From assembly GCF_008831545.1 (NCBI RefSeq), contig NZ_CP044523.1, positions 3,534,001-3,598,000 of the forward strand: 64,000 bases of DNA. The letters run 5' to 3'. This stretch comes from Halorussus halophilus (GTDB lineage Archaea > Halobacteriota > Halobacteria > Halobacteriales > Haladaptataceae). The position numbers were made by a program, and so were the translations under genes. A model generated the notes under the pieces. It saw nothing but the letters and a program-made list of their open reading frames with translations. It made no database searches and was not told the DNA's origin. Position 1 is the first letter of the stretch. Every line of letters starts with the position of its first letter. Below, one piece after another: positions 1 through 64,000 of this stretch.

Positions 1-269
1 AGTTCAACGGCGAGACGGTCGTCGTCCTCGAAGCGGACGGCAGTAACGTGAGCGACCCGCAAAGCGCGAACCTCACCGACTACGAAGCGACGATGCTCGT
101 AGACGAACAGGGCGTCGTCCGCAAGTTCGACGCGACCGTTCGAACCGAGGCGAACGGCGCGTACAACCGCGTCTCGCTCACGATGACGATTTCGAACGTC
201 AACGAGACGAGCGTACCGGAACCGAACTGGCTCGACGAGGCGCGCAATCAGTCGAACTCGGACGCCTGA
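1..269 (+). CDS. C-terminal end of a haloarchaeal lipoprotein-like protein (partial)
   Basis: The reading frame is open from the left edge (in frame from base 3) to a TGA at 267-269, so the gene starts outside the window. The visible 88 residues are acidic and beta-rich (FNGETVVVLEADG, then YEATMLVDEQGVVRKF). They resemble the C-terminal beta sandwich of a haloarchaeal lipoprotein family that I recall as DUF7537; this assignment is from memory. No lipobox or signal can be checked because the N-terminus is missing. The product probably lies outside the membrane. The 137 bases that follow contain no gene. Confidence 0.7.
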   Translation, partial: FNGETVVVLEADGSNVSDPQSANLTDYEATMLVDEQGVVRKFDATVRTEANGAYNRVSLTMTISNVNETSVPEPNWLDEARNQSNSDA

Positions 270-406
270 ATCTCTCTGCGGAGAGTCGGCACGCTGAACT
301 GTCAGCTTCACCGGGAAAAATCGTTTTTCTTGTGTCACTCTCTCCCAGAGCCGTGCGAAAGTTAGTCGGCGTCGGTGCGAGACTCTGAGATAAAAAGAAG
401 TCCTAC

Positions 407-1168
407 TCAGTCCAGTCGCTCGGCGAACCCGTAGTTCGGCTTCACGTCCGTCACTTTCACTTCGACGGTGTCGCCCTGCTCGACGCCGGAGACGAACAGC
501 GTGTAACCATCGACCTTCGCCACGCCGTCGCCTTCGCTACCGATGTCTTCGATTTCGACTTCGACGGTGTCGCCTTCTCGAAGCGGCGAGGTGAGTCGCC
601 CCTTGGCGACGAGGTAGAGTTCCGAGGATTCGTCGCGGGAGGCGTCCGGCCCCATCGTGCGGACGTACTCGAACTCGTCTTCGATGTCTTCGCGGAGGCC
701 CGGAAGGTCCTGTCCTTCGAACACCTTCACGGCGAAGTCACCGCCAGCGTCCAACACGTCGGTGGCCGTCTCGAACGCCTGTCGAGCGAGGTAAATCGAG
801 CGAGCGTGGTCGAGGTTGTACTCGCCGGTCATGTTCGGGGCCATGTCGGAGACCACGACATCGACGCCCTCGCCAGCGATTTCTCGCACTTCGTCTTTCG
901 TCTCTTCCTCGGTCATGTCTCCCCGAACGGTCTCGACGTTGTCCAGCGGGTCGATTCGCTGGAGGTCAACGCCGATGACGGTGCCGGACTCGCCGACTTC
1001 TTGGGCGGCAACTTGGAGCCAGCCGCCGGGGGCCGCACCGAGGTCCACGACGGTCTTGCCCTCGCCGAGGAGGTTCTCCTCGCGGTCCAACTGTTTGAGT
1101 TTGTAGGCGGCCCGAGAGCGGTAGCCCTCCTGCTTGGCCTTGTTGTAGTAGTGGTCTTTTCGCGCCAT
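407..1168 (-). CDS. rlmE: 23S rRNA (uridine-2'-O-)-methyltransferase RlmE/FtsJ with C-terminal TRAM domain
   Basis: 253 residues. The N-terminal two thirds are an FtsJ/RrmJ Rossmann methyltransferase: YRSRAAYKL holds the first catalytic lysine, DLGAAPGGWLQ is the SAM-binding motif I, SDMAPN carries the catalytic Asp, and VKVFEG holds the second catalytic Lys. The last ~60 residues (GDTVEVEIEDIGSEGDGVAK onward) are a TRAM RNA-binding beta barrel, a fusion usual in haloarchaea and absent from bacterial RrmJ. The protein 2'-O-methylates a uridine in the large-subunit rRNA A-loop. ATG at 1168 is the natural start (MARKDHYYNKAK). It is transcribed alone; the upstream genes form a separate minus-strand operon. 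Confidence 0.95.
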   Translation of the reverse strand: MARKDHYYNKAKQEGYRSRAAYKLKQLDREENLLGEGKTVVDLGAAPGGWLQVAAQEVGESGTVIGVDLQRIDPLDNVETVRGDMTEEETKDEVREIAGEGVDVVVSDMAPNMTGEYNLDHARSIYLARQAFETATDVLDAGGDFAVKVFEGQDLPGLREDIEDEFEYVRTMGPDASRDESSELYLVAKGRLTSPLREGDTVEVEIEDIGSEGDGVAKVDGYTLFVSGVEQGDTVEVKVTDVKPNYGFAERLD

Positions 1169-1242
1169 ACTGATTCGTTGGCGGAGAATAGCGGTTCGAG
1201 CGGTTTACCCGCTTCGGGTCGGAACTCGTGGCGTCTGAGTTC

Positions 1243-2319
1243 CTACGGCAACGGCACCCACGCTGAAGTTGGGAACACTCCCACTATCGCCAGCAAGCCG
1301 ATAAGAAGCGACGTGAGGACGATGCTCGCCGCGGGTGGGTCGAGGTGGGTGTCCGCGTGTGCGTAGAAGACGCGCTGGCTGACTTCGCCCAACAGCGCGC
1401 CGACTGCACCGAAGACGGCACCGAGTACGACTGCTTCGCCGAGCGAGAGCGTGGCGGCGACAGCGGAGGGTCTCATCATCCCGTAAGGTGGATTAACCAT
1501 CGCCAGCACGGCCGTACTCGCGGGGAGTGTCATGTGATGCGTGACGGGAATCTCGGGCGTGCCAGCGTTGATATAGATTAGCGCGACGACGCTGATGCCG
1601 AACGCGAGGAACGCGCTCGCGGTCAGGTAAGCGACGTAGCCGCCCAGAATTCCCATCACGAGACCGAGAACGAGGACGTTCGACCAGTGGTACTGGTGGG
1701 GGAGCCACGGTTCGACTGGGAGTCCGGCGTTCGTCTTCGCTCCGCCGTCCGTCTCTACTTTGCCACCGTCTGTCCCGACGCCCGTCCCGCGCTCGAACGG
1801 CGTCATGTCGAACAGTTTCCCCGGCGCGGCACCGATGATGCTGTAGCCGAACACTGCCCGGTGGGCGAGTGCGGAGACCACCACGCCGAGCGCGACGGGG
1901 TCGGTCGGAATTCTGAGGGTCCCCGACAGCGTGGCGACCCAGTAGCCCAGAATGCCGAAGAGGCCCCCAACAGCCAACACGTCTGGCTTACTCCCGAGGC
2001 CGCGAGCCACGTCCTTCGCCGGGTGGAACTCCGAGTCGATGTCGAGATAGCCCCGCTTGACTGCGTAGGCGAGCGCGGCGGCCCCACCGCCGAAGGCGAC
2101 GTGGGGTCCGAGAACGACGCCGAACGCGACGTTGCCGGTGATGTCGATGGCCGGGAGTGCCGTTTCGGTCGTCTTTCTGACTAGCGCGTACAGTTCCCCC
2201 ACGATGACCATCAGGCCACAGAGCGTGAAGGAGGGAAGCGCGCCCACGGCGGCCCCGAACGCACCACCGGCGAACGCCGCCAGAAGCATCTCCACTGCCC
2301 ACAGTTCCGAAACGGCCAT
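1243..2319 (-). CDS. Polytopic membrane protein of unknown function in an arsR/LMW-phosphatase operon
   Basis: 358 residues with roughly nine or ten hydrophobic segments. Glycine/alanine-rich helices fill the first 100 residues (FAGGAFGAAVGALPSF, FGVVLGPHVAFGGGAAAL), a hydrophilic loop rich in TDGG sits near residues 180-200, and more helices follow up to the C-terminus. I do not recognise the family by sequence. The start ATG (2317-2319) directly abuts the TGA of the LMW-phosphatase gene (2320-2322), so the two are translationally coupled and cotranscribed with an ArsR-type regulator. Context suggests an oxyanion or metal transporter; this is inference only. An uncharacterised conserved haloarchaeal membrane protein unrelated to arsenic is the alternative. 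Confidence 0.8.
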   Translation of the reverse strand: MAVSELWAVEMLLAAFAGGAFGAAVGALPSFTLCGLMVIVGELYALVRKTTETALPAIDITGNVAFGVVLGPHVAFGGGAAALAYAVKRGYLDIDSEFHPAKDVARGLGSKPDVLAVGGLFGILGYWVATLSGTLRIPTDPVALGVVVSALAHRAVFGYSIIGAAPGKLFDMTPFERGTGVGTDGGKVETDGGAKTNAGLPVEPWLPHQYHWSNVLVLGLVMGILGGYVAYLTASAFLAFGISVVALIYINAGTPEIPVTHHMTLPASTAVLAMVNPPYGMMRPSAVAATLSLGEAVVLGAVFGAVGALLGEVSQRVFYAHADTHLDPPAASIVLTSLLIGLLAIVGVFPTSAWVPLP

Positions 2320-2751
2320 TCAGGTCTCGGCCTCGATTTCGTCGAACAGCGCGACGACGCGCTCCTCGATTTCGTCTCGAATCTCGCGCACTCGCTCGGG
2401 GGCCTGTCCGTCCGGGTCGGCAAGCGCCCAGTCGCGTACGTCCACGCCAGCGGAGATGTCGAGTTCGAGCGTCGAACAGCCCATGGTGGCGACGTAGTCA
2501 CACGACTCCAACTCCTCGGTCGTGATTTCCTTCGGCGTCCGGTCCGAGAGGTCGAAGCCTTCCTCGGCCATGATTTCGACCACTTCGTCGTGGACGTGGT
2601 CGGCGGGATGGGTCCCGCCGGTCAGAATCTCGATTTCGTCTTCGAGTCCGCGTCGTTCGCGCTCGCACTCCGCGAACGCGGTGGACATCTGGCTTCTTCC
2701 GGCGTTCTGTACACACATGAACGCGACTCTCGTCTTCGTATTTCCGGTCAT
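2320..2751 (-). CDS. Low-molecular-weight phosphotyrosine-phosphatase / arsenate reductase-like protein
   Basis: 143 residues. The N-terminus carries the P-loop C-X5-R signature CVQNAGRS (residues 13-20), and a DWALADPDG-type general-acid segment lies near residue 108, the arrangement of the LMW-PTP/ArsC fold. The protein either dephosphorylates phosphotyrosine or reduces arsenate through a cysteine relay; sequence alone does not separate these. It overlaps the upstream regulator by four bases (ATGA, 2748-2751) and is followed without gap by a membrane protein. The ArsR regulator with a CxC sensing motif upstream favours arsenate reductase or an analogous detoxification role. Confidence 0.85.
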   Translation of the reverse strand: MTGNTKTRVAFMCVQNAGRSQMSTAFAECERERRGLEDEIEILTGGTHPADHVHDEVVEIMAEEGFDLSDRTPKEITTEELESCDYVATMGCSTLELDISAGVDVRDWALADPDGQAPERVREIRDEIEERVVALFDEIEAET

Positions 2752-3146
2752 TCGTCGTCACCCCGCGTCGCGTCTAACGCGGCGACCAGTTTCTCGGCGC
2801 GTGTCGTCGTGCTGTAGTAGCGCCACGTGCCGTCCTTCCGGCGGGAGACGAGGCTTGCGTCGGTCAAGTCCGAGAGTGCGTGACTGACTGCGCTTTCGCT
2901 CACGTCGAGCAGTGGCGTAAACTCACAGACGCAGAGTTCCTCGTCCGCCGTCGCGAGCAGTCGGACGATGCTGTAGCGGGTGTCGTTGCCGAGCGTCTTC
3001 AGCGCGCCGAGGTCCGACTCGTAGTCGTCGGGGACGCCCGCAGTTAGTTCGTTTAGGTCGTCCAGTCGCTCTTCTACGTCGGTGTCACAGCACTCGCCGA
3101 CTTCGTCCGCGATGAGGCGGCGGAGTCTGGTGTTCGCTTCGCTCAT
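2748..3146 (-). CDS. ArsR-family winged-helix metalloregulator
   Basis: About 132 residues from the ATG at 3146 (MSEANTRL); an in-frame codon 18 bases upstream is less likely. The core is an ArsR/SmtB winged helix: LGNDTRYSIVRLL, then ELCVCEF, then SESAVSHALSDL as recognition helix, and a wing ending RYYS. The CxC in ELCVCEF matches the alpha-3 As(III)/Sb(III)-binding motif known in ArsR. Two further cysteines (GECCDT) near residue 19 could add a ligand. It is first in a tightly coupled three-gene operon, so it probably autoregulates by derepression on binding metalloid. Confidence 0.9.
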   Translation of the reverse strand: MSEANTRLRRLIADEVGECCDTDVEERLDDLNELTAGVPDDYESDLGALKTLGNDTRYSIVRLLATADEELCVCEFTPLLDVSESAVSHALSDLTDASLVSRRKDGTWRYYSTTTRAEKLVAALDATRGDDE

Positions 3147-3283
3147 GACTGAACGTTTGAGCAAGTGTTCATATGAACGTTTCGAGGTTCGATTCGACTG
3201 GTAAAGTCGATTTCAGATATTGGCACAGAAATCGGCAGTGTCGGCGGGGACGGTCCTACGCGAGTAGGGGGAAACGTGAACTA

Positions 3284-3622
3284 CTACGCTTCGCTCACTA
3301 GCACCCACCCGTCGCTCTGGACGGTGATGTGGTAGTCGTCGTAGTCGAACTCGACGGAACTGTCTTGCCGACGCTGTTCGGTCCGTCGCGGACCGAACAG
3401 CGATTCTTCGAGTGCCGAGGCGTCGATGCTGTCGTACAGAAGTGGCGACTTGAGTTCGGTCGGGTCAATTCCTCTCGCTTCCGCGACGGCGAAGACGATG
3501 GTCGTCGTGAGGTCGTGCTTCTCTTCGGGGTCGTAGCGATGCTGGGCGAGTAAGCGCTGTTCGATCTCGCCAGTACCGCCGTTCTCCGTTCGCTCGGGAG
3601 AACCGTCCGGCGCGTTACTCAT
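3284..3622 (-). CDS. HalOD1 (halobacterial output domain 1) protein
   Basis: 112 residues starting at MSNAPDG (ATG at 3622). This start overlaps the 3' end of the preceding winged-helix gene by eight bases, so the two are translationally coupled. The C-terminal half has the HalOD1 pattern: LTTTIVFAVAEARGIDPTEL, LLYDSIDASALEESLF, then the strand pair VEFDYDDYHITVQ and GWVLV. HalOD1 is a small haloarchaeal domain thought to be an output module of signalling proteins; its ligand or partner is unknown. Pairing with a DUF7344-type winged helix suggests a split sensor/regulator. Confidence 0.85.
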   Translation of the reverse strand: MSNAPDGSPERTENGGTGEIEQRLLAQHRYDPEEKHDLTTTIVFAVAEARGIDPTELKSPLLYDSIDASALEESLFGPRRTEQRRQDSSVEFDYDDYHITVQSDGWVLVSEA

Positions 3623-4058
3623 TGTACTCACCCCGTGCGTGCGACTCTTGACGGGAATCGAAACTCGCGCCAGCACCTTCCAGAACGGCCAGCACCTGCT
3701 CGGCGTTCGGTCCCGGTCGGATGGTCTCCTCGTCGCTGTCGAATCGAAGAACCCGGTCGTCTACGAGTTTCGGGACGTGAGAGTGGTAGAGCGAGACGTA
3801 GAGGCGACTCTGTTCTTCCTGCCCGACGCTCTCTTCGGGCACGTCGTTCTCCCACCCGGCGAGTTTCGTGGCGAGTTCGCTGAGCGACCAATTCGTGTCC
3901 TCTTGGAGCGTGTACAGCAGGTACCGCCGCCGCGGGTGTGCCAGTGCCTCGAACACGTGGTCGAGTTCGAGAACCGACTCAGGGATGTTTCGCTTCCTGA
4001 GTTCGTTCGCTACGGATACGTCCTCCTCGCATTCGTCCCCGCTATCACTACGTTCCAT
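3615..4058 (-). CDS. DUF7344-type winged-helix protein
   Basis: 147 residues. Residues 30-130 form a haloarchaeal winged-helix module: VFEALAHPRRRYLLYTL, a Trp-containing SLSELATKLAGWEND segment, YVSLYHSHVPKLVDDRVL as putative recognition helix, then a wing (RFDSDEETIRPGP). These proteins commonly sit next to or fuse with HalOD1 or bacterio-opsin-activator regulators. The downstream HalOD1 gene overlaps it by eight bases. It is likely a DNA-binding regulator; no target is visible. An AT-rich stretch at 4085-4105 upstream could hold its promoter. Confidence 0.85.
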   Translation of the reverse strand: MERSDSGDECEEDVSVANELRKRNIPESVLELDHVFEALAHPRRRYLLYTLQEDTNWSLSELATKLAGWENDVPEESVGQEEQSRLYVSLYHSHVPKLVDDRVLRFDSDEETIRPGPNAEQVLAVLEGAGASFDSRQESHARGEYNE

Positions 4059-4289
4059 GTACTAGTGGATGTCACACGGGTCAAAAAGGCTATGTATATT
4101 CACCCCCCCCTGACAAGAAACGGTGTCCTCACGCGAGTACCGCTGTTCTATGTCGCTTCGGACTCGATCGACGGCGGGTCCGGAGTTCATTCGCTCGGTA
4201 ATTCAACTCCACTGTCCGATCTCAGCCCACGTTCCTCGTTTCGTCACACGTCGTCCGTCGTCCTCCCACGCACGCGCGCCCGAACGGGG

Positions 4290-4298
4290 ACTTTTTAT
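4290..4298 (+). promoter_or_regulatory. TATA-like element of pcn
   Basis: TTTTTATGG lies about 30 bases before the PCNA ATG, the spacing expected for a transcript with little or no leader. The position is seen directly; promoter activity is inferred. Confidence 0.5.
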
Positions 4299-4324
4299 GG
4301 TGGGGGTTCGTAGCTGACGCCAAG

Positions 4325-5068
4325 ATGTTTAAGGCAATCGTGAGTGCCGACACGCTCAAGGACACTATCGACTCTGTGAGCGTGCTGGTGGACGAGTGCA
4401 AAATCCACCTCGAAGAAGATGGCCTCGCTATTCGTGCTGTAGACCCCGCGAACGTCGGGATGGTTGACCTCGAACTCGACGCGTCTGCGTTCGAGTCCTA
4501 CGAGGCAGACGGTGGCATCATCGGCGTCAACCTCGACCGACTGGACGATATCGCTGGCATGGCCAGCGGCGACCAGCCGGTTCAGTTGGAACTGGACGAA
4601 GAGACCCGCAAACTCCACATCCAAATCGACGGGCTGGAGTACACGCTCGCGCTCATCGACCCCGACTCCATCCGCCAAGAGCCGGACATTCCGGACCTCG
4701 ACCTCCCCGCCGAAATCGTCGTCGAGGGCAAGGACATCGACCGCTCGGTCAAGGCCGCCGACATGGTCAGCGACCACATCGCGCTGGCGGTCAACTCCGA
4801 CGACGAGACGTTCGTCGTGGAAGCGGAGGGTGACACGGACGACGTGCGCCTCGAACTCGATCGCGAGGACCTCATCGACCTGACGCCGGGCGAGGCGCGC
4901 TCGCTGTTCAGCCTCGACTATCTCAAGGACATGAACAAGGCCATCCCGTCGAACGCCGAAGTGACGATCGAACTCGGCGAGGAGTTCCCCGCGAAACTCC
5001 ACTTCGACATCGCAGAAGGCATGGGCGAGGTTACGTTCATGCTCGCGCCGCGGATTCAGAGCGACTAA
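4325..5068 (+). CDS. pcn: DNA polymerase sliding clamp PCNA
   Basis: 247 residues, full length for archaeal PCNA. It begins [16 protein letters not shown] and contains the two-domain clamp fold: the interdomain connecting loop around [20 protein letters not shown], and the C-terminal [20 protein letters not shown] strand pair. It forms a homotrimeric ring that tethers DNA polymerase, ligase and FEN1 to DNA. It is strongly acidic, as in other haloarchaeal clamps. It is monocistronic, with an RFC small-subunit gene elsewhere in the window (49532). ATG at 4325 gives the canonical N-terminus. Confidence 0.98.
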
Positions 5069-5133
5069 CTACTCGGTTCTTCTCGTTGCGGTTTTTCGCG
5101 CTGTAGAACAGTCTTCTTCAGAAACGGCGTTCC

Positions 5134-5721
5134 CTACAGATTCCGGTCGATAATCGCCTTCGCGGCTTCGGCCTTCTCCTTCCAGCCGTAGCCTGCCTCG
5201 TAGACGTGGCGCTTGCGATTGACCAACTCTTGTGGCGAGGCCTCTTCGAAGCCCCCGCGTTGCCACGTCCCGGTGTCGTGAAGCCACTCCACGACGCGCT
5301 CTCTGGTCTCGTTCCACGAGAGGCCGACCATCTCGTACCACGCAATCATGGCGAAGACGGCGTTGTCGTGGGCACCGGGAACCGACCCCTTGTTGGCGAC
5401 GGTCTTGATTGGCTCGACCGTCGGGTCGGTGACGTGTTCCTTGTACTGTTCGGCAGTCAATAGTTCGAGTTGCCCGTCGTTCTCTACGACGCGCTGTTCG
5501 CGTTCGAGGCGTTCGAGGGCGGCCTGATGCACTGCGTCCCACCCGCCGTGGACCGCCTCCCGGAGCGAGTCAGTTCCGAGTGGACTCCCAGTTAGTACGG
5601 CGACGATGTCGGTGTAGGCCTTCTCGATGTCGGCCCACGACTCGCCCTCGAATCGACAGTCGGGCCCGTGGAGGTTGCTCGTCGTCCGGCAGCCGGGACA
5701 GGGGTACTCGAACCGCGGCAC
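5134..5721 (-). CDS. Uncharacterised haloarchaeal protein with N-terminal zinc-binding cysteines
   Basis: 195 residues. The N-terminus (MPRFEYPCPGCRTTSNLHGPDC) has a CxxC followed by His and Cys, consistent with a small zinc site. The rest is predicted helical with conserved-looking blocks (WDAVHQAALERLEREQRVV, FAMIAWYEMVGLSWNETRERVVEWLHDTG, WQRGGFEEASPQELVNRKRHVYEAGYGW). I recall such proteins only as a haloarchaeal DUF with no function. It converges on pcn with a 65-base gap. The Trp-rich C-terminal half might bind nucleic acid or a partner protein; that is a guess. Confidence 0.8.
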   Translation of the reverse strand: MPRFEYPCPGCRTTSNLHGPDCRFEGESWADIEKAYTDIVAVLTGSPLGTDSLREAVHGGWDAVHQAALERLEREQRVVENDGQLELLTAEQYKEHVTDPTVEPIKTVANKGSVPGAHDNAVFAMIAWYEMVGLSWNETRERVVEWLHDTGTWQRGGFEEASPQELVNRKRHVYEAGYGWKEKAEAAKAIIDRNL

Positions 5722-6283
5722 AACTCACGTCTTCTCCTGGGTGGTACATAGAATGCGTGGGTTCGGGTTGGAAGAGACAATCGTTGAGTATGTTCTGTTT
5801 TCGAGATCATCGTCGTCACAGCGACAGCCTCGAAAGCTCCACCTGCTCGCGGTCGTTGTGAACGGAGGGTATCAATAGGATGGAGAATGCTTCGAAAGCC
5901 CCCGAGTGGTGGACTCGCGCGGAACACTCTGCGCGCCTCGACTTCGCCTGCGGTGCTTGAGGTTCCGGGCTTCGTCCACCACTCGGCCCCTTTCAGTCCA
6001 CCCAAACACCGCATCACGACAGCCACACCCTCCCCAACCGACTCGCTTCGCTCGTCCCTCGCACGGGGTTGGTGCGAGATAAACTCGCACCAGCGCGCGC
6101 CGGGCCGTGGGTTCACAATCGAAACAGCCGATTGACTAATCCACAGGGAGGGACTGAAAGGGCCGGGGCTTTCGAGGAGGTCTCAGCTGTTGTTCCGGTA
6201 CGTTCTCCGCTCTTTCAACCCTCTCCAACACCTCAAGTTCAGCAACGAGCGACTTTTCACCGGCAACAATCTACGACTCACTA
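5722..6283. repeat. Non-coding island with nested inverted repeats and a dispersed-repeat copy
   Basis: No convincing gene lies in these 562 bases. TCGAAAGCCCC (5892-5902) is the exact inverse of GGGGCTTTCGA (6165-6175). TCCACCACTCGG (5975-5986) is the inverse of CCGAGTGGTGGA (5902-5913). CCCTTTCAGTCC (near 5988-5999) is the inverse of GGACTGAAAGGG (6151-6162). Bases 6003-6102 match, in reverse orientation, dispersed islands at 37875-38000 and 51822-51975. The structure looks like a folded RNA element or small non-autonomous mobile repeat; no transposase is present. Confidence 0.7.
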
Positions 6284-6793
6284 GTGAAGCTGCACGTTCG
6301 GTACGAGGGCGACGACGACCCCAAGAAGTGTACGGCCCGCAAACTCGCACGCTTCGACCTCACCGAGCTACATCGCTCCGCTCGCGCCACGCCGTACGGC
6401 ATCGTCCTCAACCCGCACGCAGAGCAGGCGCTCTCGCCCGCCGACCGCGCCGAGACGGACACGCTCGTCGCGCTCGACTGTTCGTGGGAGACCGCCGAGC
6501 AGGCCCTGTTCGAGATGCCCGGCGTCCACCGTGCGCTGCCGTTTCTCGTCGCGGCGAATCCAGTCAACTACGGCAAGCCGTTCCAACTGAACACCGTCGA
6601 GGCGTTCGCGGGCGCACTGGTGATTCTGGGCGAGCGCGACCACGCCGAGCGGATTCTCTCGAAGTTCAACTGGGGCGAGACGTTCCTCGAACTGAACGCC
6701 GAACCGCTCCGACGCTACGCCGACTGCGAGGACTCCACGGAAGTCGTCGCAGTTCAGCAGGAGTATCTGGACGCGGGCGAGGACACAGACTAA
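6284..6793 (+). CDS. tsr3: Tsr3-like rRNA aminocarboxypropyltransferase (DUF367)
   Basis: 169 residues from a GTG start at 6284. [23 protein letters not shown] matches the DUF367 N-terminus, followed by [54 protein letters not shown] and the [12 protein letters not shown] helix. Tsr3 transfers the acp group from SAM to a hypermodified uridine/pseudouridine of small-subunit rRNA, a late ribosome-maturation step. Its length is typical for archaea. Its stop is immediately followed by the stop of the convergent NosD-like gene (6793/6794). Confidence 0.93.
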
Positions 6794-8149
6794 CTACGCG
6801 GTCGATTCGTTTCCGACTTCTTCGCCAGTCTCCGCCAACCCTTCCCCGACCAGTGCGATGCCCGTCTCGTTCAGGTCGTCGAAGGTCGCCGTGGCGACGT
6901 TCGCTTCCACGTCGAGGTCGGTCTCGACTCGCGTCCAGTTGCCGTCGTCGGCACGGTAGAACGCCAGCGTCGGCTCCAAGGCGCTCGCCCGAACCACGTC
7001 GGCGTTCCGGTACCGACTCGTCAGCGTCAACGTTCCACTGGCCTCAGTAGCGTCGGCGAGGAGTGTACCGCCGACGGTCTGGCGCTCCGTCGGCAACGGC
7101 GGCAGTACCGACTCACCGTTGTCACTCGACGCTACTTCTGCACCACGCAGTGCCACGTCTGTGGCTTCGAACGACAGTCGTCGTTCGGTCGCCTCGCTGT
7201 CCTCGCTCGCACCGATTCGAACCCGACGACCGACCGCCCGAGAGGCGCCGGTGGCGTACACTGCCCACTCGGAGTTGTTCCGGAGCGTCGAACGCGAGAG
7301 TCGCGCGGCGGACCCGCTGAGGTAGACGCCCGCTGGAACTTCCGCGGTGGTCACCGCCGTCGTGTTCGTGACGGACAAATTGCGGAGTCGAGCGCGCTGA
7401 CTAGAGAAGAGTGCGACTCCGGCGAAGACGTTGCCTTCGAGACGGCTATCGGCCACGGTCACGCGGTCCGATTGGAAGACGCCGACGCCCGTAAGGTCGT
7501 TCCCGCTCGCCGCCGTCGCGTTCACGACTACGTCGTCCGAGCGGAGGATTCGGACCCCTTCGCCGTTCCTCGTCGATTCGGTGTCGGTCACAGAACTCCG
7601 CGGCGAGTCGAAGACGTAAACGCCGATGCCGTTGCGTCTGGCCGTCACGTCGGCAATCGTCGCGTTCTCCGACCCGAGTGCGACGACGCCGTCACCGAGG
7701 TTTCCCCTGGCGGTGACGTTCCGAGCGACGGCATCCCGGACTCGGACGAAGCCCACTCCGGCACCCCATCCGGTCGCGGTGAGGTTCTCGACGGTGACGT
7801 TCCGCAGTAGCTCGGTCGTTCCGACGAGGACGCCCGGCGCGGGGTAGCGTCTCTCGCCGTCGAGCGTGTGGCCCCGTCCGTCGAGGACGACGTTGCTCGC
7901 CTGAATCGAGATGCAAGCCGAGAGGTCGTCGGTGAGGTTGGTCGTGTCGCGTCCCGGAACGAAGTCGTTCGCGAGGACGTACGTTCCGGGTCGCGTGATG
8001 GTCGTGCAGGACCTGAGTTCTATCGGTTGGGCGCTCGCGTTCGTCTCGGCAGTCGGAGTCTCGTTCGCGCTTCCACTCGCTGGAATCGCAGAGCCGAACG
8101 CGGCCAGCACGAGAACGACGACGAAGAATGCGGTGGGTCTCTCGGACAT
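6794..8149 (-). CDS. Secreted NosD-like right-handed parallel beta-helix protein
   Basis: 451 residues. An N-terminal hydrophobic signal (FFVVVLVLAAFGSAIPASGSA) is followed by CTTITRPGTYVLANDF, a typical NosD-family entry strand, and VVLDGRGHTLDG. Repeated helix coils follow (NVTVENLTATGWGAGVGFV, ATIADVTARRNGIGVYVFD, VVVNATAASGNDLTGVGVF), continuing to about residue 310. The last 100 residues form a separate beta-rich acidic domain. This fold is used by surface carbohydrate-active or adhesin-like proteins and by the NosD maturation factor. No nos genes lie nearby, so a cell-surface role is more likely. No C-terminal anchor motif is seen. Confidence 0.88.
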   Translation of the reverse strand: MSERPTAFFVVVLVLAAFGSAIPASGSANETPTAETNASAQPIELRSCTTITRPGTYVLANDFVPGRDTTNLTDDLSACISIQASNVVLDGRGHTLDGERRYPAPGVLVGTTELLRNVTVENLTATGWGAGVGFVRVRDAVARNVTARGNLGDGVVALGSENATIADVTARRNGIGVYVFDSPRSSVTDTESTRNGEGVRILRSDDVVVNATAASGNDLTGVGVFQSDRVTVADSRLEGNVFAGVALFSSQRARLRNLSVTNTTAVTTAEVPAGVYLSGSAARLSRSTLRNNSEWAVYATGASRAVGRRVRIGASEDSEATERRLSFEATDVALRGAEVASSDNGESVLPPLPTERQTVGGTLLADATEASGTLTLTSRYRNADVVRASALEPTLAFYRADDGNWTRVETDLDVEANVATATFDDLNETGIALVGEGLAETGEEVGNESTA

Positions 8150-8210
8150 GGCGCATCATCGACGGATTCTTACTTATGAGTTGTCCAGAGAATTTGAAAC
8201 CCTACTCGCT

Positions 8211-8645
8211 TCAAGCCCACTTCGCGCCCGGGCATCCGTCGGGGATGACGGCACTGGCGACGACGCTACTGCCGAGGAGGACCTGCACCTCTACGAAGAC
8301 GATTTCGTCGTCGTACGGTTCCGTGACGGTTCCCACCAGCGGTCCGAGACTCGCCCGCGACCGTTGTCCGCTGACGGAATCGACGTAGTGGACGACGAGC
8401 GCGTACTGATGGTCTCCGGGGACGAAGACGCGCACGAAGTCGCAGGCGAAGGTCACGTTCGCGAACGTCGTGTTGACGACCGAGACGGTCGAGTTTTCGG
8501 GTGTCGTCGTCTGTGTCGTCGTATTAGCTCCGGCGCCGTTCTCGGTCTCATTCGACGTGATGCTGCCGATTCCGACCCCGAACGCGGCGCTCCCGACGAC
8601 GACCAGCGAGAGCACGAGCGCGACCAGCGAGACGGAGTCGGTCAC
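8211..8645 (-). CDS. Small secreted or membrane-anchored haloarchaeal protein
   Basis: 144 residues. One N-terminal hydrophobic segment (VSLVALVLSLVVVGSAAFGVGIGS) is followed by an Asn/Thr-rich linker (NTTTQTTTPENSTVSVVN) and an extracellular beta domain with two cysteines (FACDFVRV, PDGCPGAKW) that could form a disulfide. I do not recognise the family. It is on the same strand as the NosD-like gene, 61 bases upstream of it, so cotranscription is possible. Confidence 0.75.
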   Translation of the reverse strand: MTDSVSLVALVLSLVVVGSAAFGVGIGSITSNETENGAGANTTTQTTTPENSTVSVVNTTFANVTFACDFVRVFVPGDHQYALVVHYVDSVSGQRSRASLGPLVGTVTEPYDDEIVFVEVQVLLGSSVVASAVIPDGCPGAKWA

Positions 8646-8675
8646 GGGCGACCCACGACGCCCGTTCGGTTACGT

Positions 8676-8822
8676 CTATTCGCCGCGGAGTGAGGTGTCG
8701 GCGCGCTGGGAATTGCCGTCCGGTGAAATCTCGCAGGTCTCGAAGAACGCCGCCAGCGTCGTCTGCTCCGGACAATCGGTGAGCGAGGCGTGGCGTGGTC
8801 GCAGGTCCGTCCCCTCGGTCAC
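8676..8822 (-). CDS. Possible 48-residue protein with GTG start
   Basis: This frame reads from GTG at 8822 to TAG at 8676-8678. Its codons look haloarchaeal (GAC, CGC, GCC, CTC, TTC, GAG, ACC preferred). The translation contains [20 protein letters not shown], an amphipathic segment with two cysteines, between hydrophilic ends. It fills an otherwise empty 326-base gap. It is on the same strand as the 144-residue membrane protein, ending 30 bases before that gene's start. No family recognised. The absence of an ATG and the short length keep confidence moderate. Confidence 0.45.
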
Positions 8823-8940
8823 GACGACGACGCCTGCTGGCTCTGTCTAGGTGTACGCCGCGCGCTACCAAGGATTTTCGGGGAAACAGGGCGGTTCGAC
8901 TTGCTCCTCCACTCGTTGACACCCGAACCGACTCGGTAAG

Positions 8941-8948
8941 GTTTAAAC
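8941..8948 (+). promoter_or_regulatory. TATA box of the L40e gene
   Basis: GTTTAAAC lies 24-31 bases before the ATG at 8972. This is the spacing that makes the start codon the first transcribed codon in haloarchaea. Confidence 0.6.
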
Positions 8949-8971
8949 GCGACGACGGCCAACCGACCGGT

Positions 8972-9121
8972 ATGGCCAGCTTTGAGGAAGCAGAAGCGCG
9001 AACGCTCGAAAAGATGATCTGCATGCGATGTAACGCTCGCAACCCGAAGAACGCCGACAACTGCCGCAAGTGCGGCTACAGCAAGCTTCGCCCGAAGAGC
9101 AAGGAACCGCGCAACGCCTAA
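8972..9121 (+). CDS. rpl40e: 50S ribosomal protein L40e
   Basis: 49 residues ([20 protein letters not shown] onward). Four cysteines in a C-x2-C ... C-x2-C pattern (CMRC, CRKC) form the zinc ribbon of L40e, followed by the basic tail [14 protein letters not shown]. The size matches archaeal L40e, which lacks the ubiquitin fusion of eukaryotes. The ATG at 8972 is chosen because the family begins there and the TATA box spacing fits. It is a structural protein of the large subunit and is monocistronic here. Confidence 0.96.
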
Positions 9122-9155
9122 GCGACCTCGCTTTTCAGATTCTCCTCCTCGATAG

Positions 9156-9698
9156 CTACTGCGCTGTGCTCTCCCACTCGTCTTCGAGGACGGCGTAGAA
9201 CTCCACGTCAACGTACTCACCGTCTACGAACTCCGCCTCCTCGTGGGTCGCTTCGTGGCGGAACCCGAGCTTTTCCCAGATTCGCGCGGACCCGACGTTT
9301 CCCTCGAAGACGCGCGCCACGACGCGATGGTATCGACGTTCGCGGAACGCGAACTCCGTGAGGAGGCGACTGGCCTCGGTGCCGTAGCCCTCGCCCCAGA
9401 ACTCCTCGGCGAGGAAGACACCGATTTCGACGGCGACGCCGTTCGAGTCTTTCGGTTCGAGCCCCATCGAGCCTATGGCCTCGCCGTCTCGGCAGACGAG
9501 GAGTTCCACGCCGTCGCCATCTCCAGACGCTTTCTCTTCGAACCACTCGCGTTCTTGCTCGCCATTGATTGGCGACCGATTTCCTATCGTCCGCCGAACG
9601 TTCGGGTCGTTGATGGTTTTTTGCAAGAAGTCGAGGTCTTCTGCTTCGATAGTCCGGAGTTCGATGGTGTCGCTTTCGAGAAAGACGGGACCGGGCAT
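9156..9698 (-). CDS. GNAT-family N-acetyltransferase (RimJ/RimL-like)
   Basis: 180 residues starting MPGPVFLESDTIELRTIE. The GNAT core is visible: AVEIGVFLAEEFWGEGYGTEAS is motif A (acetyl-CoA pyrophosphate loop), then YHRVVARVFEGNVGSARIWEKLGFRHEAT, the typical RimJ/RimL tail. A frame that stays open far upstream overlaps the cupin gene antisense and is not part of the protein. The substrate is unknown; ribosomal-protein N-termini or small amines are usual for the family. Confidence 0.9.
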   Translation of the reverse strand: MPGPVFLESDTIELRTIEAEDLDFLQKTINDPNVRRTIGNRSPINGEQEREWFEEKASGDGDGVELLVCRDGEAIGSMGLEPKDSNGVAVEIGVFLAEEFWGEGYGTEASRLLTEFAFRERRYHRVVARVFEGNVGSARIWEKLGFRHEATHEEAEFVDGEYVDVEFYAVLEDEWESTAQ

Positions 9699-9809
9699 AC
9701 CGCTCGCTACTCGAACCGACTCGAAAAGCGTTCGTGAGCAGTGGTAGCACTGCTCGCATACTACGAGGGTCAGCCGTAGCTTCTTACGCCAGTACGCCGA
9801 ACGACTACT

Positions 9810-10316
9810 ATGGATGCTGACAAAAAAGGCTCGCGCGTCGTCTCCGAGGACGACTGCGAGTGGCGGACCACCGAACGCGGCGACCACGAGTTCCACCGGG
9901 CGCAACTCGGTGCGGCCGCTGGCGGCGAACAGTTGGGCTGTAGCCTCTACGAGGTACCACCCGGCAAGGAGATGTGGCCATACCACTTCCACACCGGAAA
10001 CGAGGAGGCTGTCTACGTTCTCGCGGGCGAGGGCGTCCTGCGGACGCCCGACGGAGAAGAGACCATCGAGGCTGGCGACTACGCCGCCTTCGCGGCCAGC
10101 GAAGAGGGTGCCCACGCGATTCGCAACGACGGCGAGGAGACGCTTCGCCTGCTGATGATTTCGACCATGAACGACCCCGACGTGGCAAAGTACCCCGACT
10201 CGGGCAAGCTTGGCGTCTTCGCGGGGACACCGCCCGGCGGCGATTCGAGCGAACGCGTCGCCTGGGGCTACTTCGACGAAGACAGCGACGTTGACTACTG
10301 GAAAGACGAGGAATAG
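9810..10316 (+). CDS. Cupin-domain protein
   Basis: 168 residues. A single cupin barrel: PPGKEMWPYHFHTGNEEAVYVLAGEG carries the His-x-His and Glu metal ligands, GDYAAFAASEEGAHAIRND is the second motif, and TLRLLMISTMNDPD closes the barrel. The C-terminal SSERVAWGYFDED block is seen in cupins of sugar- or quercetinase-like families, but catalytic activity cannot be assigned. It is divergent from the GNAT gene, with a 111-base intergenic gap. Confidence 0.9.
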   Translation: MDADKKGSRVVSEDDCEWRTTERGDHEFHRAQLGAAAGGEQLGCSLYEVPPGKEMWPYHFHTGNEEAVYVLAGEGVLRTPDGEETIEAGDYAAFAASEEGAHAIRNDGEETLRLLMISTMNDPDVAKYPDSGKLGVFAGTPPGGDSSERVAWGYFDEDSDVDYWKDEE

Positions 10317-10416
10317 GGACGGGGTGAGGAATAGTGAGGTGGAAAAGTAGTATCGACTCGAATACAAAAACCCGGTTCAGCGAGCCTTTAACTGCTGTCG
10401 TGACAGAGTTCCAACT

Positions 10417-10629
10417 ATGGACTTCGACCCGAACATGAGCGAAACGTCTCGAATCGTCCGCGGCGTCGCCGGAATCTGGCTGTTCGCTGCGGCGTTCAGC
10501 GCGTATCGGGCCCGCAGGCGTACGGTCGCGCTCACCGCCGCAATCGCGGGGAGCGGCCTGCTGTTCAACGCGTGGACCAAGTTCTGTGGCTGTAACGCGG
10601 CACTCGGCATCGACAACTCCGGGGAGTAA
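10417..10629 (+). CDS. DUF2892/YgaP-like small inner-membrane protein
   Basis: 70 residues. MSETSRIVRGVAGIWLFAAA resembles the DUF2892 N-terminus, followed by a second hydrophobic helix ALTAAIAGSGLLFNAWTKFC and a CGCN motif. DUF2892 proteins are small two-helix membrane proteins often linked with rhodanese/sulfur genes. Here it converges without gap on a metallo-beta-lactamase-fold hydrolase (10629/10630). Confidence 0.8.
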   Translation: MDFDPNMSETSRIVRGVAGIWLFAAAFSAYRARRRTVALTAAIAGSGLLFNAWTKFCGCNAALGIDNSGE

Positions 10630-11247
10630 TCATCCGTCAGGATACTTCGGTTCCCGCCGCTCGGCGCGTTCTAAGGCACGCTTGACGACTTCCTGCACGT
10701 TCCCGTGGAAGGGGTCGCCGTGTCCGGCGTACATGTGTTCGACCGTCGGCGACAGGCGCTCCAGAATCTCTCGAATGCTCTCTATCTCGCGCTCGCGGGA
10801 CTGACCCTGCATATCGGTCCGGCCGAAACTCCCGTCGTCGAACGCGCCGTCGTTGTGGACCACTACGTCGCCGCTGAAGATGGTCGTCTCGCTCAGGAAC
10901 GCGAGATGGTCGTCGGCGTGTCCCGGCGAGTAGACGGCTTCGAACGTCTCGTCACCGATTTCGAGCGTGTCCCCGTCTTCGAGCGCGTGGGTTCGGCGCG
11001 AGTGGTCGTCGTACGCGTAGCAGTCGCAGTCGAAGGCGTCGAGGACGGAGTCGAGTTCCGCGACGTGGTCACCGTGCTGGTGGGTCAGAACGACCGCGTC
11101 GAGACTCTCGTCTTCGAGGTGGTCCTCGATTTCCCCGACGACGCCCGACATGGCTCCGGCATCGACCAGCACGTTCCGTGCTCCCGTGGACAGATAGGCG
11201 TTGCAGGTGAACGTCTCCGCGTCGGCGGTGACGTTGTAGACGGACAT
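10630..11247 (-). CDS. Metallo-beta-lactamase-fold hydrolase
   Basis: 205 residues from MSVYNVTADAETF. The zinc signature HQHGDHV (THQHGDHVAELDSVL) is present, with a later His in SPGHADDHLAFLS, an Asp in FSGDVVVHND, and a terminal His in MYAGHGDPFHG. The fold is that of glyoxalase II-like hydrolases acting on thioesters. The gene converges on the DUF2892-like gene; rhodanese/sulfur persulfide pairs of this kind are known but the substrate here is not determined. Confidence 0.9.
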   Translation of the reverse strand: MSVYNVTADAETFTCNAYLSTGARNVLVDAGAMSGVVGEIEDHLEDESLDAVVLTHQHGDHVAELDSVLDAFDCDCYAYDDHSRRTHALEDGDTLEIGDETFEAVYSPGHADDHLAFLSETTIFSGDVVVHNDGAFDDGSFGRTDMQGQSREREIESIREILERLSPTVEHMYAGHGDPFHGNVQEVVKRALERAERREPKYPDG

Positions 11248-11330
11248 GGCGAGATGTTTTATCTCACCCCTCAAAGTACTGATGGACGGCGCGGGACTTT
11301 AGTGGCTAAAGGGCATAGTAATTAATGACC

Positions 11331-11510
11331 ATGGGATTTGGGAGCTACGATGAGTCCGAACAGGACAACAACGACTACGACGCCGACCTCGACGACGAGA
11401 ACGGTGTAAACACAGAAGAGAACTCCCACGAAGGCAAAGTCGACTTCGAAATTGGGGCGTCGAACGACGAACTCCTCGACCGCCTCCAGGACATCAAGGA
11501 CAACAACTGA
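11331..11510 (+). CDS. DUF5786 family protein
   Basis: 59 residues starting MGFGSYDESEQ, the typical N-terminus of this small haloarchaeal family. An in-frame ATG six bases earlier (11325) is possible. The body is very acidic (NDYDADLDDENGVNTEEN) and ends with FEIGASNDELLDRLQDIKD, the conserved part. Function unknown. It is followed after three bases by the DUF99 gene and so is probably cotranscribed. Confidence 0.9.
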   Translation: MGFGSYDESEQDNNDYDADLDDENGVNTEENSHEGKVDFEIGASNDELLDRLQDIKDNN

Positions 11511-11513
11511 CAC

Positions 11514-12077
11514 GTGAAGTCCGGCGTCCGTGCGCTCGGTGTCGCCGAGTCGTATCGCGGCGACGATAGTACCCTCGCCGGTGCCGTCGTCCGAGCGAGT
11601 CGTGTCGTTGACGGACTCGCCTACGAGACGTGTACCGTCGGGGGTACCGACGCAACCGACGCCATCGTCCAGCTTTTTCACGCGCTGAATCGTGAAGACG
11701 TTCGCTACCTCCTACTGGCGGGTATCGCGCTCTCGTGGTACAACGTCGTGGACTTGCGCCGACTCCACGAGGAACTCGGCCACCCCGTTATCTCGGTGAC
11801 GTTCGAGGAGAGTCCGGGTCTCGACGCCGCTCTCGAAGCCGAGTTCGAAGGCGAGGACCTCGAAACGCGCCGCGAGACGCTTCACGCCCAACCGCCCCGT
11901 GAGCGACTGGTAGTCAACGACCAGACCGTCTTCGTCCGCGCAGTCGGCATCGAAGACTCCGAGGCCCGCGACGTGGTTCGCGGGTTCACGCCGGAAGGCG
12001 GTCGTCCGGAACCGCTGCGCGTCGCCCGCTTCGCCGCGAGAGCGGGCGACGAGTTGCGGCGAAATACGAAGCAGTAG
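11514..12077 (+). CDS. DUF99 family protein (endonuclease V-like fold)
   Basis: 187 residues from a GTG start. KSGVRALGVAESYRGDDSTLAGAVVRASRVVDG matches the DUF99 entry strand with its Asp, followed by GTDATDAIVQLF and YLLLAGIALSWYNVVDLRRL. The C-terminal region has RRETLHAQPP and PEPLRVARFAA. DUF99 is related to the endonuclease V fold, but its catalytic role is not established. It starts three bases after the DUF5786 stop and converges with zero gap on the next small gene (12077/12078). Confidence 0.9.
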   Translation: MKSGVRALGVAESYRGDDSTLAGAVVRASRVVDGLAYETCTVGGTDATDAIVQLFHALNREDVRYLLLAGIALSWYNVVDLRRLHEELGHPVISVTFEESPGLDAALEAEFEGEDLETRRETLHAQPPRERLVVNDQTVFVRAVGIEDSEARDVVRGFTPEGGRPEPLRVARFAARAGDELRRNTKQ

Positions 12078-12269
12078 TCACGCTCCCGCCGCCTTCGCTC
12101 GCTCGCGCTCCAGTCGCTTTCGCTCGCTCGCGTTCTTTCGGTACACGTCGTAAACGACTGCCCCGGTAATCGCCATCCCTGCGCCGACGACCAACACGTC
12201 GCTGGTTCGGAACCCCTCGCTTCTTTCGCGGTCGTTCTCCTCGTCGGAGCGTCGGTTCGTAGAGATCAT
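12078..12269 (-). CDS. Small single-span membrane protein
   Basis: 63 residues from ATG at 12269 (MISTNRRSDEEN). A hydrophilic N-terminus leads to one hydrophobic segment (SDVLVVGAGMAITGAVVYDVY) and a basic/acidic amphipathic tail (RKNASERKRLERERAK). A type of short anchored protein common in haloarchaea; function unknown. Confidence 0.65.
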   Translation of the reverse strand: MISTNRRSDEENDRERSEGFRTSDVLVVGAGMAITGAVVYDVYRKNASERKRLERERAKAAGA

Positions 12270-12393
12270 CCTATCGCGGACAGACCACCACCGCGTCGGG
12301 CAAAGTAATTTCGACTGGCGACACGCTCGGCTTCCGCTCCTGCGATTCGGCGCATGCAACAACTGTTAGTAGGCCCCCGCCGTGGTCCCGCGC

Positions 12394-12981
12394 ATGGAGA
12401 ACATGGACGGTTTGGCGGTGACGGAGTGTACCCGCTGTCCCGACCTCGTGGAGTGCCGGAGCCGAATCGTCAACGGCACCGGCCCGGAAGACGCGGACGT
12501 GTTGTTCGTTGGCGAGGGCCCCGGCGAACAGGAGGACCAGCAGGGCGAACCGTTCGTCGGCCGAAGCGGGTCGATTCTGGACGAGAAACTTCGGAACCGC
12601 GGCCTCTCGCGTGCGGACGTTCGTATTACGAACTGCGTACGCTGTCGCCCGCCGGAGAACCGCGACCCGACGAAGGAGGAACTCGAAAACTGTCGCGGCT
12701 ATTTAGAGCGAGAAATCGAACTAGTGGACCCCGAAGTCATCATTACGCTCGGTAAGGTCCCGAGTCAGCATCTCCTCGACCGCGACGTAGCGGTGACGAA
12801 GGAAGCGGGCCAGATAGAGCGTGTGGAACTCGGCGGTGCGTCCCGGAGCGTCCTCATCTGCGTCCACCCGGCGGCCACGCTGTACGACCGAAGTCAAGAG
12901 GAGACGCTCGACGCCGCACTCGACAAGGCCGCGACGATGGCCGGTGGGTCGAGCGGTCAGTCGCAACTCGGCGACTTCTAA
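12394..12981 (+). CDS. Family 4 uracil-DNA glycosylase
   Basis: 195 residues from MENMDGLAVTECTRC. Four Fe-S cysteines are visible: CTRC near the N-terminus, then NCVRCRPPENRDPTKEELENC. The catalytic and uracil-binding segment GEGPGEQEDQQGEPFVG is close to the family GEAPG motif, and ICVHPAATLYD carries the second conserved His. The enzyme excises uracil from DNA and begins base-excision repair. Size is normal for type-4 UDG. Confidence 0.95.
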   Translation: MENMDGLAVTECTRCPDLVECRSRIVNGTGPEDADVLFVGEGPGEQEDQQGEPFVGRSGSILDEKLRNRGLSRADVRITNCVRCRPPENRDPTKEELENCRGYLEREIELVDPEVIITLGKVPSQHLLDRDVAVTKEAGQIERVELGGASRSVLICVHPAATLYDRSQEETLDAALDKAATMAGGSSGQSQLGDF

Positions 12982-13041
12982 ACCATTTATTCCATATTTA
13001 TAACACTAATAACTAAGGCGTCTGCGTTCTCTTGGCAGTGT

Positions 13042-13266
13042 GTGTCACTCCCAACTCCCGTGTTCGGCACTGCCATCTCTCCGGTCGTCGTCGCCTCGAC
13101 GCTGTTCGTCTCCTTCTCGCTCGCACTGCTCGTCTACCTCGACGCAAAACGGAGACGGGCGAATCGGTACTCGCTCGCGCCGTTGGCGTGGGGCGCGACG
13201 ACGTTCTTCGCCGGTCTCGGCGGCCCGCTGGTCGCGCTCTGCTACGCGATAGTGCAACTGCGCTAG
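13042..13266 (+). CDS. Small two-span membrane protein
   Basis: 74 residues from a GTG at 13042. Two hydrophobic helices (PVVVASTLFVSFSLALLVYL, and TTFFAGLGGPLVALCYAIVQ) flank a basic loop DAKRRRANRYS that should lie in the cytoplasm. Unknown family. It ends just before the hairpin array and converges on the pseudokinase gene. Confidence 0.65.
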   Translation: MSLPTPVFGTAISPVVVASTLFVSFSLALLVYLDAKRRRANRYSLAPLAWGATTFFAGLGGPLVALCYAIVQLR

Positions 13267-13270
13267 AGTG

Positions 13271-13564
13271 GCCGTTCCGATTCGAGATTCCTGCGGAATC
13301 TCGCTACTCGCGGGTCGCGTTGCGAGAGTTCGCAGAACTCTCGCGGCTCTCGCTCGTTTTTTCGAGATTCGGTCGGCAGGGCCGACCGAATCTCGCTTGT
13401 TCCGCGACTTCGTCGGAAGACTCGCTTCGCTGGCCTTCCGAGCCTGCGTTCATTCTGTTCACGCAGACGTCGCTCCATTCCGAGGTTTCGGCGGCGAACG
13501 CCGAAACCTCGCTATCTCCACGGCTTCGCCGTTCCGATTCGAGATTCCTGCGGAATCTCGCTAC
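13271..13564. repeat. Array of hairpins bounded by a 37-base direct repeat, between convergent genes
   Basis: A 37-base sequence occurs at 13271-13307 and again at 13528-13564, identical in both copies. Each copy contains the palindrome CGAGATTCC-TGC-GGAATCTCG shape (13283-13303 and 13540-13560). Between them are more strong hairpins: 13322-13344, 13363-13395 and 13481-13511, plus two weaker ones (13403-13425, 13444-13466). The second copy runs into the stop codon of the minus-strand gene. A bidirectional terminator is plausible; the multiplicity is unusual. Confidence 0.8.
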
Positions 13565-15726
13565 CGCTCCAACGCGGCCCACCGAAACAGGTCGTCGAAC
13601 TTTAGCGCCGACTCGTGGCGGTCTTCGGGGTCGGCCGCCAACCCGGTCATCAACACGTCGTCAACTTCCGAGGGGAGCGCCGGGTTCAGCGCACTCGGCA
13701 ACGTTGGCTCCGCAGTTGGCACGACCCCCGTGAGCAGATGATAGCCGAGCGCGGCGAGTCGGTACACGTCCGTCTGCGGGGTCTGTTCGTCCGGTTGCTC
13801 CGGCGCGGCGTACCCTGCTGGCGACTCAACCACCGAATCGGAGAGGAACCACCCGCCGACGCGGGCGTTCTCGCCGCGGCCGGGAGACGGTAGGAAGACG
13901 CTGGCAGGCGAGAGAGTCCCGTGGACGACTCCCTCGTCGTGGGCGGCGTGGAGCGTCCGCGCGGCGGCCGAGACGGCTTCGACTCGCTGGACTGCGGCCA
14001 CCGGCCAGCAATCGGCCAGCGACCCACCTTCGGCGTAGGGCGTCTCGAACCACGGCCGTGGGTCGGTGCCATACTCTTGAATCGGCAACACGCCGCTCAC
14101 GTCGAGGTCGGCCCAGCGTTCGACTCCCTCGGCAAACTCGGCCGCCGTCTGCTCGTCTGCGCGCTCGGTCAGTTGCGTCTCCGCGACGACGGCCGTGCCG
14201 TCTGCCGTCTGGACGCGCTTGCGATACGTCTCGGTCAGCGGTCCCGTCCCGAGTCGGCCGAGACGGCCCAACTCTACGTCGGGTCGGGCGGCGCGCTGTT
14301 TGCGGCGATAGCCCGCGGCGAGGACGCCGACACCAGCCAGACCCAACACGGCGAGTCCGGGACCAGAGGTGGCGGCCCCGAAGAGCGTCGCGACGGGAGC
14401 GGTGACGAGCGGCGACGGCCTATCGACGGCGTACAGCGTGCCGCTTTCGGTTCCGAAGAAGAGGTCCCCGCCTTCGATTTCGGTCCAGTAGACTCGCTCG
14501 TCGAGTTGGTACGTCCACCGTTCGTTTCCGCTGTTCGCGTCGAGTCCATAGACTGCCTGCTCGCCGAGCGCGTAGACGATGCCGTCTGAGATGCCGCCCC
14601 AGTAGTCGTGGAAGCGCGTGTCCGTCGTCCACTCCCAGCGTTTGGCCCCAGAGTCGGCGTCCACGGCGTAGAGTTGCTCGCCGACACCGGTGTAGACTGT
14701 GCCGTCTTCGACCGTCACCACAGCAGGCGCGTGCCCTCGCTCTTCCTCCGGAACGCTGGTCCCCTTCCACGGGTCGAACGTCCACCGTCTCGCCCCGGTT
14801 CTGGCGTTGAGCGCGAGCAACTTCTGTCCCCAGACGAAGACGGTTCCGTCGGTCACCGCTCCGCGGAACTGGTGGATAGTTAGCGACTCGAACGTCTTTC
14901 GCCATCGTTCGGCCCCCGACCTGGCCTCCAAGGCAACGAGCGCGTTCTGGACCCAGACGTACAGCGCGTCCCCCTGTCGTTCGAGTATGCGTGGCCGGTC
15001 TTGGCCGACTGTCGCGCGCCACTGCTCGCTCCCGTCCGACGTGTTGACGGCGATGACGTTCCGATCACCGCCGGCGTAAAGTACTCCGTTCTCGACGTGT
15101 CGAGCGATCAGCGGCGACCCGTTCTCTCCGCCGTACGGCTGTTTCCACTCCGTTTCGCCGTCGCTCACGTCGAGCGCGTGCAGAATTACCTCCGAGTCGG
15201 GACCTTCTTCGAGCGCGGTGACGAAGACGCGCCCGTCGGCAATCAGTGGATTCCCCGCTCTGTAGTTCTCCTGTTCGAACGTCCACCGCTTCTCGCCGGT
15301 CGTCACGTCGAACGCTTGTACTCGCTGTTGGGTCTGAAGTAACACTGCGCCATCTACGAGTTCTGGAAGTGACGGATACTCCCGAAACTCGTGTCGCCAC
15401 TGAACGGACTTGTCGGCTTTCGAGAGTCCGACTAAGTCGAACCGTGGTCGATTGGCCGTGGCGTCGTCGTTTTCTTCTTGCTCGTGTCGTGGCCGCCGAA
15501 CGATAGTGACGACTGTCCCGTCGGCGACGACTGTCGGATAGATGGTCGTCTCTTCGCCGCCGGAGAACTGCCACTTGACGTGGTGACGACTCTCGATTCC
15601 GGGGAGGGAGAACGCGGGAGAAGCAGGACCGTCTTCGGACCCGGTGGCAGGCCCAACCGAACTCGTGCCACCGACTCCGGCCAAACCACCGAGAAACGAG
15701 CGGCGGTCCAACTCGGGGCGATTCAT
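13561..15726 (-). CDS. Exported PQQ-type beta-propeller fused to a cytoplasmic protein-kinase-like (pseudokinase) domain
   Basis: 721 residues. The N-terminus carries a Tat-type RRSFLGGLAG signal. Residues ~50-440 form a beta propeller with repeated Trp-ended strands (DGSEQWRATV, SGAERWRKTF, TGARRWTFDP, SGAKRWEW, SGNERWTYQL). A single membrane span follows (GPGLAVLGLAGVGVLAAGY, ~455-475), then a kinase-like domain to the end. Its glycine loop LGTGPLTETY and GYAAPEQ (APE) are recognisable. The VAIK lysine is not evident, the HRD motif reads HGTLSP, and the DFG position reads VGGWF. It is therefore probably a pseudokinase coupled to an outside sensor. It is followed by the hairpin array. Confidence 0.9.
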   Translation of the reverse strand: MNRPELDRRSFLGGLAGVGGTSSVGPATGSEDGPASPAFSLPGIESRHHVKWQFSGGEETTIYPTVVADGTVVTIVRRPRHEQEENDDATANRPRFDLVGLSKADKSVQWRHEFREYPSLPELVDGAVLLQTQQRVQAFDVTTGEKRWTFEQENYRAGNPLIADGRVFVTALEEGPDSEVILHALDVSDGETEWKQPYGGENGSPLIARHVENGVLYAGGDRNVIAVNTSDGSEQWRATVGQDRPRILERQGDALYVWVQNALVALEARSGAERWRKTFESLTIHQFRGAVTDGTVFVWGQKLLALNARTGARRWTFDPWKGTSVPEEERGHAPAVVTVEDGTVYTGVGEQLYAVDADSGAKRWEWTTDTRFHDYWGGISDGIVYALGEQAVYGLDANSGNERWTYQLDERVYWTEIEGGDLFFGTESGTLYAVDRPSPLVTAPVATLFGAATSGPGLAVLGLAGVGVLAAGYRRKQRAARPDVELGRLGRLGTGPLTETYRKRVQTADGTAVVAETQLTERADEQTAAEFAEGVERWADLDVSGVLPIQEYGTDPRPWFETPYAEGGSLADCWPVAAVQRVEAVSAAARTLHAAHDEGVVHGTLSPASVFLPSPGRGENARVGGWFLSDSVVESPAGYAAPEQPDEQTPQTDVYRLAALGYHLLTGVVPTAEPTLPSALNPALPSEVDDVLMTGLAADPEDRHESALKFDDLFRWAALER

Positions 15727-15801
15727 TGGGCAAACGTCAGTACTCTGCGCTCTTCAGCGTTCGGGTCCGAGAGAAAAGACAGGGGAAGAGAACGGCGAGA
15801 A

Positions 15802-16800
15802 CTACTTCTTGCCGGTGTTCGTGCCGAGCCACTTGTTCGGGTTGGCGAGGTCACGAATCGCGTCGAGGAGCGACTTGCTCTCGTGTTCGCCCGGGCGGAG
15901 TCGCGCTCGGATGCGCGAGGAGATGAGTTCCACGGAGATGACGATGACGAACACCATCGTGATACCCGCGGCAGCCTTCGGATACTTGAACAGCGCTTGG
16001 CGCAGTTTGATGTACTGGCCGATACCACCGGCACCGACGACGCCGAGGCTGATGGCGAGTCGGGTGTTGATTTCGAGGATGTAGAGCGTCCACGCGACGT
16101 AGGAGGTCGAGACCTGACTCAGCATCCCGAAGCCGATGACCTGCGGTTGGGACGCGCCAGTCGAGCGAATCGCCTCGATAGGTCCATCATCGATTTCTTC
16201 GAGTTCGTCCGTGAACAGTCGGCCGAGGTTCCCGATCGTGTCCGTCGAGATGGCCAGAACTGCGCTCACCGGGGAGATACCGGCCATCGGGACGTAGATG
16301 AGAATCCAGACGAGCGCCGGGATGGCGCGAATCGCACTCATCACGCCGCGGAAGATGAAGTTGAACGGGAACGGCGTGACGCGTTCGGAACCGAGGACAC
16401 CGAAGACGAGTGCGAGCGGGAAGCCCAGCACCGTACCGGTGAAACCGAGGATGACAGTTACCATCGACAGGCGGATGAGCGACGAACTATCCGACGTCAG
16501 ACTGTCGATGATGGGCGCGCCGAAGTTCCGGAAACTCGCCGAAACCGCCTTGAGTCCCGTGATGTCGTTGTTGCTCGTGTAGACCGTGAAGTCCACGAAG
16601 TTCGGCGGGAAGAAGCTCTTGACGAACTCGACTTCCTCCGGAAGTTGGGCCAGAAGCTCGCTCAGTTCGAAGCCGATGAACTCCAGTCCGAGGTACGCCG
16701 CACCCATGATGACAGCGACGATACCGAGTCCGAACAGTTGGCGGATTCGGCGGCGTCGTTCGAGTACGTCGAGCGTTTCGGAGATGGCGGAGTTGCTCAC
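15802..16800 (-). CDS. phnE: PhnE-type ABC transporter permease (phosphonate/phosphite/phosphate)
   Basis: 332 residues. Six or so membrane helices follow a hydrophilic N-terminus; VILGFTGTVLGFPLALVFGV and FIFRGVMSAIRAIPALVWI lie in the permease core, and a BPD-type EAA-like loop lies at TGASQPQVIGFGMLSQV. The ATG overlaps the 3' end of the ATPase gene by four bases (16797-16800). It forms the channel of an importer with PhnC and PhnD. No C-P lyase genes are in the window. Confidence 0.9.
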   Translation of the reverse strand: MSNSAISETLDVLERRRRIRQLFGLGIVAVIMGAAYLGLEFIGFELSELLAQLPEEVEFVKSFFPPNFVDFTVYTSNNDITGLKAVSASFRNFGAPIIDSLTSDSSSLIRLSMVTVILGFTGTVLGFPLALVFGVLGSERVTPFPFNFIFRGVMSAIRAIPALVWILIYVPMAGISPVSAVLAISTDTIGNLGRLFTDELEEIDDGPIEAIRSTGASQPQVIGFGMLSQVSTSYVAWTLYILEINTRLAISLGVVGAGGIGQYIKLRQALFKYPKAAAGITMVFVIVISVELISSRIRARLRPGEHESKSLLDAIRDLANPNKWLGTNTGKK

Positions 16801-17576
16801 TCGCCGTCACCTCCGTTGGTCGTGTTCGCCAAGCGCGCGGCTTCGCCTTCGTCCGTGGACTCGCCGTAGTAAATCTGGTCCACAACGTCCATCGTGAGGT
16901 CTTCGCGCTTGCCGTCGAAGATGAGTTCGCCGTCTCGAACGCCGAGGAATCGGTCGCCGAACTCGCGGGCGATGTTCACTTGGTGGAGACTGGCGATGGT
17001 CGTCAATTCGCGCTCTTTCGCCGCTTGCTTCATGTATCGCATCACGTCTTTGGCCGCCTTCGGGTCGAGACTGGACACTGGTTCGTCGGCGAGCAACAGG
17101 TCGGGTTGCTGGACGAGCGCGCGGGCGATGCCGACGCGCTGTTTCTGCCCACCACTCATCGAACCCGCACGCTGGCCCGCTTCGTCGAGCAGTCCGACGG
17201 TGTCGAGCGCTTCCAGCGCCGCGTGCTTGTCCTCCTCGTCGTGCATGGTCAGCACGCTTTGGGGGATGTTCGTCCGAGAGAGCGCTCCCGTGAGCGCGTT
17301 CTGGAACGCGCTCAGACTCTCGATGAGGTAGTGCATCTGGAAGACCATCCCCACCTCGCTGCGCTCGCCGCGGACGGGTCTGTCGTTGATGATGACCTCA
17401 CCCTCGGTCGGTTGGGTCAGTCCGTTGAGAATCCGCAGCATAGTCGATTTCCCTGCGCCTGACGGTCCCAAGAGAACAACGAACTCGCCCTTCGGAATCT
17501 CGAAGTCGATGTCCCGAAGCGCGACCGTGTCTCCCCCGTATACTTTGGTAACGTTTTCGAGTGAGACTGCTGTCAT
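16797..17576 (-). CDS. phnC: PhnC-type ABC transporter ATP-binding protein
   Basis: 259 residues. Walker A is GPSGAGKST, the signature is SGGQKQR, Walker B is LLLADEP followed by VSSLDP, and the H-loop is SLHQ. EVGMVFQMHYLIESLSAFQNAL is typical of PhnC. It energises uptake by the PhnE permease encoded immediately downstream (four-base overlap). A spacer of 41 bases separates it from the upstream binding-protein gene. AT-rich sequence near 17580-17630 could hold a promoter. Confidence 0.93.
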   Translation of the reverse strand: MTAVSLENVTKVYGGDTVALRDIDFEIPKGEFVVLLGPSGAGKSTMLRILNGLTQPTEGEVIINDRPVRGERSEVGMVFQMHYLIESLSAFQNALTGALSRTNIPQSVLTMHDEEDKHAALEALDTVGLLDEAGQRAGSMSGGQKQRVGIARALVQQPDLLLADEPVSSLDPKAAKDVMRYMKQAAKERELTTIASLHQVNIAREFGDRFLGVRDGELIFDGKREDLTMDVVDQIYYGESTDEGEAARLANTTNGGDGE

Positions 17577-17617
17577 CGATAAAGAGACGAGGTTTCGCGT
17601 TTATGTATCTATATATT

Positions 17618-18640
17618 CTACTTGTCTTTGAAGATGTCCTGCCCGACGCCGAGTTCGTTGGCGACGTCGATGACACCCTGGTACTGATCGACGCCAGCCT
17701 CTCGAACCGCGTTGAACCAGAGGTCGTCGTCGGTGCCTTTCTCGCCGTCCTCACCGTAGTAGATCTTGTCCGGTGCGCCGGTGAAGGCGTCGGTGATTGC
17801 CTGCTTCTCCTTGTCGGAGAGTTGCGGGCTGACCACGATTGGTGCTCGCGGGAGACCCTCCTGCGTGTGGATGGTCTTCGCGTTTGCCTCGTAATCCTCC
17901 GCGATGCCGGGGATGAAGCCACCGAAGCCAGCGGCGTCAACCTGACCGGCCTTCAGTGCTGCGTAGGACTTCTCGTGGCCGCCCGTGAAGTTCGGCTCGA
18001 AGTCAGCGTCGCCGCCCGCGCCTTCCGGCAGGTTGCCGACGCTGAGACCGCCTTCGGTCTTCAGGTTGTACAGCGGGTAGAGCGCGCCGCTGGCCGAGAG
18101 TCGGTCGGCGAACGCGACCGTCTTGCCTTTCAGGTCGCTGAGCTTCGAGATGTCGCTGTCCTTCGGGACCGCGATGAGACTCTTGTACGTCCACGAGCCG
18201 TATCCTTTCCGTTGGAGGATGATTTCGGCTTTGTCGGACTTGACGCCGAGTGCGGCCGCGAACGGGCCAGTCTCTGCCACGTCTGAGGTACCCGAACTCA
18301 GCGCTTCGATGACCGCGCTGTAGTCGTTCGCCAACTGCATCGTGGCCGGGAGGCCGAGTTTGTCCGAGAGGTGGTTCTTGATAGGCTTGTACTGCGCCTG
18401 CAGGGACTCCTGTGCGACGCTCGGCGAGACGTTCATGTTGACCTCGCCGTTCTGGAAGTCCATCTCGCTCTGGGTCGTCGTGTCGCCGCCAGAGGTCGTT
18501 CCGTCGCCCGAGGTGGTCGAATCGTCCTCGGTCGTTCCGTCGGAGCCACTTCCGTCGCCGCCCATGCAACCGGAGAGTGCCGTGAGACCAACTACACTTA
18601 CCGCGCCCGTCGATTTGAGGAATTCACGTCGGTTTTCCAT
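17618..18640 (-). CDS. phnD: PhnD-type substrate-binding lipoprotein
   Basis: 340 residues. The Tat motif NRREFLKST and lipobox LSGC (residues ~22-25) predict an exported lipoprotein, followed by a Gly/Ser/Thr linker. The binding domain starts near FQNGEVNMNVSPSVAQESLQ and contains GTSDVAETGPFAAALGV, KGKTVAFADRLSASGALYP and PIVVSPQLSDKEKQAITDAF, the pattern of phosphonate/phosphite/phosphate-binding PhnD. The ligand cannot be told from sequence. It is the first gene of phnD-phnC-phnE. Confidence 0.92.
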   Translation of the reverse strand: MENRREFLKSTGAVSVVGLTALSGCMGGDGSGSDGTTEDDSTTSGDGTTSGGDTTTQSEMDFQNGEVNMNVSPSVAQESLQAQYKPIKNHLSDKLGLPATMQLANDYSAVIEALSSGTSDVAETGPFAAALGVKSDKAEIILQRKGYGSWTYKSLIAVPKDSDISKLSDLKGKTVAFADRLSASGALYPLYNLKTEGGLSVGNLPEGAGGDADFEPNFTGGHEKSYAALKAGQVDAAGFGGFIPGIAEDYEANAKTIHTQEGLPRAPIVVSPQLSDKEKQAITDAFTGAPDKIYYGEDGEKGTDDDLWFNAVREAGVDQYQGVIDVANELGVGQDIFKDK

Positions 18641-18879
18641 GACCGAATCACGTAATGCATTAGACAGGCTCCCGTTAAGTCTTCCTATTCTTTCTATATT
18701 TCTCTACATCTTTACTGTATATCTATACTGACACTGTTTACCGCAGACACTGTGGTAGAAAGACTCAGGGAAACGAATACGGAATCTGGTGGACGAACGT
18801 ACGAAAAATATTGGACATGCACCCACTGCGGTTTCACACCGGCCAGTTCCTTCCCGTAGGCCGGATTGGATTCTCCAGC
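18641..18879. other. Intergenic region, no gene seen
   Basis: 239 bases separate phnD from the nuclease gene. 18660-18740 is AT-rich with repeated TATA-like words (TCTATATTTC, CTGTATATC) and is the likely promoter region of phnD. No hairpin or short gene is convincing. Confidence 0.5.
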
Positions 18880-20976
18880 TTAGCTGTACGAACTCCAGAG
18901 CGAGAAGTCCGTCGTGTTGAGGTTCGACGTGAACAACTGCTCGGGGTCGCCGATGTTGTTGCTGTCGTCCAACACACGGTCGGCGTTGAGACGGAGGTCA
19001 GAGCCGAGCGCACTGGCGAGGTCGTTGAGGTTGCTCCGGGTGTCCGGTGCAATCTTCCCCCAGCCAGCACCCATCAGGACGACTGCGCCGCCGTTGCTCA
19101 CGAAGTTGTTCAGTGCGTCCACCTCGCTCGTCGTATAACACGAGCGCGGCGAGGTGACGATGACGGCACGGCCCGTCGAAAGTGCGTTCTGACCGGACCC
19201 GTCGAGGCTGTTGACCTGCTCGAACGCGATGTCTTGGCCTTCGAGGTACCGCTGGTAGTTGACGGCGTCCTCGTTCGACAGCGAGTAGGACTCGTTGAAC
19301 TGGCCGTGGCCCCCCTCGATGAGAATCTGGCCGGACTTGCTCGACAGCGAGTCGATGAGGTTCGTCAGGAACGTCTCGTGTTCGTAGCTAGCTGCGTCGC
19401 TGTGGTAGCCTTCGTCGATTGGGAGACCGCCGACTAGCGCGGTGCGGTTGGCCGAATCGACGCCGACGAGCGGAATCTGACTGTAATCGACGCCGCCTTC
19501 GAGATCCTGATACGCCGTACTCTCGGCGAACACCGGCACGCGCGAGGCGGAAATCGCACCGCCGGTGGTGCGGACGCTGGAAGTGTCCGGACAGAAGACT
19601 TCCTCGACCGCTCGGTCACGCACTTCCGAGGAGTTGCTGGGGTCGCTCTGTTGCCAGACGCGGCGGTTTGCGGCTTGGGCGTCGTTCTCGGCGGCCCAGA
19701 ACTCGTCGTGCTTCGAGAGGTTCGACCCGTAGACGCGAGCGTACCCTTTTTGGAGGACGTCTTTGTTGTACAGCGTGTCGATGGTACCGTCGCCGTCTTG
19801 GTCGTAGTAGACGTACGCCAGCAGGCGACCGAACGGGTCCCACACGTCTTCGGCAGGGTCGAGTTCGATTTCGACCGTCGCACCGGAGAGCTCCTGTGTC
19901 GCGTAGTCCGCGGCGTTCTCGCCCCAGTCGGCGAGATACTTGTCGTCCTCGATGCCCTCGAAGCCCTGGGGTTCCTCGTACTTGCCGTTCTTCTTCGTCT
20001 CGGGCGAGTCGAAGCCGAGCGTCCGAACCTCTGCGGTCGAACCGTCGGAGAACTCGATGTCCACCGTGTCGCCGTCAGTCACGTCGGTGACGGTCGCCTG
20101 ATAGCGGACGCCAGCGTCGAGACCGATGCCGGAACGGTCGGCGAACAGACCGAAGTTGTTCGCGTTGAACTCCCCGGAGAGGATGTCGTAGTTGTTCCCG
20201 CCGACGTTGCTACCGTCGTCGTTGATGTCGTCGTCGTTGAACCGGTAAGCGAGACCGAGTTCTGCGGCGAGGTCGTTGAGGTACTGCGTCCCGTCGTTGT
20301 TGTTGTAGTCCGATTGGTCGTGCAGGAACAGTGCGCCGCCGTTGCTCACGAAGTTGGCGAGGTCGCTGAGTTCCGAACTGGTGAACGCTTGGCCGGGCGA
20401 GGTGATGACCGCGGCGTCTGCGTTCGAGAGGTCGCTGGTCAACGACGTGGTGGCGTCGACCGTGTAGCCGTTGTTCTCCGCGTAGTTCTCGAACTTCGAA
20501 ACCTTGTCCAGAGTGTAGTACTGGCCGTGGCCCTCGTCCCAGAGGACGGTGCCGGAGCCACCCATCTCTGCGTCCCACGCGTTGAGGACGAACTCCTCGT
20601 TGCCGTAGTCGTAGTTTATCTGGCTGTCTTCGAGCATGATGGCGCCGAAGCCGTACACGCCACTATCGACCGAGACGAGCGGAATCGGCGTGTCGCTGTC
20701 GTAGCTGTAGGCGTCGCCGTTGCCGTCGTCGTCGGTGTTCGTGGCGCTCGGTTCGGCCCAGACCGCGACGACTGAGGGGTCGGTCAGTGCCCCGTAGTCC
20801 GGGTCTACCTGGCTGGCCGAGGAGTAGAACTCCACTTTCGGATGCGTATCGACGCCGCTGCAAGCAGAGCCAGCGGCCGCGCTCGCAGTCGTGACGAATC
20901 TATCTGTGCCTTCGACGGCCGCCGCGCTGGTAGCAGTCGAGGCCGCGACGAGTTTGAGGAAGGTACGTCGTTGCAT
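18880..20976 (-). CDS. Tat-exported thermonuclease flanked by two copies of a glutamine-amidotransferase-like domain
   Basis: 698 residues. The N-terminus has a Tat signal (QRRTFLKLVAAS). Two related domains flank a nuclease. One at ~60-280 contains LWDEGHGQYYTLDK, AAVITSPGQAFTSSEL and LANFVSNGGALFLHD. The other at ~480-690 contains LIEGGHGQFNESYSL, RAVIVTSPRSCYTTSEV and LNNFVSNGGAVVLMG. This fold resembles DUF4350/class-I amidotransferase-like sugar-binding domains. Between them (~295-440) is a SNase domain: VTDVTDGDTVDIEF, VRTLGFDSPETK and DPFGRLLAYVYYD keep the Ca-binding Asp residues and catalytic Arg. It is likely an extracellular or surface DNase/RNase. Confidence 0.9.
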   Translation of the reverse strand: MQRRTFLKLVAASTATSAAAVEGTDRFVTTASAAAGSACSGVDTHPKVEFYSSASQVDPDYGALTDPSVVAVWAEPSATNTDDDGNGDAYSYDSDTPIPLVSVDSGVYGFGAIMLEDSQINYDYGNEEFVLNAWDAEMGGSGTVLWDEGHGQYYTLDKVSKFENYAENNGYTVDATTSLTSDLSNADAAVITSPGQAFTSSELSDLANFVSNGGALFLHDQSDYNNNDGTQYLNDLAAELGLAYRFNDDDINDDGSNVGGNNYDILSGEFNANNFGLFADRSGIGLDAGVRYQATVTDVTDGDTVDIEFSDGSTAEVRTLGFDSPETKKNGKYEEPQGFEGIEDDKYLADWGENAADYATQELSGATVEIELDPAEDVWDPFGRLLAYVYYDQDGDGTIDTLYNKDVLQKGYARVYGSNLSKHDEFWAAENDAQAANRRVWQQSDPSNSSEVRDRAVEEVFCPDTSSVRTTGGAISASRVPVFAESTAYQDLEGGVDYSQIPLVGVDSANRTALVGGLPIDEGYHSDAASYEHETFLTNLIDSLSSKSGQILIEGGHGQFNESYSLSNEDAVNYQRYLEGQDIAFEQVNSLDGSGQNALSTGRAVIVTSPRSCYTTSEVDALNNFVSNGGAVVLMGAGWGKIAPDTRSNLNDLASALGSDLRLNADRVLDDSNNIGDPEQLFTSNLNTTDFSLWSSYS

Positions 20977-21145
20977 GACGTGATTCTTCCTCTATTCTAT
21001 TTAGTATTAAAACCAAGCAATTGTAACTAAATTTCTAATGTATCGTACAGAACCTGTCGCTAAGAATCTATTCTCGGATAATATGTCCGAACTCACTCCA
21101 GTTCCCGTGGAGCATCGTTCTCTCGAACGGACGTTTCGACCGCTC
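20977..21145. other. AT-rich intergenic region upstream of the exported nuclease gene
   Basis: No gene. AT-rich sequence (21000-21040, TTTAGTATTAAAAC) is the probable promoter of the minus-strand nuclease gene. The word TGTATCGTACAGAA at 21039-21052 recurs with one change upstream of another minus-strand gene (25534-25547). Confidence 0.4.
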
Positions 21146-21487
21146 TCAGCTCTCGGGAGACCCGTCCAACCACTCGTCTGCCCAGCACTCGATTTCCTCG
21201 AAGACCGGACAGAGCGAGGTACCTTTCTCCGTCAGCGAGTAGTACGTCGCTACCGGCGACTCCTCTTCGAGTCGGCGCTCCACGAACCCCGTCTCTTGGA
21301 GGTCGTCCAAGACCCGCGAGAGGGTGCGGGAACTCGCGCCCGTCGAGCGTTTGAGTTCGTTGAATCGCTTCTCGCCGTCTTGGAGGTCGTGGAGGACGAC
21401 GAGTCGCCACTTCGAGCCGATTTGCTCGATGGACTCGATGACCGAACAGGGACCCGCCTCCGCGTCGTCGTGGGTTGGTAGCGACAT
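21146..21487 (-). CDS. HxlR/DUF24-family transcriptional regulator
   Basis: 113 residues. The winged helix reads PCSVIESIEQIGSKWRLVVL, GEKRFNELKRSTGASSRTLSRVLDDL, then a wing with YYSLTEKG. The family's conserved N-terminal cysteine is present (Cys-14 in GPCSV). In bacterial relatives YodB/CatR/HypR this Cys is the sensor of quinones, diamide or hypochlorite. The gene is divergent from a ring-cleaving dioxygenase and esterase, the same partners as in the bacterial MhqR/YodB regulons. It probably represses that operon and itself. Confidence 0.92.
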   Translation of the reverse strand: MSLPTHDDAEAGPCSVIESIEQIGSKWRLVVLHDLQDGEKRFNELKRSTGASSRTLSRVLDDLQETGFVERRLEEESPVATYYSLTEKGTSLCPVFEEIECWADEWLDGSPES

Positions 21488-21489
21488 CG

Positions 21490-21571
21490 GTGTTACCTGC
21501 TTACAGTAGCGTCGCCGAACGGCTATAGTAGTTCGGGTTCGAACTTAGTTACGTAGTGTTACTACCTGCTT
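21490..21571. promoter_or_regulatory. Probable HxlR operator region
   Basis: GTGTTACCTGCTT (21490-21502) and GTGTTACTACCTGCTT (21556-21571) are near-identical boxes in the divergent promoter. The second overlaps the palindrome GTAGT-GTT-ACTAC at 21553-21565. Further TAGTAG-like words occur at 21525-21533. Site function is inferred from position and symmetry. Confidence 0.5.
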
Positions 21572-21593
21572 CGAGACGAGACTTACCCTCACC

Positions 21594-21632
21594 GTGACAG
21601 ACACCATCCTCAGGAGTACTCCATCATCATGA
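21594..21632 (+). other. Mini-ORF 1 of a tandem start-region duplication
   Basis: GTG at 21594 opens a 12-codon frame (MTDTILRSTPSS) ending TGA at 21630-21632. The stop overlaps the ATG of the next mini-ORF in an ATGA. The first five codons match the start of the dioxygenase gene. Translation is not shown. Confidence 0.45.
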
Positions 21633-21663
21633 CAGACACCACCCTCATCAGTAAGCCATCACC
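21594..21663 (+). repeat. Two 35-base tandem repeats preceding the dioxygenase start
   Basis: Unit 1 is 21594-21628 and unit 2 is 21629-21663. Each begins RTGACAGACACCAYCCTC, and the gene at 21664 begins ATGACAGACACTATCCC, so the gene start is the third copy. The unit length of exactly 35 bases makes every stop overlap the next start as ATGA. Confidence 0.8.
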
Positions 21664-21667
21664 ATGA
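21629..21667 (+). other. Mini-ORF 2 of a tandem start-region duplication
   Basis: ATG at 21629 opens a 12-codon frame (MTDTTLISKPSP) whose TGA (21665-21667) overlaps the ATG of the dioxygenase gene (21664). An AGGAG word lies 14 bases before its ATG, in mini-ORF 1. Confidence 0.45.
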
Positions 21668-22638
21668 CAGACACTATCCCCGGCATCCACCACGTGACGG
21701 CAATCGCCAGCGACCCCCAGCGGAACGTGGACTTCTACACCGAAGTCCTCGGTCTCCGACTGGTGAAACAGACGGTCAACTTCGACGACCCCCAAACCTA
21801 CCATCTCTACTACGGCGACGAACTCGGCCACCCCGGCACCATCCTGACCTTCTTCCCCTTCGAGGGCACCCAATCCGGCCGGGTCGGACCGGGACAGGTC
21901 AGCGCGACTGCCTTCGTCGTACCGGAGGGGTCGGCCGACTACTGGTTGGACAGACTCCGCGAGTTCGAAGCCGAGTTCGACCTCAGTATCTCCGGCACCG
22001 AACAGCGGTTCGGCGAGACCGTCGTGCGATTCAGCGACTACGACGGCCAACCGCTCGAACTGGTCGAGTCCGGGCGAAACGACGACATCGATCCGTGGAC
22101 AGACGGGCCGGTCCCGACCGAACACGCGATTCGGGGCTTCCACGGCGTCACCCTCGACTCGTCCGATTTCGAGGGGACAAAAACTGTCCTCGAAACATTG
22201 GGATACGAGAAAGAGAGCGAAGGCGACGAGGGCGACCGAACTCGATACCGCGCCGCGAGCGACCGAGCGTGTGTCGTGGACCTCCGGGACGCCTCGAACG
22301 ACCCGCGGGGCCTCCAAGGTGCGGGCACCGTTCACCACGTCGCGTTCCGAACGCCAGACGACGAGTCCCAACTCGCGTGGCGCGAGCGACTGACGGAGGA
22401 GGGGCTTCGCGTCACGGAGGTCAAAGACCGCCAGTACTTCCGCTCGATTTACTTCCGGGAACCCGGCGGCGTCCTCTTCGAGATAGCCACCGACCCGCCG
22501 GGGTTCACCCGCGACGAGGAACCGGCGGAACTGGGCTCTTCGCTCAAACTCCCGCCGTGGCTGGAAGACGACCGCGAGCGGCTACAGCGTGGTCTCGCAA
22601 ACATCGACGTGTCTCGGGCCATGGAGGCAGACCGATGA
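21664..22638 (+). CDS. Ring-cleaving dioxygenase, MhqO-like (VOC/glyoxalase fold)
   Basis: 324 residues. Two VOC modules: GIHHVTAIASDPQRNVDFYT with metal-ligand His at the start, and a second half opening IRGFHGVTLDSSDFEGTKTV then VHHVAFRTPDD. The terminal FREPGGVLFEIATD supplies the Glu ligand. The pattern fits hydroquinone/catechol-type extradiol dioxygenases of the MhqO type. It is cotranscribed with the esterase (ATGA overlap at 22635-22638) and divergent from an HxlR regulator, so a quinone-detoxification role is likely but not proven. Its start is the third copy of a 35-base tandem repeat. Confidence 0.9.
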   Translation: MTDTIPGIHHVTAIASDPQRNVDFYTEVLGLRLVKQTVNFDDPQTYHLYYGDELGHPGTILTFFPFEGTQSGRVGPGQVSATAFVVPEGSADYWLDRLREFEAEFDLSISGTEQRFGETVVRFSDYDGQPLELVESGRNDDIDPWTDGPVPTEHAIRGFHGVTLDSSDFEGTKTVLETLGYEKESEGDEGDRTRYRAASDRACVVDLRDASNDPRGLQGAGTVHHVAFRTPDDESQLAWRERLTEEGLRVTEVKDRQYFRSIYFREPGGVLFEIATDPPGFTRDEEPAELGSSLKLPPWLEDDRERLQRGLANIDVSRAMEADR

Positions 22639-23285
22639 GCGACGCAGACGACATCCACGAGAACCAGCCAGTCGAGACGGCAGGCGTCGAACTCTCCGAA
22701 GCGAGTGCCGCCGTCGTGTTGCTCCACGGTCGTGGCGCGCGAGCGACCGGAATGCTCGACTTCGCGGGGGAGTTCGACGCCGATGGGGTGGCTTACCTCG
22801 CGCCGCAGGCCGCCCGCGCGACGTGGTACCCCCAGTCGTTCCTCGCGCCGATGGAGCAGAACGAACCGTGGCTCTCCTCCGCGCTGGCGAAGGTCGGCGA
22901 CGTACTCGGAACGGTCGAAGACGCCGGAATCCCAGCCGAAAAAACTGCGCTCGTCGGCTTCTCGCAAGGCGGCTGTCTCGCCAGTGAGTTCGTCGCGCGA
23001 AACGCCCAGCGATATGGCGGCTTGGCGGCTCTGAGCGGTGGACTCATCGGCCCCGAAGGCACGCCCCGCGAGTACGAGGGGTCGTTGGACGGGACGCCGG
23101 TGTTTTTGGGGTGTAGCGACCGCGACCCACACATCCCGCTGGAACGCGTCCACGAAACCGCCGACGTGCTGGACGAACTGGACGCCGACGTGACCGAGAA
23201 CATCTACGAAGGCATGGGCCACACCATCAACGAAGACGAACTGGGTCACGTCGCCGAGCTAGTCGGCAATCTGCAAGACGACTAA
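22635..23285 (+). CDS. Alpha/beta hydrolase, MhqD/carboxylesterase-like
   Basis: 216 residues. AAVVLLHGRGARATG is the oxyanion-hole entry, LVGFSQGGCLASEF holds the nucleophile Ser, FLGCSDRDPHIPLERV the Asp, and YEGMGHTINEDEL the catalytic His. The family includes bacterial MhqD and phospholipase/carboxylesterases; MhqD sits with MhqO in quinone resistance operons. Start ATG overlaps the dioxygenase stop as ATGA, so coupling is likely. Confidence 0.92.
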   Translation: MSDADDIHENQPVETAGVELSEASAAVVLLHGRGARATGMLDFAGEFDADGVAYLAPQAARATWYPQSFLAPMEQNEPWLSSALAKVGDVLGTVEDAGIPAEKTALVGFSQGGCLASEFVARNAQRYGGLAALSGGLIGPEGTPREYEGSLDGTPVFLGCSDRDPHIPLERVHETADVLDELDADVTENIYEGMGHTINEDELGHVAELVGNLQDD

Positions 23286-23351
23286 CCTTCCAGCGCGTCG
23301 TTTTTCGCCCCAAGGGAAAGCGACTTGCCCACCGCGTTCTCATCTTCTCGT

Positions 23352-24020
23352 ATGAGTCAGACGACTGCCAGCGACCGCGAACGCGACGGCGCGACGGCCG
23401 ACGTCGTGGTCGTGGACTACGGTCTCGGCAACCTGCGGAGTGCCACCCGTGGCTTGGAGCGCGCCGGAGCGTCCGTCGAAATCAGCGACGACCCCGAGAC
23501 GTTCCACGACGCCGACGGCGTCGTCCTGCCGGGCGTCGGCGCGTTCCGCGAGGGCGTCGAGAACGCCGGACCGCTCCGCGAGGAACTGATTTCGGTCGCC
23601 GAATCGGACACGCCGCTGTTCGGCATCTGTCTCGGCATGCAGATGCTACTGACGACGAGCGAGGAAGCAGAGCGCGCAGGTCAGGGAGACGTGAAAGGTC
23701 TCGACCTGATTCCCGGCACGAACGTCCGCTTCGCCGAAGGACAGAAAGTGCCCCACATGGGCTGGAACGAACTCTCCGTCGAGCGGGAACACCCACTCGT
23801 CGAGGGGGTCGATGGCGAACACGCCTACTTCGTCCACTCTTACTACGCAGTGCCGGACGACGAAGACGCCGTGGTCGCCACCACAGACTACGGCGTCCAG
23901 TTCCCGGCCGTCGTCGCCGACGAGTCGGGGACCGTCTTCGGCACGCAGTTCCACCCCGAGAAGAGCGGCGAGACGGGTCTAACCATCCTTCAGAACTTCG
24001 TCGATATCTGCGGGGAGTAG
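23352..24020 (+). CDS. hisH: Imidazole glycerol phosphate synthase, glutaminase subunit HisH
   Basis: 222 residues from MSQTTASDRER. DVVVVDYGLGNLRSA, PGVGAFREG, the nucleophile elbow FGICLGMQ (Cys), VPHMGWNEL, YFVHSYYA, and the final VFGTQFHPEKSGETGLTILQNF with the His/Glu pair are all present. HisH releases ammonia from glutamine for HisF in histidine biosynthesis. HisF is not nearby; hisG is at 53622, so the his genes are scattered as usual for haloarchaea. The N-terminal ~14 residues are extra and poorly conserved. Confidence 0.96.
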   Translation: MSQTTASDRERDGATADVVVVDYGLGNLRSATRGLERAGASVEISDDPETFHDADGVVLPGVGAFREGVENAGPLREELISVAESDTPLFGICLGMQMLLTTSEEAERAGQGDVKGLDLIPGTNVRFAEGQKVPHMGWNELSVEREHPLVEGVDGEHAYFVHSYYAVPDDEDAVVATTDYGVQFPAVVADESGTVFGTQFHPEKSGETGLTILQNFVDICGE

Positions 24021-24057
24021 AGACCGCCCGTTACACGCTGAAATCTTCCTCTGCCGG

Positions 24058-24384
24058 TTACTCGCTCACTCGCACCGTGTTGGTGTCTGTGACCGTCACT
24101 TCACACCCGACGTAGTGGAACGTGACCCGAACGTTGGCGGTCGCCCGTGAACTTGCCGATAAGTCGGTGAGTGCGTCCGGTTCGATGACCTCGTGTAGCG
24201 GTGGCAGTGTCTCGCGCCCGCCGTCGGCCGACACCGAGGCTTCCGGTGGTGAGGACGGAATGTCTGTGAATGTGCTCACTGCGTTGAGTACCGCTTCGAC
24301 TACTGTCTCGGAGTCGCTGATGTCGTACTCGAATACGTCCGAACGCTCCGCAGATGTCCCTCCGGTCTTCCGCTTTTTGTTCAT
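24058..24384 (-). CDS. HalOD1 domain protein
   Basis: 108 residues from ATG at 24384, preceded by a good Shine-Dalgarno-like GAGGTGA. A low-complexity Lys/Gly N-terminus leads to a HalOD1 domain: SETVVEAVLNAVSTFTDI, LPPLHEVIEPDALTDL, then VRVTFHYVGCEVTV. Role unknown; the gene is the first of a row of small regulators (24.0-27.1 kb). Confidence 0.85.
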   Translation of the reverse strand: MNKKRKTGGTSAERSDVFEYDISDSETVVEAVLNAVSTFTDIPSSPPEASVSADGGRETLPPLHEVIEPDALTDLSASSRATANVRVTFHYVGCEVTVTDTNTVRVSE

Positions 24385-24462
24385 TCTCACCTCTTCGTAC
24401 GCGTGGTATCGGTTAGGGGGTTGCTATTAACTATGGAACTCCTTTAAACGATGGTTCGGAGA

Positions 24463-25125
24463 TTACTGGCCCTCCCTGGACGAATGGTGAGCGATAGTAC
24501 TCTTGAAGATGTTGCGTGTGCCCCGTCTGAGGCGATTAGCGAACGCAGGGCGCGAAATCCCGAGTTCGTCGGCGAGCGTTTGGAGGTCGGTCTCTCGCGG
24601 GTCGTCGTAGTAGCCTTCGGTGAACGCCAGCAGCAACGCCTCTCGCTGGTTCGGGGTCAGTCCGTACTGGTCGCCCGTCTGCATCTCTGCTAACGACTTC
24701 AACCGAGTGAGTCGCGCGTCGATGTCGTGGTCGTTGCAGAACTGTTGAAACCGGGCGATCTGGTCGGTGTCTTCGGCGCGAAACTCGAACGTCCAGTGGT
24801 CTTTCGTTCCGAGCGCAGAGAGGATAGTCAGGTTGTTGTCGATGACTGCCGTCAAGATGCCATCGACGTCGTGGTTCCACTGGGCGCGAAAGAGTCCTTC
24901 CTCGTCGAGGCTATCGACGAGGGTCACGGTTTCGAAGTCGGGTTCGTCTGTGAGAACGCTCCCGATGTAGTCCGGGTCGTGGTTGCGAACCCAGAAATAC
25001 GGAAGAATGTACTTGTTAGTCGGAACGACTCGTTCGAGTTCGACTGTCGCTTCCGGGATGCCGTCGAAAATCCGACCCAACGGGAAGTCGTCTGCCGGAA
25101 TCGTGAACTCCGCGATGGTCGCCAT
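24463..25125 (-). CDS. Bacterio-opsin-activator-type HTH regulator (HTH-10)
   Basis: 220 residues from MATIAEFTIPADDFPLG. A GAF/PAS-like N-terminal sensor-like part is followed by the haloarchaeal HTH-10 motif: YGLTPNQREALLLAFTEGYYDDPRETDLQTLADELGISRPAFANRLRRGTRNIF, in segments at residues ~160-210. HTH-10 proteins activate target promoters, for example Bat in Halobacterium. No bop gene is in this window. Upstream in-frame codons to 25206 are read as spacer. Confidence 0.92.
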   Translation of the reverse strand: MATIAEFTIPADDFPLGRIFDGIPEATVELERVVPTNKYILPYFWVRNHDPDYIGSVLTDEPDFETVTLVDSLDEEGLFRAQWNHDVDGILTAVIDNNLTILSALGTKDHWTFEFRAEDTDQIARFQQFCNDHDIDARLTRLKSLAEMQTGDQYGLTPNQREALLLAFTEGYYDDPRETDLQTLADELGISRPAFANRLRRGTRNIFKSTIAHHSSREGQ

Positions 25126-25212
25126 TTCAGTCGAGATTTGCCCGCGAGACTGAAAAGTGACCTGCCCAGCGCGGGTGGTCGTCAGCGTCGGTTCTGCGCG
25201 GAGCAAGAATCC

Positions 25213-25497
25213 CTAATCGTCTGCGCCTGTCTTCTGCTTGGGTTCCGCTTTCGCGGCCGGTTCGACCTGCACTGTGAGTGCTGTCTGGTCGTCGCTCTCG
25301 ACACTGACTTCGTAGCCGTGGTACTCGAACGTAATCTGAATCGGCGCGCTCCCGCCGTCGGTGGGGCCCGCAAAGAAGTCGTTCAGCGCATCGGTGTTGA
25401 CGACTTCGTAGAGTGGCTTCGCCAACTCGTGTGGCGACACCCCTTCCTCCGCTGCCACGGCATCGACCACCTGTTTAGATGCCAGCTCTGATTTCAT
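25213..25497 (-). CDS. HalOD1 domain protein
   Basis: 94 residues, a nearly complete stand-alone HalOD1 domain: KQVVDAVAAEEGVSPHELAKPLYEVV, NTDALNDFFAG and ITFEYHGYEVSV. It lies just upstream of the HTH-10 gene on the same strand (gap 87 bases), so it may be cotranscribed and act with it. Confidence 0.87.
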   Translation of the reverse strand: MKSELASKQVVDAVAAEEGVSPHELAKPLYEVVNTDALNDFFAGPTDGGSAPIQITFEYHGYEVSVESDDQTALTVQVEPAAKAEPKQKTGADD

Positions 25498-25700
25498 TGC
25501 AACTGCTTTGGCCGTACTTCCACATAAGAATTTATGTATCGTGCAGAAACCCGCAGCTAAGGCGGCACGAAATAATATTTCCGCAGTCTAATGGTGGAAA
25601 TTATATCTGGCCGACGAGATTTCTGGCGGAATCCGTACTGTAGTTGTACAAACTCGGGACCGGACGAAGCTTCATTTAGGACGCGGTTCTTCATCGACTC
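25498..25700. other. Divergent intergenic region
   Basis: AT-rich (25520-25600), with TATA-like CATTTAGG at 25674-25681, about 20-27 bases before the Lrp-type gene at 25701. The word TGTATCGTGCAGAA at 25534-25547 resembles one at 21039. No gene is seen. Confidence 0.45.
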
Positions 25701-26180
25701 ATGAGTTCCGCCACGCTCGACGAAATCGACCACGGAATCTTGTACGCGCTGCAACGAGACGCTCGCAACACCACAATCGCCGACATCGCCGAGGAGGTCG
25801 AGGTGTCGGCCAGTACGGTCAGAAACCGAATCGAAGAGTTGGAGGAAAGCGGCATCGTCGAGGGCTACTACCCCAAAATCAACTACGAACGCGCCAACTT
25901 CCCGCTTCACGTCCTGTTCGTCTGCAACGCGCCAGCAGACGAGCGCGAGAACCTTGCCGCAGCCGCCCTCGACTCGCACGGCGTCGTAGACGTGCGTGAG
26001 ATGCTCACCAGCATGCGGAACATCTACATCGAAGTCGTGGCGACCGACACGCAAGACTTGACCGAAATCACGAACGACCTCGCCTCGATGGGTTTCGAAA
26101 TCGAGTCTTCAGAAATCAACACGAATCATTACACTCGCCCGTGGGCCGAATTCGCGTTCAAAGATGGCGAAGACGCGTAA
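25701..26180 (+). CDS. Lrp/AsnC-family transcriptional regulator
   Basis: 159 residues. An HTH (DHGILYALQRDARNTTIADI, VSASTVRNRIEEL) is followed by an AsnC-like ligand-binding region: GYYPKINYERANFPLHVLFVC and DVREMLTSMRNIYIEVVATD. The C-terminal half is shorter and more divergent than classical Lrp. Transcribed divergently from the HalOD1 gene. Ligand unknown. Confidence 0.85.
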   Translation: MSSATLDEIDHGILYALQRDARNTTIADIAEEVEVSASTVRNRIEELEESGIVEGYYPKINYERANFPLHVLFVCNAPADERENLAAAALDSHGVVDVREMLTSMRNIYIEVVATDTQDLTEITNDLASMGFEIESSEINTNHYTRPWAEFAFKDGEDA

Positions 26181-26368
26181 CTCACTACCAAAATTACCTT
26201 CCTGACCAATATTTGTGCGAATCTCCATATTTTATTGCTCCTGAATTGTGGATTCCACACTCAATTGACTGCGCTATCCGCAAATATAATGTGGGCACAG
26301 TCCGACTAGTGTTCTACCGAACGTGGAGGGGGAGTTCGTCTGCTTCTCACCACTCGGCACTGAACAGA

Positions 26369-26728
26369 ATGAGCAATCAGACACAATCGGAAGGTGGTCG
26401 CACTCGGTATGGGGGAGAGACGACGTTCGACCCACTGTTGAAGGCGCTCTGCAAATCGCCCCGACGCCAACTCCTGACTGCACTCGCCGACGTTGATTCC
26501 GACGACGAGAAACTCACGCCATCCGACTTCTGCACTCCGACAGCACCCGACGGCCAAGTCCCGATATCGCTACACCACACTCACCTCCCGCACCTCGAAG
26601 ATGCGGGCTTCATCGAGTGGAACCGCGAGACGAACTACATTCGGCGCGGCCCGCGATACGACGAGATTGCGCCGCTCGTGGAGTTGTTACGGACGCACGA
26701 AGGCGAACTACCGGCGGACTGGCCGTAA
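26369..26728 (+). CDS. DUF7344-type winged-helix protein
   Basis: 119 residues from ATG at 26369. LKALCKSPRRQLLTALADV and ISLHHTHLPHLEDAGFIEW are the helix-turn-helix and recognition helix of the haloarchaeal winged-helix family; NYIRRGPRYDEI forms the wing. It resembles the 3615-4058 protein but lacks a HalOD1 partner. The 188 bases before it are AT-rich with TATA-like words and no gene. Confidence 0.82.
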   Translation: MSNQTQSEGGRTRYGGETTFDPLLKALCKSPRRQLLTALADVDSDDEKLTPSDFCTPTAPDGQVPISLHHTHLPHLEDAGFIEWNRETNYIRRGPRYDEIAPLVELLRTHEGELPADWP

Positions 26729-26738
26729 TCGGTTCGAG

Positions 26739-27086
26739 TTACAAGAACTCCCGCACGTCAGAGTACCACATGTCGTGGTGGTCTACCTCGCCGACGCGCT
26801 CGGCGATTCCCACCGCGATGACGTGCCAACAGAGGTCCGTGGGGTCCTCGGGGTCGAGGTTGTACTCGCTGTCTCGACAGCCACAGCCCTCGTCTTCGAC
26901 GATGTACTCGTCGTCGTGGCCGACGACGACGGTGAAGTCCCGGTACTCTTTGACTCGGCCCTCCGAGACGGCTTCGATGGCCTGCGCGCCGCGGTCGTCG
27001 TGGGCGCGAAGGATGGCGTTGGTCACCGTCGGCGTGAGTTGCCCAGCCGATTCGAGGTCCGACTGCCACTGCTCGACCACGTTCAT
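26739..27086 (-). CDS. SWIM-type zinc-finger protein
   Basis: 115 residues from MNVVEQWQSDLESAG. A CxC...CxH pattern (CGCRDSEYNL then LCWHVIAVG) is the SWIM zinc finger, found in DNA- or protein-interacting proteins. The rest contains RVKEYRDFTVVVGHDDEYIV. Small SWIM proteins are frequent in haloarchaea; function unknown. Converges on the DUF7344-type gene. Confidence 0.85.
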   Translation of the reverse strand: MNVVEQWQSDLESAGQLTPTVTNAILRAHDDRGAQAIEAVSEGRVKEYRDFTVVVGHDDEYIVEDEGCGCRDSEYNLDPEDPTDLCWHVIAVGIAERVGEVDHHDMWYSDVREFL

Positions 27087-27872
27087 GCGACGGGGTTGGG
27101 CACCTCCTCGTCGGGTCGGTGAGCAGTAGTAGCCAGCGACACGGCCGACTGGTTTGGACGGTGGGGCTAAACAGGTTCCGGTGTCACAACTCGCAGGAAT
27201 CGGTGTACTTTCTTCTGTAGGTACTTCTGTGACGACGAGAACTGCAACTGCGACCGCAACTACCGAGCAGCTAACTACTCCCGGTGCATAGCCGTGCAAA
27301 CCCCGCAGACGGGCTGGTTCGCTTCGCTCACGAGCCCTGTCGCAGTCCCCACACCTCCCCGGAAACGGCTCCGCCGTTTCCGCATCCTGTGGGCCAAGAC
27401 AACCACCGAAACGCCCGGAAAGCCAACCACCAGAAACGCGAATTTTCGCAGAATCATCTCGCGCGTCCACCAGTGGGGAGCGCGCTCCGGGGGATGGCCG
27501 GGAGCGAGGGGCGCTGTTTCGAACCGGCGATAGATTGCGTTGCGGTGCTGTTTGCAGTCGTACTCACCGCGCTCCTATCCACAAATCGACGCGAACGTTC
27601 AAATACGAAGCGGGAACCAACTCGTCGCGGACGCTTCGCGCGGTTGCGAGCAGGGAACTGGCGAGTCAGCCAGCAGTGTCTTCGACCTCGTACACCGCCA
27701 GTCCGACTAACTCGGCGCTCGCGGTTCCACCGGAGGATAAACCGCGTCCTCCGAGCCTTGGCTCGCTTCGCCAAGACACCGCTCGCGCACAACGCGGTAC
27801 TTCGAACCGCGCGAGCGGAGCCACCAATCGAGAGTCGCATCCCTTTTCGCCACCGAACCGAAACCCAGCAGT
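27087..27872. repeat. Non-coding island with dispersed-repeat copies
   Basis: About 785 bases without a convincing gene. 27725-27781 is one copy of repeat family B (CCACCGGAGGAYAAACCGCG, then CGAGCCTTGGCT), also at 37681-37790. 27539-27551 has the word TTGCGGTGCTGTT that marks most islands in this window. Several GC-rich inverted words (AAACGGCTCCGCCGTTT at 27363-27379) occur. Its 3' end carries the leader and promoter of trm1. Confidence 0.65.
27725..27781 (+). repeat. Dispersed repeat family B, copy 1
   Basis: Starts TTCCACCGGAGGATAAACC and continues to CGCCAAGACACCG. Nearly identical to 37681-37740 and, in part, 37741-37790. Contains the inverted pair CCTTGGCTCG / CGCCAAG, so may form a hairpin. 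Confidence 0.8.
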
Positions 27873-28982
27873 ATGCACGTCAGCGAAGGCGCTGTCGAGG
27901 TCGAGGTCCCCGAGCAGGCCGACGACGGCATCGGCGACGGGGTGTTCTTCAACCCGGTACAGGAGTTGAACCGCGACGTGACCGTCGCAGTCCTGCGCGC
28001 GTACCGCGACCGCGAGGAGCGAGCCGAGTACTACCTCGACGCGATGGCCGCCAGCGGAATTAGAGGTACCCGCGCCGCCGCCGAAGGGTGGAACGTCACC
28101 ATGGCCGACATCGACTCCGACGCAATCGACCTCTGCGAGCGCAATCTGGCGCGCAACGACCTCGAAGGCGAGGTCGTCCAGCGCGACGCCAACGCGCTCA
28201 TGCACGAGGAGGTGTTCGACGTGGTGGACATCGACCCGTTCGGGACGCCGATTCCCTTCGCTGACGCCGCCTTCGCCAACACCAGAGATTTAGTCTGTGT
28301 CACTGCGACCGACACCGCACCGCTCTGTGGCGCGCACTTCCACAGCGGCGTCCGCAAGTACAGTGCCGTCCCACAGAACACCGACTACCACGCCGAGATG
28401 GGGCTACGAATCCTCCTCTCGGCGCTCGCTCGCACAGCGGCGCGCTACGACGCTGGCGTCACGCCGATTCTGAGTCACGCGACGAACCACTACGTCCGGA
28501 CCTACCTCGAACTCGACCACAGCGCGACCGACGCGAACAACGCCATCGACCAACTCGGTCACGTCTACCACTGCGAGGACTGCCTCTACCGAGAGTCTGA
28601 TTCGGGGCTCATCGCCGACCCGTTCGACTCGTGCCCCGAGTGCGAGAGCGAGCGCATGCTCACCGCCGGACCACTGTGGCTCGGCCCCGCCCACGACGCC
28701 GAGTTCGTCGCCGACGTGCGCGGAGAAGTAGACGACGAGATGGGCACCGCCGACCGTGCCGAGCGCCTGCTGGACACGCTCGAAGCCGAACTCCACGAAC
28801 CGACCCACTACGACCAGCACCGTCTCTGCAAAGAGTGGACTCGCTCGGCCTCGAAGATGGACGACTTCCTCGACCGACTCCGAGACGCCGGATTCGACGC
28901 CTCACGTGCACACTTCAGCGGCACGGCGTTCAAGACGCCCGCGACGGTCTCGGAGATTCGAGACGCGACGAGCGACGAGTAG
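27873..28982 (+). CDS. trm1: tRNA (guanine26-N2)-dimethyltransferase Trm1
   Basis: 369 residues. [20 protein letters not shown] is the family's entry, followed by [20 protein letters not shown] (SAM motif I), [18 protein letters not shown] and the catalytic-region [10 protein letters not shown]-terminal zinc ribbon ([11 protein letters not shown]...CPECES) and a helical tail ([22 protein letters not shown]) complete the archaeal form. It makes m2,2G26 in tRNAs. ATG at 27873 is the natural start. Confidence 0.97.
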
Positions 28983-29060
28983 TTGTTCTCTCGTCCTCGG
29001 GACACGAGCGAAGCAACTCCCAGACCTGAGCGGTCAATACCCGCGGGCGTTGCCCATGAA

Positions 29061-29070
29061 TATTTGTATC
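29061..29070 (+). promoter_or_regulatory. TATA-like element before the BrkB-like gene
   Basis: TATTTGTATC lies about 21-30 bases before the GTG at 29091. It supports a leaderless start there. Confidence 0.45.
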
Positions 29071-29090
29071 TCGTCGGCGAAACGTGTCGC

Positions 29091-30335
29091 GTGTCCAGTC
29101 GATTCGGTTCCGCCGTCGGTGTCGCCCGCTCGGTCGTCACGGAAATCCGCGAACAGGAGATAACGTTCCTCGCGGCGAGCATCGCCTACTACGCGTTCGT
29201 CTCTCTCATTCCCCTCCTCCTGCTGGCGTTCGCGGTTGCTTCGTTCGTCGGCGGCGATGCGTTCGCGACCGACGTTGTCGAGGCGGCCTCCGGCATCCTG
29301 ACGGCGACGGCACTAGAAGGATTCGAGGACTTCATCACTACGTCGCAGGGTCGCGGTACGGCGACCGTCGTCAGCCTCCTCACGCTCACGTGGAGTTCGC
29401 TGAAGGTGTTCCGCGGGCTGGATTCGGCGTTCTCCGAGATATACGCGACGCCCGGTGGCACGGGCTTCGTAGACCAAATTCAAGACGGACTGACCGTCTT
29501 GGTCGCTCTCGGTGTCGGAATCGGCGCGTTCGTGCTGACCAGCGCCGCCGTCACGGCGTTCCCGAACGTTCCACTCATTGACCTGCTGACCACGCTCGTG
29601 CTGGTCGCCGCGCTCGTCCCCATTTTCCTCCCGCTGTACGTCGTCTTCCCGGACGCTGGCGTGACTGTCCGAGAAGCGTTGCCCGGCGCGGTGACTGCCG
29701 CCGTCGGGTGGACGGTGTTACAGGTGCTGTTCGGGTTCTACGCCCAAGTCGCCGGGTCGAACGCCTACGGCTTTCTGGCTGGCGCGCTGTTGCTGGTGAC
29801 GTGGTTCTACTTCGGTAGCACTATCGTGCTGTTGGGCGGGGTCGTAAACACAGTCCTCACGAACACCGGCAGTTACGCCGAGCGCACGACGGAACCCGAC
29901 GAGACGCGCGCCGAACGCAGACGAGAACTACTCTCCCAACTCATGACTGACGAAGACGACTCTGCTCCCGACATCGTCGAATTGCGCGACGAACTTCGGG
30001 AGTTGCAAGCAGACGTAGAATCGTTCGAAGAAGACATCGAGGAACGAACGGTCGAGAAACCCGAACTGGAGTCCGAACTGAAAGGCTACGTCCGCAAGCG
30101 GATGCGCCGTGGCCACGCCCGCGGTTGGGGGCCGTATCTCGTCCTGCTGTACGGCACCGTCATGACCGTGGCGGCGTTCTTCTGGTTGCAGAACTGGACG
30201 GCCGTCTTCGCGATGGCGGTCATCTGGCTCTCGACGCTCGGCCTCTACACGCTGATGTTGCTGTTCGGCTTCGGCATCAGCGCCGTGAGCGTGCCCGGTC
30301 GTATCGCCGACCGCATCAGCAACCTGCGCTCGTAA
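29091..30335 (+). CDS. YihY/BrkB-family polytopic membrane protein
   Basis: 414 residues from GTG at 29091, chosen because the upstream frame has an odd hydrophilic extension and a TATA-like element fits this start. FLAASIAYYAFVSLIPLLLLAFAVASFVG and LTWSSLKVFRGLDSAFSEIY are the conserved family blocks; further helices follow (GAFVLTSAAVTAFP, FLAGALLLVTWFYFG). A coiled, acidic cytoplasmic segment (~290-345, ELREDVESFEEDIEE-like) precedes two last helices. Bacterial relatives are BrkB/YihY; role in archaea is unclear. Confidence 0.88.
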   Translation: MSSRFGSAVGVARSVVTEIREQEITFLAASIAYYAFVSLIPLLLLAFAVASFVGGDAFATDVVEAASGILTATALEGFEDFITTSQGRGTATVVSLLTLTWSSLKVFRGLDSAFSEIYATPGGTGFVDQIQDGLTVLVALGVGIGAFVLTSAAVTAFPNVPLIDLLTTLVLVAALVPIFLPLYVVFPDAGVTVREALPGAVTAAVGWTVLQVLFGFYAQVAGSNAYGFLAGALLLVTWFYFGSTIVLLGGVVNTVLTNTGSYAERTTEPDETRAERRRELLSQLMTDEDDSAPDIVELRDELRELQADVESFEEDIEERTVEKPELESELKGYVRKRMRRGHARGWGPYLVLLYGTVMTVAAFFWLQNWTAVFAMAVIWLSTLGLYTLMLLFGFGISAVSVPGRIADRISNLRS

Positions 30336-30467
30336 TCGCTCTCTCCTCGCCCGCTACCGCTCGTAACCCGCCGCTCTCGTTCCACTACCGCTCGTAATCA
30401 AGAAGTTCGGTTCCCTCGACCCGTCCAGTCGTAGCGCCTAAACGCTTCGCGTGCCAATCGCAGGAAG

Positions 30468-31295
30468 ATGGGTGGCAGAGGACTCGGCATCGTGGACGCC
30501 CTCGAAGCACTCGTACCGCAAGTCGTTCGAGAACTGTTCACCGTCGTGACGCAACTCGGCGACGCGTGGTTCCTGTTCGTCGCCGTCGCACTGCTCTACT
30601 GGTTCGTGGACCGACGCCGCGGCGCGTTCGCGCTCGCGGCCCTCCTCGGTGCGCTGTCGCTGACGCTCGCGCTGAAAGGGCTGTTCGCCCTCCCGCGACC
30701 GCCCGTCTCACTACAAGTGGGTCACGCGACAGGCCACGGCTTTCCGAGTGGCCACGCTATCGGCTCGACCGTCGTCTGGGTCCTGCTGGCGTGGATTCTC
30801 GACCACCACACTCGCTCACGGCGCGCAATCGTCGCGGCCGCCGTCGTCACGCTGGTCGCCTCTTCACGGGTCATCATCGGCGTCCACTACGTCGTAGACG
30901 TTCTGGTCGGCGTCGCAGTCGGTCTCGCGTATCTGGGGCTACTGGTGAAAGCGACCGATTGGAATCCCACCCGAGCCTTCGGCGTCGCTTTTGCCGTCGT
31001 CCTCGCAGCAATCGCTACGAACGGACTTACCACGGACACGGTCGCCTCGCTGGCGGGCGTCTTAGGCGCGAGTGCAGTCTGGGTCGGCTACGGTGACGTT
31101 CCGCGAACGTCGGTCGGCACTGCGCAAGCGGCCGTCGGCCTGGCCGTTCTCGGTGCAGTCGGGGTCGTCGGAAACAGATTCGGACTGCCGCTTCCGGCGG
31201 TGTTCGTCCTCAACGCCGTGATTCCTGCGGGCATCTTGGCACTCCCGCTCGTCGTCGGGCGCGTCGAAAAAGAACCTGCGAGCGAGACTGCGTAG
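30468..31295 (+). CDS. PAP2-superfamily phosphatase (membrane)
   Basis: 275 residues, about seven helices. The three phosphatase motifs are present: KGLFALPRP (KxxxxxxRP), GHGFPSGHAIGST (PSGH), and SSRVIIGVHYVVDVLVG (SRxxxxxHxxxD). The enzyme hydrolyses phospholipid- or isoprenyl-linked phosphates at the membrane. Sequence does not tell the substrate. Confidence 0.93.
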   Translation: MGGRGLGIVDALEALVPQVVRELFTVVTQLGDAWFLFVAVALLYWFVDRRRGAFALAALLGALSLTLALKGLFALPRPPVSLQVGHATGHGFPSGHAIGSTVVWVLLAWILDHHTRSRRAIVAAAVVTLVASSRVIIGVHYVVDVLVGVAVGLAYLGLLVKATDWNPTRAFGVAFAVVLAAIATNGLTTDTVASLAGVLGASAVWVGYGDVPRTSVGTAQAAVGLAVLGAVGVVGNRFGLPLPAVFVLNAVIPAGILALPLVVGRVEKEPASETA

Positions 31296-31316
31296 AGAAT
31301 CAGCGACCGAGACCAC

Positions 31317-32699
31317 CTAGAACTTTTCGAGGTACTTCTCTTTCTCCCACGAGGAGACGTGGGTCTTGTAGTCTGCCACGTCGGCGCGCTTCGCTTCCGC
31401 GAACTTCTCGGTCACGTGGTCGCCGAGTGCGTCGCGGACGACTTCGCTCTCTTCGAGCGCGTCGATGGCGGCACCGAGACTTTCCGGGAGGGTCGTGATA
31501 CCGTACTCGTCGAGTTTCTCGTCGTCGAACTCGTAGATGTCCTCGCGGACGGGGTCGCCGGGGTCGGCGTCGTTCTCGATGCCCTCCAGTCCGGCCTTGA
31601 TGACGACCGCCAGCGCGAGGTAGGGGTTACACGAGGGGTCGGGACTGCGAATCTCGAACCGGGAACTCGCGCCCGCGGCGTCCGGAACGCGGATGAGCGA
31701 CGAACGGTTCACGCCGCTCCACGCGACGTAGACGGGGGCCTCGTAGCCGGGAACGAGACGCTTGTAGGAGTTGACCGTCGGGTTCGTGACGGCGGTGAAC
31801 GCTTGGGCGTGGTTCAGGATGCCGCCCATGAACTTGTACGCTGTCTCGCTGAGGTTGAACTCGTCGTCCTCGTCGGCGAAGGCGTTGCCTTCGTCGTCGA
31901 AGAGGCTGATGTGGCTGTGCATGCCAGAGCCGTTGATGGCGCTGATGGGCTTGGGCATGAACGTCGCGTGCATGTCGTTCTGCTCGGCGACGGCGCGCAC
32001 GACGGCGCGGAACGTGGCGATGTTGTCCGCCGCGGTCAGCGCGTCGTCGTACTTGAAGTTGATTTCGTGCTGGCCGTCGGCGACTTCGTGGTGGCTGGCC
32101 TCGATTTCGAAGCCCATCTGTTCGAGTGTGAAGATGATTTCACGCCGCACGTCAGACGCGAGGTCCTTCGGCGCGAGGTCGAAGTAACCGCCGGAGTCGT
32201 GGGGAATCGTCGTCGCCTTGCCGTCTTCGTCTTTCTCGAACAGGAAGAACTCCGGTTCCGGGCCGATACTGACTGAGTAGCCCATCTCTTCGGCCTCTTC
32301 GAGGACGCTCCGCAGTACTTGGCGCGGGCCGCCTTCGAACGGCGTGCCGTCGGTGTTGACCACGTCGCAGATGAGACGCGCGCTCGCGGTGTCCTCGTCG
32401 GTGCGCCACGGGAGGATGGCGAACGTCTCGGGGTCCGGTTCGAGACGCATGTCGCTCTCCTGAATCCGGACGAAGCCCTCGATACTGGAACCGTCGAACC
32501 AGATGCCTTCTTCGAAGGCTTTCTCGACTTGGGACGCCGGAACACTGACGTTTTTCACAGTACCCGTAATATCAGTAAACTGAAGACGGACGAAATCGAC
32601 GTTCTCCGCTTCGATGGTGTCCAGTACGTCCTTTTCAGCTTCACTCAGCCCCGAATCCTTACTCGCCTCGATTTGTCCATCCGTCATCTTTGTCGTCAT
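31317..32699 (-). CDS. glnA: Glutamine synthetase
   Basis: 460 residues. Beta-grasp [19 protein letters not shown], active-site blocks [51 protein letters not shown] and [18 protein letters not shown] show a complete GS (type I-alpha-like). It assimilates ammonium into glutamine. ATG at 32699 or 32687 are both possible. Divergent from an Lrp-type gene with a shared 113-base promoter region, a pairing known in haloarchaea. Confidence 0.97.
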
Positions 32700-32812
32700 C
32701 CTACACGAGTACGTCCATTACTAAAACGTTACTGGTAAGCGCAACTCTGGCTTTCGCGCTGGGAATTGGATATTCGTAAAATTCTAATGGGTGGGGCGTG
32801 TTGGTGAGCGTA
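32700..32812. promoter_or_regulatory. Divergent glnA/lrp promoter region
   Basis: 113 bases. Imperfect palindromic words (GTTACTGGTAAG at 32729-32740; GAATTGGATATTC at 32763-32775) lie between the two starts and are possible regulator sites. TATA-like words are present for both genes. Binding is inferred from position. Confidence 0.45.
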
Positions 32813-33274
32813 ATGACGTACGAAAATCTCGATGCGAAGTTGGTGAACGCACTACTAGGTGACGGTCGCGCGAGTCTCCGCAGTCTCGCCGAAGAACTCG
32901 ACGTGTCGGTGACGACGGTGTCGAACCACCTGAAGGACCTCGAATCGGAGGGCATCATCGACGGTTACACGCCGAAGGTCGATTACGACGAGTTGGGTTA
33001 CGACGTCACTGCCATCCTCCAACTGAAGGTCGAGGGCGACGCGCTCTCGGACGTGACCGACCTGCTCGGGTCGGAAGACCAGATGATAAGCGTCTACGAA
33101 GTGACCGGCGACTACGACATCATCGCGGTCGGGAAGTTCGCGGACACGGACGGGATGAACCGCCAGATCAAGACGCTGCTCAACGACCCGAACATCAAGG
33201 AGAGCAACACCAGCGTCGTCCTGAACGCCGCGAGCGAACACGAACAGTTCGACCTCGACATCAAGGTGGAGTAG
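32813..33274 (+). CDS. lrp: Lrp-family regulator paired with glnA
   Basis: 153 residues from [46 protein letters not shown]-type domain: [51 protein letters not shown]. Classical full-length Lrp/AsnC, unlike the divergent one at 25701. Position next to glnA suggests control by amino acid (glutamine?) status. Followed by a strong hairpin (33293-33343). Confidence 0.95.
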
Positions 33275-33292
33275 GCGAACCTCGTCGCTGGG

Positions 33293-33343
33293 CGGTCGAA
33301 AACCGCCGTCGCGCTACCGGACTCCGGCGACGGTTTTCGACCG
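33293..33343 (+). terminator. Long hairpin downstream of lrp
   Basis: CGGTCGAAAACCG pairs with CGGTTTTCGACCG across a loop, with a further GTCGC/GCGAC pairing after a short bulge; about 18 paired bases in total. It lies 18 bases after the lrp stop and may end transcription or protect the 3' end. Confidence 0.6.
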
Positions 33344-33395
33344 CGACCTAACTCGTTCCGACACCCTTTCATGCGACCGGAAGTACGTGAAGCCA

Positions 33396-34049
33396 ATGAG
33401 CCTCATCGCCGAATTCACACTCCGCGCGCCGGACCTCGCACTGACGACGGCGTTGGACGCGGACACCGACATCACAGTCGAGTTAGAAGGGCAGATGGCG
33501 ACGAGTTCCGACACCCCGGTACTCGTCATGTGGGCGTTCGGCGGTGACTTCGACACCTTCGAGGTCGGTCTCGACGAGGACCCGACCGTTCGGACGTACA
33601 ACGTCCTCGAAGAGTTGGGCGGCCGGAAACTCTACCGCGTCCGACTCGCCTCCGAGAACCTCCAACCAGTGTATCCCGTCTACCAGCGTCTCGGGGCTGG
33701 ACCGCTGGCTGCGACGGGAACGCACGAAGGCTGGCAACGCCGCGTTCGGTTTCCCGACCGCGAATCGGTCGTCGAGATGCGCGAGTTCTGTACGGAAAAC
33801 GACGTTCAGTTCCAACTCCGCCGACTCTACACCCCCGGCGAGTCGGACCTCGAAGACGAGTTCGGTCTCAGTCCCGAACAGCGCCACGCCCTCGTCGTCG
33901 CGGAACAGAACGGCTACTTCGACGTGCCGCGACAGTTGTCGCTGGACGACCTCGGTGAGCAACTCGGCGTCAGCGGCCAGTCGGCTTCGGAGCGACTTCG
34001 ACGCGGGGCGTCCCAACTCGTGAGGAAGACGCTGCTGAGTGATTTTTAG
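33396..34049 (+). CDS. Bacterio-opsin-activator-type HTH regulator (HTH-10)
   Basis: 217 residues from MSLIAEFTLRAPDLA. A sensor-like beta-rich N-terminal part is followed by the HTH-10 motif: FGLSPEQRHALVVAEQNGYFDVP, then LSLDDLGEQLGVSGQSASERLRRG. It resembles the protein at 24463. It may respond to a small signal and activate a few promoters; targets unknown. Confidence 0.92.
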   Translation: MSLIAEFTLRAPDLALTTALDADTDITVELEGQMATSSDTPVLVMWAFGGDFDTFEVGLDEDPTVRTYNVLEELGGRKLYRVRLASENLQPVYPVYQRLGAGPLAATGTHEGWQRRVRFPDRESVVEMREFCTENDVQFQLRRLYTPGESDLEDEFGLSPEQRHALVVAEQNGYFDVPRQLSLDDLGEQLGVSGQSASERLRRGASQLVRKTLLSDF

Positions 34050-34115
34050 CGACGAACGGAGTGCTACTCGGCGCGTAAAAGAAACGGAGAAGCTGTGTTT
34101 TGCAGACGGTGCGAA

Positions 34116-34136
34116 CGAGATTCCGGAGGAATCTCG
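34116..34136. terminator. Hairpin between convergent HTH-10 and thermosome genes
   Basis: CGAGATTCC-GGA-GGAATCTCG forms a perfect 9-base stem. It is almost the same hairpin as in the array at 13283-13303 and 13540-13560, and like them lies between convergent genes. Confidence 0.6.
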
Positions 34137-34203
34137 CCGTGAAGCGGTGAAGCCGCGGGACCGGACAGCGGTGGGTGTATGGGTTGACCTAACTGACCGG
34201 AGC

Positions 34204-35898
34204 TTACATCGCTCCGCCCATGCCGCCCATACCGCCCATGCCGCCCATGCCGCCGCCCATTCCGCCAGCGCCGCCGGGCGGGCCGCCTGCGTCGCCGCCG
34301 TCGTCGGGGTCAACCTGACCGCCTTTCAGGTCGCCAGCCGCGATGACGTCGTCGATGCGCAGGAGCATGACGGCCGCTTCCGTCGCGGACTCGATGGCCT
34401 GCGTCTTGACTCGGAGGGGTTCGACGACGCCGTCCTCTTCCATGTTGACGACTTCGCCGGTGTAGGCGTCGAGTCCGGAGGCGAACTCGCCGCCGTCGTG
34501 CTTGCTACGGAGGTCAACCAGCGAGTCGATGGGGTCGAGACCCGCGTTCTCTGCGAGGGTGCGCGGGATGACTTCCAGCGTGTCGGCGAACGCTTCGACG
34601 GCCAGCTGTTCGCGGCCGCCGACGCTGTCTGCGTAGTCGCGGAGTTCCAGTGCGAGTTCCGTCTCGGGTGCGCCGCCGCCGGGGACGACCTGACCGTCCT
34701 CCAGCGTCGTGCGGACGACGCCGAGACTGTCGTCGATGGCACGTTCGACTTCGTCCACGACGTGTTCGGTGCCGCCGCGGAGGATGAGGGTCACGGACTT
34801 CGCTTCCTCGACGTCTTCGACGAAGATGCGCTGGTCGCCGCCGACGTCCTTCTGGGCGACGGAGCCAGCGAAGCCGAGGTCAGACTCTTCGATGTCCTCG
34901 ACACTGCTGACGCGGGAGGCACCGGTCGCGCGGGCGAGCTTCGCCATGTCGTCGGACTTCGCGCGGCGGACCGCGATGATGCCCTTCTCCGCGAGGAAGT
35001 GCTGGGCCATGTCGTCGATGCCGCCGTCCACGAAGACGACGTCTGCGCCGACATCTTCGAGGGATTCGACCATCTCACGAAGCTGGTCCTCTTCCTGGTC
35101 GAGGAACTGCTGGAGTTGGTCGGGGTCGGTGACGTTGACTTCCGCATCGATTTCGGTCTCCTTGATTTCCAGCGCGGAATCGAGGAGAGCGATGTTTGCG
35201 TCCTCGGCGAAGTACGGCATGTTCTCGTGGACGCGCTCCTTGTCCACGATGACGCCCTCGACGAGTTCGGACTGGTCGATGGAACCGCCAACGACGGTCT
35301 CGACCTTGATGTTGTCCGTGTCCACGCCGTCTTCGTCGGCGACGCTCTGGACGGCGTCCACGACGAGGCCTGCGAGTTGGTCTTTGGCGTTCTCCGCGCC
35401 CTTGCCGGTCATCGCCGTGGCGGCGATCTTCTGGAGGGTCTCGCTGTCGTCTGCGTCCACGTCGATGGCCTTCTCTTCGAGGAGTTCCTTGGCCTTCTCG
35501 GCGGCCTGTCGGTACCCCTGTGCGAGCGTGGTCGCGTGGATGTCCTGTTCGAGGAGGTCCTCGGCCTTTTCGAGGAGTTCACCGGCGACGACGACGGCGG
35601 TCGTGGTGCCGTCGCCGACCTCGGTCTCCTGCGTTTCCGAGACTTCGACGACCATGTTGGCCGCCGGGTGCTCGATGTCCATCTCCTTCAGAATCGTGAC
35701 GCCGTCGTTCGTGACGACGACCTCGCCCGTGGAGTCCACGAGCATCTTGTCCATGCCTTTCGGACCGAGTGTCGTCCGTACGGCCTCCGCAACTGCGGTC
35801 CCGGCGGTGATGTTCATCGACTGTGCGTCCTTTCCGGAGGTGCGCTGGCTGTCCTCGGAAAGTACGATCATCGGCTGGTTACCCATTCGTTGTGCCAT
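34204..35898 (-). CDS. Thermosome (group II chaperonin) subunit
   Basis: 564 residues. [45 protein letters not shown] and SVTLILRGG show the group II chaperonin. The C-terminus ends in Gly/Met repeats ([10 protein letters not shown]), typical of haloarchaeal CCT. It forms the ATP-dependent folding ring. The promoter has a clear TATA box at 35926-35936. Other subunits, if any, lie outside the window. Confidence 0.97.
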
Positions 35899-35925
35899 GA
35901 TTCAGTGCAATGATTGATTGCCATT

Positions 35926-35936
35926 CTATATAAACC
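35926..35936 (-). promoter_or_regulatory. TATA box of the thermosome gene
   Basis: Read on the minus strand it is GGTTTATATAG, 28-38 bases before the ATG at 35898. A strong, near-consensus archaeal TATA box. Confidence 0.65.
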
Positions 35937-36043
35937 TTTCCTTAGTGGTGTGTGAATGTCATGCACAAGTCCCGAATTCGAGAGTGTCAACTACTCGCAC
36001 AGCATTCTTTATAAGTGAAAGAAAGGGTGGAGGCGACGGAAAA

Positions 36044-36367
36044 CTAGTCCTCCTCGTCGTCCCCGCCGGGTAAGCGACGGACTGCCTTCTCCCACCTATG
36101 TTTGGCCGCTTGTCCGGGGTGCGCAATCGGGTCCCACGTGATGTCTTCGTCCGTCCCGAGACGCTTCCATTCGCTTTCGGTCTCCCATCGCCACAGGCCG
36201 ACTGTCGTTGCGAGTAGTAACGCCCCGATGAGTGCGGCTAACGCGACGCTGGCGAGACTATCGAGCGGCAACACCAGGTCCGCCAGAAGCACCGCTGGCA
36301 CGGCCATCGAAACTCCGATGAAGAAGAGTAAGAGCCGCTTGCCCGATATCTCGAACGTGCGGCTCAT
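36044..36367 (-). CDS. Two-span membrane protein of unknown function
   Basis: 107 residues: basic N-terminus, two hydrophobic helices (LLLFFIGVSMAVPAVLLADLV and VALAALIGALLLATTVGLW), and a hydrophilic C-terminal half (WDPIAHPGQAAKHRWEKAVRRLPG). Lies 15 bases after the KH-protein gene on the same strand and may be cotranscribed with it. No family recognised. Confidence 0.7.
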   Translation of the reverse strand: MSRTFEISGKRLLLFFIGVSMAVPAVLLADLVLPLDSLASVALAALIGALLLATTVGLWRWETESEWKRLGTDEDITWDPIAHPGQAAKHRWEKAVRRLPGGDDEED

Positions 36368-36382
36368 CTTTGTAGTACTCGA

Positions 36383-36931
36383 CTAGCCCGAGAACTGGTG
36401 GAACTCCATCCCCTGTCGCTTCATCTCGTTGCGCTTGCGTTCGAGGAACGAGTAGACAGAACCGTGCGGAGCACCATCCAGAATCATCTCGGCGGCACTG
36501 CGGGCCACGTCAACCTGCTTCGGCTGGCCGATGATGCCCATCGTGGTGCCGTAGATGACCACGTTGGCACCGGTCAGCTCTTCCATCAGCTCCCGCGTGC
36601 GACCGTTCTCACCGATGAGTCGGCCTTTCTGCCGTTCGAGGTCGTTCTTGTTCCGGGCGGCGGCGTCGATGTCGATGACGTCGAACATCCGCATGTCGTC
36701 TTCCAACAGCGAGAGGGCTTCGTCGGGCGCGAACCCCCGACCGATGGCCTTGACGATTTCCGGGCCTTTCAGGCCGCGAATCGGGTCGCCGGTCTTCTCG
36801 ACCTTCACCGAGCCATCTTCGGAGTCGATGTCGAGACGCACCTCTGCCTCGCTCTCGATTTCGCGCATCGTCTCACCACCTTCACCGATAAGAACGCCAA
36901 TCCGGTCCTGCGGAATCTTCACGTGTTGCAT
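36383..36931 (-). CDS. KH-domain RNA-binding protein (Dim2/Krr1-like)
   Basis: 182 residues from MQHVKIPQDRIGVLIGEGG. Two KH domains: the first with IGVLIGEGGETMREIE (GxxG loop), the second with KGRLIGENGRTRELMEEL. This is the archaeal Dim2p/Pno1 relative that binds the 3' end of 16S pre-rRNA and works with RIO1 in small-subunit maturation. A TATA-like GCTTAAACC precedes it at 36955-36963 (minus strand). Confidence 0.95.
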   Translation of the reverse strand: MQHVKIPQDRIGVLIGEGGETMREIESEAEVRLDIDSEDGSVKVEKTGDPIRGLKGPEIVKAIGRGFAPDEALSLLEDDMRMFDVIDIDAAARNKNDLERQKGRLIGENGRTRELMEELTGANVVIYGTTMGIIGQPKQVDVARSAAEMILDGAPHGSVYSFLERKRNEMKRQGMEFHQFSG

Positions 36932-37018
36932 ATGTGGTCGTATGCGCTCAGGCTGGTTTAAGCCTTTGCTGCGTCGTGTCCGTGGGTGGTACTCACGTGC
37001 AGTGAGTTCCTCCAATTC

Positions 37019-37426
37019 TCATTCCTCCGGCGGGGACTGCACGCAGAAGCCGTTTCCTTCTGGGTCGTGCATGACCGTCCACGTCTCGGTGTACGGACCA
37101 GTCGTTTCCGTCTTGGTCTCGACTTCGGTCGCACCGAGTTCCGTCAATCGTTCGACCTCCGATTCGCGGTCATCGGCACTCAAGTCGAGGTGAATCGGGA
37201 TGTGTTCGGGCGACGAGCGAGCCATCTTCTTGAAGAACAATCGCGGTCCCTCGCCCGCAGGGTCGATGGCCGCGGCGGCACGGTTCGGGTCCCCGCCCTC
37301 GGCCTCGATAGCTTCGAGCAGTCCCGGCGGGGCTTCCTGAATTTCGTAGTCCACTGCGGCGGCCCAGAACTCGGCGAGTGCCTCGGGGTCCTCGCAGGCG
37401 AAGGTGATGTTTGCGATAGACGCCAT
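37019..37426 (-). CDS. VOC-family (glyoxalase-like) protein
   Basis: 135 residues from MASIANITFACEDPEALAEFW. One VOC repeat pair: N-terminal half with ALAEFWAAAVDYEIQ, C-terminal TWTVMHDPEGNGFCV, which carries the usual Glu/His-type metal region in weak form. Predicted bleomycin-resistance/glyoxalase-like enzyme; substrate unknown. It lies between the KH gene and a repeat island. Confidence 0.85.
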   Translation of the reverse strand: MASIANITFACEDPEALAEFWAAAVDYEIQEAPPGLLEAIEAEGGDPNRAAAAIDPAGEGPRLFFKKMARSSPEHIPIHLDLSADDRESEVERLTELGATEVETKTETTGPYTETWTVMHDPEGNGFCVQSPPEE

Positions 37427-37680
37427 ACTACGCAGACGGTCTTCGTAGTGAAGACTCTGTGTCCTGTCCAGTTTCGGTGTCGTAGGGCTGAAATCATGCC
37501 TTAGGGACTGAACTCGCAATTCGAAGAAACACAGCTACGAACCGCACTGATGCCGGTGCCTAGAAGACCGCCCTGCACAGCACCGCTCTGCACTGCAGGA
37601 GCCACTACCTTCCCACCCGACTGCGCTTCTCGGTTCGGAAAGACGCGACCTTGTCGCGTCTTTCGCGCTGTGTTGCTCAT

Positions 37681-37790
37681 CCACCGGAGGACAAACCGCG
37701 TTCTCCGAGCCTTGGCTCACATTCGTTCGCCAAGACACCGGCAGACAAACCGCGTCCTCCGAGCCTCGCTTCGCTACGCTCAGCGAGACC
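37681..37790 (+). repeat. Dispersed repeat family B, copies 2 and 3 in tandem
   Basis: Copy 2 (37681-37740) begins CCACCGGAGGACAAACCGCG; copy 3 (37741-37790) begins GCAGACAAACCGCGTCCTCC. Nearly identical to 27725-27781. Confidence 0.8.
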
Positions 37791-37874
37791 TCTCGCGGGA
37801 CTGTCGCACCACCAAGGGGTGCGACCGCACGCGCCGGTTCGTCAGTGAAGACTTCGAAGACGATCCAGGGGCCA

Positions 37875-38000
37875 CGGCGCGCCCTTGCGCGAGTTCATCT
37901 CGCGCTAACCCCGCGCGAGGGATAACCAGAGCGACCGTAGGGGAGCGGTGGGTATCGGTTGGGGAGGGACGTGGCTGCCGCGGTGCTGTACGGTTGCGGT
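37875..38000 (+). repeat. Dispersed repeat family C, copy 2
   Basis: Contains GCGCGAGTTCATCTCGCG, AACCCCGCGCGAGGGA, and GGTTGGGGAGGGACGTGGCT before GCGGTGCTGT. Parallel to 51822-51975 and inverse to 6003-6102. Confidence 0.7.
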
Positions 38001-38095
38001 CTCTCCTTTGCACCGGAAGCAGCTAGCTTCTCGCTGTCTAATTCAGTACAAATTGCGCGTACTCTCGCACGTCCAACCGCAGAAAAATGCACGTC

Positions 38096-38962
38096 CTATG
38101 GCCTCGGCGTAGCGTTCTCGTGAATCCACTCCTCCAACTCGTCGCCGTGAACGTCCATGCCTTGTCGCTGGAAGAACGAGGCGATGTTCGCACAGTCGCG
38201 GGTCAGGAACTCGCCGCTGTTCGGATGGTGAATCGTCACTGCTTGCCCGAGGTCGATGAAGCAGAGTTCCCCGTCGTGGACGATGATGTTGTACTCGCTC
38301 AGGTCGCCGTGGACCAGTCCGGCGTCGTAGAGTCGCCGCATGTACTCACGTACTACCCCGAAGGCCGTCTCGGGATTTTCGAGGTGGGCGTCGTCGAGCG
38401 TCGGCGCGCGATTGCCGTCGCTTCCCAGAAATTCCATCACCAGCACGTTGCGCTCGACGGCGATAGGCTCCGGTACCCTCACGCCGGCTTTCTCGGCGCG
38501 CTTGAGATTCGCAAATTCCTTCTTCGTCCACGCCAGCACAGTTCGTTTCTTGTCCCCCGACAGTTCCTCGAAGCGCGGGTCGCCGACGAGGTAGTCGCGC
38601 ATGTCTCGGAAGTCAGAAGCGTTGATACGGTATATTTTCACCGCGACTTCCTCGTGCTCGTCGTCGTCGCCGAGCGCGAGGTAGACCGTCGCTTCCTTCC
38701 CCGAGGAGAGTGGGCCACCGAACGCCTTCACGTAACCGTGTTGGACCAGTCGGTAGAGCGCCGCCAGCGTCGCGTCGTCGAACACCGACTGTTCGACCTT
38801 GAACCGCTCGGTGTTCTTGATGCGCTTGCGGAACTGGTCGAACTCGCGGTCCCGCTGTCTGGCGACACGGTCGGCCTCGGTGTCTGAAACGTCTATTTCC
38901 TCCCACTCGTCCCCGACGCCGTCGGAGTTGTCGAGGTCGAGCAGGCCGTACTCCTCGGACAT
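38096..38962 (-). CDS. rio1: RIO1-type serine protein kinase
   Basis: 288 residues. GGPLSSGKEATVYLAL (RIO P-loop-like), VAVKIYRINASDF (catalytic Lys), GLVHGDLSEYNIIVHDGE (catalytic Asp) and CFIDLGQAVTIHHPN are all present; no APE, as expected for RIO. RIO1 is an ATPase/kinase acting on late 40S (30S) pre-ribosomes. The neighbouring Dim2-like KH gene and eIF1A gene form a conserved archaeal grouping, here broken by other genes and repeats. Confidence 0.96.
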   Translation of the reverse strand: MSEEYGLLDLDNSDGVGDEWEEIDVSDTEADRVARQRDREFDQFRKRIKNTERFKVEQSVFDDATLAALYRLVQHGYVKAFGGPLSSGKEATVYLALGDDDEHEEVAVKIYRINASDFRDMRDYLVGDPRFEELSGDKKRTVLAWTKKEFANLKRAEKAGVRVPEPIAVERNVLVMEFLGSDGNRAPTLDDAHLENPETAFGVVREYMRRLYDAGLVHGDLSEYNIIVHDGELCFIDLGQAVTIHHPNSGEFLTRDCANIASFFQRQGMDVHGDELEEWIHENATPRP

Positions 38963-39012
38963 CTACTCCGACCTAGCGCGTCGAACGGTAAAAGGGTGGG
39001 TATACGCTCCGC

Positions 39013-39678
39013 TCAGTAGGATTCGCGGTGGAGCACTTCCTCGACGCCGCGTCGTGGGAGTCGCTCCGGTTCTTCGCCACCGCTCTCGCCGACCGCCACG
39101 AGCATCACCGGAATCTTGTCGTCTGGGAGTTCGAGGAACTCCGAGAGACCTTCGGCGTCGAAGCCGATCATCGGCGTCGCTTTCAACCCTCTCGCGTGCG
39201 CGGAGAGCATGAGGTTCTCGGCAGCCAGACTGGCGTTTCGAATGCCGTAGTCTCGGCCCATCCGCTCGTCGTCGTACATCCCGACCGCGGTGGCTTTCGT
39301 CTCCTCGGCGGCTTGTTCGTCCATGCGACCTGCTTCTTCCCACTCGCCGAAGACGCGGTCTGCGGTCTCGGCCTCGCTGTGGCCGACCACCAGAATCGCC
39401 GTTCCGGCGTCCTTGATGTGTTCCTGACCGTACGCCAACTCCACGACCTCGTCCAGTCGCTCCCCGTCCTGCACGGCGACGAACTCCCACGGCTGGAGGT
39501 TGTACGAGGAGGGCGCGAGCGCGGCGTCCTCTACGAGCGCTTCCAGCGTCTCGTCGGAAATTTCGGCCTCAGCGTCGAAGTTGTGGCCCGACCGCCGCGT
39601 TCGAATCGCTTCGATTACTCCGGGGAACTCCGCGTCGTGGTCTACGTCGTAGTCGTCGGTCTCCAGTTGTTGGGACAT
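39013..39678 (-). CDS. Nitroreductase-family FMN oxidoreductase
   Basis: 221 residues from MSQQLETDDYDVDHD. FMN-binding blocks: IRTRRSGHNF, LAPSSYNLQPWEFVAV, and NLMLSAHARGLKATPMIGFD. The family reduces nitro, quinone or flavin compounds with NAD(P)H. It is inserted between RIO1 and eIF1A genes and is probably independent. Substrate unknown. Confidence 0.92.
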   Translation of the reverse strand: MSQQLETDDYDVDHDAEFPGVIEAIRTRRSGHNFDAEAEISDETLEALVEDAALAPSSYNLQPWEFVAVQDGERLDEVVELAYGQEHIKDAGTAILVVGHSEAETADRVFGEWEEAGRMDEQAAEETKATAVGMYDDERMGRDYGIRNASLAAENLMLSAHARGLKATPMIGFDAEGLSEFLELPDDKIPVMLVAVGESGGEEPERLPRRGVEEVLHRESY

Positions 39679-40100
39679 ACGAGACAGTAAGTACCGCTCC
39701 TTTAACCACCGAACGAAACCCCGCTGTCTTGCCGTTTGGGATGACTTGCATGTTACCAGCAGGCGACGACGACACTGGTACATCTGACACCTGCGGTGCT
39801 GGGCCGTCCGGTGGCTGTTCTCGGTGCTGTGCGGTGGTTGTTTGCGGTGCTGAGCGGTAGCTGTCGAGAACTATTTTCAACTACCGCGAACGAAGCGAGA
39901 CGCGCTCCGCGCGCCTCGTGAAGTGAGCGCGTCCGAGGAACCCTCGAAGGAGGCCGCAAAGCGGCCTCCGGAGGGGGTGACGACGTGTCATTGGGAGCGT
40001 AGCGACCGATTGCTCGGAAGACGCGGTTTGTCTTCCGGTGATTTTCATGTACGTTTTGCCAGCGGGTGGTCGCTCTGCGACCACCCCGCAGGAAAAGGTT
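39679..40100. repeat. Non-coding island: GCGGTGCTG motifs and a family A head
   Basis: 422 bases without a convincing gene. GCGGTGCTG occurs at 39793 and 39844, with TCGGTGCTGTGCGGTGG at 39821. 39881-39935 (CTACCGCGAACGAAGCGAGA ...) matches 63699-63750. Inverted words such as GGCCGCAAAGCGGCC (39953-39967) follow. Confidence 0.65.
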
Positions 40101-40391
40101 CTACTGAATATGCCCTTCGTCGCGCAACTGGTCGGCGTCCTGCTTCTCGTAGCGCCACGTGATGTCTGCCTTCTCGTCCTGCCAGTCCCACGGTTCGACT
40201 AGCACGACGTCGTCCTCTCGAATCCAGATGCGCTTTTGCATCTTGCCCGGGATGCGAGCGGTTCGTTCCTTGCCATCGGCACACCGTACTTTCACTCGGT
40301 TCGCGCCGAGCATATTGGTGACGGTGGCGAACACCTCGTCGTCGTCGGGCATGCGGAGGTTCTTCCGCCGTCCGCCGTCGTTGTCACTCAT
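40101..40391 (-). CDS. eif1a: Translation initiation factor aIF1A (eIF1A)
   Basis: 96 residues from [22 protein letters not shown]1-like fold: [47 protein letters not shown], and the family's C-terminal region [13 protein letters not shown]. It promotes binding of initiator tRNA and 30S start-site selection. TATA-like GTTAAACG (minus strand, 40414-40421) sits 23-30 bases upstream of the ATG, supporting a leaderless start. Confidence 0.97.
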
Positions 40392-40413
40392 ATCGATGAC
40401 TTTGATTTCCGGA

Positions 40414-40421
40414 CGTTTAAC
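40414..40421 (-). promoter_or_regulatory. TATA-like element of eIF1A
   Basis: Minus-strand GTTAAACG, 23-30 bases before the start at 40391. Confidence 0.55.
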
Positions 40422-40468
40422 TCTTACAGGGTTCGCCGGTGAACTACCTGCCGACCGTACCACGAGTG

Positions 40469-40474
40469 TTTAAG
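40469..40474 (+). promoter_or_regulatory. TATA-like element of the 40499 gene
   Basis: TTTAAG, 25-30 bases before the ATG at 40499. It supports that start over the longer open frame that begins at 40439. Confidence 0.5.
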
Positions 40475-40498
40475 TCGCCGCCGTCCCCATGCCGGTGT

Positions 40499-40717
40499 AT
40501 GCTCGGAAAACTCGGAGCGAAAGGCATCGCCGGGGTGCTGATGCTCCTCGCCGGTATCGCAATCATCGCCCTCAAGAACCTCATCATCGCCGCCGGAATG
40601 GCGCTGGTCGTCCTCGGTGTCGTCCTCACCGCGTGGGGGCTCGTCTCCAGTCTGATGGCGAACTTCGGCCTCGGCGGGATGATGGGCGGCGGTGGCGGTC
40701 CGGGCGGTTTCCAATAA
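40499..40717 (+). CDS. Small two-span membrane protein with glycine-rich tail
   Basis: 72 residues from MLGKLGAKGIAGVLMLLAG. Two hydrophobic helices (GVLMLLAGIAIIAL, GMALVVLGVVLTAWGLVSSL) and a Gly/Met tail (GLGGMMGGGGGPGG). Typical small haloarchaeal membrane protein; function unknown. Divergent from eIF1A. The TATA-like element at 40469 supports this start. Confidence 0.8.
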   Translation: MLGKLGAKGIAGVLMLLAGIAIIALKNLIIAAGMALVVLGVVLTAWGLVSSLMANFGLGGMMGGGGGPGGFQ

Positions 40718-40992
40718 GAACGACCTTTTTTCTCGTCGGGTGCCGTCGCGCCGAAGGTGCTCGGTACCGCTCTCTGCTCACGGCCGCAGGCCGTCTGCTC
40801 GCGGCTTCGCCGCTCGCACGGTCCGCGGAACGTCGTTCCGCGCTATTCGCATGGTTCGAGGGACGTAGTCCCTCGGCACTCCAAAAAATGTCGATCAAAA
40901 AACGGACGCTCGAAATCTGAGCGCGCCGCGCTCAGATTTCTCACGTCTTCTTCACGGTGGTGACCTACCGCAGGAGGAAATCCCCCTCGCCG
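40718..40992. repeat. Dispersed repeat family A, copy 1
   Basis: Starts ACCTTTTTTCTCGTCGGGTG (40724) and contains several palindromes: CGGCCGCAGGCCG, GCGGCTTCGCCGC, GAGGGACGTAGTCCCTC and GAAATCTGAGCGCGCCGCGC (40912 on). Then TCACGTCTTC. Shares its ends with 54527-54650. Confidence 0.8.
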
Positions 40993-41973
40993 CTATCCTT
41001 CCAACTCGCGCAACTTCTCGCGCCCTGGTGCAATCAACTCGTCCAAGTAGTCCGCCAGCGCGCCCTTCGCGTCCGCTGGGTGGAGTTCGCCGCTCTCCAA
41101 ATCGTCCGCGAGCGTCTCGTAGTCGTCGTACTCCAGATTGCCGCCGTACTCGTCGGGTCGCTCCACGACGACCTGCTCGAATCGCGGGAAGACGTGGAAC
41201 TGGAAGATTTCCAGCACCGGGTTTTCGAGGTCGCCCTCCGGATTTCTGGTCGGCGGGCAGAACGCCGAGTTGACCTTCTCCTCGATGTCTTCCGTCGAGT
41301 CCTCCATCGAGATGGTGACACCCGAACTGCTGGACATCTTCCCCTCGCCCGTTCCGAGGTCGGCGATAATCGGCGTGTGAATGCACGGCCGGGCCTCGTA
41401 GCCGATTTCCGGCAGTTCTTCGCGCATGAGCATGTGAACCTTCCGTTGGTCGAGACCGCCGACCGCGAGGTCCAAGTCGAGGTACTCGATGTCGAGCGCC
41501 TGCATCAGCGGGTAGACGACGTGGCTGACCTTCGCCGTCTCACCGCCCTGCAACTCCGCCATCGCTCGCTGGGCGCGGTTGAGCGTCGTGCCGAGTTCGA
41601 GTTTGTGGAGGTCCAGCGCGTAGTCGTCGTCTAGCTGGTACTCAGAGCCGTAGACGAACTCGGTCTGCTCTTCGTCGAGACCGTACGCGAGGAACTGCGC
41701 TCGCATCTTCTCGGCCGTTTCCTCGATTTCCTCGAAGGAGCCTTTGCCGTTGAGGTAGGCGTGAACGTCCGCCAGTAGAATGATGACTTCCATGCCCGCC
41801 TCCTGCAGGTCGATGAGTTTGTTGGCAGTCAGCATGTGGCCGATGTGGAGCACGCCGGATGGCTCGTAGCCGACGTAGACCCGCTTCCCTTCGGGGTCGT
41901 CGGCTAGCTCTTCCACCTCCTCCTCGGTGACGGCTTCCTCGACGTTCCGCGTAATCAAGTCGTAGGCGTCCAT
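40993..41973 (-). CDS. tyrS: Tyrosyl-tRNA synthetase
   Basis: 326 residues from MDAYDLITRNVEEAVTEEEV. Class I signatures: YEPSGVLHIGHMLTANK (HIGH) and GEGKMSSSSGVTISM (KMSKS-like). KVSHVVYPLMQALDIEYLDLDLAVGGLDQRKVHML is the tyrosine/adenylate-binding region of archaeal TyrRS. Archaeal/eukaryote-type in length, with no bacterial S4 domain. ATG at 41973 is preferred over longer open frame to 42057. Confidence 0.97.
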   Translation of the reverse strand: MDAYDLITRNVEEAVTEEEVEELADDPEGKRVYVGYEPSGVLHIGHMLTANKLIDLQEAGMEVIILLADVHAYLNGKGSFEEIEETAEKMRAQFLAYGLDEEQTEFVYGSEYQLDDDYALDLHKLELGTTLNRAQRAMAELQGGETAKVSHVVYPLMQALDIEYLDLDLAVGGLDQRKVHMLMREELPEIGYEARPCIHTPIIADLGTGEGKMSSSSGVTISMEDSTEDIEEKVNSAFCPPTRNPEGDLENPVLEIFQFHVFPRFEQVVVERPDEYGGNLEYDDYETLADDLESGELHPADAKGALADYLDELIAPGREKLRELEG

Positions 41974-42091
41974 ACGCGATTTGTGTCCCGCACGTGGCTT
42001 GAGGCTTCCGACACTATGCTGGTGGTTCTCGTGGTACTTCTCACTACACCTCTGCAAGGAATTTAGGTGCTAGCTGAGAAAGCTCTCCGCG

Positions 42092-42388
42092 ATGAACGCG
42101 ATTCGAATCGGCGGGATACTGCTCGCAATGGGGCTAGTCGTGTTCGCCCTCTCGATTCTCACGGGCGCGACAGTCGGTTGTACGGCTGTCGGCTACTCTG
42201 GCGAACCACCCGGCGGGTTCGAACTGAAAGAAATCGACGTTCTCGGTCTCGACATCGTCTACACGCCCGATGGCGGCATCAATACTTGCTCGATGGACTT
42301 CGGATATATTTTCGCCCCTCTCGGTCTCGGCGCAATCGCACTCGGAAGTCTCGTCGGCGGGGTCGGTTGCTTGCGGGAGTGGTTCTAA
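42092..42388 (+). CDS. Two-span membrane protein
   Basis: 98 residues from MNAIRIGGILLAMGLVVFAL. Hydrophobic helix 1 and 2 (IFAPLGLGAIALGSLVGGVG) flank a polar loop with two cysteines (VGCTAVGYSGEPPGG, TCSMDFG). No family recognised. Convergent with DUF460 gene, gap 19 bases. Confidence 0.7.
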   Translation: MNAIRIGGILLAMGLVVFALSILTGATVGCTAVGYSGEPPGGFELKEIDVLGLDIVYTPDGGINTCSMDFGYIFAPLGLGAIALGSLVGGVGCLREWF

Positions 42389-42407
42389 CCCCCGAGAAAC
42401 AGCAACT

Positions 42408-44408
42408 TCAGGAACTCTGACCGCTCGTCCGCGACTCGTAGCGTCGCTCCGCGCGATGCTCGCTGATGAGTTGGTCGAGTTGGTTTTCCTTCTTCTGTTG
42501 CCGACGTTCCTCGGCGCGGTCCTCCCAGTCGCTAATAACCGACTCCACCTCGCTCTCCCGCGCCACTGCCAATTCGTCTATCTCCTGAATCGTCACGTCG
42601 TCTGCGGGACCGACTGGAATCTCGCGTTCGAACAGCACTTCGTCGGCGACTTCCGAGAGACCGCCGTGCTTGAGGACGACCCTCGGGTCGAATTCGGCCA
42701 GTCGCTCGGCAGTCGAGCGTCCGGCACCGCTGGCGTCCCGCAGCAAGATTACGTCGTCTTCGGCGAGTCCGAAGTTCTCGTGGGCCGAGTCGATGTCCTC
42801 GTTGGTGAACTTTACCACCGGTTTGACCGGCACGAGTCCCTGCTTCTTCTCGGCCACGTCGCTGAAGTTCGAGTGGTCGAGTTTCCACAGTTCCTTGAGT
42901 CGTGCGAGTTTGCCCTCTAGTTCTTCGATTTCCTCGTCGCGCTCCTCGACTTTCTGTTCCAGTCGGTCGTTCTCGCGCTCCAGTCGGGTGACGACGCGGC
43001 GCTCCTTCGCTTCCTTGCGCTCCTCGCGTCGCGCGTCACTCAGTTCGTTTTCCAGTTCGGCGATGCGCTCGCCTTTCGTGTCCACCGTCTCGTTCAGGTC
43101 ATCGACGTGCGATTCGAGGCGCTCGACCTGCCGTTCGAGTTCCTTGATTCGCTTCTCGTCCTCTGTTAGCTCTCGTGGGTCGTGCTGGGTTTCGTCTTCT
43201 TCCCCAGCGTCGTCGTCCTCGGTCAGTGCGTCGAGTGCGGTTTCGACCGTGTCGTCGCCTGCGACGACGCGAGCGGTAATCTCCCCGCGGTCCACGTTCA
43301 TCGGAATCTTGCTGGCGATGCGGTCGAACTGCTCCTCGTGGGCGTCGAAGGCGAACAGCGAGGCGGCCATCGCGTCGCGTTCGTGGTCGTTGTCGTAGTC
43401 GTGGTCGCGCGTGCGGTGTTGCTTCTCGTCCACCGGCAGGTCGGCGTCGGGAATCCACCCCGCGGCGTCGAAGCTTCGGCGGATCTTCTCCACCGTCTCG
43501 GGCATCGGTTCGACGTCGGCGGCGACGACGATGGGTCGCCCGCGCTCGATTATCCACTCGATGACCTCGGCGGTGCCCGCAGTGCGCGTACTCAACACGT
43601 CCAAGACGGTGCCGTCCAAGCCGACCACCGAGACGGCCGTCGTCGTGCCGGGGTCGATACCCACCAGCACGTGGTCGCGGCGCTTGGCTAGGGGTTCGAA
43701 CTCGATGCCGTCTCTGCGCTCGCGTTCGATTTCGACCCGAACGTCTCCGGACCGGCGATTCGAGACCGGGATGTCCTCGGGCCGCGCTTCGACCTTGAAA
43801 ATCGCATTCGAGAGACCGCCGTACTTCTCCGTCGCGTCGCGTTCGTAGTCGAGTCCGGCCGAATCGAGTTCCGACTCGATTTCTCTCGTTTGCTTTCGAA
43901 CTGCGCCGTGGATGCGCCGAGTGTACCTATCTTCGCTCCAGCCGCCCTTCCCCGTCGAGCGACCGCGAGACACCTTGATTTCGGTGGTGTTCGTAAACGC
44001 CGACACCTCGTGGCCGACGTTCCCGGCGGCCAGTCTGGCGGCCGCCTCGGCTTCCTTCATCGGGTCCTTGCCGTAGGGGACGCCGTGGCGAGAGGCGACT
44101 CGCGAGAGCGGTTCCGGTCGCTCCGCGCCGGTCACCTGCACGAGTCGCGTCGAATCGGGGAGTCCGCGCAAAAAGTGGACGAGGGCGTCCTTGTCGGACG
44201 CGAGTTCGTACATGTTGTCGGTCGCCAAGAGAGCAGGTTCCTCGCGTTCGACGAGTCGCATCAGCTTTCGATGGCTCACCACGTCTTTGTCGAGGTTCTC
44301 GCCGTCGAAGGCGACCAGCGCGTAGGACGGCGAGTCGCCCCGCACGTCCCCACTCTGGATGTCTACGCCGAAAACGAGCGTGTCGAGGGCACTCGTGCGC
44401 GCGTTCAC
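42408..44408 (-). CDS. DUF460 protein: RNase H-like/YqgF-like fold with long coiled coil
   Basis: 666 residues from a GTG at 44408 (MNARTSALDTLVFGVDIQSG). FGVDIQSGDVRG and, in the middle, VLVGIDPGTTTAVSVVGLDG are actin-/RNase H-like first strands of the DUF460 family. A long charged coiled coil lies at ~390-560 (KRIKELERQVERLESHVDDL, ERRVVTRLERENDRLEQKVE). The C-terminal part VLLRDASGAGRSTAERLAEF is conserved. Function unproven; nuclease-like folds suggest nucleic acid processing. The frame stays open upstream to 45161 by running antisense over rnz, which is not real coding. Confidence 0.88.
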   Translation of the reverse strand: MNARTSALDTLVFGVDIQSGDVRGDSPSYALVAFDGENLDKDVVSHRKLMRLVEREEPALLATDNMYELASDKDALVHFLRGLPDSTRLVQVTGAERPEPLSRVASRHGVPYGKDPMKEAEAAARLAAGNVGHEVSAFTNTTEIKVSRGRSTGKGGWSEDRYTRRIHGAVRKQTREIESELDSAGLDYERDATEKYGGLSNAIFKVEARPEDIPVSNRRSGDVRVEIERERRDGIEFEPLAKRRDHVLVGIDPGTTTAVSVVGLDGTVLDVLSTRTAGTAEVIEWIIERGRPIVVAADVEPMPETVEKIRRSFDAAGWIPDADLPVDEKQHRTRDHDYDNDHERDAMAASLFAFDAHEEQFDRIASKIPMNVDRGEITARVVAGDDTVETALDALTEDDDAGEEDETQHDPRELTEDEKRIKELERQVERLESHVDDLNETVDTKGERIAELENELSDARREERKEAKERRVVTRLERENDRLEQKVEERDEEIEELEGKLARLKELWKLDHSNFSDVAEKKQGLVPVKPVVKFTNEDIDSAHENFGLAEDDVILLRDASGAGRSTAERLAEFDPRVVLKHGGLSEVADEVLFEREIPVGPADDVTIQEIDELAVARESEVESVISDWEDRAEERRQQKKENQLDQLISEHRAERRYESRTSGQSS

Positions 44409-44461
44409 GGGCGAGGGTAGGGTTCGACCAGATATAAATCCGGCGCGGAGTCGAGGTTGAC

Positions 44462-45388
44462 CTACTCCTCCGGATACTCCACGTCTACGATATCGCCGTC
44501 GTCCGGAACAAAGACGTCGCCGTCGAACTCCTCGCGCGCCTCTTCCAGATGCTGAGAGGTGTCGTTGCCGTACCGCGAGGAGATGTGGGTCAAGGCCAGT
44601 CGCTTCGCACTTGCTTGCCGGGCGATACTGCCCGCCTGTCGCGCCGTCGAGTGACCGGTCTTGTTCGCTCGCTCCTCGCCGTCGTCGGCGAAACTGGCGT
44701 CGTGGACCAGCAGGTCGGCGTCTTCGGTGGCTTCGACCACGGTGTCGGTGGGTCGCGTATCGCCAGTGTATGCAAACGTCCTCCCCGGCCGGGCCTCGCC
44801 GACGACCTGTGCTGGTTCGATAGTGGTACCGTCGTCCAGTTCGACCGACTGGCCTTCGTGGAGTCGCGAGAACTTCGGGCCGACCGGAACGCCCAACTCT
44901 TCCGCCTTCTCTCGGTCGAAGCGTCCTTTTCGGTCGTCCTCGACCAGGGCGTAACCCACCGCGTTGGTGTCGTGGCTCACGTCGAAGGTGCGGACCTCGT
45001 AGTCGTCGTGCCGCACTGCAGTCTCGCCAGGAGCGACTTCGTAGATGTGAATCGGGAACGACGGGTCGTTTCCCGCGGCGTGGACCAGCGTCTCGATGTC
45101 GCGCTTGGTCCCTCGTGGCGTGTAGATAGTCACCGGGTCGTCGCGCTCGTTGAAGTCCCACGTCTGGACGAGGCCAGGGAGTCCCAGCACGTGGTCGCCG
45201 TGGATGTGCGTGACGAAAATCTCGGAGACGGTGAAGCCAGTGCCGAACTTCATCATCTGGCGCTGTGTCCCCTCGCCGACGTCGAACAGCAGGCGGTCGC
45301 CCTCCCGGTTGACCAGTATGGAACTGGGGTTGCGTTCGGTCGTCGGAACGGCCCCGCTGGTGCCGAGAAAGGTCACGCGCATCGTCAT
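44462..45388 (-). CDS. rnz: Ribonuclease Z
   Basis: 308 residues. Metal site: FVTHIHGDHVLGLPGL (HxHxDH), VSHDTNAVGYALV, FAYTGDTRPT, VHDASFADDGEERANKTGHSTARQA and LTHISSRYGND. The enzyme trims 3' trailers from pre-tRNA. Two possible starts, 45388 and 45382. It lies 53 bases upstream of the DUF460 gene on the same strand, possibly one transcript. Confidence 0.96.
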   Translation of the reverse strand: MTMRVTFLGTSGAVPTTERNPSSILVNREGDRLLFDVGEGTQRQMMKFGTGFTVSEIFVTHIHGDHVLGLPGLVQTWDFNERDDPVTIYTPRGTKRDIETLVHAAGNDPSFPIHIYEVAPGETAVRHDDYEVRTFDVSHDTNAVGYALVEDDRKGRFDREKAEELGVPVGPKFSRLHEGQSVELDDGTTIEPAQVVGEARPGRTFAYTGDTRPTDTVVEATEDADLLVHDASFADDGEERANKTGHSTARQAGSIARQASAKRLALTHISSRYGNDTSQHLEEAREEFDGDVFVPDDGDIVDVEYPEE

Positions 45389-45621
45389 GTCCCTTCGTCG
45401 GACCGCGAGGAGTAAACCCGCTTCGAAACCGCTCGCGTCGGCGTCCGCTCGCAACTCCGGTTACATCGCGCGAAACGCTCGGTTACGAGTGGAACCCGTT
45501 CGGGGAAATACGAAGCTAAGTCGGGCCTATACGGCCGTATCAGCGTGTTACAAGCGTGAACGGTCGCGCCCGTTTATTCGCGGCCTTCACGTCGCTTTGT
45601 TCGCGGATTAGGGGGGTACAA
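45389..45621. other. Intergenic region upstream of the repeat-rich secreted protein
   Basis: 233 bases, no gene. Contains the symmetric word CCTATACGGCCGTATCAG at 45524-45541 and no obvious strong TATA box. Confidence 0.4.
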
Positions 45622-47691
45622 ATGACACGTGACAACAGGACCTTTAGCGCCGTGTTCATGGCCGTTCTACTGGTGCTCGCCAGTGGCACAGCGGTGTCGC
45701 TCGCAGTAACCGGCGACAGTAGCCAAGCGGCCGGAGCGAACGCGGTTAGCCTCCAAGACGAAGACGGACAGCCCACAGCAAACGTAACCTTTAGCGACCA
45801 AACGTCCGACGACGGCGCGACGATAGTCGTCGATTCGGTGACGCTCTCGGAGGGTGGCTTCGTCGCCATCCACGACGAGACGCTACTCGACGGTGACGCC
45901 GTCGGGAGCGTCGTCGGCGTCTCGGACTACCTCGAAGCGGGGACCCACGAGAACGTGGAAATCACGCTCGCTCGTCCCCTCAACGAGAGCCAGTCGCTCA
46001 TCGCCATGCCGCACTTGGACACCAACGAGAACCAAGTGTACGACTTCGTTATCGCCAACGGTGCCACGGACGGTCCGTACACCACTGACGGACAGATAGT
46101 CGTAGACCAAGGGATGGTGAGCGTCGGTGAGGAACCGGCGGAAACGACGACTGAGGAAGAGGAACCAGTCGAAACCACCACTGAAGAAGAGGAACCAGTC
46201 GAAACCACCACTGAAGAAGAGGAACCAGTCGAAACCACCACTGAAGAAGAGGAACCAGTCGAAACCACCACTGAAGAAGAGGAACCAGTCGAAACCACCA
46301 CTGAAGAAGAGGAACCAGTCGAAACCACCACTGAAGAAGAGGAACCAGTCGAAACCACCACTGAAGAAGAGGAACCAGTCGAAACCACCACTGAAGAAGA
46401 GGAACCAGTCGAAACCACCACTGAAGAAGAGGAGCCGGTCGAAACGACGACTGAGGAAGAAGAGCCGGTGGAGACGACCACCGAAGAACCCGCCGAGGAC
46501 CAACAGCAGTTCATCTTCAAGATAGAGCAACTGCAGATCGACGAGTGGTCGTTCGTCATCGGCGATTCCGAAGAACCCGACCGCACTGAGACGGTCAGTG
46601 ACGTGTCCGTCAGCGACCGACGCGTCGAAATCAATCTCTCTGAGGTTCTCGCTCAGCAGGACATGGCTGCGGGTGACGTGACCACCCAAGACCCTGCGGC
46701 GGCCCAAGCGACCGTCGAGGAACAGCTCTCTGGGGACATCCAGACGGTTCGGTTCGTCCTCCGGGACATCTCCATCGAGAACGTCACGTTCGTCATCACG
46801 GCACCGGCCGACATGGAACTGCCAGAGCCGCCCATGATGACGACGACGCCGGAGGAGCCGGAGACGACTGAGGAACCGGTGGAGACGACCACCGAGGAGC
46901 CTGTCGAAACCACGACTGAGGAACCAGTGGAAACCACGACTGAAGAGCCGGTCGAGACGACGACCGAAGAACCAGTCGAAACCACGACTGAAGAACCGGT
47001 GGAAACGACGACCGAGGAACCGGTGGAGACCACCACTGAGGAGCCGGTCGAGACGACGACCGAAGAACCAGTGGAAACCACAACTGAGGAACCGGTGGAA
47101 ACGACGACCGAAGAACCGGTCGAAACAACCACTGAGGAACCAGTTGAAACCACGACTGAGGAACCGGTGGAAACGACCACCGAAGAGCCGGTGGAAACCA
47201 CGACCGAAGAGCCGGCAGAGACGACCACCGAGGAGCCTGTCGAGACGACGACAGAGGAACCCGCAGACCTCGCGTCCTTCGAAGTCAGTGAACTCGACGC
47301 ACCCGAGGAAGCGGCGGCCGGTGACGACATCAACGTCTCCGCCGTCATCAGCAACCCGAACGAACAGCAGACGACCCAGAGTATCGCGTTCCGACTCGAA
47401 GGGACCGTCATCGCTCGCCAAGACGTCACCCTAGAGGGTGGCGAAGAGCGTACTGTCACCTTCGAGATAAACACGACCGGAGTCCCGTCGGGCGAGTACA
47501 TCCACGGCATCTACAGCCAAGGATTCGGTGACCTCGCGGTCATCACCATCGCGGAACCGCCCGCGGAGACTACGGCGGCAGCGACGACCGAAGCGGACGA
47601 CGAAGAGACGACGGAAGCTGAAGAGACCGAGACGCCCGCCGAAGCGACGACCACTGCAGCACCCGCCGAGACGACGACGGCAGAGGCGTGA
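45622..47691 (+). CDS. Secreted acidic repeat protein with two Glu/Thr/Val repeat arrays
   Basis: 689 residues from MTRDNRTFSAVFMAVLLVLA (signal or anchor helix). A beta domain resembling DUF7282 follows (~55-165: ANVTFSDQTSDDGATIVVD ... VYDFVIANGATDGPYTTDG). Array 1 is ~11 copies of EEEPVETTTE (10 residues), DNA 46141-46470. A second domain with FIFKIEQLQIDEWSFVIGD and VTFVITAPADME follows. Array 2 is about 16 copies of EEPVETTT (8 residues), DNA ~46870-47265. A CARDB-like domain (FEVSELDAPEEAAAGDDINV) and a Thr/Ala tail end it. Probably a cell-surface stalk. No sortase or PGF motif seen. Confidence 0.88.
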   Translation: MTRDNRTFSAVFMAVLLVLASGTAVSLAVTGDSSQAAGANAVSLQDEDGQPTANVTFSDQTSDDGATIVVDSVTLSEGGFVAIHDETLLDGDAVGSVVGVSDYLEAGTHENVEITLARPLNESQSLIAMPHLDTNENQVYDFVIANGATDGPYTTDGQIVVDQGMVSVGEEPAETTTEEEEPVETTTEEEEPVETTTEEEEPVETTTEEEEPVETTTEEEEPVETTTEEEEPVETTTEEEEPVETTTEEEEPVETTTEEEEPVETTTEEEEPVETTTEEEEPVETTTEEPAEDQQQFIFKIEQLQIDEWSFVIGDSEEPDRTETVSDVSVSDRRVEINLSEVLAQQDMAAGDVTTQDPAAAQATVEEQLSGDIQTVRFVLRDISIENVTFVITAPADMELPEPPMMTTTPEEPETTEEPVETTTEEPVETTTEEPVETTTEEPVETTTEEPVETTTEEPVETTTEEPVETTTEEPVETTTEEPVETTTEEPVETTTEEPVETTTEEPVETTTEEPVETTTEEPVETTTEEPAETTTEEPVETTTEEPADLASFEVSELDAPEEAAAGDDINVSAVISNPNEQQTTQSIAFRLEGTVIARQDVTLEGGEERTVTFEINTTGVPSGEYIHGIYSQGFGDLAVITIAEPPAETTAAATTEADDEETTEAEETETPAEATTTAAPAETTTAEA
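46141..46470 (+). repeat. 30-base tandem repeats in the secreted protein
   Basis: Eight perfect copies (46171-46410) of a unit that opens GAAACCACCACTGAAGAAGA are followed by a near-perfect ninth (46411-46440) and flanked by degenerate copies (46141-46170, 46441-46470). The frame is kept because 30 is a multiple of three. Confidence 0.95.
46870..47265 (+). repeat. 24-base tandem repeats in the secreted protein
   Basis: About sixteen units coding EEPVETTT. The codons vary synonymously from unit to unit (GTCGAAACC, GTGGAGACG, GTTGAAACC), so DNA identity is lower than in the 30-base array. Confidence 0.9.
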
Positions 47692-47831
47692 CGACTCTCG
47701 TCGTCTGACTTGACGACAATCTAATTTTTAAACGGTTCAGTATCGTTTAATCGCAAGATAGCGTCGGGTGTGGAACGTACCTGAACAGGAACATCCGTTT
47801 ATTACTATCTATTTCGACACACCAAAATGCA

Positions 47832-48770
47832 ATGAAGCGATACGCCGCCGTCCTCGTGACGGTCATGTTGTTGCTCGCCGGTTGTTCCGGCGGCACTGGT
47901 AGCACAGGCACGACGACTACGACGCAGCTTTCCGGGACGACTGACGCGGGCGCGACGACCGCCCAAACTGAGTCGGGCACGTCGAGCGCGAGTCAGGGCA
48001 CCGTCGAGTTCTACGTCAGCGACGAGAAGAACGCGATGGGCGACTTCGAGCATCTGAACGTCACGGTCTCGAAGGTCGGTCTCAAGTCCGGCAACGAGTC
48101 CAACAGTTCGTGGCAGAACTACGAAGTCGATAACCGCACCATCGACCTCACCGAACTGACCGGCCCGAACGCGACGCACGTCGGGTCGTTCGACGCGAAC
48201 GCGACCACGTACCAAGCCGTCTTCGTCTACGTCGAGGACGTGAACGGGACGCTGAAGAACGGCGAGCAGGTGAACGTGAAACTGCCGAGCAGCAAGCTCC
48301 AAATCAAACAGCAGTTCACCGTCGGCGCGAACGAATCGACCGACTTCGTCTTCGACATCTCGGTCTTCGAGGCCGGCAAGAGCGGCAAATACATCCTCAA
48401 GCCGGTCATCAGCGAGTCCGGTACCGACGTGGAAATCGACCCCGTCGATGAGAAGGGTGGCGCGGAGGACGGCAACGAGTCGAGCGAGAGCGCGCTGAAC
48501 GCTTCCTTCGTTGGCAACGTCACGCAGGGCGAGAACGTCACCGTCGAAGTGACGGAGAACGGCAGTGCCGTGGCGAACGCGACGGTGAGAGTCGACGGCG
48601 CAGTCGTCGGCGAGACGAACGCTGACGGGACGCTGACTATCTCCGTTCCCGACGTGACGGTGCTGGAAGTCGAAGTCGAAACCGACGACGCGTCGGCGAC
48701 GCTGAAACACGAGTTCGAAGCGAGCGGGCAGGGGAACAGCGAGAACGGTAGCGGCGGAAACGGCAACTGA
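47832..48770 (+). CDS. DUF4382-type lipoprotein
   Basis: 312 residues. Signal with lipobox LLLAGCSGG (Cys near residue 18) and a Thr/Gly/Ser linker. The domain begins GTVEFYVSDEKNAMGDFEHLNVTVSKVGL, the DUF4382 pattern, and continues to VFDISVFEAGKSGKYILKP. A second Ig/CNA-like module follows (VTQGENVTVEVTENGSAVANATV). It ends in an Asn/Gly-rich tail. Surface-bound; binding partner unknown. Confidence 0.88.
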   Translation: MKRYAAVLVTVMLLLAGCSGGTGSTGTTTTTQLSGTTDAGATTAQTESGTSSASQGTVEFYVSDEKNAMGDFEHLNVTVSKVGLKSGNESNSSWQNYEVDNRTIDLTELTGPNATHVGSFDANATTYQAVFVYVEDVNGTLKNGEQVNVKLPSSKLQIKQQFTVGANESTDFVFDISVFEAGKSGKYILKPVISESGTDVEIDPVDEKGGAEDGNESSESALNASFVGNVTQGENVTVEVTENGSAVANATVRVDGAVVGETNADGTLTISVPDVTVLEVEVETDDASATLKHEFEASGQGNSENGSGGNGN

Positions 48771-48828
48771 AGCGACTGAGGTCTTCCGCCATCGATTTCA
48801 CCCTCCACGTTGTGTTTCTGCCCGAGGG

Positions 48829-49458
48829 ATGACGGACGACGCCGAAGGAGACGAGAACTCGGCGAGCGACGGAGACGACCTCCTCGCCCTGTTGGACGAA
48901 CTTCGAATCACCGGGCTGAACGGTCTCGAATACGCGGACGACCCGTACGACGAGACGCGATATCGACGCATACTGAAACTCGCCTGCGAGTGGTACGGTC
49001 GCTCGCTAGACCTCCCGGCGGAAACAGTCCGCGAGCGATTCGCGTCGGAAGTCGGCCGCGTCACGCCGAAGGTGAGCGCCGACGCCGCCGTCTTCGACGA
49101 CGAGGGTCGCATCCTCCTGCAACGACGCACAGACGACGAGACGTGGTGCTTGCCAGGCGGCTACACTGACCCGAACGAGTCGCCCCGCGAAACCGCCGTG
49201 AGGGAGACGCGAGAAGAGACCGGTCTGTCCGTGGAACCGCTAGAACTCGTCGGCGTCTACACCCGAAGACCCGGCGAGTACGGTCCGCACTGTCTGGTGG
49301 TTCACCTCTATCGCTGTGCAGTCGAACGTGGCGACCTCGAACTGTCTCACGAAGGTACCGACCTCCAGTACTGGTCGTTAGCGAACGTACCGGAGTGGCA
49401 CAAGAACCACGAGCAGATGGCTCGGGACGCACGAAGGAAGTGGACCGACGCCCGATAG
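48829..49458 (+). CDS. NUDIX hydrolase with N-terminal helical domain
   Basis: 209 residues. NUDIX box GGYTDPNESPRETAVRETRE then ETGL (residues ~115-138) fits Gx5Ex7REUxEExGU. N-terminal ~65 residues are a helical accessory domain (LLALLDELRITGLNGLEYAD, ILKLACEWYGRSLDLPAETV), common in haloarchaeal NUDIX proteins. Substrate class (nucleotide sugars or oxidised nucleotides) cannot be told. Confidence 0.92.
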   Translation: MTDDAEGDENSASDGDDLLALLDELRITGLNGLEYADDPYDETRYRRILKLACEWYGRSLDLPAETVRERFASEVGRVTPKVSADAAVFDDEGRILLQRRTDDETWCLPGGYTDPNESPRETAVRETREETGLSVEPLELVGVYTRRPGEYGPHCLVVHLYRCAVERGDLELSHEGTDLQYWSLANVPEWHKNHEQMARDARRKWTDAR

Positions 49459-49492
49459 CCAAGTGCCCGATGGCCAACCACCCGATAGCCAA
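49451..49492 (+). repeat. Short repeated words between NUDIX and RFC genes
   Basis: CCCGATRGCCAA occurs at 49451, 49467 and 49481, each 12 bases. The first overlaps the NUDIX stop codon. Confidence 0.6.
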
Positions 49493-49531
49493 CCGACCGA
49501 TTCTTACCCGGCGGGTTCCTACCTCCGCCTA

Positions 49532-50539
49532 ATGGACGCGCCGCTGTGGACCGAACGGTACGCCCCCGACCTCGAAGACCTCCCGCAGGACGAGGTCCGG
49601 GACTACCTCCAGAAGGCCGTGGACGAACCTATCAACCTCGTCCTGCACGGCCCGCCCGGTGCCGGAAAGACGGCCGCGGTGCGGGCGCTCGCCCGTGCGG
49701 CCCACGACGACCCGGACAACGACCTCGTGGAGATCAACGTCGCGGACTTCTTCGGCATGACGAAGAAGGAAGTCTCGAACGACCCGCGCTTCTCGTCGTT
49801 CATCGACAGCAAGCGCAGGCGCAACTCCTCGAAGGCCGACCTCATCAACCACGTGCTGAAGGAGTCGGCGAGCTATCCGCCGGTCTCCGGCACCTACAAG
49901 ACGGTCGTGCTGGACAACGCCGAAGCGATTCGTGAGGACTTCCAACAGGCACTCCGCCGGGTGATGGAACGCCATCACGAGGCGACGCAGTTCGTCATCA
50001 CGACGCGCCAACCGACGAAGCTCATCCCGCCCATCAAGTCGCGGTGTTTCCCCGTCTCGGTGAGCGCGCCGTCCCCCGACGAAATCGCCGCCGTGCTGAA
50101 AGACGTTGTAGAGGCCGAGGGCGTCGAGTACGACGAGAGCGGACTGGAGTACGTCGCTGGCTACGCCAACGGCGACCTCCGGAAAGCTATCTTGAGCGCA
50201 CAGACCACCGCCGAGGCAGAGGGCGAAGTGACGATGCAGGCCGCCTACGAGGTACTCGGCGAGGTCGGCGTCAGCGCGGAAATTCAGGAGATGTTAGACG
50301 CCGCGGAGGCAGGGGAGTTCAGCGACGCCCGCGGCATCTTGGACGACCTGCTCATCGACGAAGGCTTCGACGGCGAGGAAGTGCTAAGCGAGATTCTGGA
50401 CGTTGCGCACTCGGGTCGATACTCTGGCGACGAGTTAGCGGAGTTGACCGTGTTGGCTGGCGAGGTGGACGTCGATTTAGCAGAAGGGTCGAGCGATCGA
50501 GTTCACATCGCGCACCTGCTGGCGGAACTCGGAGCCTGA
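49532..50539 (+). CDS. Replication factor C small-subunit paralogue (AAA+ clamp loader)
   Basis: 335 residues from MDAPLWTERYAPDLEDLPQD. Walker A HGPPGAGKTAAVRALARA, Walker B region VVLDNAEAIREDFQQALRRVME, SRC arginine-finger motif KSRCFPVSV, and sensor-2-like GYANGDLRKAILSAQ are seen. The Walker B acid box reads DNAE rather than DEAD. RFC loads PCNA onto primed DNA. Haloarchaea carry more than one small subunit; this matches the second type. ATG at 49532 is the natural start. Confidence 0.93.
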   Translation: MDAPLWTERYAPDLEDLPQDEVRDYLQKAVDEPINLVLHGPPGAGKTAAVRALARAAHDDPDNDLVEINVADFFGMTKKEVSNDPRFSSFIDSKRRRNSSKADLINHVLKESASYPPVSGTYKTVVLDNAEAIREDFQQALRRVMERHHEATQFVITTRQPTKLIPPIKSRCFPVSVSAPSPDEIAAVLKDVVEAEGVEYDESGLEYVAGYANGDLRKAILSAQTTAEAEGEVTMQAAYEVLGEVGVSAEIQEMLDAAEAGEFSDARGILDDLLIDEGFDGEEVLSEILDVAHSGRYSGDELAELTVLAGEVDVDLAEGSSDRVHIAHLLAELGA

Positions 50540-50558
50540 GGATCGGCCGTTCGTTCTC

Positions 50559-50912
50559 TTACGTCGGTGCAGTCCCGAGCAACCGCACCAGATTCAGGAT
50601 GGTAATCCCGAACAGCACGCTGATGGTGTAGTGTGCGATTGCGACCAGCGCCGTCGTCCGGTACTTTATACGGTACACGGCCCGGATTGCGAAGAAATCC
50701 GCGGAGAGCGCGAGCACAATAATCAGCGCGACTCCGAGGGAGCTTTGGTACGCTTGCAACGCGAACGAGATAACGGCCGGAACTAGTCCGACGAGGAAGG
50801 CCCGCGAAATCGGCACGCTCCCGAGGACGTATCTGGCGGCGATGTGTGCGGTGACGCCGTAGAACAGCACCGCCAACAGGAACGTGACCACCAGCGCAGT
50901 GAGCGCGACCAT
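50559..50912 (-). CDS. Four-span membrane protein
   Basis: 117 residues. Helices VALTALVVTFLLAVLFYGV, FLVGLVPAVISFALQAYQ, GVALIIVLALSADFFAI and LVAIAHYTISVLFGITILNL. No family recognised with certainty; a small haloarchaeal membrane protein. Convergent with the RFC gene. Confidence 0.8.
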   Translation of the reverse strand: MVALTALVVTFLLAVLFYGVTAHIAARYVLGSVPISRAFLVGLVPAVISFALQAYQSSLGVALIIVLALSADFFAIRAVYRIKYRTTALVAIAHYTISVLFGITILNLVRLLGTAPT

Positions 50913-50971
50913 GGCCGAAAAATAGGACCGAGTCGGTTTGTGTGTACTGATTCGAATCCGCTCGTCTCGCT

Positions 50972-51532
50972 CTATTCGAGCAGACCGAGTTCTTCGAGGC
51001 GCGAGACGATCTTGTCAACTGCCTGTTCTGCGTCCTCGGGCTTCTTGCCGCCGGTGATGACGAGTTTGCCGGACCCGAACAGGAGCGCGACGACTTCGGG
51101 TTCGTCGAGTCGGTAGACGAGACCGGGGAACTGCTCGGGTTCGTACTCGATGTTCTCCAGACCGAGACCGATGGCGATGGCGTTGAGGTTGAGATTGCGT
51201 CCGAGGTCCGCCGAAGTGACGATGTTCTGAACGACGATTTCGGGGTTCTCGTTGACGTTGATGTTCAACTCGCGGAGTTTGTCGAAGACGATTTCGAGAC
51301 TCTCGTGGACGTCGGCGGTACTCTTCGCGCCGGTACAGACGATTTTACCGGAACGGAAGATGAGTGCTGCGGACTTCGGGTTCTGGGTGCGATAGACGAG
51401 ACCGGGGAACTGCTCGGGGTCGTAGTCGGCCCCTTCCAGGTCCATCGCCACGCTCTGGAGGTCGAGTTCCTGCCCGATGCCCGTGGAGGCGACCACGTTT
51501 TCAATGTTGATGGTCTCCTTTGGGTCAGTCAT
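50972..51532 (-). CDS. tbp: TATA-binding protein
   Basis: 186 residues made of two similar halves. PEQFPGLVYR occurs in both (around residues 39-48 and ~130-139), followed by ALIFRSGKIVCTG and ALLFGSGKLVITG. INIENVVASTGIGQELDL and VQNIVTSADLGRNLNL start each repeat. TBP recognises TATA boxes with TFB and recruits RNA polymerase. The gene has an AT-rich promoter with a TATA element at 51557-51568. Confidence 0.98.
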   Translation of the reverse strand: MTDPKETINIENVVASTGIGQELDLQSVAMDLEGADYDPEQFPGLVYRTQNPKSAALIFRSGKIVCTGAKSTADVHESLEIVFDKLRELNINVNENPEIVVQNIVTSADLGRNLNLNAIAIGLGLENIEYEPEQFPGLVYRLDEPEVVALLFGSGKLVITGGKKPEDAEQAVDKIVSRLEELGLLE

Positions 51533-51556
51533 GTACGACTTAAATGTCGTATTTAA

Positions 51557-51568
51557 GGTTTATAAAGG
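51557..51568 (-). promoter_or_regulatory. TATA box of tbp
   Basis: Minus-strand CCTTTATAAACC, 25-36 bases before the ATG at 51532. Confidence 0.6.
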
Positions 51569-51821
51569 TTGGTACTCTTCCCTGACAATTCCGTCAGGCG
51601 CTTTTTATGTTCTGTGTAGACTGTCAGTGACAACCGGCAATAAATGGGGGTCGATACTCGGCTTCATTTCGGCGACAGACGCTCTCTCCGGACGGTTCGT
51701 GTGTGTATTAAATTACTAACAGCCCTTGAGTGAATGTCGCACACCTACTCAGGGATTAGTGCCTCGGACGAATCTCGCGCGCGGACGGAGTTGATAAATT
51801 TTCTTGGAAATTGGACATTTG

Positions 51822-51975
51822 GGTGGCGCGCGCTGGTCGCGGCCTTTACTGGCCGCGCCGTTTCGCGCGAGGGACGAGTATCGCAAGCCGAGACGACGCG
51901 CTCCGGCGCGTCGTCTGTACTGAGAAACGCAGTCGGTTGGGAGGACGTGGCCTCGCGGTGCTGTGCGGTGCGGTC
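51822..51975 (+). repeat. Dispersed repeat family C, copy 3
   Basis: Contains GGTGGCGCGCGCTGGTCGCG, TTTCGCGCGAGGGACGAG and CGGTTGGGAGGACGTGGC before GCGGTGCTGTGCGGTGCGG. An extra palindrome GACGACGCGCTCCGGCGCGT sits at 51892. Confidence 0.7.
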
Positions 51976-52132
51976 TTCATAGGTATCGGGTGTAGCTAGC
52001 CTCCATTCAGCCACGCCGGAATCGTCGTGAGCATTGTACTCTAAGCCACACCGAAACAACTCCGGGAAGACCACCACAACATCTTCGTCCGCAGACGAAA
52101 CCCCCAATAGTCACCGCCGAATCGAATACGCT

Positions 52133-53095
52133 GTGTACGCGCTGGAACTCGGAGGAGAGGACGACCGATTCGCCGCCGCGGAGGCCGCGAGCGCGGCGAC
52201 CGGCGTCGAAGTCGCCGCGCCCGGACTCGCGACTGCAACGACGATTAGCGACCGAGTGCAGACGCTCGCCTACACCCACCGCGCGAGCGAGTTGCTCGGC
52301 ACGACGGACGCCGACGTGGAGAGCGCGAAAGTTCTGCTCGAAGCCAGCGACCTGAGCAGGGAGGGCACAGTCGCCGTCCGTGCCCGAGACGTTCGCGAAA
52401 CTGCCGACATCGACACCCAACGCGCCGAGCGCGAACTCGGACAGGTCCTCGTGGACGCAGGTTTCACAGTCGATTTGGATGACCCGGACCACGAACTTCG
52501 GGCACTCTTTTCCAAGGAAACCTGCCTCCTCGGCTGGCTCGAAACCGTGAGTATCCGCGACTACGGCACTCGAAAACCGACCGACCGGCCGTTCTTCCAA
52601 CCCGGTGGGATGGACCCACTCCTCGCTCGGGCGCTGGTCAATCTCGCCGGAGCGTGCCCCGGCGCGAAGATACTCGACCCGATGTGTGGCACCGGCGGCG
52701 TCCTCATCGAAGGCGGACTCGTCGGCGCAACGGTGTACGGCACCGACGCCCAGCGCAAGATGGCTCGCGGCGCGGCGACGAATCTGGACCACTACCTCGA
52801 CTCGGGGTGGGCGACGATGCAGGGCGACGCGACGCACCTGCCGTTTCCCGACGGTAGCCTCGACGGTGTCGTCTTCGACGCGCCCTACGGCCGCCAGTCG
52901 AAGATTGCGAACCTCGGCTTAGACGATTTGGTAGAGGGCGCGCTCGAAGAAGCCAAGAGAGTAGCAGAGCGAGCAGTCGTGGTCGGCGACCGCTCGTGGG
53001 CCGACGCAGCACGCGAGGCAGGGTGGGAAGTCGAATCGGAGTTCGAGCGGCGAGTGCATCGCTCGCTGGACCGATTTATTATCGTCCTAGATTAG
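52133..53095 (+). CDS. trmG10: tRNA (guanine10-N2)-dimethyltransferase TrmG10
   Basis: 320 residues from GTG at 52133, chosen because family proteins begin M-Y-A/L-L-E-L-GGEDD and the longer frame to 52034 adds an uncharacteristic Ser/Thr tail. An N-terminal THUMP-type region precedes a SAM methyltransferase: ILDPMCGTGGVLIEGGLVG (motif I), GDATHLPFPDGSLDGVVFDAPYGRQS (motif IV DAPY). It forms m2/m2,2G10 in tRNA. Converges on the thioesterase gene with a four-base overlap. Confidence 0.93.
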   Translation: MYALELGGEDDRFAAAEAASAATGVEVAAPGLATATTISDRVQTLAYTHRASELLGTTDADVESAKVLLEASDLSREGTVAVRARDVRETADIDTQRAERELGQVLVDAGFTVDLDDPDHELRALFSKETCLLGWLETVSIRDYGTRKPTDRPFFQPGGMDPLLARALVNLAGACPGAKILDPMCGTGGVLIEGGLVGATVYGTDAQRKMARGAATNLDHYLDSGWATMQGDATHLPFPDGSLDGVVFDAPYGRQSKIANLGLDDLVEGALEEAKRVAERAVVVGDRSWADAAREAGWEVESEFERRVHRSLDRFIIVLD

Positions 53096-53538
53096 TCCTC
53101 GTCGCTCTCTGCCGCCAGCGCTTTCTCTCGCAGTCGTTCGTCTTCCTCGGTTTCGACCACGAGTTCGGGCACTTCCACGGGGGAACCATCCTCGCCGATA
53201 GCGACGAAGGTGAAACACGACTCCGTCGTGCGCTCGGTCTCGCCCGTTCTGGGGTCCTCGCGCCACGCACGCAGTCGAACGCGGACACTGGTTCGACCGG
53301 CCGCGTAGACGTATGCCTCCACGAGCGCGGTGTCGCCCACTGGAATCGGCCGGTGGAAACTGAGGTCCTCGACGCCCGCCGTAACGCAGGTTTCGCCCGC
53401 GAAGCGCATCGCGGCCATCGCGCCGAGTTCGTCCATCCACTTCATCAACTCGCCGCCGTGGAGCGTCTCGTAGTTGTTGGCGTCGTTCGGTTGGACGCGA
53501 AAGCGGTTTTCGAGGTAGGTGTCCGTGGGTGTTGGCAT
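53092..53538 (-). CDS. Acyl-CoA thioesterase (hot-dog fold)
   Basis: 148 residues from MPTPTDTYLENRFRVQPND. NNYETLHGGELMKWMDELGAMAAMRFAGETCVTA matches BACH/YciA-type hot-dog thioesterases (HGG loop and DE catalytic acids), and EDLSFHRPIPVGD is the substrate loop. Hydrolyses acyl-CoA. Its 3' end overlaps trmG10 by four bases on the other strand. Confidence 0.93.
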   Translation of the reverse strand: MPTPTDTYLENRFRVQPNDANNYETLHGGELMKWMDELGAMAAMRFAGETCVTAGVEDLSFHRPIPVGDTALVEAYVYAAGRTSVRVRLRAWREDPRTGETERTTESCFTFVAIGEDGSPVEVPELVVETEEDERLREKALAAESDED

Positions 53539-53621
53539 GGAGAAAATATCGTATCGAGACGTGATGAGCGTCCGGGTCTGGGGCAGGGGACGACGGCGAG
53601 AGAGAACACGAGCTTCGAACG

Positions 53622-54482
53622 TTATTCCACGAGTCGCTCGATTTCCGTCACGAGAATCCCGCTCGCGCCCACGCTCTTCAAGTCGTTGATGGTCTCGAAC
53701 ACGTCGCGTTCGTCCACGACGGCGTGGACGGCGACCATGCCGTCGCCGTTCCCGTCGCCTTCGATGTCCATCACCGTCGGACCGCCGAGACCTGGAATCA
53801 CGTCCTTGACCTCGCCGAGTTTGTCCGCGGGGGCGTTCATCATCAGGTAGCGCTTGCCGTCCGCCGAGAGGACCGACTGGAGCGCCATCACGATTTGCTG
53901 GACTTTCTCGTCCTCGACCACGTCTTCGCGTGCAAAGAGGTGGACCGAACTCGCCAGCACTTCGTCCACGATGCCGAGGCGGTTGACTTTCAGCGTCGTC
54001 CCCGTACTCGTGATGTCGATGATAGCGTCGGCCATCTCGACGTGGGGCGTCAACTCCGTCGCGCCGCTGACCTCCACGATGTCCGGCGAGACGCTCTGGT
54101 CGGCGAAGTACTGCTCGGCGATGTTGGGGAACTCCGTGGCGACAGTTTTCCCCGCGAGGTCTTCGACTGACTCGATGTCGCCATCTTCCGGCGCGGCGAG
54201 GACGAGTCTGCACTGGCCGAACTCCAAATCGAGCAGGTCGGTCACGTCGCCGGGGTCAGCCTCCCGAACTTGGTCGAGTCCGGTGATGCCGACGTCTGCA
54301 GCACCGTCGCTGACGTACTCGGGAATGTCGGCGGCGCGCGCGAAGAGGAGCGTCACCTCGGGGTCTACCGTGTCGGCGTACAGCTTTCGGTCCGCGCCAT
54401 CGACGGCGTGCAGGCCCGCGTGTTCGAGCAGGTCCATCGACGGGTCGTGCAGTCGGCCCTTGTTCGGGACGGCGATTCGCAT
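53622..54482 (-). CDS. hisG: ATP phosphoribosyltransferase HisG (long form)
   Basis: 286 residues. [46 protein letters not shown], and DIISTGTTLK-type [12 protein letters not shown] motifs are those of HisG. The C-terminal ~75 residues ([40 protein letters not shown]) form the regulatory ACT-like HisG_C domain, so no HisZ is needed. First step of histidine synthesis, feedback-inhibited by histidine. ATG at 54482. Confidence 0.97.
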
Positions 54483-54821
54483 ATGTGTGTTTTGCAACTC
54501 GCTCGGCGGGGAACTAGTTTTCGACGCCACCTTTTTTCTCGTCGGGTGCCTACGCGCCGGAGGCGCTTGGCACCCTCCTCCAAAAAATCTGGACCAAAAA
54601 AATCGACGCTTGAAATCTGTGCGCGCCGCGCACAGATTTCGCACGTCTTCCACGATTGGTTCGACTACAGTACAGCACCGCACAGCGAGGTCAACAGCCG
54701 TGCGCCGACCGCATTGGTGACCGACAATATCCACAAAAAGTTACAGAACTCGCGTTGCGTCGAATCGGCGGGTTTCGCAGGCACCCGAACCACCTTTTCC
54801 CGTGGGAGTCAATCGATTGGC
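54483..54821. repeat. Non-coding island with family A copy 2
   Basis: 339 bases. 54527-54650 is family A copy 2: CACCTTTTTTCTCGTCGGGT, then CTCCTCCAAAAAATCTGGAC and GAAATCTGTGCGCGCCGCGC. Next to it is the inverse GCGGTGCTGT word (54667-54682). No gene. Confidence 0.75.
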
Positions 54822-56030
54822 ATGAACCACACTTTCGAGTGCATCTTCTGCGGTTCGAGGGCCGCCCCTGCCGACAAGTCTTCCTCGTGTACCGACTGCG
54901 GCGGCCCGCTCGAAGTCGCGCTCGACGCCGACGAACTGCCGAGTTCTCTTCCCGAAACCGACCGGCGAGACCTGTGGCGCTACGCCGACTTCCTGCCGAC
55001 AGAGGGCATCACCCCGATTTCGATTGGCGAGGGCTGGACGCCACTGACCGAACTTCCTACCGTCTCCGAGAACCCCACCGTCCTCCTGAAGAACGAGACG
55101 ACCAATCCCACGTGGTCGTGGAAGGACCGCCTCGCTGCCGTGGTCGTTCCTCACGCTGTCGCCGCAGGAGCAGAGAAAATCGCCACCTCGACCTCTGGCA
55201 ACCACGGGAGCGCCATTGCCGCGTACGCCTCCCGTGCTGGAATCGAGCAGGTTCTCACTTTCGTCTCGCCGTCGAGCGAAACGCCCCACCATCGTCAGAT
55301 GCGCGCCTACGGAGCCGAATCGCTGGCACTGACCGACTACGGGGAGCGCAAGAATCTGCTCCGAGAACTCGCCGACCGTGGCTGGTTCGTCGGGTACAAC
55401 CTCCAGAACCGCTACACTGCGCAACCGTACGTCTACGAGGGCTACAAGACAATCGCCTTCGAGTTGGTCGAGCAACTCGACAAGGTCCCCGACGCCATCG
55501 TCGCTCCGGTCGGTGCGGGTGATGGCTTCTACGGTATCTGGAAGGGATTCCGAGAACTCCGAGAACTCGGCATCGTCGAGACCACGCCCAAGATGGTCAG
55601 CGCCGAATCGGCAGAACGCCATCCCCTCGCCAAAGCCCACCAGTCAGACGCCGAGACGGTCGGCAGAGACGACGGCCCGGAACCACTCAGTACCTCCACG
55701 ATGGGCACTACCTCTGGGACTCACGCACTCCAAGCAGTTCGAGACTCCGACGGCGCGGCCTACGCCGCCGACCGAGAGACGGTCGAACAGGCAATCAGAG
55801 ACTGCGGCCACGACGGCATCTTCCTCGAACCGGCCTCGGCGCTCGCGCCCGCAGTCGTCTTGCAAGCCATCGCAGACAACCAACTCGACGCCTCAGACAC
55901 CGTCGTTTGCGTCGGTACTGGTGCAGGCGTCGCGTGGCCCGAGAAGACGGTGGAGGCCGTGGGAACTGCGCCGACCGTCGAACCGACCGTGGAGGCAGTT
56001 GCCGAGGCAGTTTCGCTCGACTTGGACTGA
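54822..56030 (+). CDS. thrC: Threonine synthase-like PLP enzyme with N-terminal zinc ribbon
   Basis: 402 residues from MNHTFECIFCGSRAAPADKS. CIFC...CTDC makes a zinc ribbon typical of archaeal ThrC. PLP Lys is in NPTWSWKDRLAAVVVPHA, and TSTSGNHGSAIAAYASRAGI is the phosphate/substrate loop. PVGAGDGFYGIWKGFREL and FLEPASALAPAVVL complete the fold. It forms threonine from O-phosphohomoserine. A cystathionine-type paralogue is the alternative. Hom genes are not nearby. Confidence 0.92.
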   Translation: MNHTFECIFCGSRAAPADKSSSCTDCGGPLEVALDADELPSSLPETDRRDLWRYADFLPTEGITPISIGEGWTPLTELPTVSENPTVLLKNETTNPTWSWKDRLAAVVVPHAVAAGAEKIATSTSGNHGSAIAAYASRAGIEQVLTFVSPSSETPHHRQMRAYGAESLALTDYGERKNLLRELADRGWFVGYNLQNRYTAQPYVYEGYKTIAFELVEQLDKVPDAIVAPVGAGDGFYGIWKGFRELRELGIVETTPKMVSAESAERHPLAKAHQSDAETVGRDDGPEPLSTSTMGTTSGTHALQAVRDSDGAAYAADRETVEQAIRDCGHDGIFLEPASALAPAVVLQAIADNQLDASDTVVCVGTGAGVAWPEKTVEAVGTAPTVEPTVEAVAEAVSLDLD

Positions 56031-56078
56031 AAACTCCGTCCCGATGGTTTGACACCCCTCGCCCGAGAAGACGGAGCC

Positions 56079-57368
56079 ATGACGACGCTCCAAATCGTGG
56101 GCGGGCAGGTACTACGCCCGGACATGACCGTCGAAGACGGCGACGTGCTGGTAGACGCAGACGAAGGGACGATTCTTGCAGTCGGCGAGACCCCAGCGGG
56201 CGACGAGACGCTCGACGCAGAAGGCAACCTCGTGATGCCGAGTCTGGTCAACGCCCACGGGCACGCGGCGATGACGCTCCTGCGAGGCTACGCCGACGAC
56301 AAGGAACTCGACGCGTGGCTACAGGAGGACATCTGGCCAGTCGAGGGCGCGCTCACTGCCGAGGACGTGCGCGTCGGCACCGACCTCGCGCAGTTGGAGA
56401 TGATTCGGTCGGGGACGACCGCCTTCGCGGACATGTACTTCGAAGTGCCGGAAGTCGTCGAATCCGTCGAAAAAGCCGGTCTACGTGCCCGCGTCGGCCA
56501 CGGGGTCGTGACCGTCGGCAAGGACGAGCAAGCAGCCCGAGAGGACTTCCAGACGAGCCTCGACGTCGCCAAAGAATTCGACGGCGCGGCAGGAGGCAGA
56601 ATCAAGACTGCGGTCATGCCCCACAGCCTGACGACCGTCGCAGAAGAGTATCTGCGCGAATACGTCGCCAAGGCCCGCGAAGCGGAAATCCCGCTTCACT
56701 ACCACGCCAACGAGACGCGCCACGAAGTCGATCCAATCGTCGAGGACGAAGGCAAACGACCGCTCGAATACGCCCGCGAACTAGACATGACCCAGCAATC
56801 GGACTTCGTCGCCCACGGCGTCCACACCGACGAGACCGAAATCGACCTCTTAGCCGAGTCGGGAACTGCGGTCGTCCACTGCCCGGCGTCGAACATGAAA
56901 CTCGCCAGCGGGATGGCTCCCGTCCAGCAGATGCTCGATGCGGGTGTCACGGTCGGTCTCGGCACCGACGGTGCGGCCTCGAACAACGACTTAGACATGT
57001 TCGACGAGATGCGAGACGCCGCGATGCTCGGCAAGTTGTCCGCCGAGGACGCTAGCGCGGTGCCCGCCGAAGCAGTCGTGGAGATGGCGACGAGAGGAAG
57101 CGCGAGTGCGCTCGGCTTCGATAGCGGCCGAATCGAGGAAGGTGCGAACGCCGACATCGCCGTGCTGGACTTAGACGCCGCGCACCTCACGCCCCATCAC
57201 GACCTCGTGAGTCACCTCGCGTACGCGGCCCGCGGGTCGGACGTTCGACACACTATCTGTGACGGACAGGTCCTCATGCACGACCGGGACGTGCTGACCC
57301 TCGATGCGGCCGCAGTGCGGTCGAAGGCGGAGGAACACGCCGCCGCCGCAGTCGAGCGTGCCGAGTGA
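56079..57368 (+). CDS. mtaD: Amidohydrolase of the S-adenosylhomocysteine/5'-methylthioadenosine deaminase type
   Basis: 429 residues from MTTLQIVGGQVLRPDMTVED. Metal motif NAHGHAAMTLLRGYADD (HxH), HYHANETRHEVDPIVED, FVAHGVHTDE and LGTDGAASNNDLDMFDEM are all those of the ATZ/TRZ-MtaD family. It would deaminate SAH or MTA. AhcY, which also uses SAH, lies 1.1 kb downstream, so a role in SAH recycling is reasonable; substrate not proven. Confidence 0.93.
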   Translation: MTTLQIVGGQVLRPDMTVEDGDVLVDADEGTILAVGETPAGDETLDAEGNLVMPSLVNAHGHAAMTLLRGYADDKELDAWLQEDIWPVEGALTAEDVRVGTDLAQLEMIRSGTTAFADMYFEVPEVVESVEKAGLRARVGHGVVTVGKDEQAAREDFQTSLDVAKEFDGAAGGRIKTAVMPHSLTTVAEEYLREYVAKAREAEIPLHYHANETRHEVDPIVEDEGKRPLEYARELDMTQQSDFVAHGVHTDETEIDLLAESGTAVVHCPASNMKLASGMAPVQQMLDAGVTVGLGTDGAASNNDLDMFDEMRDAAMLGKLSAEDASAVPAEAVVEMATRGSASALGFDSGRIEEGANADIAVLDLDAAHLTPHHDLVSHLAYAARGSDVRHTICDGQVLMHDRDVLTLDAAAVRSKAEEHAAAAVERAE

Positions 57369-57560
57369 CGAATTATGTACAGATTTCTCTACGTGACAGC
57401 GAAGAAATGACTCGTTGACCTAATCGAGATTAAACGTTCTGCGGGCGTTCTAAACTTTCTAGACGAATATGTGGCTTTTATGGACTATCCGAACACCCCC
57501 CTGAACCATCCGAACGGCAGTCGGGGTTTAATGTGTCCTTTCGCATCAGGACGATTTGCA
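57369..57560. other. Intergenic region before a secreted protein gene
   Basis: 192 bases, no gene. AT-rich. TATA-like GGGTTTAATG at 57524-57533 lies about 28-37 bases before the ATG at 57561. Confidence 0.45.
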
Positions 57561-58286
57561 ATGAACTCGAAACGAACCCTGACCGCCGTCGCGCTTGCTG
57601 GCCTTCTGCTCGTGTCGGCACTCGCGTCTGCGGGCAGTGTCGCAGGAAGTACCGCCGCCAACGCAACGGCGAACGACAGCCTCTCCGTCTCCGTCGAAAA
57701 CGTCGGCAACGACGGTGCGACGGTGATGGTCACCGCGAACGACTCTGCGGTCGCGAACGCCTCGGTGAGCGTCGAAGCGACTGACAACAACAGCACGTAC
57801 GCGGGAGCGGGCGACTACGAGACGGGACCGGACGGGACCGTCTCGCTCCCCGAACCTGAACAGAACGTGACCGTCTCCGTCACGGCCGAGAGCGGCAACC
57901 TTTCGGAGACGACGACGGCGACGCTGACCACCGCCGAAGAGTCGGACGAACCGAAATCCTTCGGCCAGATGGTCTCCTCGTTCGTCCACCAGATGCTCAA
58001 CGCGGGCGACACCGACGGCCCGCTCGGTCAGGCTATCTCGGAGTTCGTCACGTCGAACAACCCCGGTTCGGAACACAAGCCCGACCACGCTGGCAAGCCT
58101 GACGACGCAGGCAAGAAGGACACGGGCAAGCCCGCACACGCTGGCGGCCCCGACAACAGCACCGCTGAAGGCGACGACGACCAGTCGCCCGGTAACTCCG
58201 GTAACGGCAACGACGAGACGGACGACGACAAGAAGGGCAACGGCAACGACAAGGCCAAGAAGGGCAACAACGGCAAAGGCAACTAA
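57561..58286 (+). CDS. Secreted protein with beta domain and low-complexity Gly/Asn/Lys tail
   Basis: 241 residues from MNSKRTLTAVALAGLLLVSA (signal). Residues ~30-130 form Ig-like repeats (VTVSVTAESGNLSETTTATL). A helical patch FGQMVSSFVHQMLNAGDTDG lies near 145. The tail is rich in charged and small residues (KPDHAGKPDDAGKKDTGKPA; KKGNGNDKAKKGNNGKGN). No anchor motif recognised. Unknown family. Confidence 0.82.
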   Translation: MNSKRTLTAVALAGLLLVSALASAGSVAGSTAANATANDSLSVSVENVGNDGATVMVTANDSAVANASVSVEATDNNSTYAGAGDYETGPDGTVSLPEPEQNVTVSVTAESGNLSETTTATLTTAEESDEPKSFGQMVSSFVHQMLNAGDTDGPLGQAISEFVTSNNPGSEHKPDHAGKPDDAGKKDTGKPAHAGGPDNSTAEGDDDQSPGNSGNGNDETDDDKKGNGNDKAKKGNNGKGN

Positions 58287-58387
58287 CGCCCTCGCATCGC
58301 ACTGCTGACCTGCTTCGTTTTTCGTGGACTGAATCGATCACGAACCACCGCGTCAACCTTTGGTACCGCACACCGAATCCGCCTTCG

Positions 58388-58420
58388 GTAGCGTTCGCTA
58401 CTCCGCTTCGGTAGCGTTTT
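58388..58420 (+). promoter_or_regulatory. Two mutually exclusive small hairpins upstream of ahcY
   Basis: GTAGCG (58388-58393), CGCTAC (58396-58401) and GTAGCG (58411-58416) can pair in either of two ways. The second pairing is followed by TTTT. The region is 26 bases or more before the ATG at 58446. It resembles an attenuator but stems are only six bases. Confidence 0.35.
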
Positions 58421-58445
58421 GGGCGCGGTCCCCATGTTTTCGCGT

Positions 58446-59729
58446 ATGGTAGACTACCCGACGATTAGCGAGCAGGTAGACGACGTAGAATCTGCTCGCG
58501 CGGAAGGCCATCGAAAGATGGACTGGGCGCGCGAACACATGCCGATTCTCACCGCGATTCAGGACGAGTTCGGCGACTCGAAGCCGTTCGACGGCCAGCG
58601 AATCGGGATGGCGATGCACGTCGAAGCCAAGACCGCAGTGCTGGTCGAGACGCTCGCCGAAGCGGGCGCGGACGTGGTGGTCACTGGCTGTAACCCGCTC
58701 TCCACGCACGACGACGTGAGCGCGGCACTCGACGAGCACCCGAACATCGACTCCTACGCGAAGCGCGGCGTGGACGACGAGGAGTACTACGAGGCCATCG
58801 AGGCCGTCATCGACCTCGAACCGACCATCACCGTGGACGACGGCATGGACCTCGTCGCGGCGATTCACGAGGACTACCCCGAACTCATCGACTCCATCGT
58901 CGGCGGTGCCGAAGAGACGACCACCGGCGTCCACCGACTGCGCGCGATGGACGACGACGGCGCACTCGAATACCCCGTCTTCGCGGTCAACGACACGCCG
59001 ATGAAGCGCCTGTTCGACAACGTCCACGGCACGGGCGAATCCTCGCTTGCGAACATCGCCATGACCACGAACCTCTCGTGGGCGGGCAAGAACGTCGTCG
59101 TCGCGGGCTACGGCGACTGCGGTCGCGGCGTCGCCAAGAAGGCGTCGGGCCAGAACGCGAACGTCATCGTCACGGAAGTCGAACCCCGGCGCGCGCTCGA
59201 AGCCCACATGGAGGGCTACGACGTGATGCCGATGACCGAGGCGGCCGAAGTCGGCGACGTGTTCCTCACGACGACGGGCAACCGCGACGTGATTACGACG
59301 GAACACTTCGAGAAGATGCAAGACGGCGTCCTGCTCGCCAACGCAGGTCACTTCGACGTGGAGGTCAACTTAGACCAGCTTTCGGACCTCGCAGTCGCAG
59401 AGCGCGACGCCCGCGACGGCGTCCACGAATACGAGATGGCGGACGGTCGCCGCCTCAACGTCCTCGCGGAAGGTCGCCTCGTGAACCTCGCCTCGCCAAT
59501 CGCGCTGGGCCACCCGGTCGAAGTCATGGACCAGAGCTTCGGCATCCAGTTCGTCTGCGTGCGCGAGATGGTGGAGAACGGCGAGACCTACGACGCCGGC
59601 GTCCACGACGTGCCGGACGAACTGGACAAGGAGATTGCCGAGATTAAATTGGAGGCCGAGGGCATCGAGTACGACGACCTCACCCCCGAGCAGGCCGACT
59701 ACATGGGTAGCTGGGAACACGGGACGTAG
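58446..59729 (+). CDS. ahcY: S-adenosylhomocysteine hydrolase
   Basis: 427 residues from MVDYPTISEQVDDVESARAE. Substrate blocks: GQRIGMAMHVEAKTAVLVET, VTGCNPLSTHDDVSAAL, GGAEETTTGVHRLRAM, FAVNDTPMKRLFDNVHGTGES; NAD site VVVAGYGDCGRGVAKKASG; LANAGHFDVEV. It splits SAH into adenosine and homocysteine, removing a methyltransferase inhibitor. The upstream mtaD-type gene uses the same compound. Confidence 0.98.
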   Translation: MVDYPTISEQVDDVESARAEGHRKMDWAREHMPILTAIQDEFGDSKPFDGQRIGMAMHVEAKTAVLVETLAEAGADVVVTGCNPLSTHDDVSAALDEHPNIDSYAKRGVDDEEYYEAIEAVIDLEPTITVDDGMDLVAAIHEDYPELIDSIVGGAEETTTGVHRLRAMDDDGALEYPVFAVNDTPMKRLFDNVHGTGESSLANIAMTTNLSWAGKNVVVAGYGDCGRGVAKKASGQNANVIVTEVEPRRALEAHMEGYDVMPMTEAAEVGDVFLTTTGNRDVITTEHFEKMQDGVLLANAGHFDVEVNLDQLSDLAVAERDARDGVHEYEMADGRRLNVLAEGRLVNLASPIALGHPVEVMDQSFGIQFVCVREMVENGETYDAGVHDVPDELDKEIAEIKLEAEGIEYDDLTPEQADYMGSWEHGT

Positions 59730-59780
59730 ACACCTGCCCTTATACCAACGTTTTTCTCTCGGACGTTCGATAGGAGTACC

Positions 59781-60722
59781 ATGACCCTCCACCACGCCGC
59801 GGACCCGAGTGCGGAGGCCGAACCGTATCTCGACACACTCGGGAATCTCTGTGACTACTACGACGTAGACGCCGAATCGAAGTACGTCGAACTCGACGGT
59901 CCCGCCAGTCGTGTCCACTATCTAACCGCGGGCGAGGGACCGCCGCTCCTGCTCTTGCACGGTCTCGGTAGCACGGCCGCCGTCTGGATTCCGCTGCTCG
60001 ACGCGCTGACTGACCACTTCACCGTCTACGTGCCCGAACGACCTGGACGGGGGCTTTCGTCTGCTGTAGACTACCGAAAGACCGGCTTCCGGCACTTCTC
60101 GGTCGATTACGTCGCGGACTTCCTCGACTCGCTCGGAATCGACGAGACTGCGGTGATGGGCAACTCGCTCGGCGGCTTTCAGGCGCTGGCGCTCGCCGTC
60201 GATTATCCCGAACGCGTTCAGAAACTCTGTCTCGTCGGCGCACCGGCGGGACTCTCTCGGTCGGTTCCGTTCCTGTTCCGACTGTTTGACGTGCCACTGT
60301 TCGGTCGGTGGCTGTTCGACTACACGACTGCCGAGACGATTCCGGAAGCGCGCGCCGCGGCCCGGCGACTGGACGTGGTGGACGATTCGGCGCTCCCGGA
60401 CTGTTACTTCGAAGTCGGACTTCTCGGCGAACAGTTGCCCGGCCAGCACGAGAGTCTCTGGTCGCTATTGGAAGCACTCGGGACGTTCCGGGGGATGCGT
60501 CAGCGGTTCGACCTCAGGGAGAAGTTGGCGGGGAGCGAAATCCCCACCCGATTCGTCTGGGGCACCGAGGACTACTTCTGGCCGCCGGACGTCGGCGAGG
60601 AGACGGTCGAAGCCATGCCGAACGCCGAACTGGTCGTCCTCGACGGCGAGGGTCACGTGCCGTGGCTGGAACCCAACGCCGCCGCGGAGGAGGCCGTCGT
60701 GGAATTTCTGGCCGCCGAGTGA
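59781..60722 (+). CDS. Alpha/beta-hydrolase-fold enzyme
   Basis: 313 residues. PPLLLLHGLGSTAAVWIPLL is the oxyanion region, MGNSLGGFQALALAVDYP holds the Ser nucleophile, FVWGTEDYFWPPDVGEETV the Asp region, and LDGEGHVPWLEPNAAAEEAV the His. Similar to epoxide hydrolase/meta-cleavage hydrolases. Substrate unknown. Follows ahcY by 51 bases. Confidence 0.92.
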   Translation: MTLHHAADPSAEAEPYLDTLGNLCDYYDVDAESKYVELDGPASRVHYLTAGEGPPLLLLHGLGSTAAVWIPLLDALTDHFTVYVPERPGRGLSSAVDYRKTGFRHFSVDYVADFLDSLGIDETAVMGNSLGGFQALALAVDYPERVQKLCLVGAPAGLSRSVPFLFRLFDVPLFGRWLFDYTTAETIPEARAAARRLDVVDDSALPDCYFEVGLLGEQLPGQHESLWSLLEALGTFRGMRQRFDLREKLAGSEIPTRFVWGTEDYFWPPDVGEETVEAMPNAELVVLDGEGHVPWLEPNAAAEEAVVEFLAAE

Positions 60723-60773
60723 TTGGCGACTGACGACGAGTAGCGTTTTGCTTTGCCACCGCCTGTACCACGC

Positions 60774-61163
60774 ATGGACCGCCGAAACGTCTCCAGTGGC
60801 ACCGAGTGGGAACCGAAGGTCGGCTACTCGCGGGCAGTGCGCGTCGGCGACGAGGTACACGTCTCCGGCACGACAGCGACAGACGAAAACGGCAACCTCG
60901 TCGGCGCGGGCGACCCCTACGAGCAGACGAAGCAGACGCTCGCAAACGTGGTCTCTGCGCTCGAAGAAGCGGGCGCGAGCGTCGAGGACGTAGTGCGAAC
61001 GCGAATCTACGTCACCGATATCGACCAGTGGGAGGCAGTCGGGCGAGCGCACGGCGAGGTGTTCGGCGACGTGCGTCCGGCTACGAGCATGGTGCAGGTC
61101 GCGCGACTCATCGACCCCGAGATGCTCGTCGAAGTCGAAGCGGTCGCCAAGGTCGAAGTGTAG
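60774..61163 (+). CDS. ridA: RidA/YjgF/UK114 family deaminase
   Basis: 129 residues from [80 protein letters not shown] and [13 protein letters not shown] follow the RidA pattern. It hydrolyses reactive enamine/imine intermediates. Converges on FNT-type gene. Confidence 0.93.
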
Positions 61164-61176
61164 GCCCGTCCCCGCT

Positions 61177-62001
61177 TTACTTGCCTCCGCGAACCACGTG
61201 CCCGTACTTCAGGAGCGCGACGAAGACGGTGCCGCCGATGGCGTTACCGACCGTCGCGAGCGCGAGGAATTCGAGATAGTCGAGCGGCGAAATGCTCGCC
61301 GACACAATAGTTCCCGCCAGTACTTCGACGTTGCCCGCGATGGAGTGGGGAAGGTGGGCCACGCCGATGCTCGTCGTGACGAGCCAGACGAAGAACACCC
61401 GCGAGGTGGTCTCTTGGGCGGCGGCGACGAGCCACGAGAGCAGGCCCATCATCCACCCCGCGAGGACGCCGCCAGCGAGCAGAACGAGAGGTTCGTGTTC
61501 GACCAGTTTCGACGCGATGTCGGTGAAGGCGCTAGTCTCTGCGATGCCGTACGCCGGAGCCAGATACACCATCGAGACGGCGAACACCGCGCCGCCGACG
61601 ACGTTGCCCACGTAGACGATGCCCCAGAGACGGCCGAGTTGCCCGGGCGAGGCTTGCTTGTCGAGGACTGGGAGGACTGCCAGAGTCGTGTGTTCGGTGA
61701 ACAACTCTGACCGTCCCAATACGACGAAGATGAACCCGACGGCGTAGGCGTTGGCGATGAGGAGGCTGGTCAGCGGTTCGCCCCACGCGCTTCCGACGAG
61801 CGTCGCCAGCACGGCCATGAGCAGGGGGCCGAAGCCGATGTCGAGACCCGCGGAGAGTGCCGAGAGAAAGAGGCCGCTCGCGGGCCGTTCGAGTTCGTTC
61901 AGCCCTTCGTCTATCTGTGAGGCCAGAATCGACTCTTTGGGCTTCTGCTGGTCGGTCGACCGGTCCTCGAACTCGTCGGTGTCGAGGTTCTGTGACGCCA
62001 C
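61177..62001 (-). CDS. Formate/nitrite transporter-family channel
   Basis: 274 residues from GTG at 62001, chosen because an AT-rich TATA-like stretch (minus strand, 62019-62040) is correctly spaced and the longer frame to 62049 starts with another GTG. FNT features: GPLLMAVLATLVGSAWG, ELFTEHTTLAVLPVLD, WGIVYVGNVVGGAVFAVSMV and LAGGVLAGWMMGLLSWLVAA. Carries small monovalent anions. Specificity not visible. Confidence 0.9.
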   Translation of the reverse strand: MASQNLDTDEFEDRSTDQQKPKESILASQIDEGLNELERPASGLFLSALSAGLDIGFGPLLMAVLATLVGSAWGEPLTSLLIANAYAVGFIFVVLGRSELFTEHTTLAVLPVLDKQASPGQLGRLWGIVYVGNVVGGAVFAVSMVYLAPAYGIAETSAFTDIASKLVEHEPLVLLAGGVLAGWMMGLLSWLVAAAQETTSRVFFVWLVTTSIGVAHLPHSIAGNVEVLAGTIVSASISPLDYLEFLALATVGNAIGGTVFVALLKYGHVVRGGK

Positions 62002-62234
62002 TACTGTTCGAGATGTGAAGGAAGTGGAAAAATTGATTGGCCACCCCACGAATCGAGACCTCCACTTTCACCGCGCTTTCAGGGAACTTAACACCCAGAA
62101 GAGAGCAGTGCCCACAATGAGTGAATCGACGGACCAAGTGAGAGAACCGACGGGCCGACGGAGCGAAACGTCGGGAAGTTGGAGCAAATCGCCGGGTCGC
62201 TCCATCGACCCGGCGGCCGTTCGGGGGTGTCTCG

Positions 62235-62735
62235 ATGTCGAACGCCAAGGGTGACAGACGCGAGCGCGAACTCGTCAACCGACTGGACGAGGCCGGGTTC
62301 GCAGTGATGCGCGCACCCGCCAGCGGGTCGGCGACGGAGCGCGAACTGCCGGACGTGCTGGCGGGCGACGGCGACGTGTTCTACGCTATCGAAGCGAAGT
62401 CGAGCGCGGGCGACCCCATCTATCTCACCGGCGAGGAAGTCGAAGCGCTAGTCTACTTCAGTCAGAACTTCGGTGCGAAGCCGAAAATCGGGGTACGTTT
62501 CGACCGCGAGGACTGGTACTTCTTCCACCCTGCCGACGTGCATCAGACCGACGGCGGCAACTACCGCGTAAAGAAGGAGACGGCTATCGAGGAAGGCGAC
62601 CCGATGGAGAGTCTCCGAGGCGACAGCGGTGACGATGATGGCGACGACGATTCGGGTCACGGCGTCGAAGACGTGTTACAGGCCGTCGAACAGGGCGTCC
62701 TCTCGGTGGACGAGGCGACAGATATTCTGGAGTAG
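62235..62735 (+). CDS. hjc: Holliday junction resolvase Hjc
   Basis: 166 residues. [63 protein letters not shown] carry the archaeal Hjc nuclease core (E, D, E/K active site of the type II restriction-enzyme fold). An acidic C-terminal tail (~130-166) is a haloarchaeal addition. It resolves four-way junctions in recombination. ATG at 62235. Confidence 0.95.
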
Positions 62736-62743
62736 TTCGCTCC

Positions 62744-63454
62744 CTACTGGGCCTCGACTCGGAAGTCTCCGAGTTCCGACTGGTCGTCCGGGAACTGCTC
62801 GGTGGAAGCTTCACCCCGGCGGCCGAGTCGGCCACGCGGGAACGAGTACCGGCGTAGGTGGTGTGGTTTCAACTCGTCTTCGCTGAGTCCCGCCGGAATC
62901 GGGTACAGTACCTCGACCACTACGTCGTCTGGATTGTAGCCTTCGTTGTTGGGATACTCCGCGACGGTGCAGTTCCGACCCGTGATTTCGACCTCGTCGG
63001 CTCTGCGGCCGCTCATCCGAACCACGACGAGCAGGTCGCCCGTCTCGCGGTCCAGTACAGTCTCGCCCGGTGCGAGCGCGCACGCCTCGCAGAACTGCGG
63101 TTCCTCGGCGTTCTCGTCTACGAACAACTCTTTGCCGCAGTTGGCGCAGGCGACTGCTTTCTCGCCCGGCGCGGGGAGCAGTCCTTCGGTAATCTCCATG
63201 GCGACTCGCCGGATGTGCTTGCAGTGGGCCTGCCGGAAGACGTGGTCCGGGCAGGTGCAGCGACCACCGGACAAATCGACGGAGTACGTGTGGCCACTCT
63301 GACTTTCGATGTCGTAGACGCCGCCGCCGAGCGGCGTGACCGCCATTCGCTCCAGTCTGGCGCGCTGAGAGCGCATATCGAGGCTCCCCATGTCGGCCAG
63401 CGGCGCGAGCGTTGCTGGTGTCCGTGTGTGCTTGGAAGCAGTTGTGTGTTCCAT
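62744..63454 (-). CDS. SWIM zinc-finger protein with C-terminal zinc ribbon
   Basis: 236 residues from MEHTTASKHTRTPATLAPLA. SWIM: CTCPDHVFRQAHCKHIRRV (CxC...CxH). Zinc ribbon: ACANCGKELF...FCEACALAPGE. The middle and C-terminal part (DLLVVVRMSGRRADEVEIT, GYNPDDVVVEVLYP) is beta-rich. A known haloarchaeal family of unknown function. A larger protein than the other SWIM gene at 26739. Confidence 0.88.
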   Translation of the reverse strand: MEHTTASKHTRTPATLAPLADMGSLDMRSQRARLERMAVTPLGGGVYDIESQSGHTYSVDLSGGRCTCPDHVFRQAHCKHIRRVAMEITEGLLPAPGEKAVACANCGKELFVDENAEEPQFCEACALAPGETVLDRETGDLLVVVRMSGRRADEVEITGRNCTVAEYPNNEGYNPDDVVVEVLYPIPAGLSEDELKPHHLRRYSFPRGRLGRRGEASTEQFPDDQSELGDFRVEAQ

Positions 63455-63870
63455 GGCTTCCTCCTGTGTGCGGTGACCGGCCAGCAAAACAGCGTCTCCA
63501 ACCCCCTCAGTGTCTCGATACCGGTCGATTCCGCGTACTAATCTGTAGGGGCTACACGACCCTAAGTGTTTCATCTGTCAGTGCAGGGGAATCCGGGTTG
63601 AGCGGGGTTTGAGGTTGACTTCGTGGCCATTTTCGTTTGGATAATTCCCGCTGGTTGCGGTGCGGTGGCGGCTCGGAGCGGAAGAGGTCCCAGTGACTCT
63701 ACCGCGAACGAAGCAAGGCGCGCACCGCGCGCCTCGCTGAGAGAGCGGGTCTTTTTGGTCCAGATTTTTGCGAGGAGGGTGGCAAAGCGCGGCGAAGCCG
63801 AGCGAAGCCACCCAACGAGTAAAAAGGTGGTTTCGAAGCTCTTTTAGCCGTACCACGGGAACGCCCGTCT
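63455..63870. repeat. Non-coding island with family A copy 3 in reverse orientation
   Basis: 416 bases. 63656-63673 contains TTGCGGTGCGGTGGCGG. 63699-63750 matches the 39881-39935 head. 63755-63835 is the inverse of 54527-54595 (GGTCCAGATTTTTGCGAGGA; GCCACCCAACGAGTAAAAAG). No gene. Confidence 0.75.
63699..63835 (-). repeat. Dispersed repeat family A, copy 3
   Basis: Reverse-oriented relative to 40718-40992 and 54527-54650. It begins on the plus strand with CTACCGCGAACGAAGC. It contains the palindrome GGCGCGCACCGCGCGCC. Confidence 0.75.
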
Positions 63871-64000
63871 ATGGACCACGAGACGCGCCGAGACATCGTC
63901 GTCTCCGTCGGCGCAGTCGCTCTGTTCGTCGCGCTGTTGATGGGCGTCGGCATGACGTACGGCGGCAACGGACTCACACAGACGGGAGCGATAGCCGTCG
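63871..64000 (+). CDS. N-terminal part of a membrane protein (truncated by window end)
   Basis: Open frame from ATG at 63871 to the edge. The first 43 residues (MDHETRRDIVVSVGAVALFV...) include one hydrophobic helix (VSVGAVALFVALLMGVGMTY) and a polar end. A small haloarchaeal membrane family is likely; the rest lies outside the window. Confidence 0.7.
   Translation, partial: MDHETRRDIVVSVGAVALFVALLMGVGMTYGGNGLTQTGAIAV

Follow-up and report, generated by a model that had tools for sequence, protein, structure and literature searches.

Background

RPEs are palindromic elements that occur in frame within unrelated Rickettsia housekeeping genes, where the encoded peptide is tolerated, as well as in intergenic DNA, according to passages of two articles (PMC10969869, PMC3733652); the first of these, a review, gives their size in one such passage as about 150 bp. 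Bacterial GTAG REPs, as sections of the second article describe them (Di Nocera 2013, PMC3733652), often provide TAG stop codons and are also found within genes for DNA repair; that article uses the word 'archaea' only twice, both times in the reference list. PARCELs--palindromic amphipathic repeat coding elements--are tandem, intragenic elements of bacteria and eukaryotic microbes according to an abstract (PMC2996958), and archaeal MITEs include those of Haloquadratum and Halobacterium according to part of the review (PMC10969869). Searches covering part of the literature returned no haloarchaeal report of such elements.

Here a computational analysis is used to characterize a hairpin array within the window, that is, within the whole 64,000-nucleotide stretch of Halorussus halophilus DNA under study (positions below are those of the window unless a contig or locus is named). 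The array probably represents a non-autonomous palindromic DNA repeat found in haloarchaea, units of which are here lined up head to tail. This reading is developed below by comparing the array's units with each other, with their counterparts elsewhere in the genome, and with the corresponding sites of related genomes.

The array and its units

Read on the minus strand, the array consists of four head-to-tail palindromic units, each composed of a hairpin termed H1 and a small second hairpin termed H2. The unit is about 48 nt long and has the form [T]AG-CGAG-X-N3-X'-CTCG, a spacer, and then GCGGC-GAA-GCCGC-GAG: H1 thus has a conserved foot, CGAG...CTCG, usually preceded by AG or TAG (within the array mostly by TAG or AAG), and H2 is GCGGCGAAGCCGC. 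A covariance model of the unit, termed R1, was built from 8 of 14 aligned units, four of the 8 coming from ScpA; the subset was used because the 14-unit alignment, which mixed 8-bp and 9-bp stems, was misaligned. All R1 matches in the array are on the minus strand (C1:3547516-3547564, 3547457-3547515, 3547339-3547399 and 3547241-3547307), and the first two abut exactly, so that these units stand head to tail. The features of the locus are as follows.

13267-13564, minus strand: the whole array of four units, two of whose H2 hairpins contain extra palindromes, between convergent stop codons (R1 matches, hairpins, reverse-complement parse)
13271-13307, no strand assigned: first 37-base direct repeat (repeat search)
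13283-13303, minus strand: H1 hairpin of unit 4, identical to that of unit 1; the H2 of unit 4 is cut short at the end of the plus-strand gene
13322-13344, minus strand: hairpin GCGAGAGTTC/GAACTCTCGC, which lies within unit 3's H2 region and has a near copy at locus L069
13363-13395, minus strand: H1 hairpin of unit 3, 15-bp stem (hairpin search)
13404-13473, minus strand: H2 arms of unit 2, GCGAC/GTCGC, split by two other palindromes (by-eye reading of sequence and fold; same arrangement at locus L073)
13413-13441, no strand assigned: nested palindrome TCGGAAG...CTTCCGA, imperfect, of a separate family (blastn and fold)
13444-13466, no strand assigned: nested palindrome CTGCGT...ACGCAG (blastn and fold)
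13481-13511, minus strand: H1 hairpin of unit 2, 13-bp stem (hairpin search)
13520-13532, minus strand: H2 hairpin of unit 1, ACGGC-GAA-GCCGT (sequence, R1 match, fold)
13528-13564, no strand assigned: second 37-base direct repeat (repeat search)
13540-13560, minus strand: H1 hairpin of unit 1, CGAGATTCC-GCA-GGAATCTCG (repeat, hairpin and R1 searches)
13561-13563, minus strand: TAG stop codon of the PQQ-propeller/kinase-like gene, which also opens unit 1 and lies within the second 37-base copy
13561-15726, minus strand: flanking gene, encoding a PQQ-type propeller and a kinase-like domain (protein kind as read from the translation), with orthologues in the genus

The preliminary description reported a hairpin array with two identical 37-base copies, each containing a hairpin, and both statements are borne out. 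The array region contains five perfect hairpins with stems of at least 9 bp, as against never more than one (mean 0.016) in 1000 dinucleotide-preserving shuffles, and both of its strands fold far more strongly than shuffled sequences do (z -8.4 and -7.9). The 37-base copies are 100% identical because units 1 and 4 have a common stem. Of the six strong structures counted there, five are indeed perfect, but the sixth (13413-13441) is imperfect; the weaker structures mentioned alongside them correspond, by eye, to 13444-13466 and 13520-13532.

Because two palindromes interrupt the H2 of unit 2, and because the same plan recurs at L073, it follows that palindromes have entered palindromes. The nested pair (TCTGCGTG...CGCAG and CTCGGAAG...CTTCCG; window 13413-13466, L073 1400-1460) forms a family of its own, which is positioned inside the H2 loop of other units and which gives blastn matches in most genus genomes, at many places in G001-G017; when the array is compared with the other genomes of the genus, matches to query positions 147-206, attributed to the palindrome at 13413-13441, dominate.

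The same junction in related genomes

Two convergent genes flank the array, which fills the 294-nt gap separating their stop codons. On one side, the small plus-strand gene ends with the TAG at 13264-13266; its open reading frame, which escaped the home-made gene finder used here, ends in LAWGATTFFAGLGGPLVALCYAIVQLR as read by eye. On the other side, the first TAG of the array doubles as the stop codon of the minus-strand gene. Nine relatives were inspected at this site, and both genes are readable in five of them: G007, G016 and G017 have a 4-nt overlap of the two stop codons, which are separated by 40 nt in G013 and by 41 nt in G008. (The neighbouring gene differs in G002 and G011, and the match is partial in G004 and G015.) Judged from this comparison of sequences, the array is an addition at the convergent-gene site relative to these congeners. 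The overlapping-stop junction of G007, G016 and G017 reads CGCTAGCG, which by eye resembles the start of the unit, TAGCGAG.

Distribution of the unit

The stem CGAGATTCC-N3-GGAATCTCG had been noted to recur at 34116-34136, also between convergent genes. It does so as part of a solitary unit, the genes around which end at 34049 (plus strand) and 34204 (minus strand):

34112-34160, plus strand: solitary unit, H1 and H2, between convergent genes (R1 match C1:3568112-3568160, E 6.5e-12)

A genome-wide stem search, which the preliminary description had called for, locates the pattern CGAGATTC-N3-30-GAATCTCG at 15 places in the 4.45 Mb of the window's genome, versus none for a reversed control; R1 matches the same genome at 66 places with E<=0.01 and at 79 with E<=0.1. 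The array's hairpins thus belong to a dispersed family, in keeping with one of the possibilities raised earlier, that of a small amplified palindromic family.

The genomic context was surveyed for 64 of the 66 matches, the partial opposite-strand 3267793-3267813 and 274332-274393 being left out: 26 are in tandem intergenic regions, 19 within coding sequences (CDS), 9 in convergent and 7 in divergent regions, and 3 are unclear. Six of the 64 (L001, L003, L004, L009, L010 and L046) belong to a different, larger element that has only H1 in common with the unit. Coding DNA makes up 81% of the placed sample, versus 19/64 matches; therefore, the unit avoids genes overall. Between genes, its placement follows region length (26 tandem versus 21.3 expected, 7 divergent versus 10.9, and 9 convergent versus 9.7; p 0.29) and shows no preference for convergent genes, the point on which the preliminary description had asked for a test; of the two outcomes that it named as refuting, random placement with respect to gene orientation is thus observed. 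Relative to flanking tandem genes, units are found on either strand.

These observations bear on the proposal that the array is a multi-terminator, or a replication or segregation site, special to its locus. Although such a site would fit the convergent position and the several strong hairpins, the unit occurs at dozens of places, including within biosynthetic enzyme genes, and is absent from the orthologous site of relatives. Moreover, intrinsic terminators--that is, a hairpin followed by a T run--number zero on either strand of 12900-13700, where shuffles contain a mean of 1.0. The terminator reading was rejected on this count together with an intergenic placement that region lengths predict, and the proposal as a whole is scarcely credible.

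R1 matches at E<=0.01 are present in 52 of 69 related genomes (18 of 18 in the genus and 10 of 10 others in the family), those in other families of the order being mostly weaker. Within a 157-genome sample of the phylum, 20 genomes match at E<=1e-4, all of them in the window's order; no match was obtained in the remainder, made up of 117 unlisted genomes and, among those listed, 6 inside and 14 outside the order. Nine of 12 relatives' copies that were inspected are intergenic, and in-frame copies within genes were read in G005 as well as in G032 and G035, which belong to other families.

Units within protein genes

The 19 CDS copies, which occur in 16 genes, are without exception on the strand of the gene (19/19 copies, p 4e-6; 16/16 genes, p 3e-5), and 17 of the 19 share one codon phase, in which the C of CGAG is a third codon base. 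The genes involved encode (i) tryptophan synthase alpha (TrpA), PurK, NucS, MutL (two copies), NAD synthetase and a Dna2-like helicase; (ii) anthranilate synthase, an FMN oxidoreductase, PspAB, a DUF5806 protein, ScpA and a phytoene-desaturase-like oxidase (the last name being a reading); and (iii) Spt5, lipoyl synthase and an endonuclease IV-like protein (the last name again a reading), in which the unit is at the C-terminal end. The peptides encoded by the inserts are acidic or polar, as in TSEARRASEHASGEAAS; peptides such as SEARSASNASGEAAS would be part of TrpA, PurK or NucS if the inserts are translated and kept. Compared with solved structures, the inserts in PurK (3ax6, T. maritima), NucS (2vld, P. 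abyssi) and TrpA (5ey5) correspond to gaps.

Clean inserts of 45-48 nt, each at one position, are found in TrpA and PurK. The TrpA insert, between ...IYQYG and EPFV, is present in 4 of 18 genus genomes (G000, G006, G007 and G008); the other 14, and 12 of 12 genomes of the order that belong to other families, have TrpA without the unit. (The trpA of G029, one of these 12, has an unrelated glycine/aspartate-rich insert in the same loop at locus L139, which suggests that the loop tolerates inserts.) The PurK insert is likewise present in four genus genomes (G000, G004, G011 and G014) and absent in 14. By a tree based on PurK and TrpA columns only, and none from ScpA, the filled site of G004 is to be set against the empty one of its near sister G015, and the filled site of G014 against the empty one of its sister G005. 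The latter comparison can be read directly, as GAGACG-AGCGAG-[unit]-AGCGAG-GGCGAGATT in G014 versus GAGACG-AGCGAG-GGTGAGATT in G005; the PurK insert of G004 holds a second, nested hairpin. The sharing of this position by the distant G000, G004, G011 and G014 could also reflect one old insertion with subsequent losses, or gene exchange. By eye, AGCGAG stands at both ends of the insert in PurK of G014 and in TrpA of G000, two sites only, where it could be a target-site duplication; but this word also belongs to the unit itself and is a frequent way of encoding Ser-Glu.

At the smc/scpA junction, the unit is present in 11 of 17 readable genus genomes; in the window's genome it is further in, and five genomes are without it. 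In those 11, scpA starts with ATGACTAG followed by the hairpin, the TAG being the stop codon of smc; at the five loci without a unit the smc stop codon, where readable, is TGA. Loci L159 (1764-2720) and L172 (1494-3074) contain tandem in-frame units in single genes (ANEGLENASGETASEREED repeated; ASEGLEAERRSRG twice); therefore, arrays form within coding sequence too.

Besides smc in these 11 congeners, the TAG of the foot serves as a stop codon at L156, L069 and L167 and at 13561-13563 in the window. Bacterial GTAG REPs are reported to provide stop codons in this way, and copies of the unit occur in DNA repair genes (those for MutL, NucS and the Dna2-like helicase), as GTAG REPs do according to sections of the same article (PMC3733652). 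The unit might therefore be a member of that family, moved by a RAYT transposase. Yet only 7 of the 64 matches have GTAG in front of CGAG (11 have NTAG), and a PF01797 search of the window's genome returned two Y1 transposases only, both on contig C3 and neither with a TAGCGAG palindrome beside its gene; no Y1/RAYT-type transposase was found on the chromosome. Because the tag is present in so few copies and no RAYT was found, the unit is not classed as a GTAG REP, and its membership in that family is very unlikely.

Pairing within the stems

That stem sequences vary while pairing is kept, as stated in the preliminary description, agrees with a comparison of stems across units. Among ScpA units with 9-bp stems, from seven species, the stems differ and 62 of 63 cells are paired (98.4%), versus 24-54% in slid controls; both sides have changed in 4 of the 9 pairs, and one-sided changes are zero. 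Inasmuch as the ScpA amino acids change along with the stems, it is the pairing, not the peptide, that is kept. The inner stem pairs of 42 of the 64 units--picked by hand, with larger-element copies, same-gene repeats and some others omitted--include 5 G-U pairs and 11 other mismatches among 209, even though the scoring favoured G-U. The scarcity of G-U is read as upkeep at the DNA level: in this small set, Watson-Crick pairing at nearly every position would reflect hairpin-guided copying or correction of DNA rather than selection on RNA.

This matters for the alternative that the hairpins are kept for an RNA function, either in 3' UTRs, where they would stabilise transcripts or end them, or, within genes, as mRNA structures. 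Strong folds on both strands and compensatory stem changes speak for it, as do several units that immediately follow a stop codon (at L156, L069 and L167 and in the window). A stem selected as RNA, however, would be expected to contain more G-U pairs, and these are fewer here than the other mismatches. Also against it are the lack of a terminator-like site at 12900-13700, an intergenic placement that tracks region length instead of convergence, and the occurrence of intergenic units in both orientations with respect to the tandem genes beside them. An RNA function is thus quite improbable.

Template switching during replication is a process by which quasipalindromes are corrected. Without any mobile element, it might make or perfect hairpins in a genome that is GC-rich and filled with CGAG. 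This would account for perfect complementarity with few G-T pairs, for apex sequences that vary among copies while pairing is kept, and for the several other hairpin families that the window's genome also holds. On its own, however, it leaves unexplained both why copies share one two-hairpin plan, in which the foot and H2 are nearly constant, and the clean 45-48 nt insertions at one position in TrpA and in PurK; as a complete explanation it is therefore unlikely. Under the preferred reading, that of a non-autonomous palindromic DNA repeat, template switching may well act on copies after their arrival.

Proposed mechanism

The junctions at three empty or filled sites contain AGCGAG or TAGCG. 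An enzyme of host or mobile origin would copy the unit at the level of DNA--the PF01797 search described above did not find the mobilising enzyme--and the unit would enter at an AGCGAG- or TAGCG-like sequence; arrays would then grow because each copy brings such an entry sequence along. Inserts in genes would survive only where translation of the sense strand follows the one frame that is acidic and free of stops (SE..-..NASGEAAS), which would suit the surfaces of haloarchaeal proteins, while in intergenic DNA orientation and length would be free. At the locus considered here, a unit would have landed where two convergent stop codons meet, so as to supply what is now the TAG of the minus-strand gene.

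A broader formulation is possible but tentative: the unit may be a gene-invading palindromic element adapted to do no harm within coding DNA (stop-free and acidic in one frame, about 48 nt long, and re-creating AGCGAG, its entry sequence), spread throughout the order by copying machinery unrelated to RAYT and repeatedly adding surface peptides to core enzymes.

Other repeated elements

A separate conserved element of about 145 nt occurs at 39883-40023 (plus strand) in the window and at C1:274356, 2402515, 1158436, 2487039 and other places. Its plan is ACCGCGAGCG-hairpin-GAGCGAGCGCGTCCGAGGAACC-hairpin-GGTGACGACGTGATTTTCATCNACGTTTT; a T-hairpin-A block often comes next, and the GAGGAACC/GGTGACG part of the element resembles a kink-turn. 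The fold covaries: among 13 copies, 16 of 31 pairs have changed on both sides; 35 copies are present in the window's genome at E<=1e-6, and the element is found in all 18 genus genomes and all 10 other family genomes searched. The window copy has no Rfam match at the gathering score.

Another repeated block is at 40797-40960, with counterparts at L050, L101, C1:3351181 and 3532352; it consists of a CGAGGGAC hairpin followed by GAAATCTG-NNCGC...CAGATTTC, with a 13-15 bp stem. Related stems are found at 54612-54640, L088, L097, L098 and L101.

Comparison with known systems

If the preferred reading--a non-autonomous palindromic repeat--is correct, then Archaea, like Rickettsia and some REP-rich bacteria, have palindromic elements that lie in frame within genes, and these have inserted peptides into core enzymes (TrpA, PurK, NucS, MutL, NAD synthetase and ScpA) in a manner that is patchy among congeners. 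It would then be testable how such repeats move without a RAYT and how folded enzymes accept new surface peptides. For annotation, it would serve as a warning that some species-specific inserts in haloarchaeal proteins derive from a DNA repeat.

The unit resembles archaeal MITEs, as part of the review portrays them, in being a small, non-autonomous archaeal repeat, but an unsystematic look revealed no terminal inverted repeats matching an insertion sequence. It can be set beside PARCELs, on the basis of their abstract (PMC2996958), as palindromic DNA that codes for repeat peptides, but differs from them in that they are tandem, intragenic and known from bacteria and eukaryotic microbes. With GTAG REPs, as those sections of Di Nocera's article describe them, it has in common short hairpins, a TAG that is often a stop codon, and copies both in arrays and in DNA repair genes, but it differs in carrying the tag in only 7/64 copies and in the lack of a detected chromosomal RAYT in the window's genome. 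Like RPEs, it is a palindromic repeat found in frame in unrelated protein genes (19/64 matches in 16 genes, with orthologues that are without the inserts); unlike them, it is haloarchaeal, measures about 48 nt and comprises two small hairpins, as against about 150 bp for an RPE, the likeness being one of published description. By analogy, then, the haloarchaeal unit behaves like both the bacterial REP elements and the RPEs.

Follow-up and report, generated by a model that had tools for sequence, protein, structure and literature searches.

A palindromic repeat of haloarchaea that probably acts as a two-way T-tract terminator at gene boundaries

The usual description of an archaeal terminator is a bare T-tract. 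A reporter assay in Haloferax volcanii found 95% termination in vivo at an inserted T5C site (PMC7237163). Other described elements are built mainly from palindromes and include the PATEs and SMRs of Haloquadratum walsbyi (PMC3119063), the REP/BIME sequences of bacteria, in a survey whose main text does not mention haloarchaea (PMC12306157), and hairpins that change by template switching, a process which yields multi-base, perfectly paired arm changes without intermediates and requires no selection on an RNA fold (PMC8794818). The haloarchaeal repeat described here has something in common with each of them. Like the T5C terminator it presents T5-6 followed by C a few bases past a stop codon, but its tract has a counterpart on the opposite strand and is part of a palindromic repeat of about 125 nt that occurs in dozens of similar copies. 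It is short, palindrome-rich, non-coding and present in tens of copies, as are PATEs and SMRs, from which it differs by its fixed boundary placement, its orthologous positions and the fact that no IS605-type link was found. With REP/BIME it shares intergenic palindromes and a mosaic composition, although it is longer, far less numerous and has T and A tracts flanking the palindrome. Its arms change as those of template-switch hairpins do, except that the latter belong to RNA genes whereas the palindromes of the repeat are probably DNA or terminator elements. The repeat is read here as a bidirectional T-tract terminator or boundary element, located at fixed gene boundaries and homogenised within each species, with a probability of about 0.6.

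The window analysed is a stretch of 64,000 nucleotides (G000:C1:3534001-3598000) from a Halorussus genome of 4.45 Mb, G000. A preliminary description had proposed that three places in it carry one repeat family with shared starts and a common block. All of these pieces were located and the family proved larger, with about 45 distinct copies of a dispersed repeat of about 125 nt in this genome, three of them in the window, and further copies in relatives. The layout is NNACC-T5/6-N4-TCGGGTG-hp1-CACCnCTC-N4-A5/6-8 nt-A5/6-hp2, where hp1 and hp2 are hairpin-forming palindromes. The features of the window are as follows (window positions).

40718..40947, plus strand: copy 1, a long form that occupies most of the space between the convergent genes for DUF7470 (40499-40717, plus) and a tRNA synthetase (40993-41973, minus)
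40721-40742, plus strand: head of copy 1
40726..40731, plus strand: T6 tract of copy 1, then C, 8 nt past the TAA stop codon
40738..40768, plus strand: hp1 of copy 1, GGGTGCC...GGTACC stem (model match 40736-40772)
40773..40881, plus strand: inserted block of copy 1, about 110 nt, with four further palindromes
40883..40902, minus strand: A6-TGTCGATC-A6 of copy 1, that is, two T6 tracts on the minus strand
40905..40947, plus strand: hp2 of copy 1, GACGCTCGAAATCTGAGCGC / GCGCTCAGATTTCTCACGTC
54527..54647, plus strand: copy 2, standard form
54527-54548, plus strand: head of copy 2
54532-54537: T6 tract of copy 2, upstream of hisG (54482-53622, minus strand) at 48-49 nt from its start codon
54582..54602, minus strand: A6-TCTGGACC-A7 of copy 2, the minus-strand T tracts
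54605..54647, plus strand: hp2 of copy 2, CTGTGC/GCACAG form
63701..63831, minus strand: copy 3, T5 form (CCACC-TTTTT-ACTCG)
63830-63809, minus strand: head of copy 3
63769-63752, minus strand: A5 block of copy 3
63702..63748, minus strand: tail hairpin of copy 3, CCGC...GCGG type, whose outer arm is the "second head" of the preliminary description
39881..40103, minus strand: diverged composite behind the eIF-1A gene, tentatively of the same family, with a T4 tract 3-5 nt past the eIF-1A stop codon

A covariance model built from the family re-finds the window copies at 54526-54648 (plus, 118 bits), 63701-63831 (minus, 64 bits) and 40873-40948 (plus, 60 bits). The paired change between copies 1 and 2 (CTGAGC/GCTCAG against CTGTGC/GCACAG) is present as reported, and the second head CTACCGCGAACGAAGC noted at 39881 and 63699 is real. 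Copy 3 belongs to the family with small corrections to its details: it reads CCACCTTTTTACTCGTTGGGTG and is devoid of the GAAATCTG hairpin. Behind eIF-1A there are a palindrome (40059-40091), A4 tracts (40042-40060) and a tail ending in GCTTCGTTCGCGGTAG, and the second head at 39881 is the far end of the whole composite; the weak model score (13 bits) makes the assignment of this composite as a diverged member tentative.

Within G000, copy 1 used as a BLASTN query gave 54 matches and the head 19-mer gave 47, versus 2 for a reversed control. The covariance model (R1, built from 24 copies) gave 68 matches, which correspond to the roughly 45 distinct elements, the remainder being reverse-strand or partial matches. 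The model also found matches in 45 of 59 relatives, other families included; as it was trained on G000 copies, sampling elsewhere is biased toward G000-like forms. Of 146 genomes from the order, 37 contain the 18-mer CTTTTTTCTCGTCGGGTG when one mismatch is allowed, and related copies are found in many of its families. A rigid layout pattern recovered one copy in a 400-kb sample of G000 and none in samples of G009 and G017, so that a looser model is required for diverged forms, and a scan of the window for bare hairpins, with a stem threshold that was too strict, recovered only the eIF-1A composite. A description of the element was not found among open-licence papers.

Since a T tract precedes hp1 and A tracts follow it, T5-6 tracts are directed inwards on both strands. 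The plus-strand tract is 5-7 nt long in 86 of 87 copies and is followed by C in 74 of the 87; the opposing A5-6 tract is present in 86 copies and the second one, A5-8, in all 87. On the minus strand, 51 of the 87 have a C directly after the T tract that is closest to hp1. Such runs are otherwise scarce: by a rough count, about 14 of the 36 T6/A6 tracts in a 400-kb G000 sample belong to these elements. In the predicted fold the T and A tracts pair together; RNAalifold missed this T6/A6 stem around hp1, and the structure was therefore set by hand. The 8-nt linker takes a few forms, chiefly TCTGGACC, TGTGGATC, GCTGGACC and CGTCGATG, and its inner half pairs with the bases preceding the T tract and covaries with them across genomes (CCA/TGG, CGA/TCG, GGA/TCC, GCA/TGC). 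The ends of hp1 are inverted repeats and hp2 falls outside them. A GC-rich hairpin stands directly before the T tract on the minus strand (hp2, then T6), and the order is reversed on the plus strand (T6, then hp1). Downstream of hp2 many copies of G000 and G013 have a stretch in common, CTGGTGCGACTTCCGCACAGCACCGC ... GCCACACGCCTCCCCAGCCGATTC, and the repeat may thus be longer than its described extent. Seven G013 copies (among L171-L195) have a doubled head, CCCACCTTTCGTT-CCCACCTTTTTTC, which is a partial tandem copy of the T-tract start.

The four interior palindromes reported for copy 1 constitute a block of 109-110 nt between hp1 and the A6 tract. The block is identical at 108-110 of 110 positions among five G000 copies at unrelated places, whose hp1 and hp2 differ; shorter relatives occur in other copies, and in most copies ACTC or GCTC is found at both ends of the block. 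It is a separate, recently spread unit, dispersed by conversion or insertion, and is of the size of SMR-A (PMC3119063).

Placement was examined in 109 copies from G000, G013 and 19 other genomes, with genes called by a purpose-written codon-usage caller. The T tract faces a stop codon in 76 copies, lying within 25 nt of it in 70 (median 7), so that a run of at least five T soon after the stop codon, as in an archaeal T-tract terminator, was found. In the other 33 it faces the start codon of a gene that is transcribed in the direction away from the element, 28 times at 38-67 nt (median 48), and the stretch between head and start codon often contains, on a qualitative view, an AT-rich promoter-like hexamer near -30. 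Copy 3 has this arrangement: some 41 nt, including the promoter-like CGAAGCTCTTTTAG, separate the end of its head from a downstream ATG (63872, plus strand). The two boundary positions together account for 98 of the 109 copies, against 18.8 expected and a maximum of 33 over 2000 trials in which each element was slid and flipped inside its own gap; the tail side has no comparable tightness of distance. Compared with all gaps of 140 nt or more in 400 kb of G000, the sole source of this background, the copies are over-represented in convergent gaps (Fisher p 3e-4) and under-represented in divergent ones (p 3e-5); for G000 copies alone the divergent-gap depletion is not significant. Selection on the position of the element is strong.

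T runs on both strands combined with placement at gene boundaries make it most likely that transcription is halted from both sides. RNA polymerase coming from either direction would meet a T5-6 tract first and a long GC-rich palindrome next; the T tract would end the transcript and the palindrome behind it, bare or protein-bound, could aid polymerase stalling as a hypothetical roadblock. Downstream of a gene, the plus-strand tract would terminate the mRNA no more than about ten bases past its stop codon, while upstream of a promoter the paired minus-strand tracts would stop polymerases that read through from the neighbouring gene short of the promoter and so may insulate it. Template switching inside the palindrome would keep its arms matched. 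Several features speak against a terminator: the 12 of 109 copies that lie between divergent genes have no sense read-through to stop, the plus-strand hairpin is downstream of the T tract, opposite to the order in a bacterial intrinsic terminator, and 125 conserved bases are more than a plain T-tract needs. A more specific version, for which the odds are low, is a dedicated haloarchaeal class of two-way roadblock terminators, in which T tracts lead into a central dyad bound by a hypothetical polymerase-halting protein and the sites evolve in concert via template switching and gene conversion; it would be alike in principle to the T-rich element plus roadblock of eukaryotic Pol I. If the terminator reading is true, haloarchaea would have a compound terminator, a conserved, symmetric and dispersed element that borders the same genes in different families, and the sequence forms peculiar to each species would be a rarely seen example of a regulatory DNA element evolving in concert.

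Eleven of 24 G013 loci have the same neighbouring gene as a locus of G000, three of them with the element upstream of a promoter. The calculated expectation, for 42 and 24 loci among about 4400 genes, is about 0.2; position is therefore conserved. When 40 further loci are added there are 17 orthologous clusters, some of them across families, at genes such as TFS (G000, G013, G008, G052), SpeB (G000, G013, G055), CarS, a KaiC-like gene and halocyanin. When the SpeB locus is read directly, G001 and G002 also have a clear element, G017 has a diverged one and the other species have none. At the NYN locus several more species have, by eye, T-tract/palindrome structures that are diverged but lie at a similar distance. 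Copies within a genome are 82% (G013) or 74% (G000) alike. Orthology does not raise the similarity between G000 and G013 copies: orthologous pairs are 58-75% alike and non-orthologous ones 72%, and the 370-nt flanks of the orthologous pairs are 74-89% alike. The copies evolve in concert, being homogenised inside each species while their gene-boundary positions persist.

These data also bear on the possibility that the repeat is a non-autonomous mobile element (PATE-, SMR- or REP-like) that inserts beside T-rich terminators or promoters and is simply tolerated. Bursts in particular species (53 matches in G000 and 34 in G013, versus 0-12 in other relatives of the genus and family and at most 28 in other families), patchy presence among species at the SpeB and NYN loci, and the near-identical block of copy 1 at five unrelated places would suit such an element, and Haloquadratum is known to carry mobile repeats that are small and palindromic (PMC3119063). 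It is nevertheless unlikely. The 11 shared loci and the cross-family clusters favour inheritance over fresh insertion, a simple mobile element being downgraded because positions are orthologous, and head orientation and distance are nearly fixed. The genome encodes only two Y1 transposases, both on replicon C3, and no copy adjoins them; neither locus gave a model match, where a PATE/IS605-derived element would be expected to share near-terminal palindromes with the transposon, and about 45 copies of about 125 nt fall short of the hundreds of short palindromes, with a REP-associated transposase, typical of REP/BIME. BLAST searches found no copy in phage records and a single plasmid record, from Halorussus caseinilyticus (NZ_CP119810.1), with the element at the same position as in G002, of the same genus (169442-169567); a pattern scan of viral contigs gave one match, lacking the remainder of the element. 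Empty sites within the genus are too diverged for a target-site duplication to be read.

The preliminary description took paired changes as an argument for structural selection. The pairing survives inspection of other copies, where the arms do not vary independently: in hp2 double Watson-Crick changes exceed mismatched cells by 80 to 13 in G000 and by 74 to 1 in G013, and covariation is above that of shuffles. The inference to structural selection is weaker than it seems. Over whole stems, G-T and A-C cells number 5 and 17 in G000 and 2 and 4 in G013, counts that are not independent events since the copies are related. In hp1 of G013 the 11-nt outer arms have 5-9 mismatches in 22 copies, none in three and in no copy 1-4; L172 has a left arm exactly complementary to its right one, and L176 and L181 each have a right arm exactly complementary to the left one. 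Near-absent G-U steps together with whole-arm flips are the mark of template switching, so compensatory changes in palindromes are by themselves no proof of RNA structure or of selection on it; the way in which the arms change resembles copying at the DNA level, by template switching or arm correction. A conserved RNA fold was rejected as the main reading on the missing G-U pairs and the all-at-once arm changes. It is accordingly improbable that the repeat is a structured RNA (small RNA or 3' UTR element) whose fold is selected for, even though predicted folds are strong (z-scores -6.9 to -10.7): both strands fold about equally well, the outer hp1 arms are non-complementary in most G013 copies, a T6 tract lies ahead of the hp1 fold on both strands, and an Rfam scan of the window returned nothing at gathering score, the repeat not being a described Rfam family. 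In other genera hp1 has a recurrent T-G pair, GGTGTCC/GGGCACC (e.g., L366, L118, L196), a valid U-G pair on the plus strand. DNA template switching leaves it unexplained; it would fit plus-strand RNA, and in this respect counts against a terminator, or two unequal half-sites. A protein-binding dyad (TCGGGTG...CACC) serving chromosome organisation or regulation, with termination as a secondary function, would agree with TCGGGTG and CACCnCTC being the most constant parts across families while the adjoining N4 arms vary and are partly compensated; this too is doubtful, as the spacing of the half-sites varies widely through loops and inserts and no protein emerged as a candidate.

Other repeats were seen alongside the probable terminator. 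The intergenic repeat CACCGGAGGACAAACCGCGTCCTCCGAGC occurs in direct and inverted copies at window positions 27728-27788, 37682-37742, 37736-37796 and 39995-40040, and also upstream of the NYN gene in G003. TrpA of four Halorussus genomes (G000, G006, G007, G008; L392 at G000:C1:2570755-2571654, and L393-L395) has, between TYYNLIYQYG and VEPFV, an in-frame insertion of about 19 residues from palindromic DNA (GAGGCGCGACGCGCCTC, GCGAGCGGCGAAGCCGCGAGC), resembling the Rickettsia palindromic elements inserted into genes; the other fourteen genomes have shorter, unrelated stretches at this site. Finally, an open frame at window positions 45556-47691 contains tandem repeats of 30 and 24 nt that encode acidic and threonine-rich repeats.
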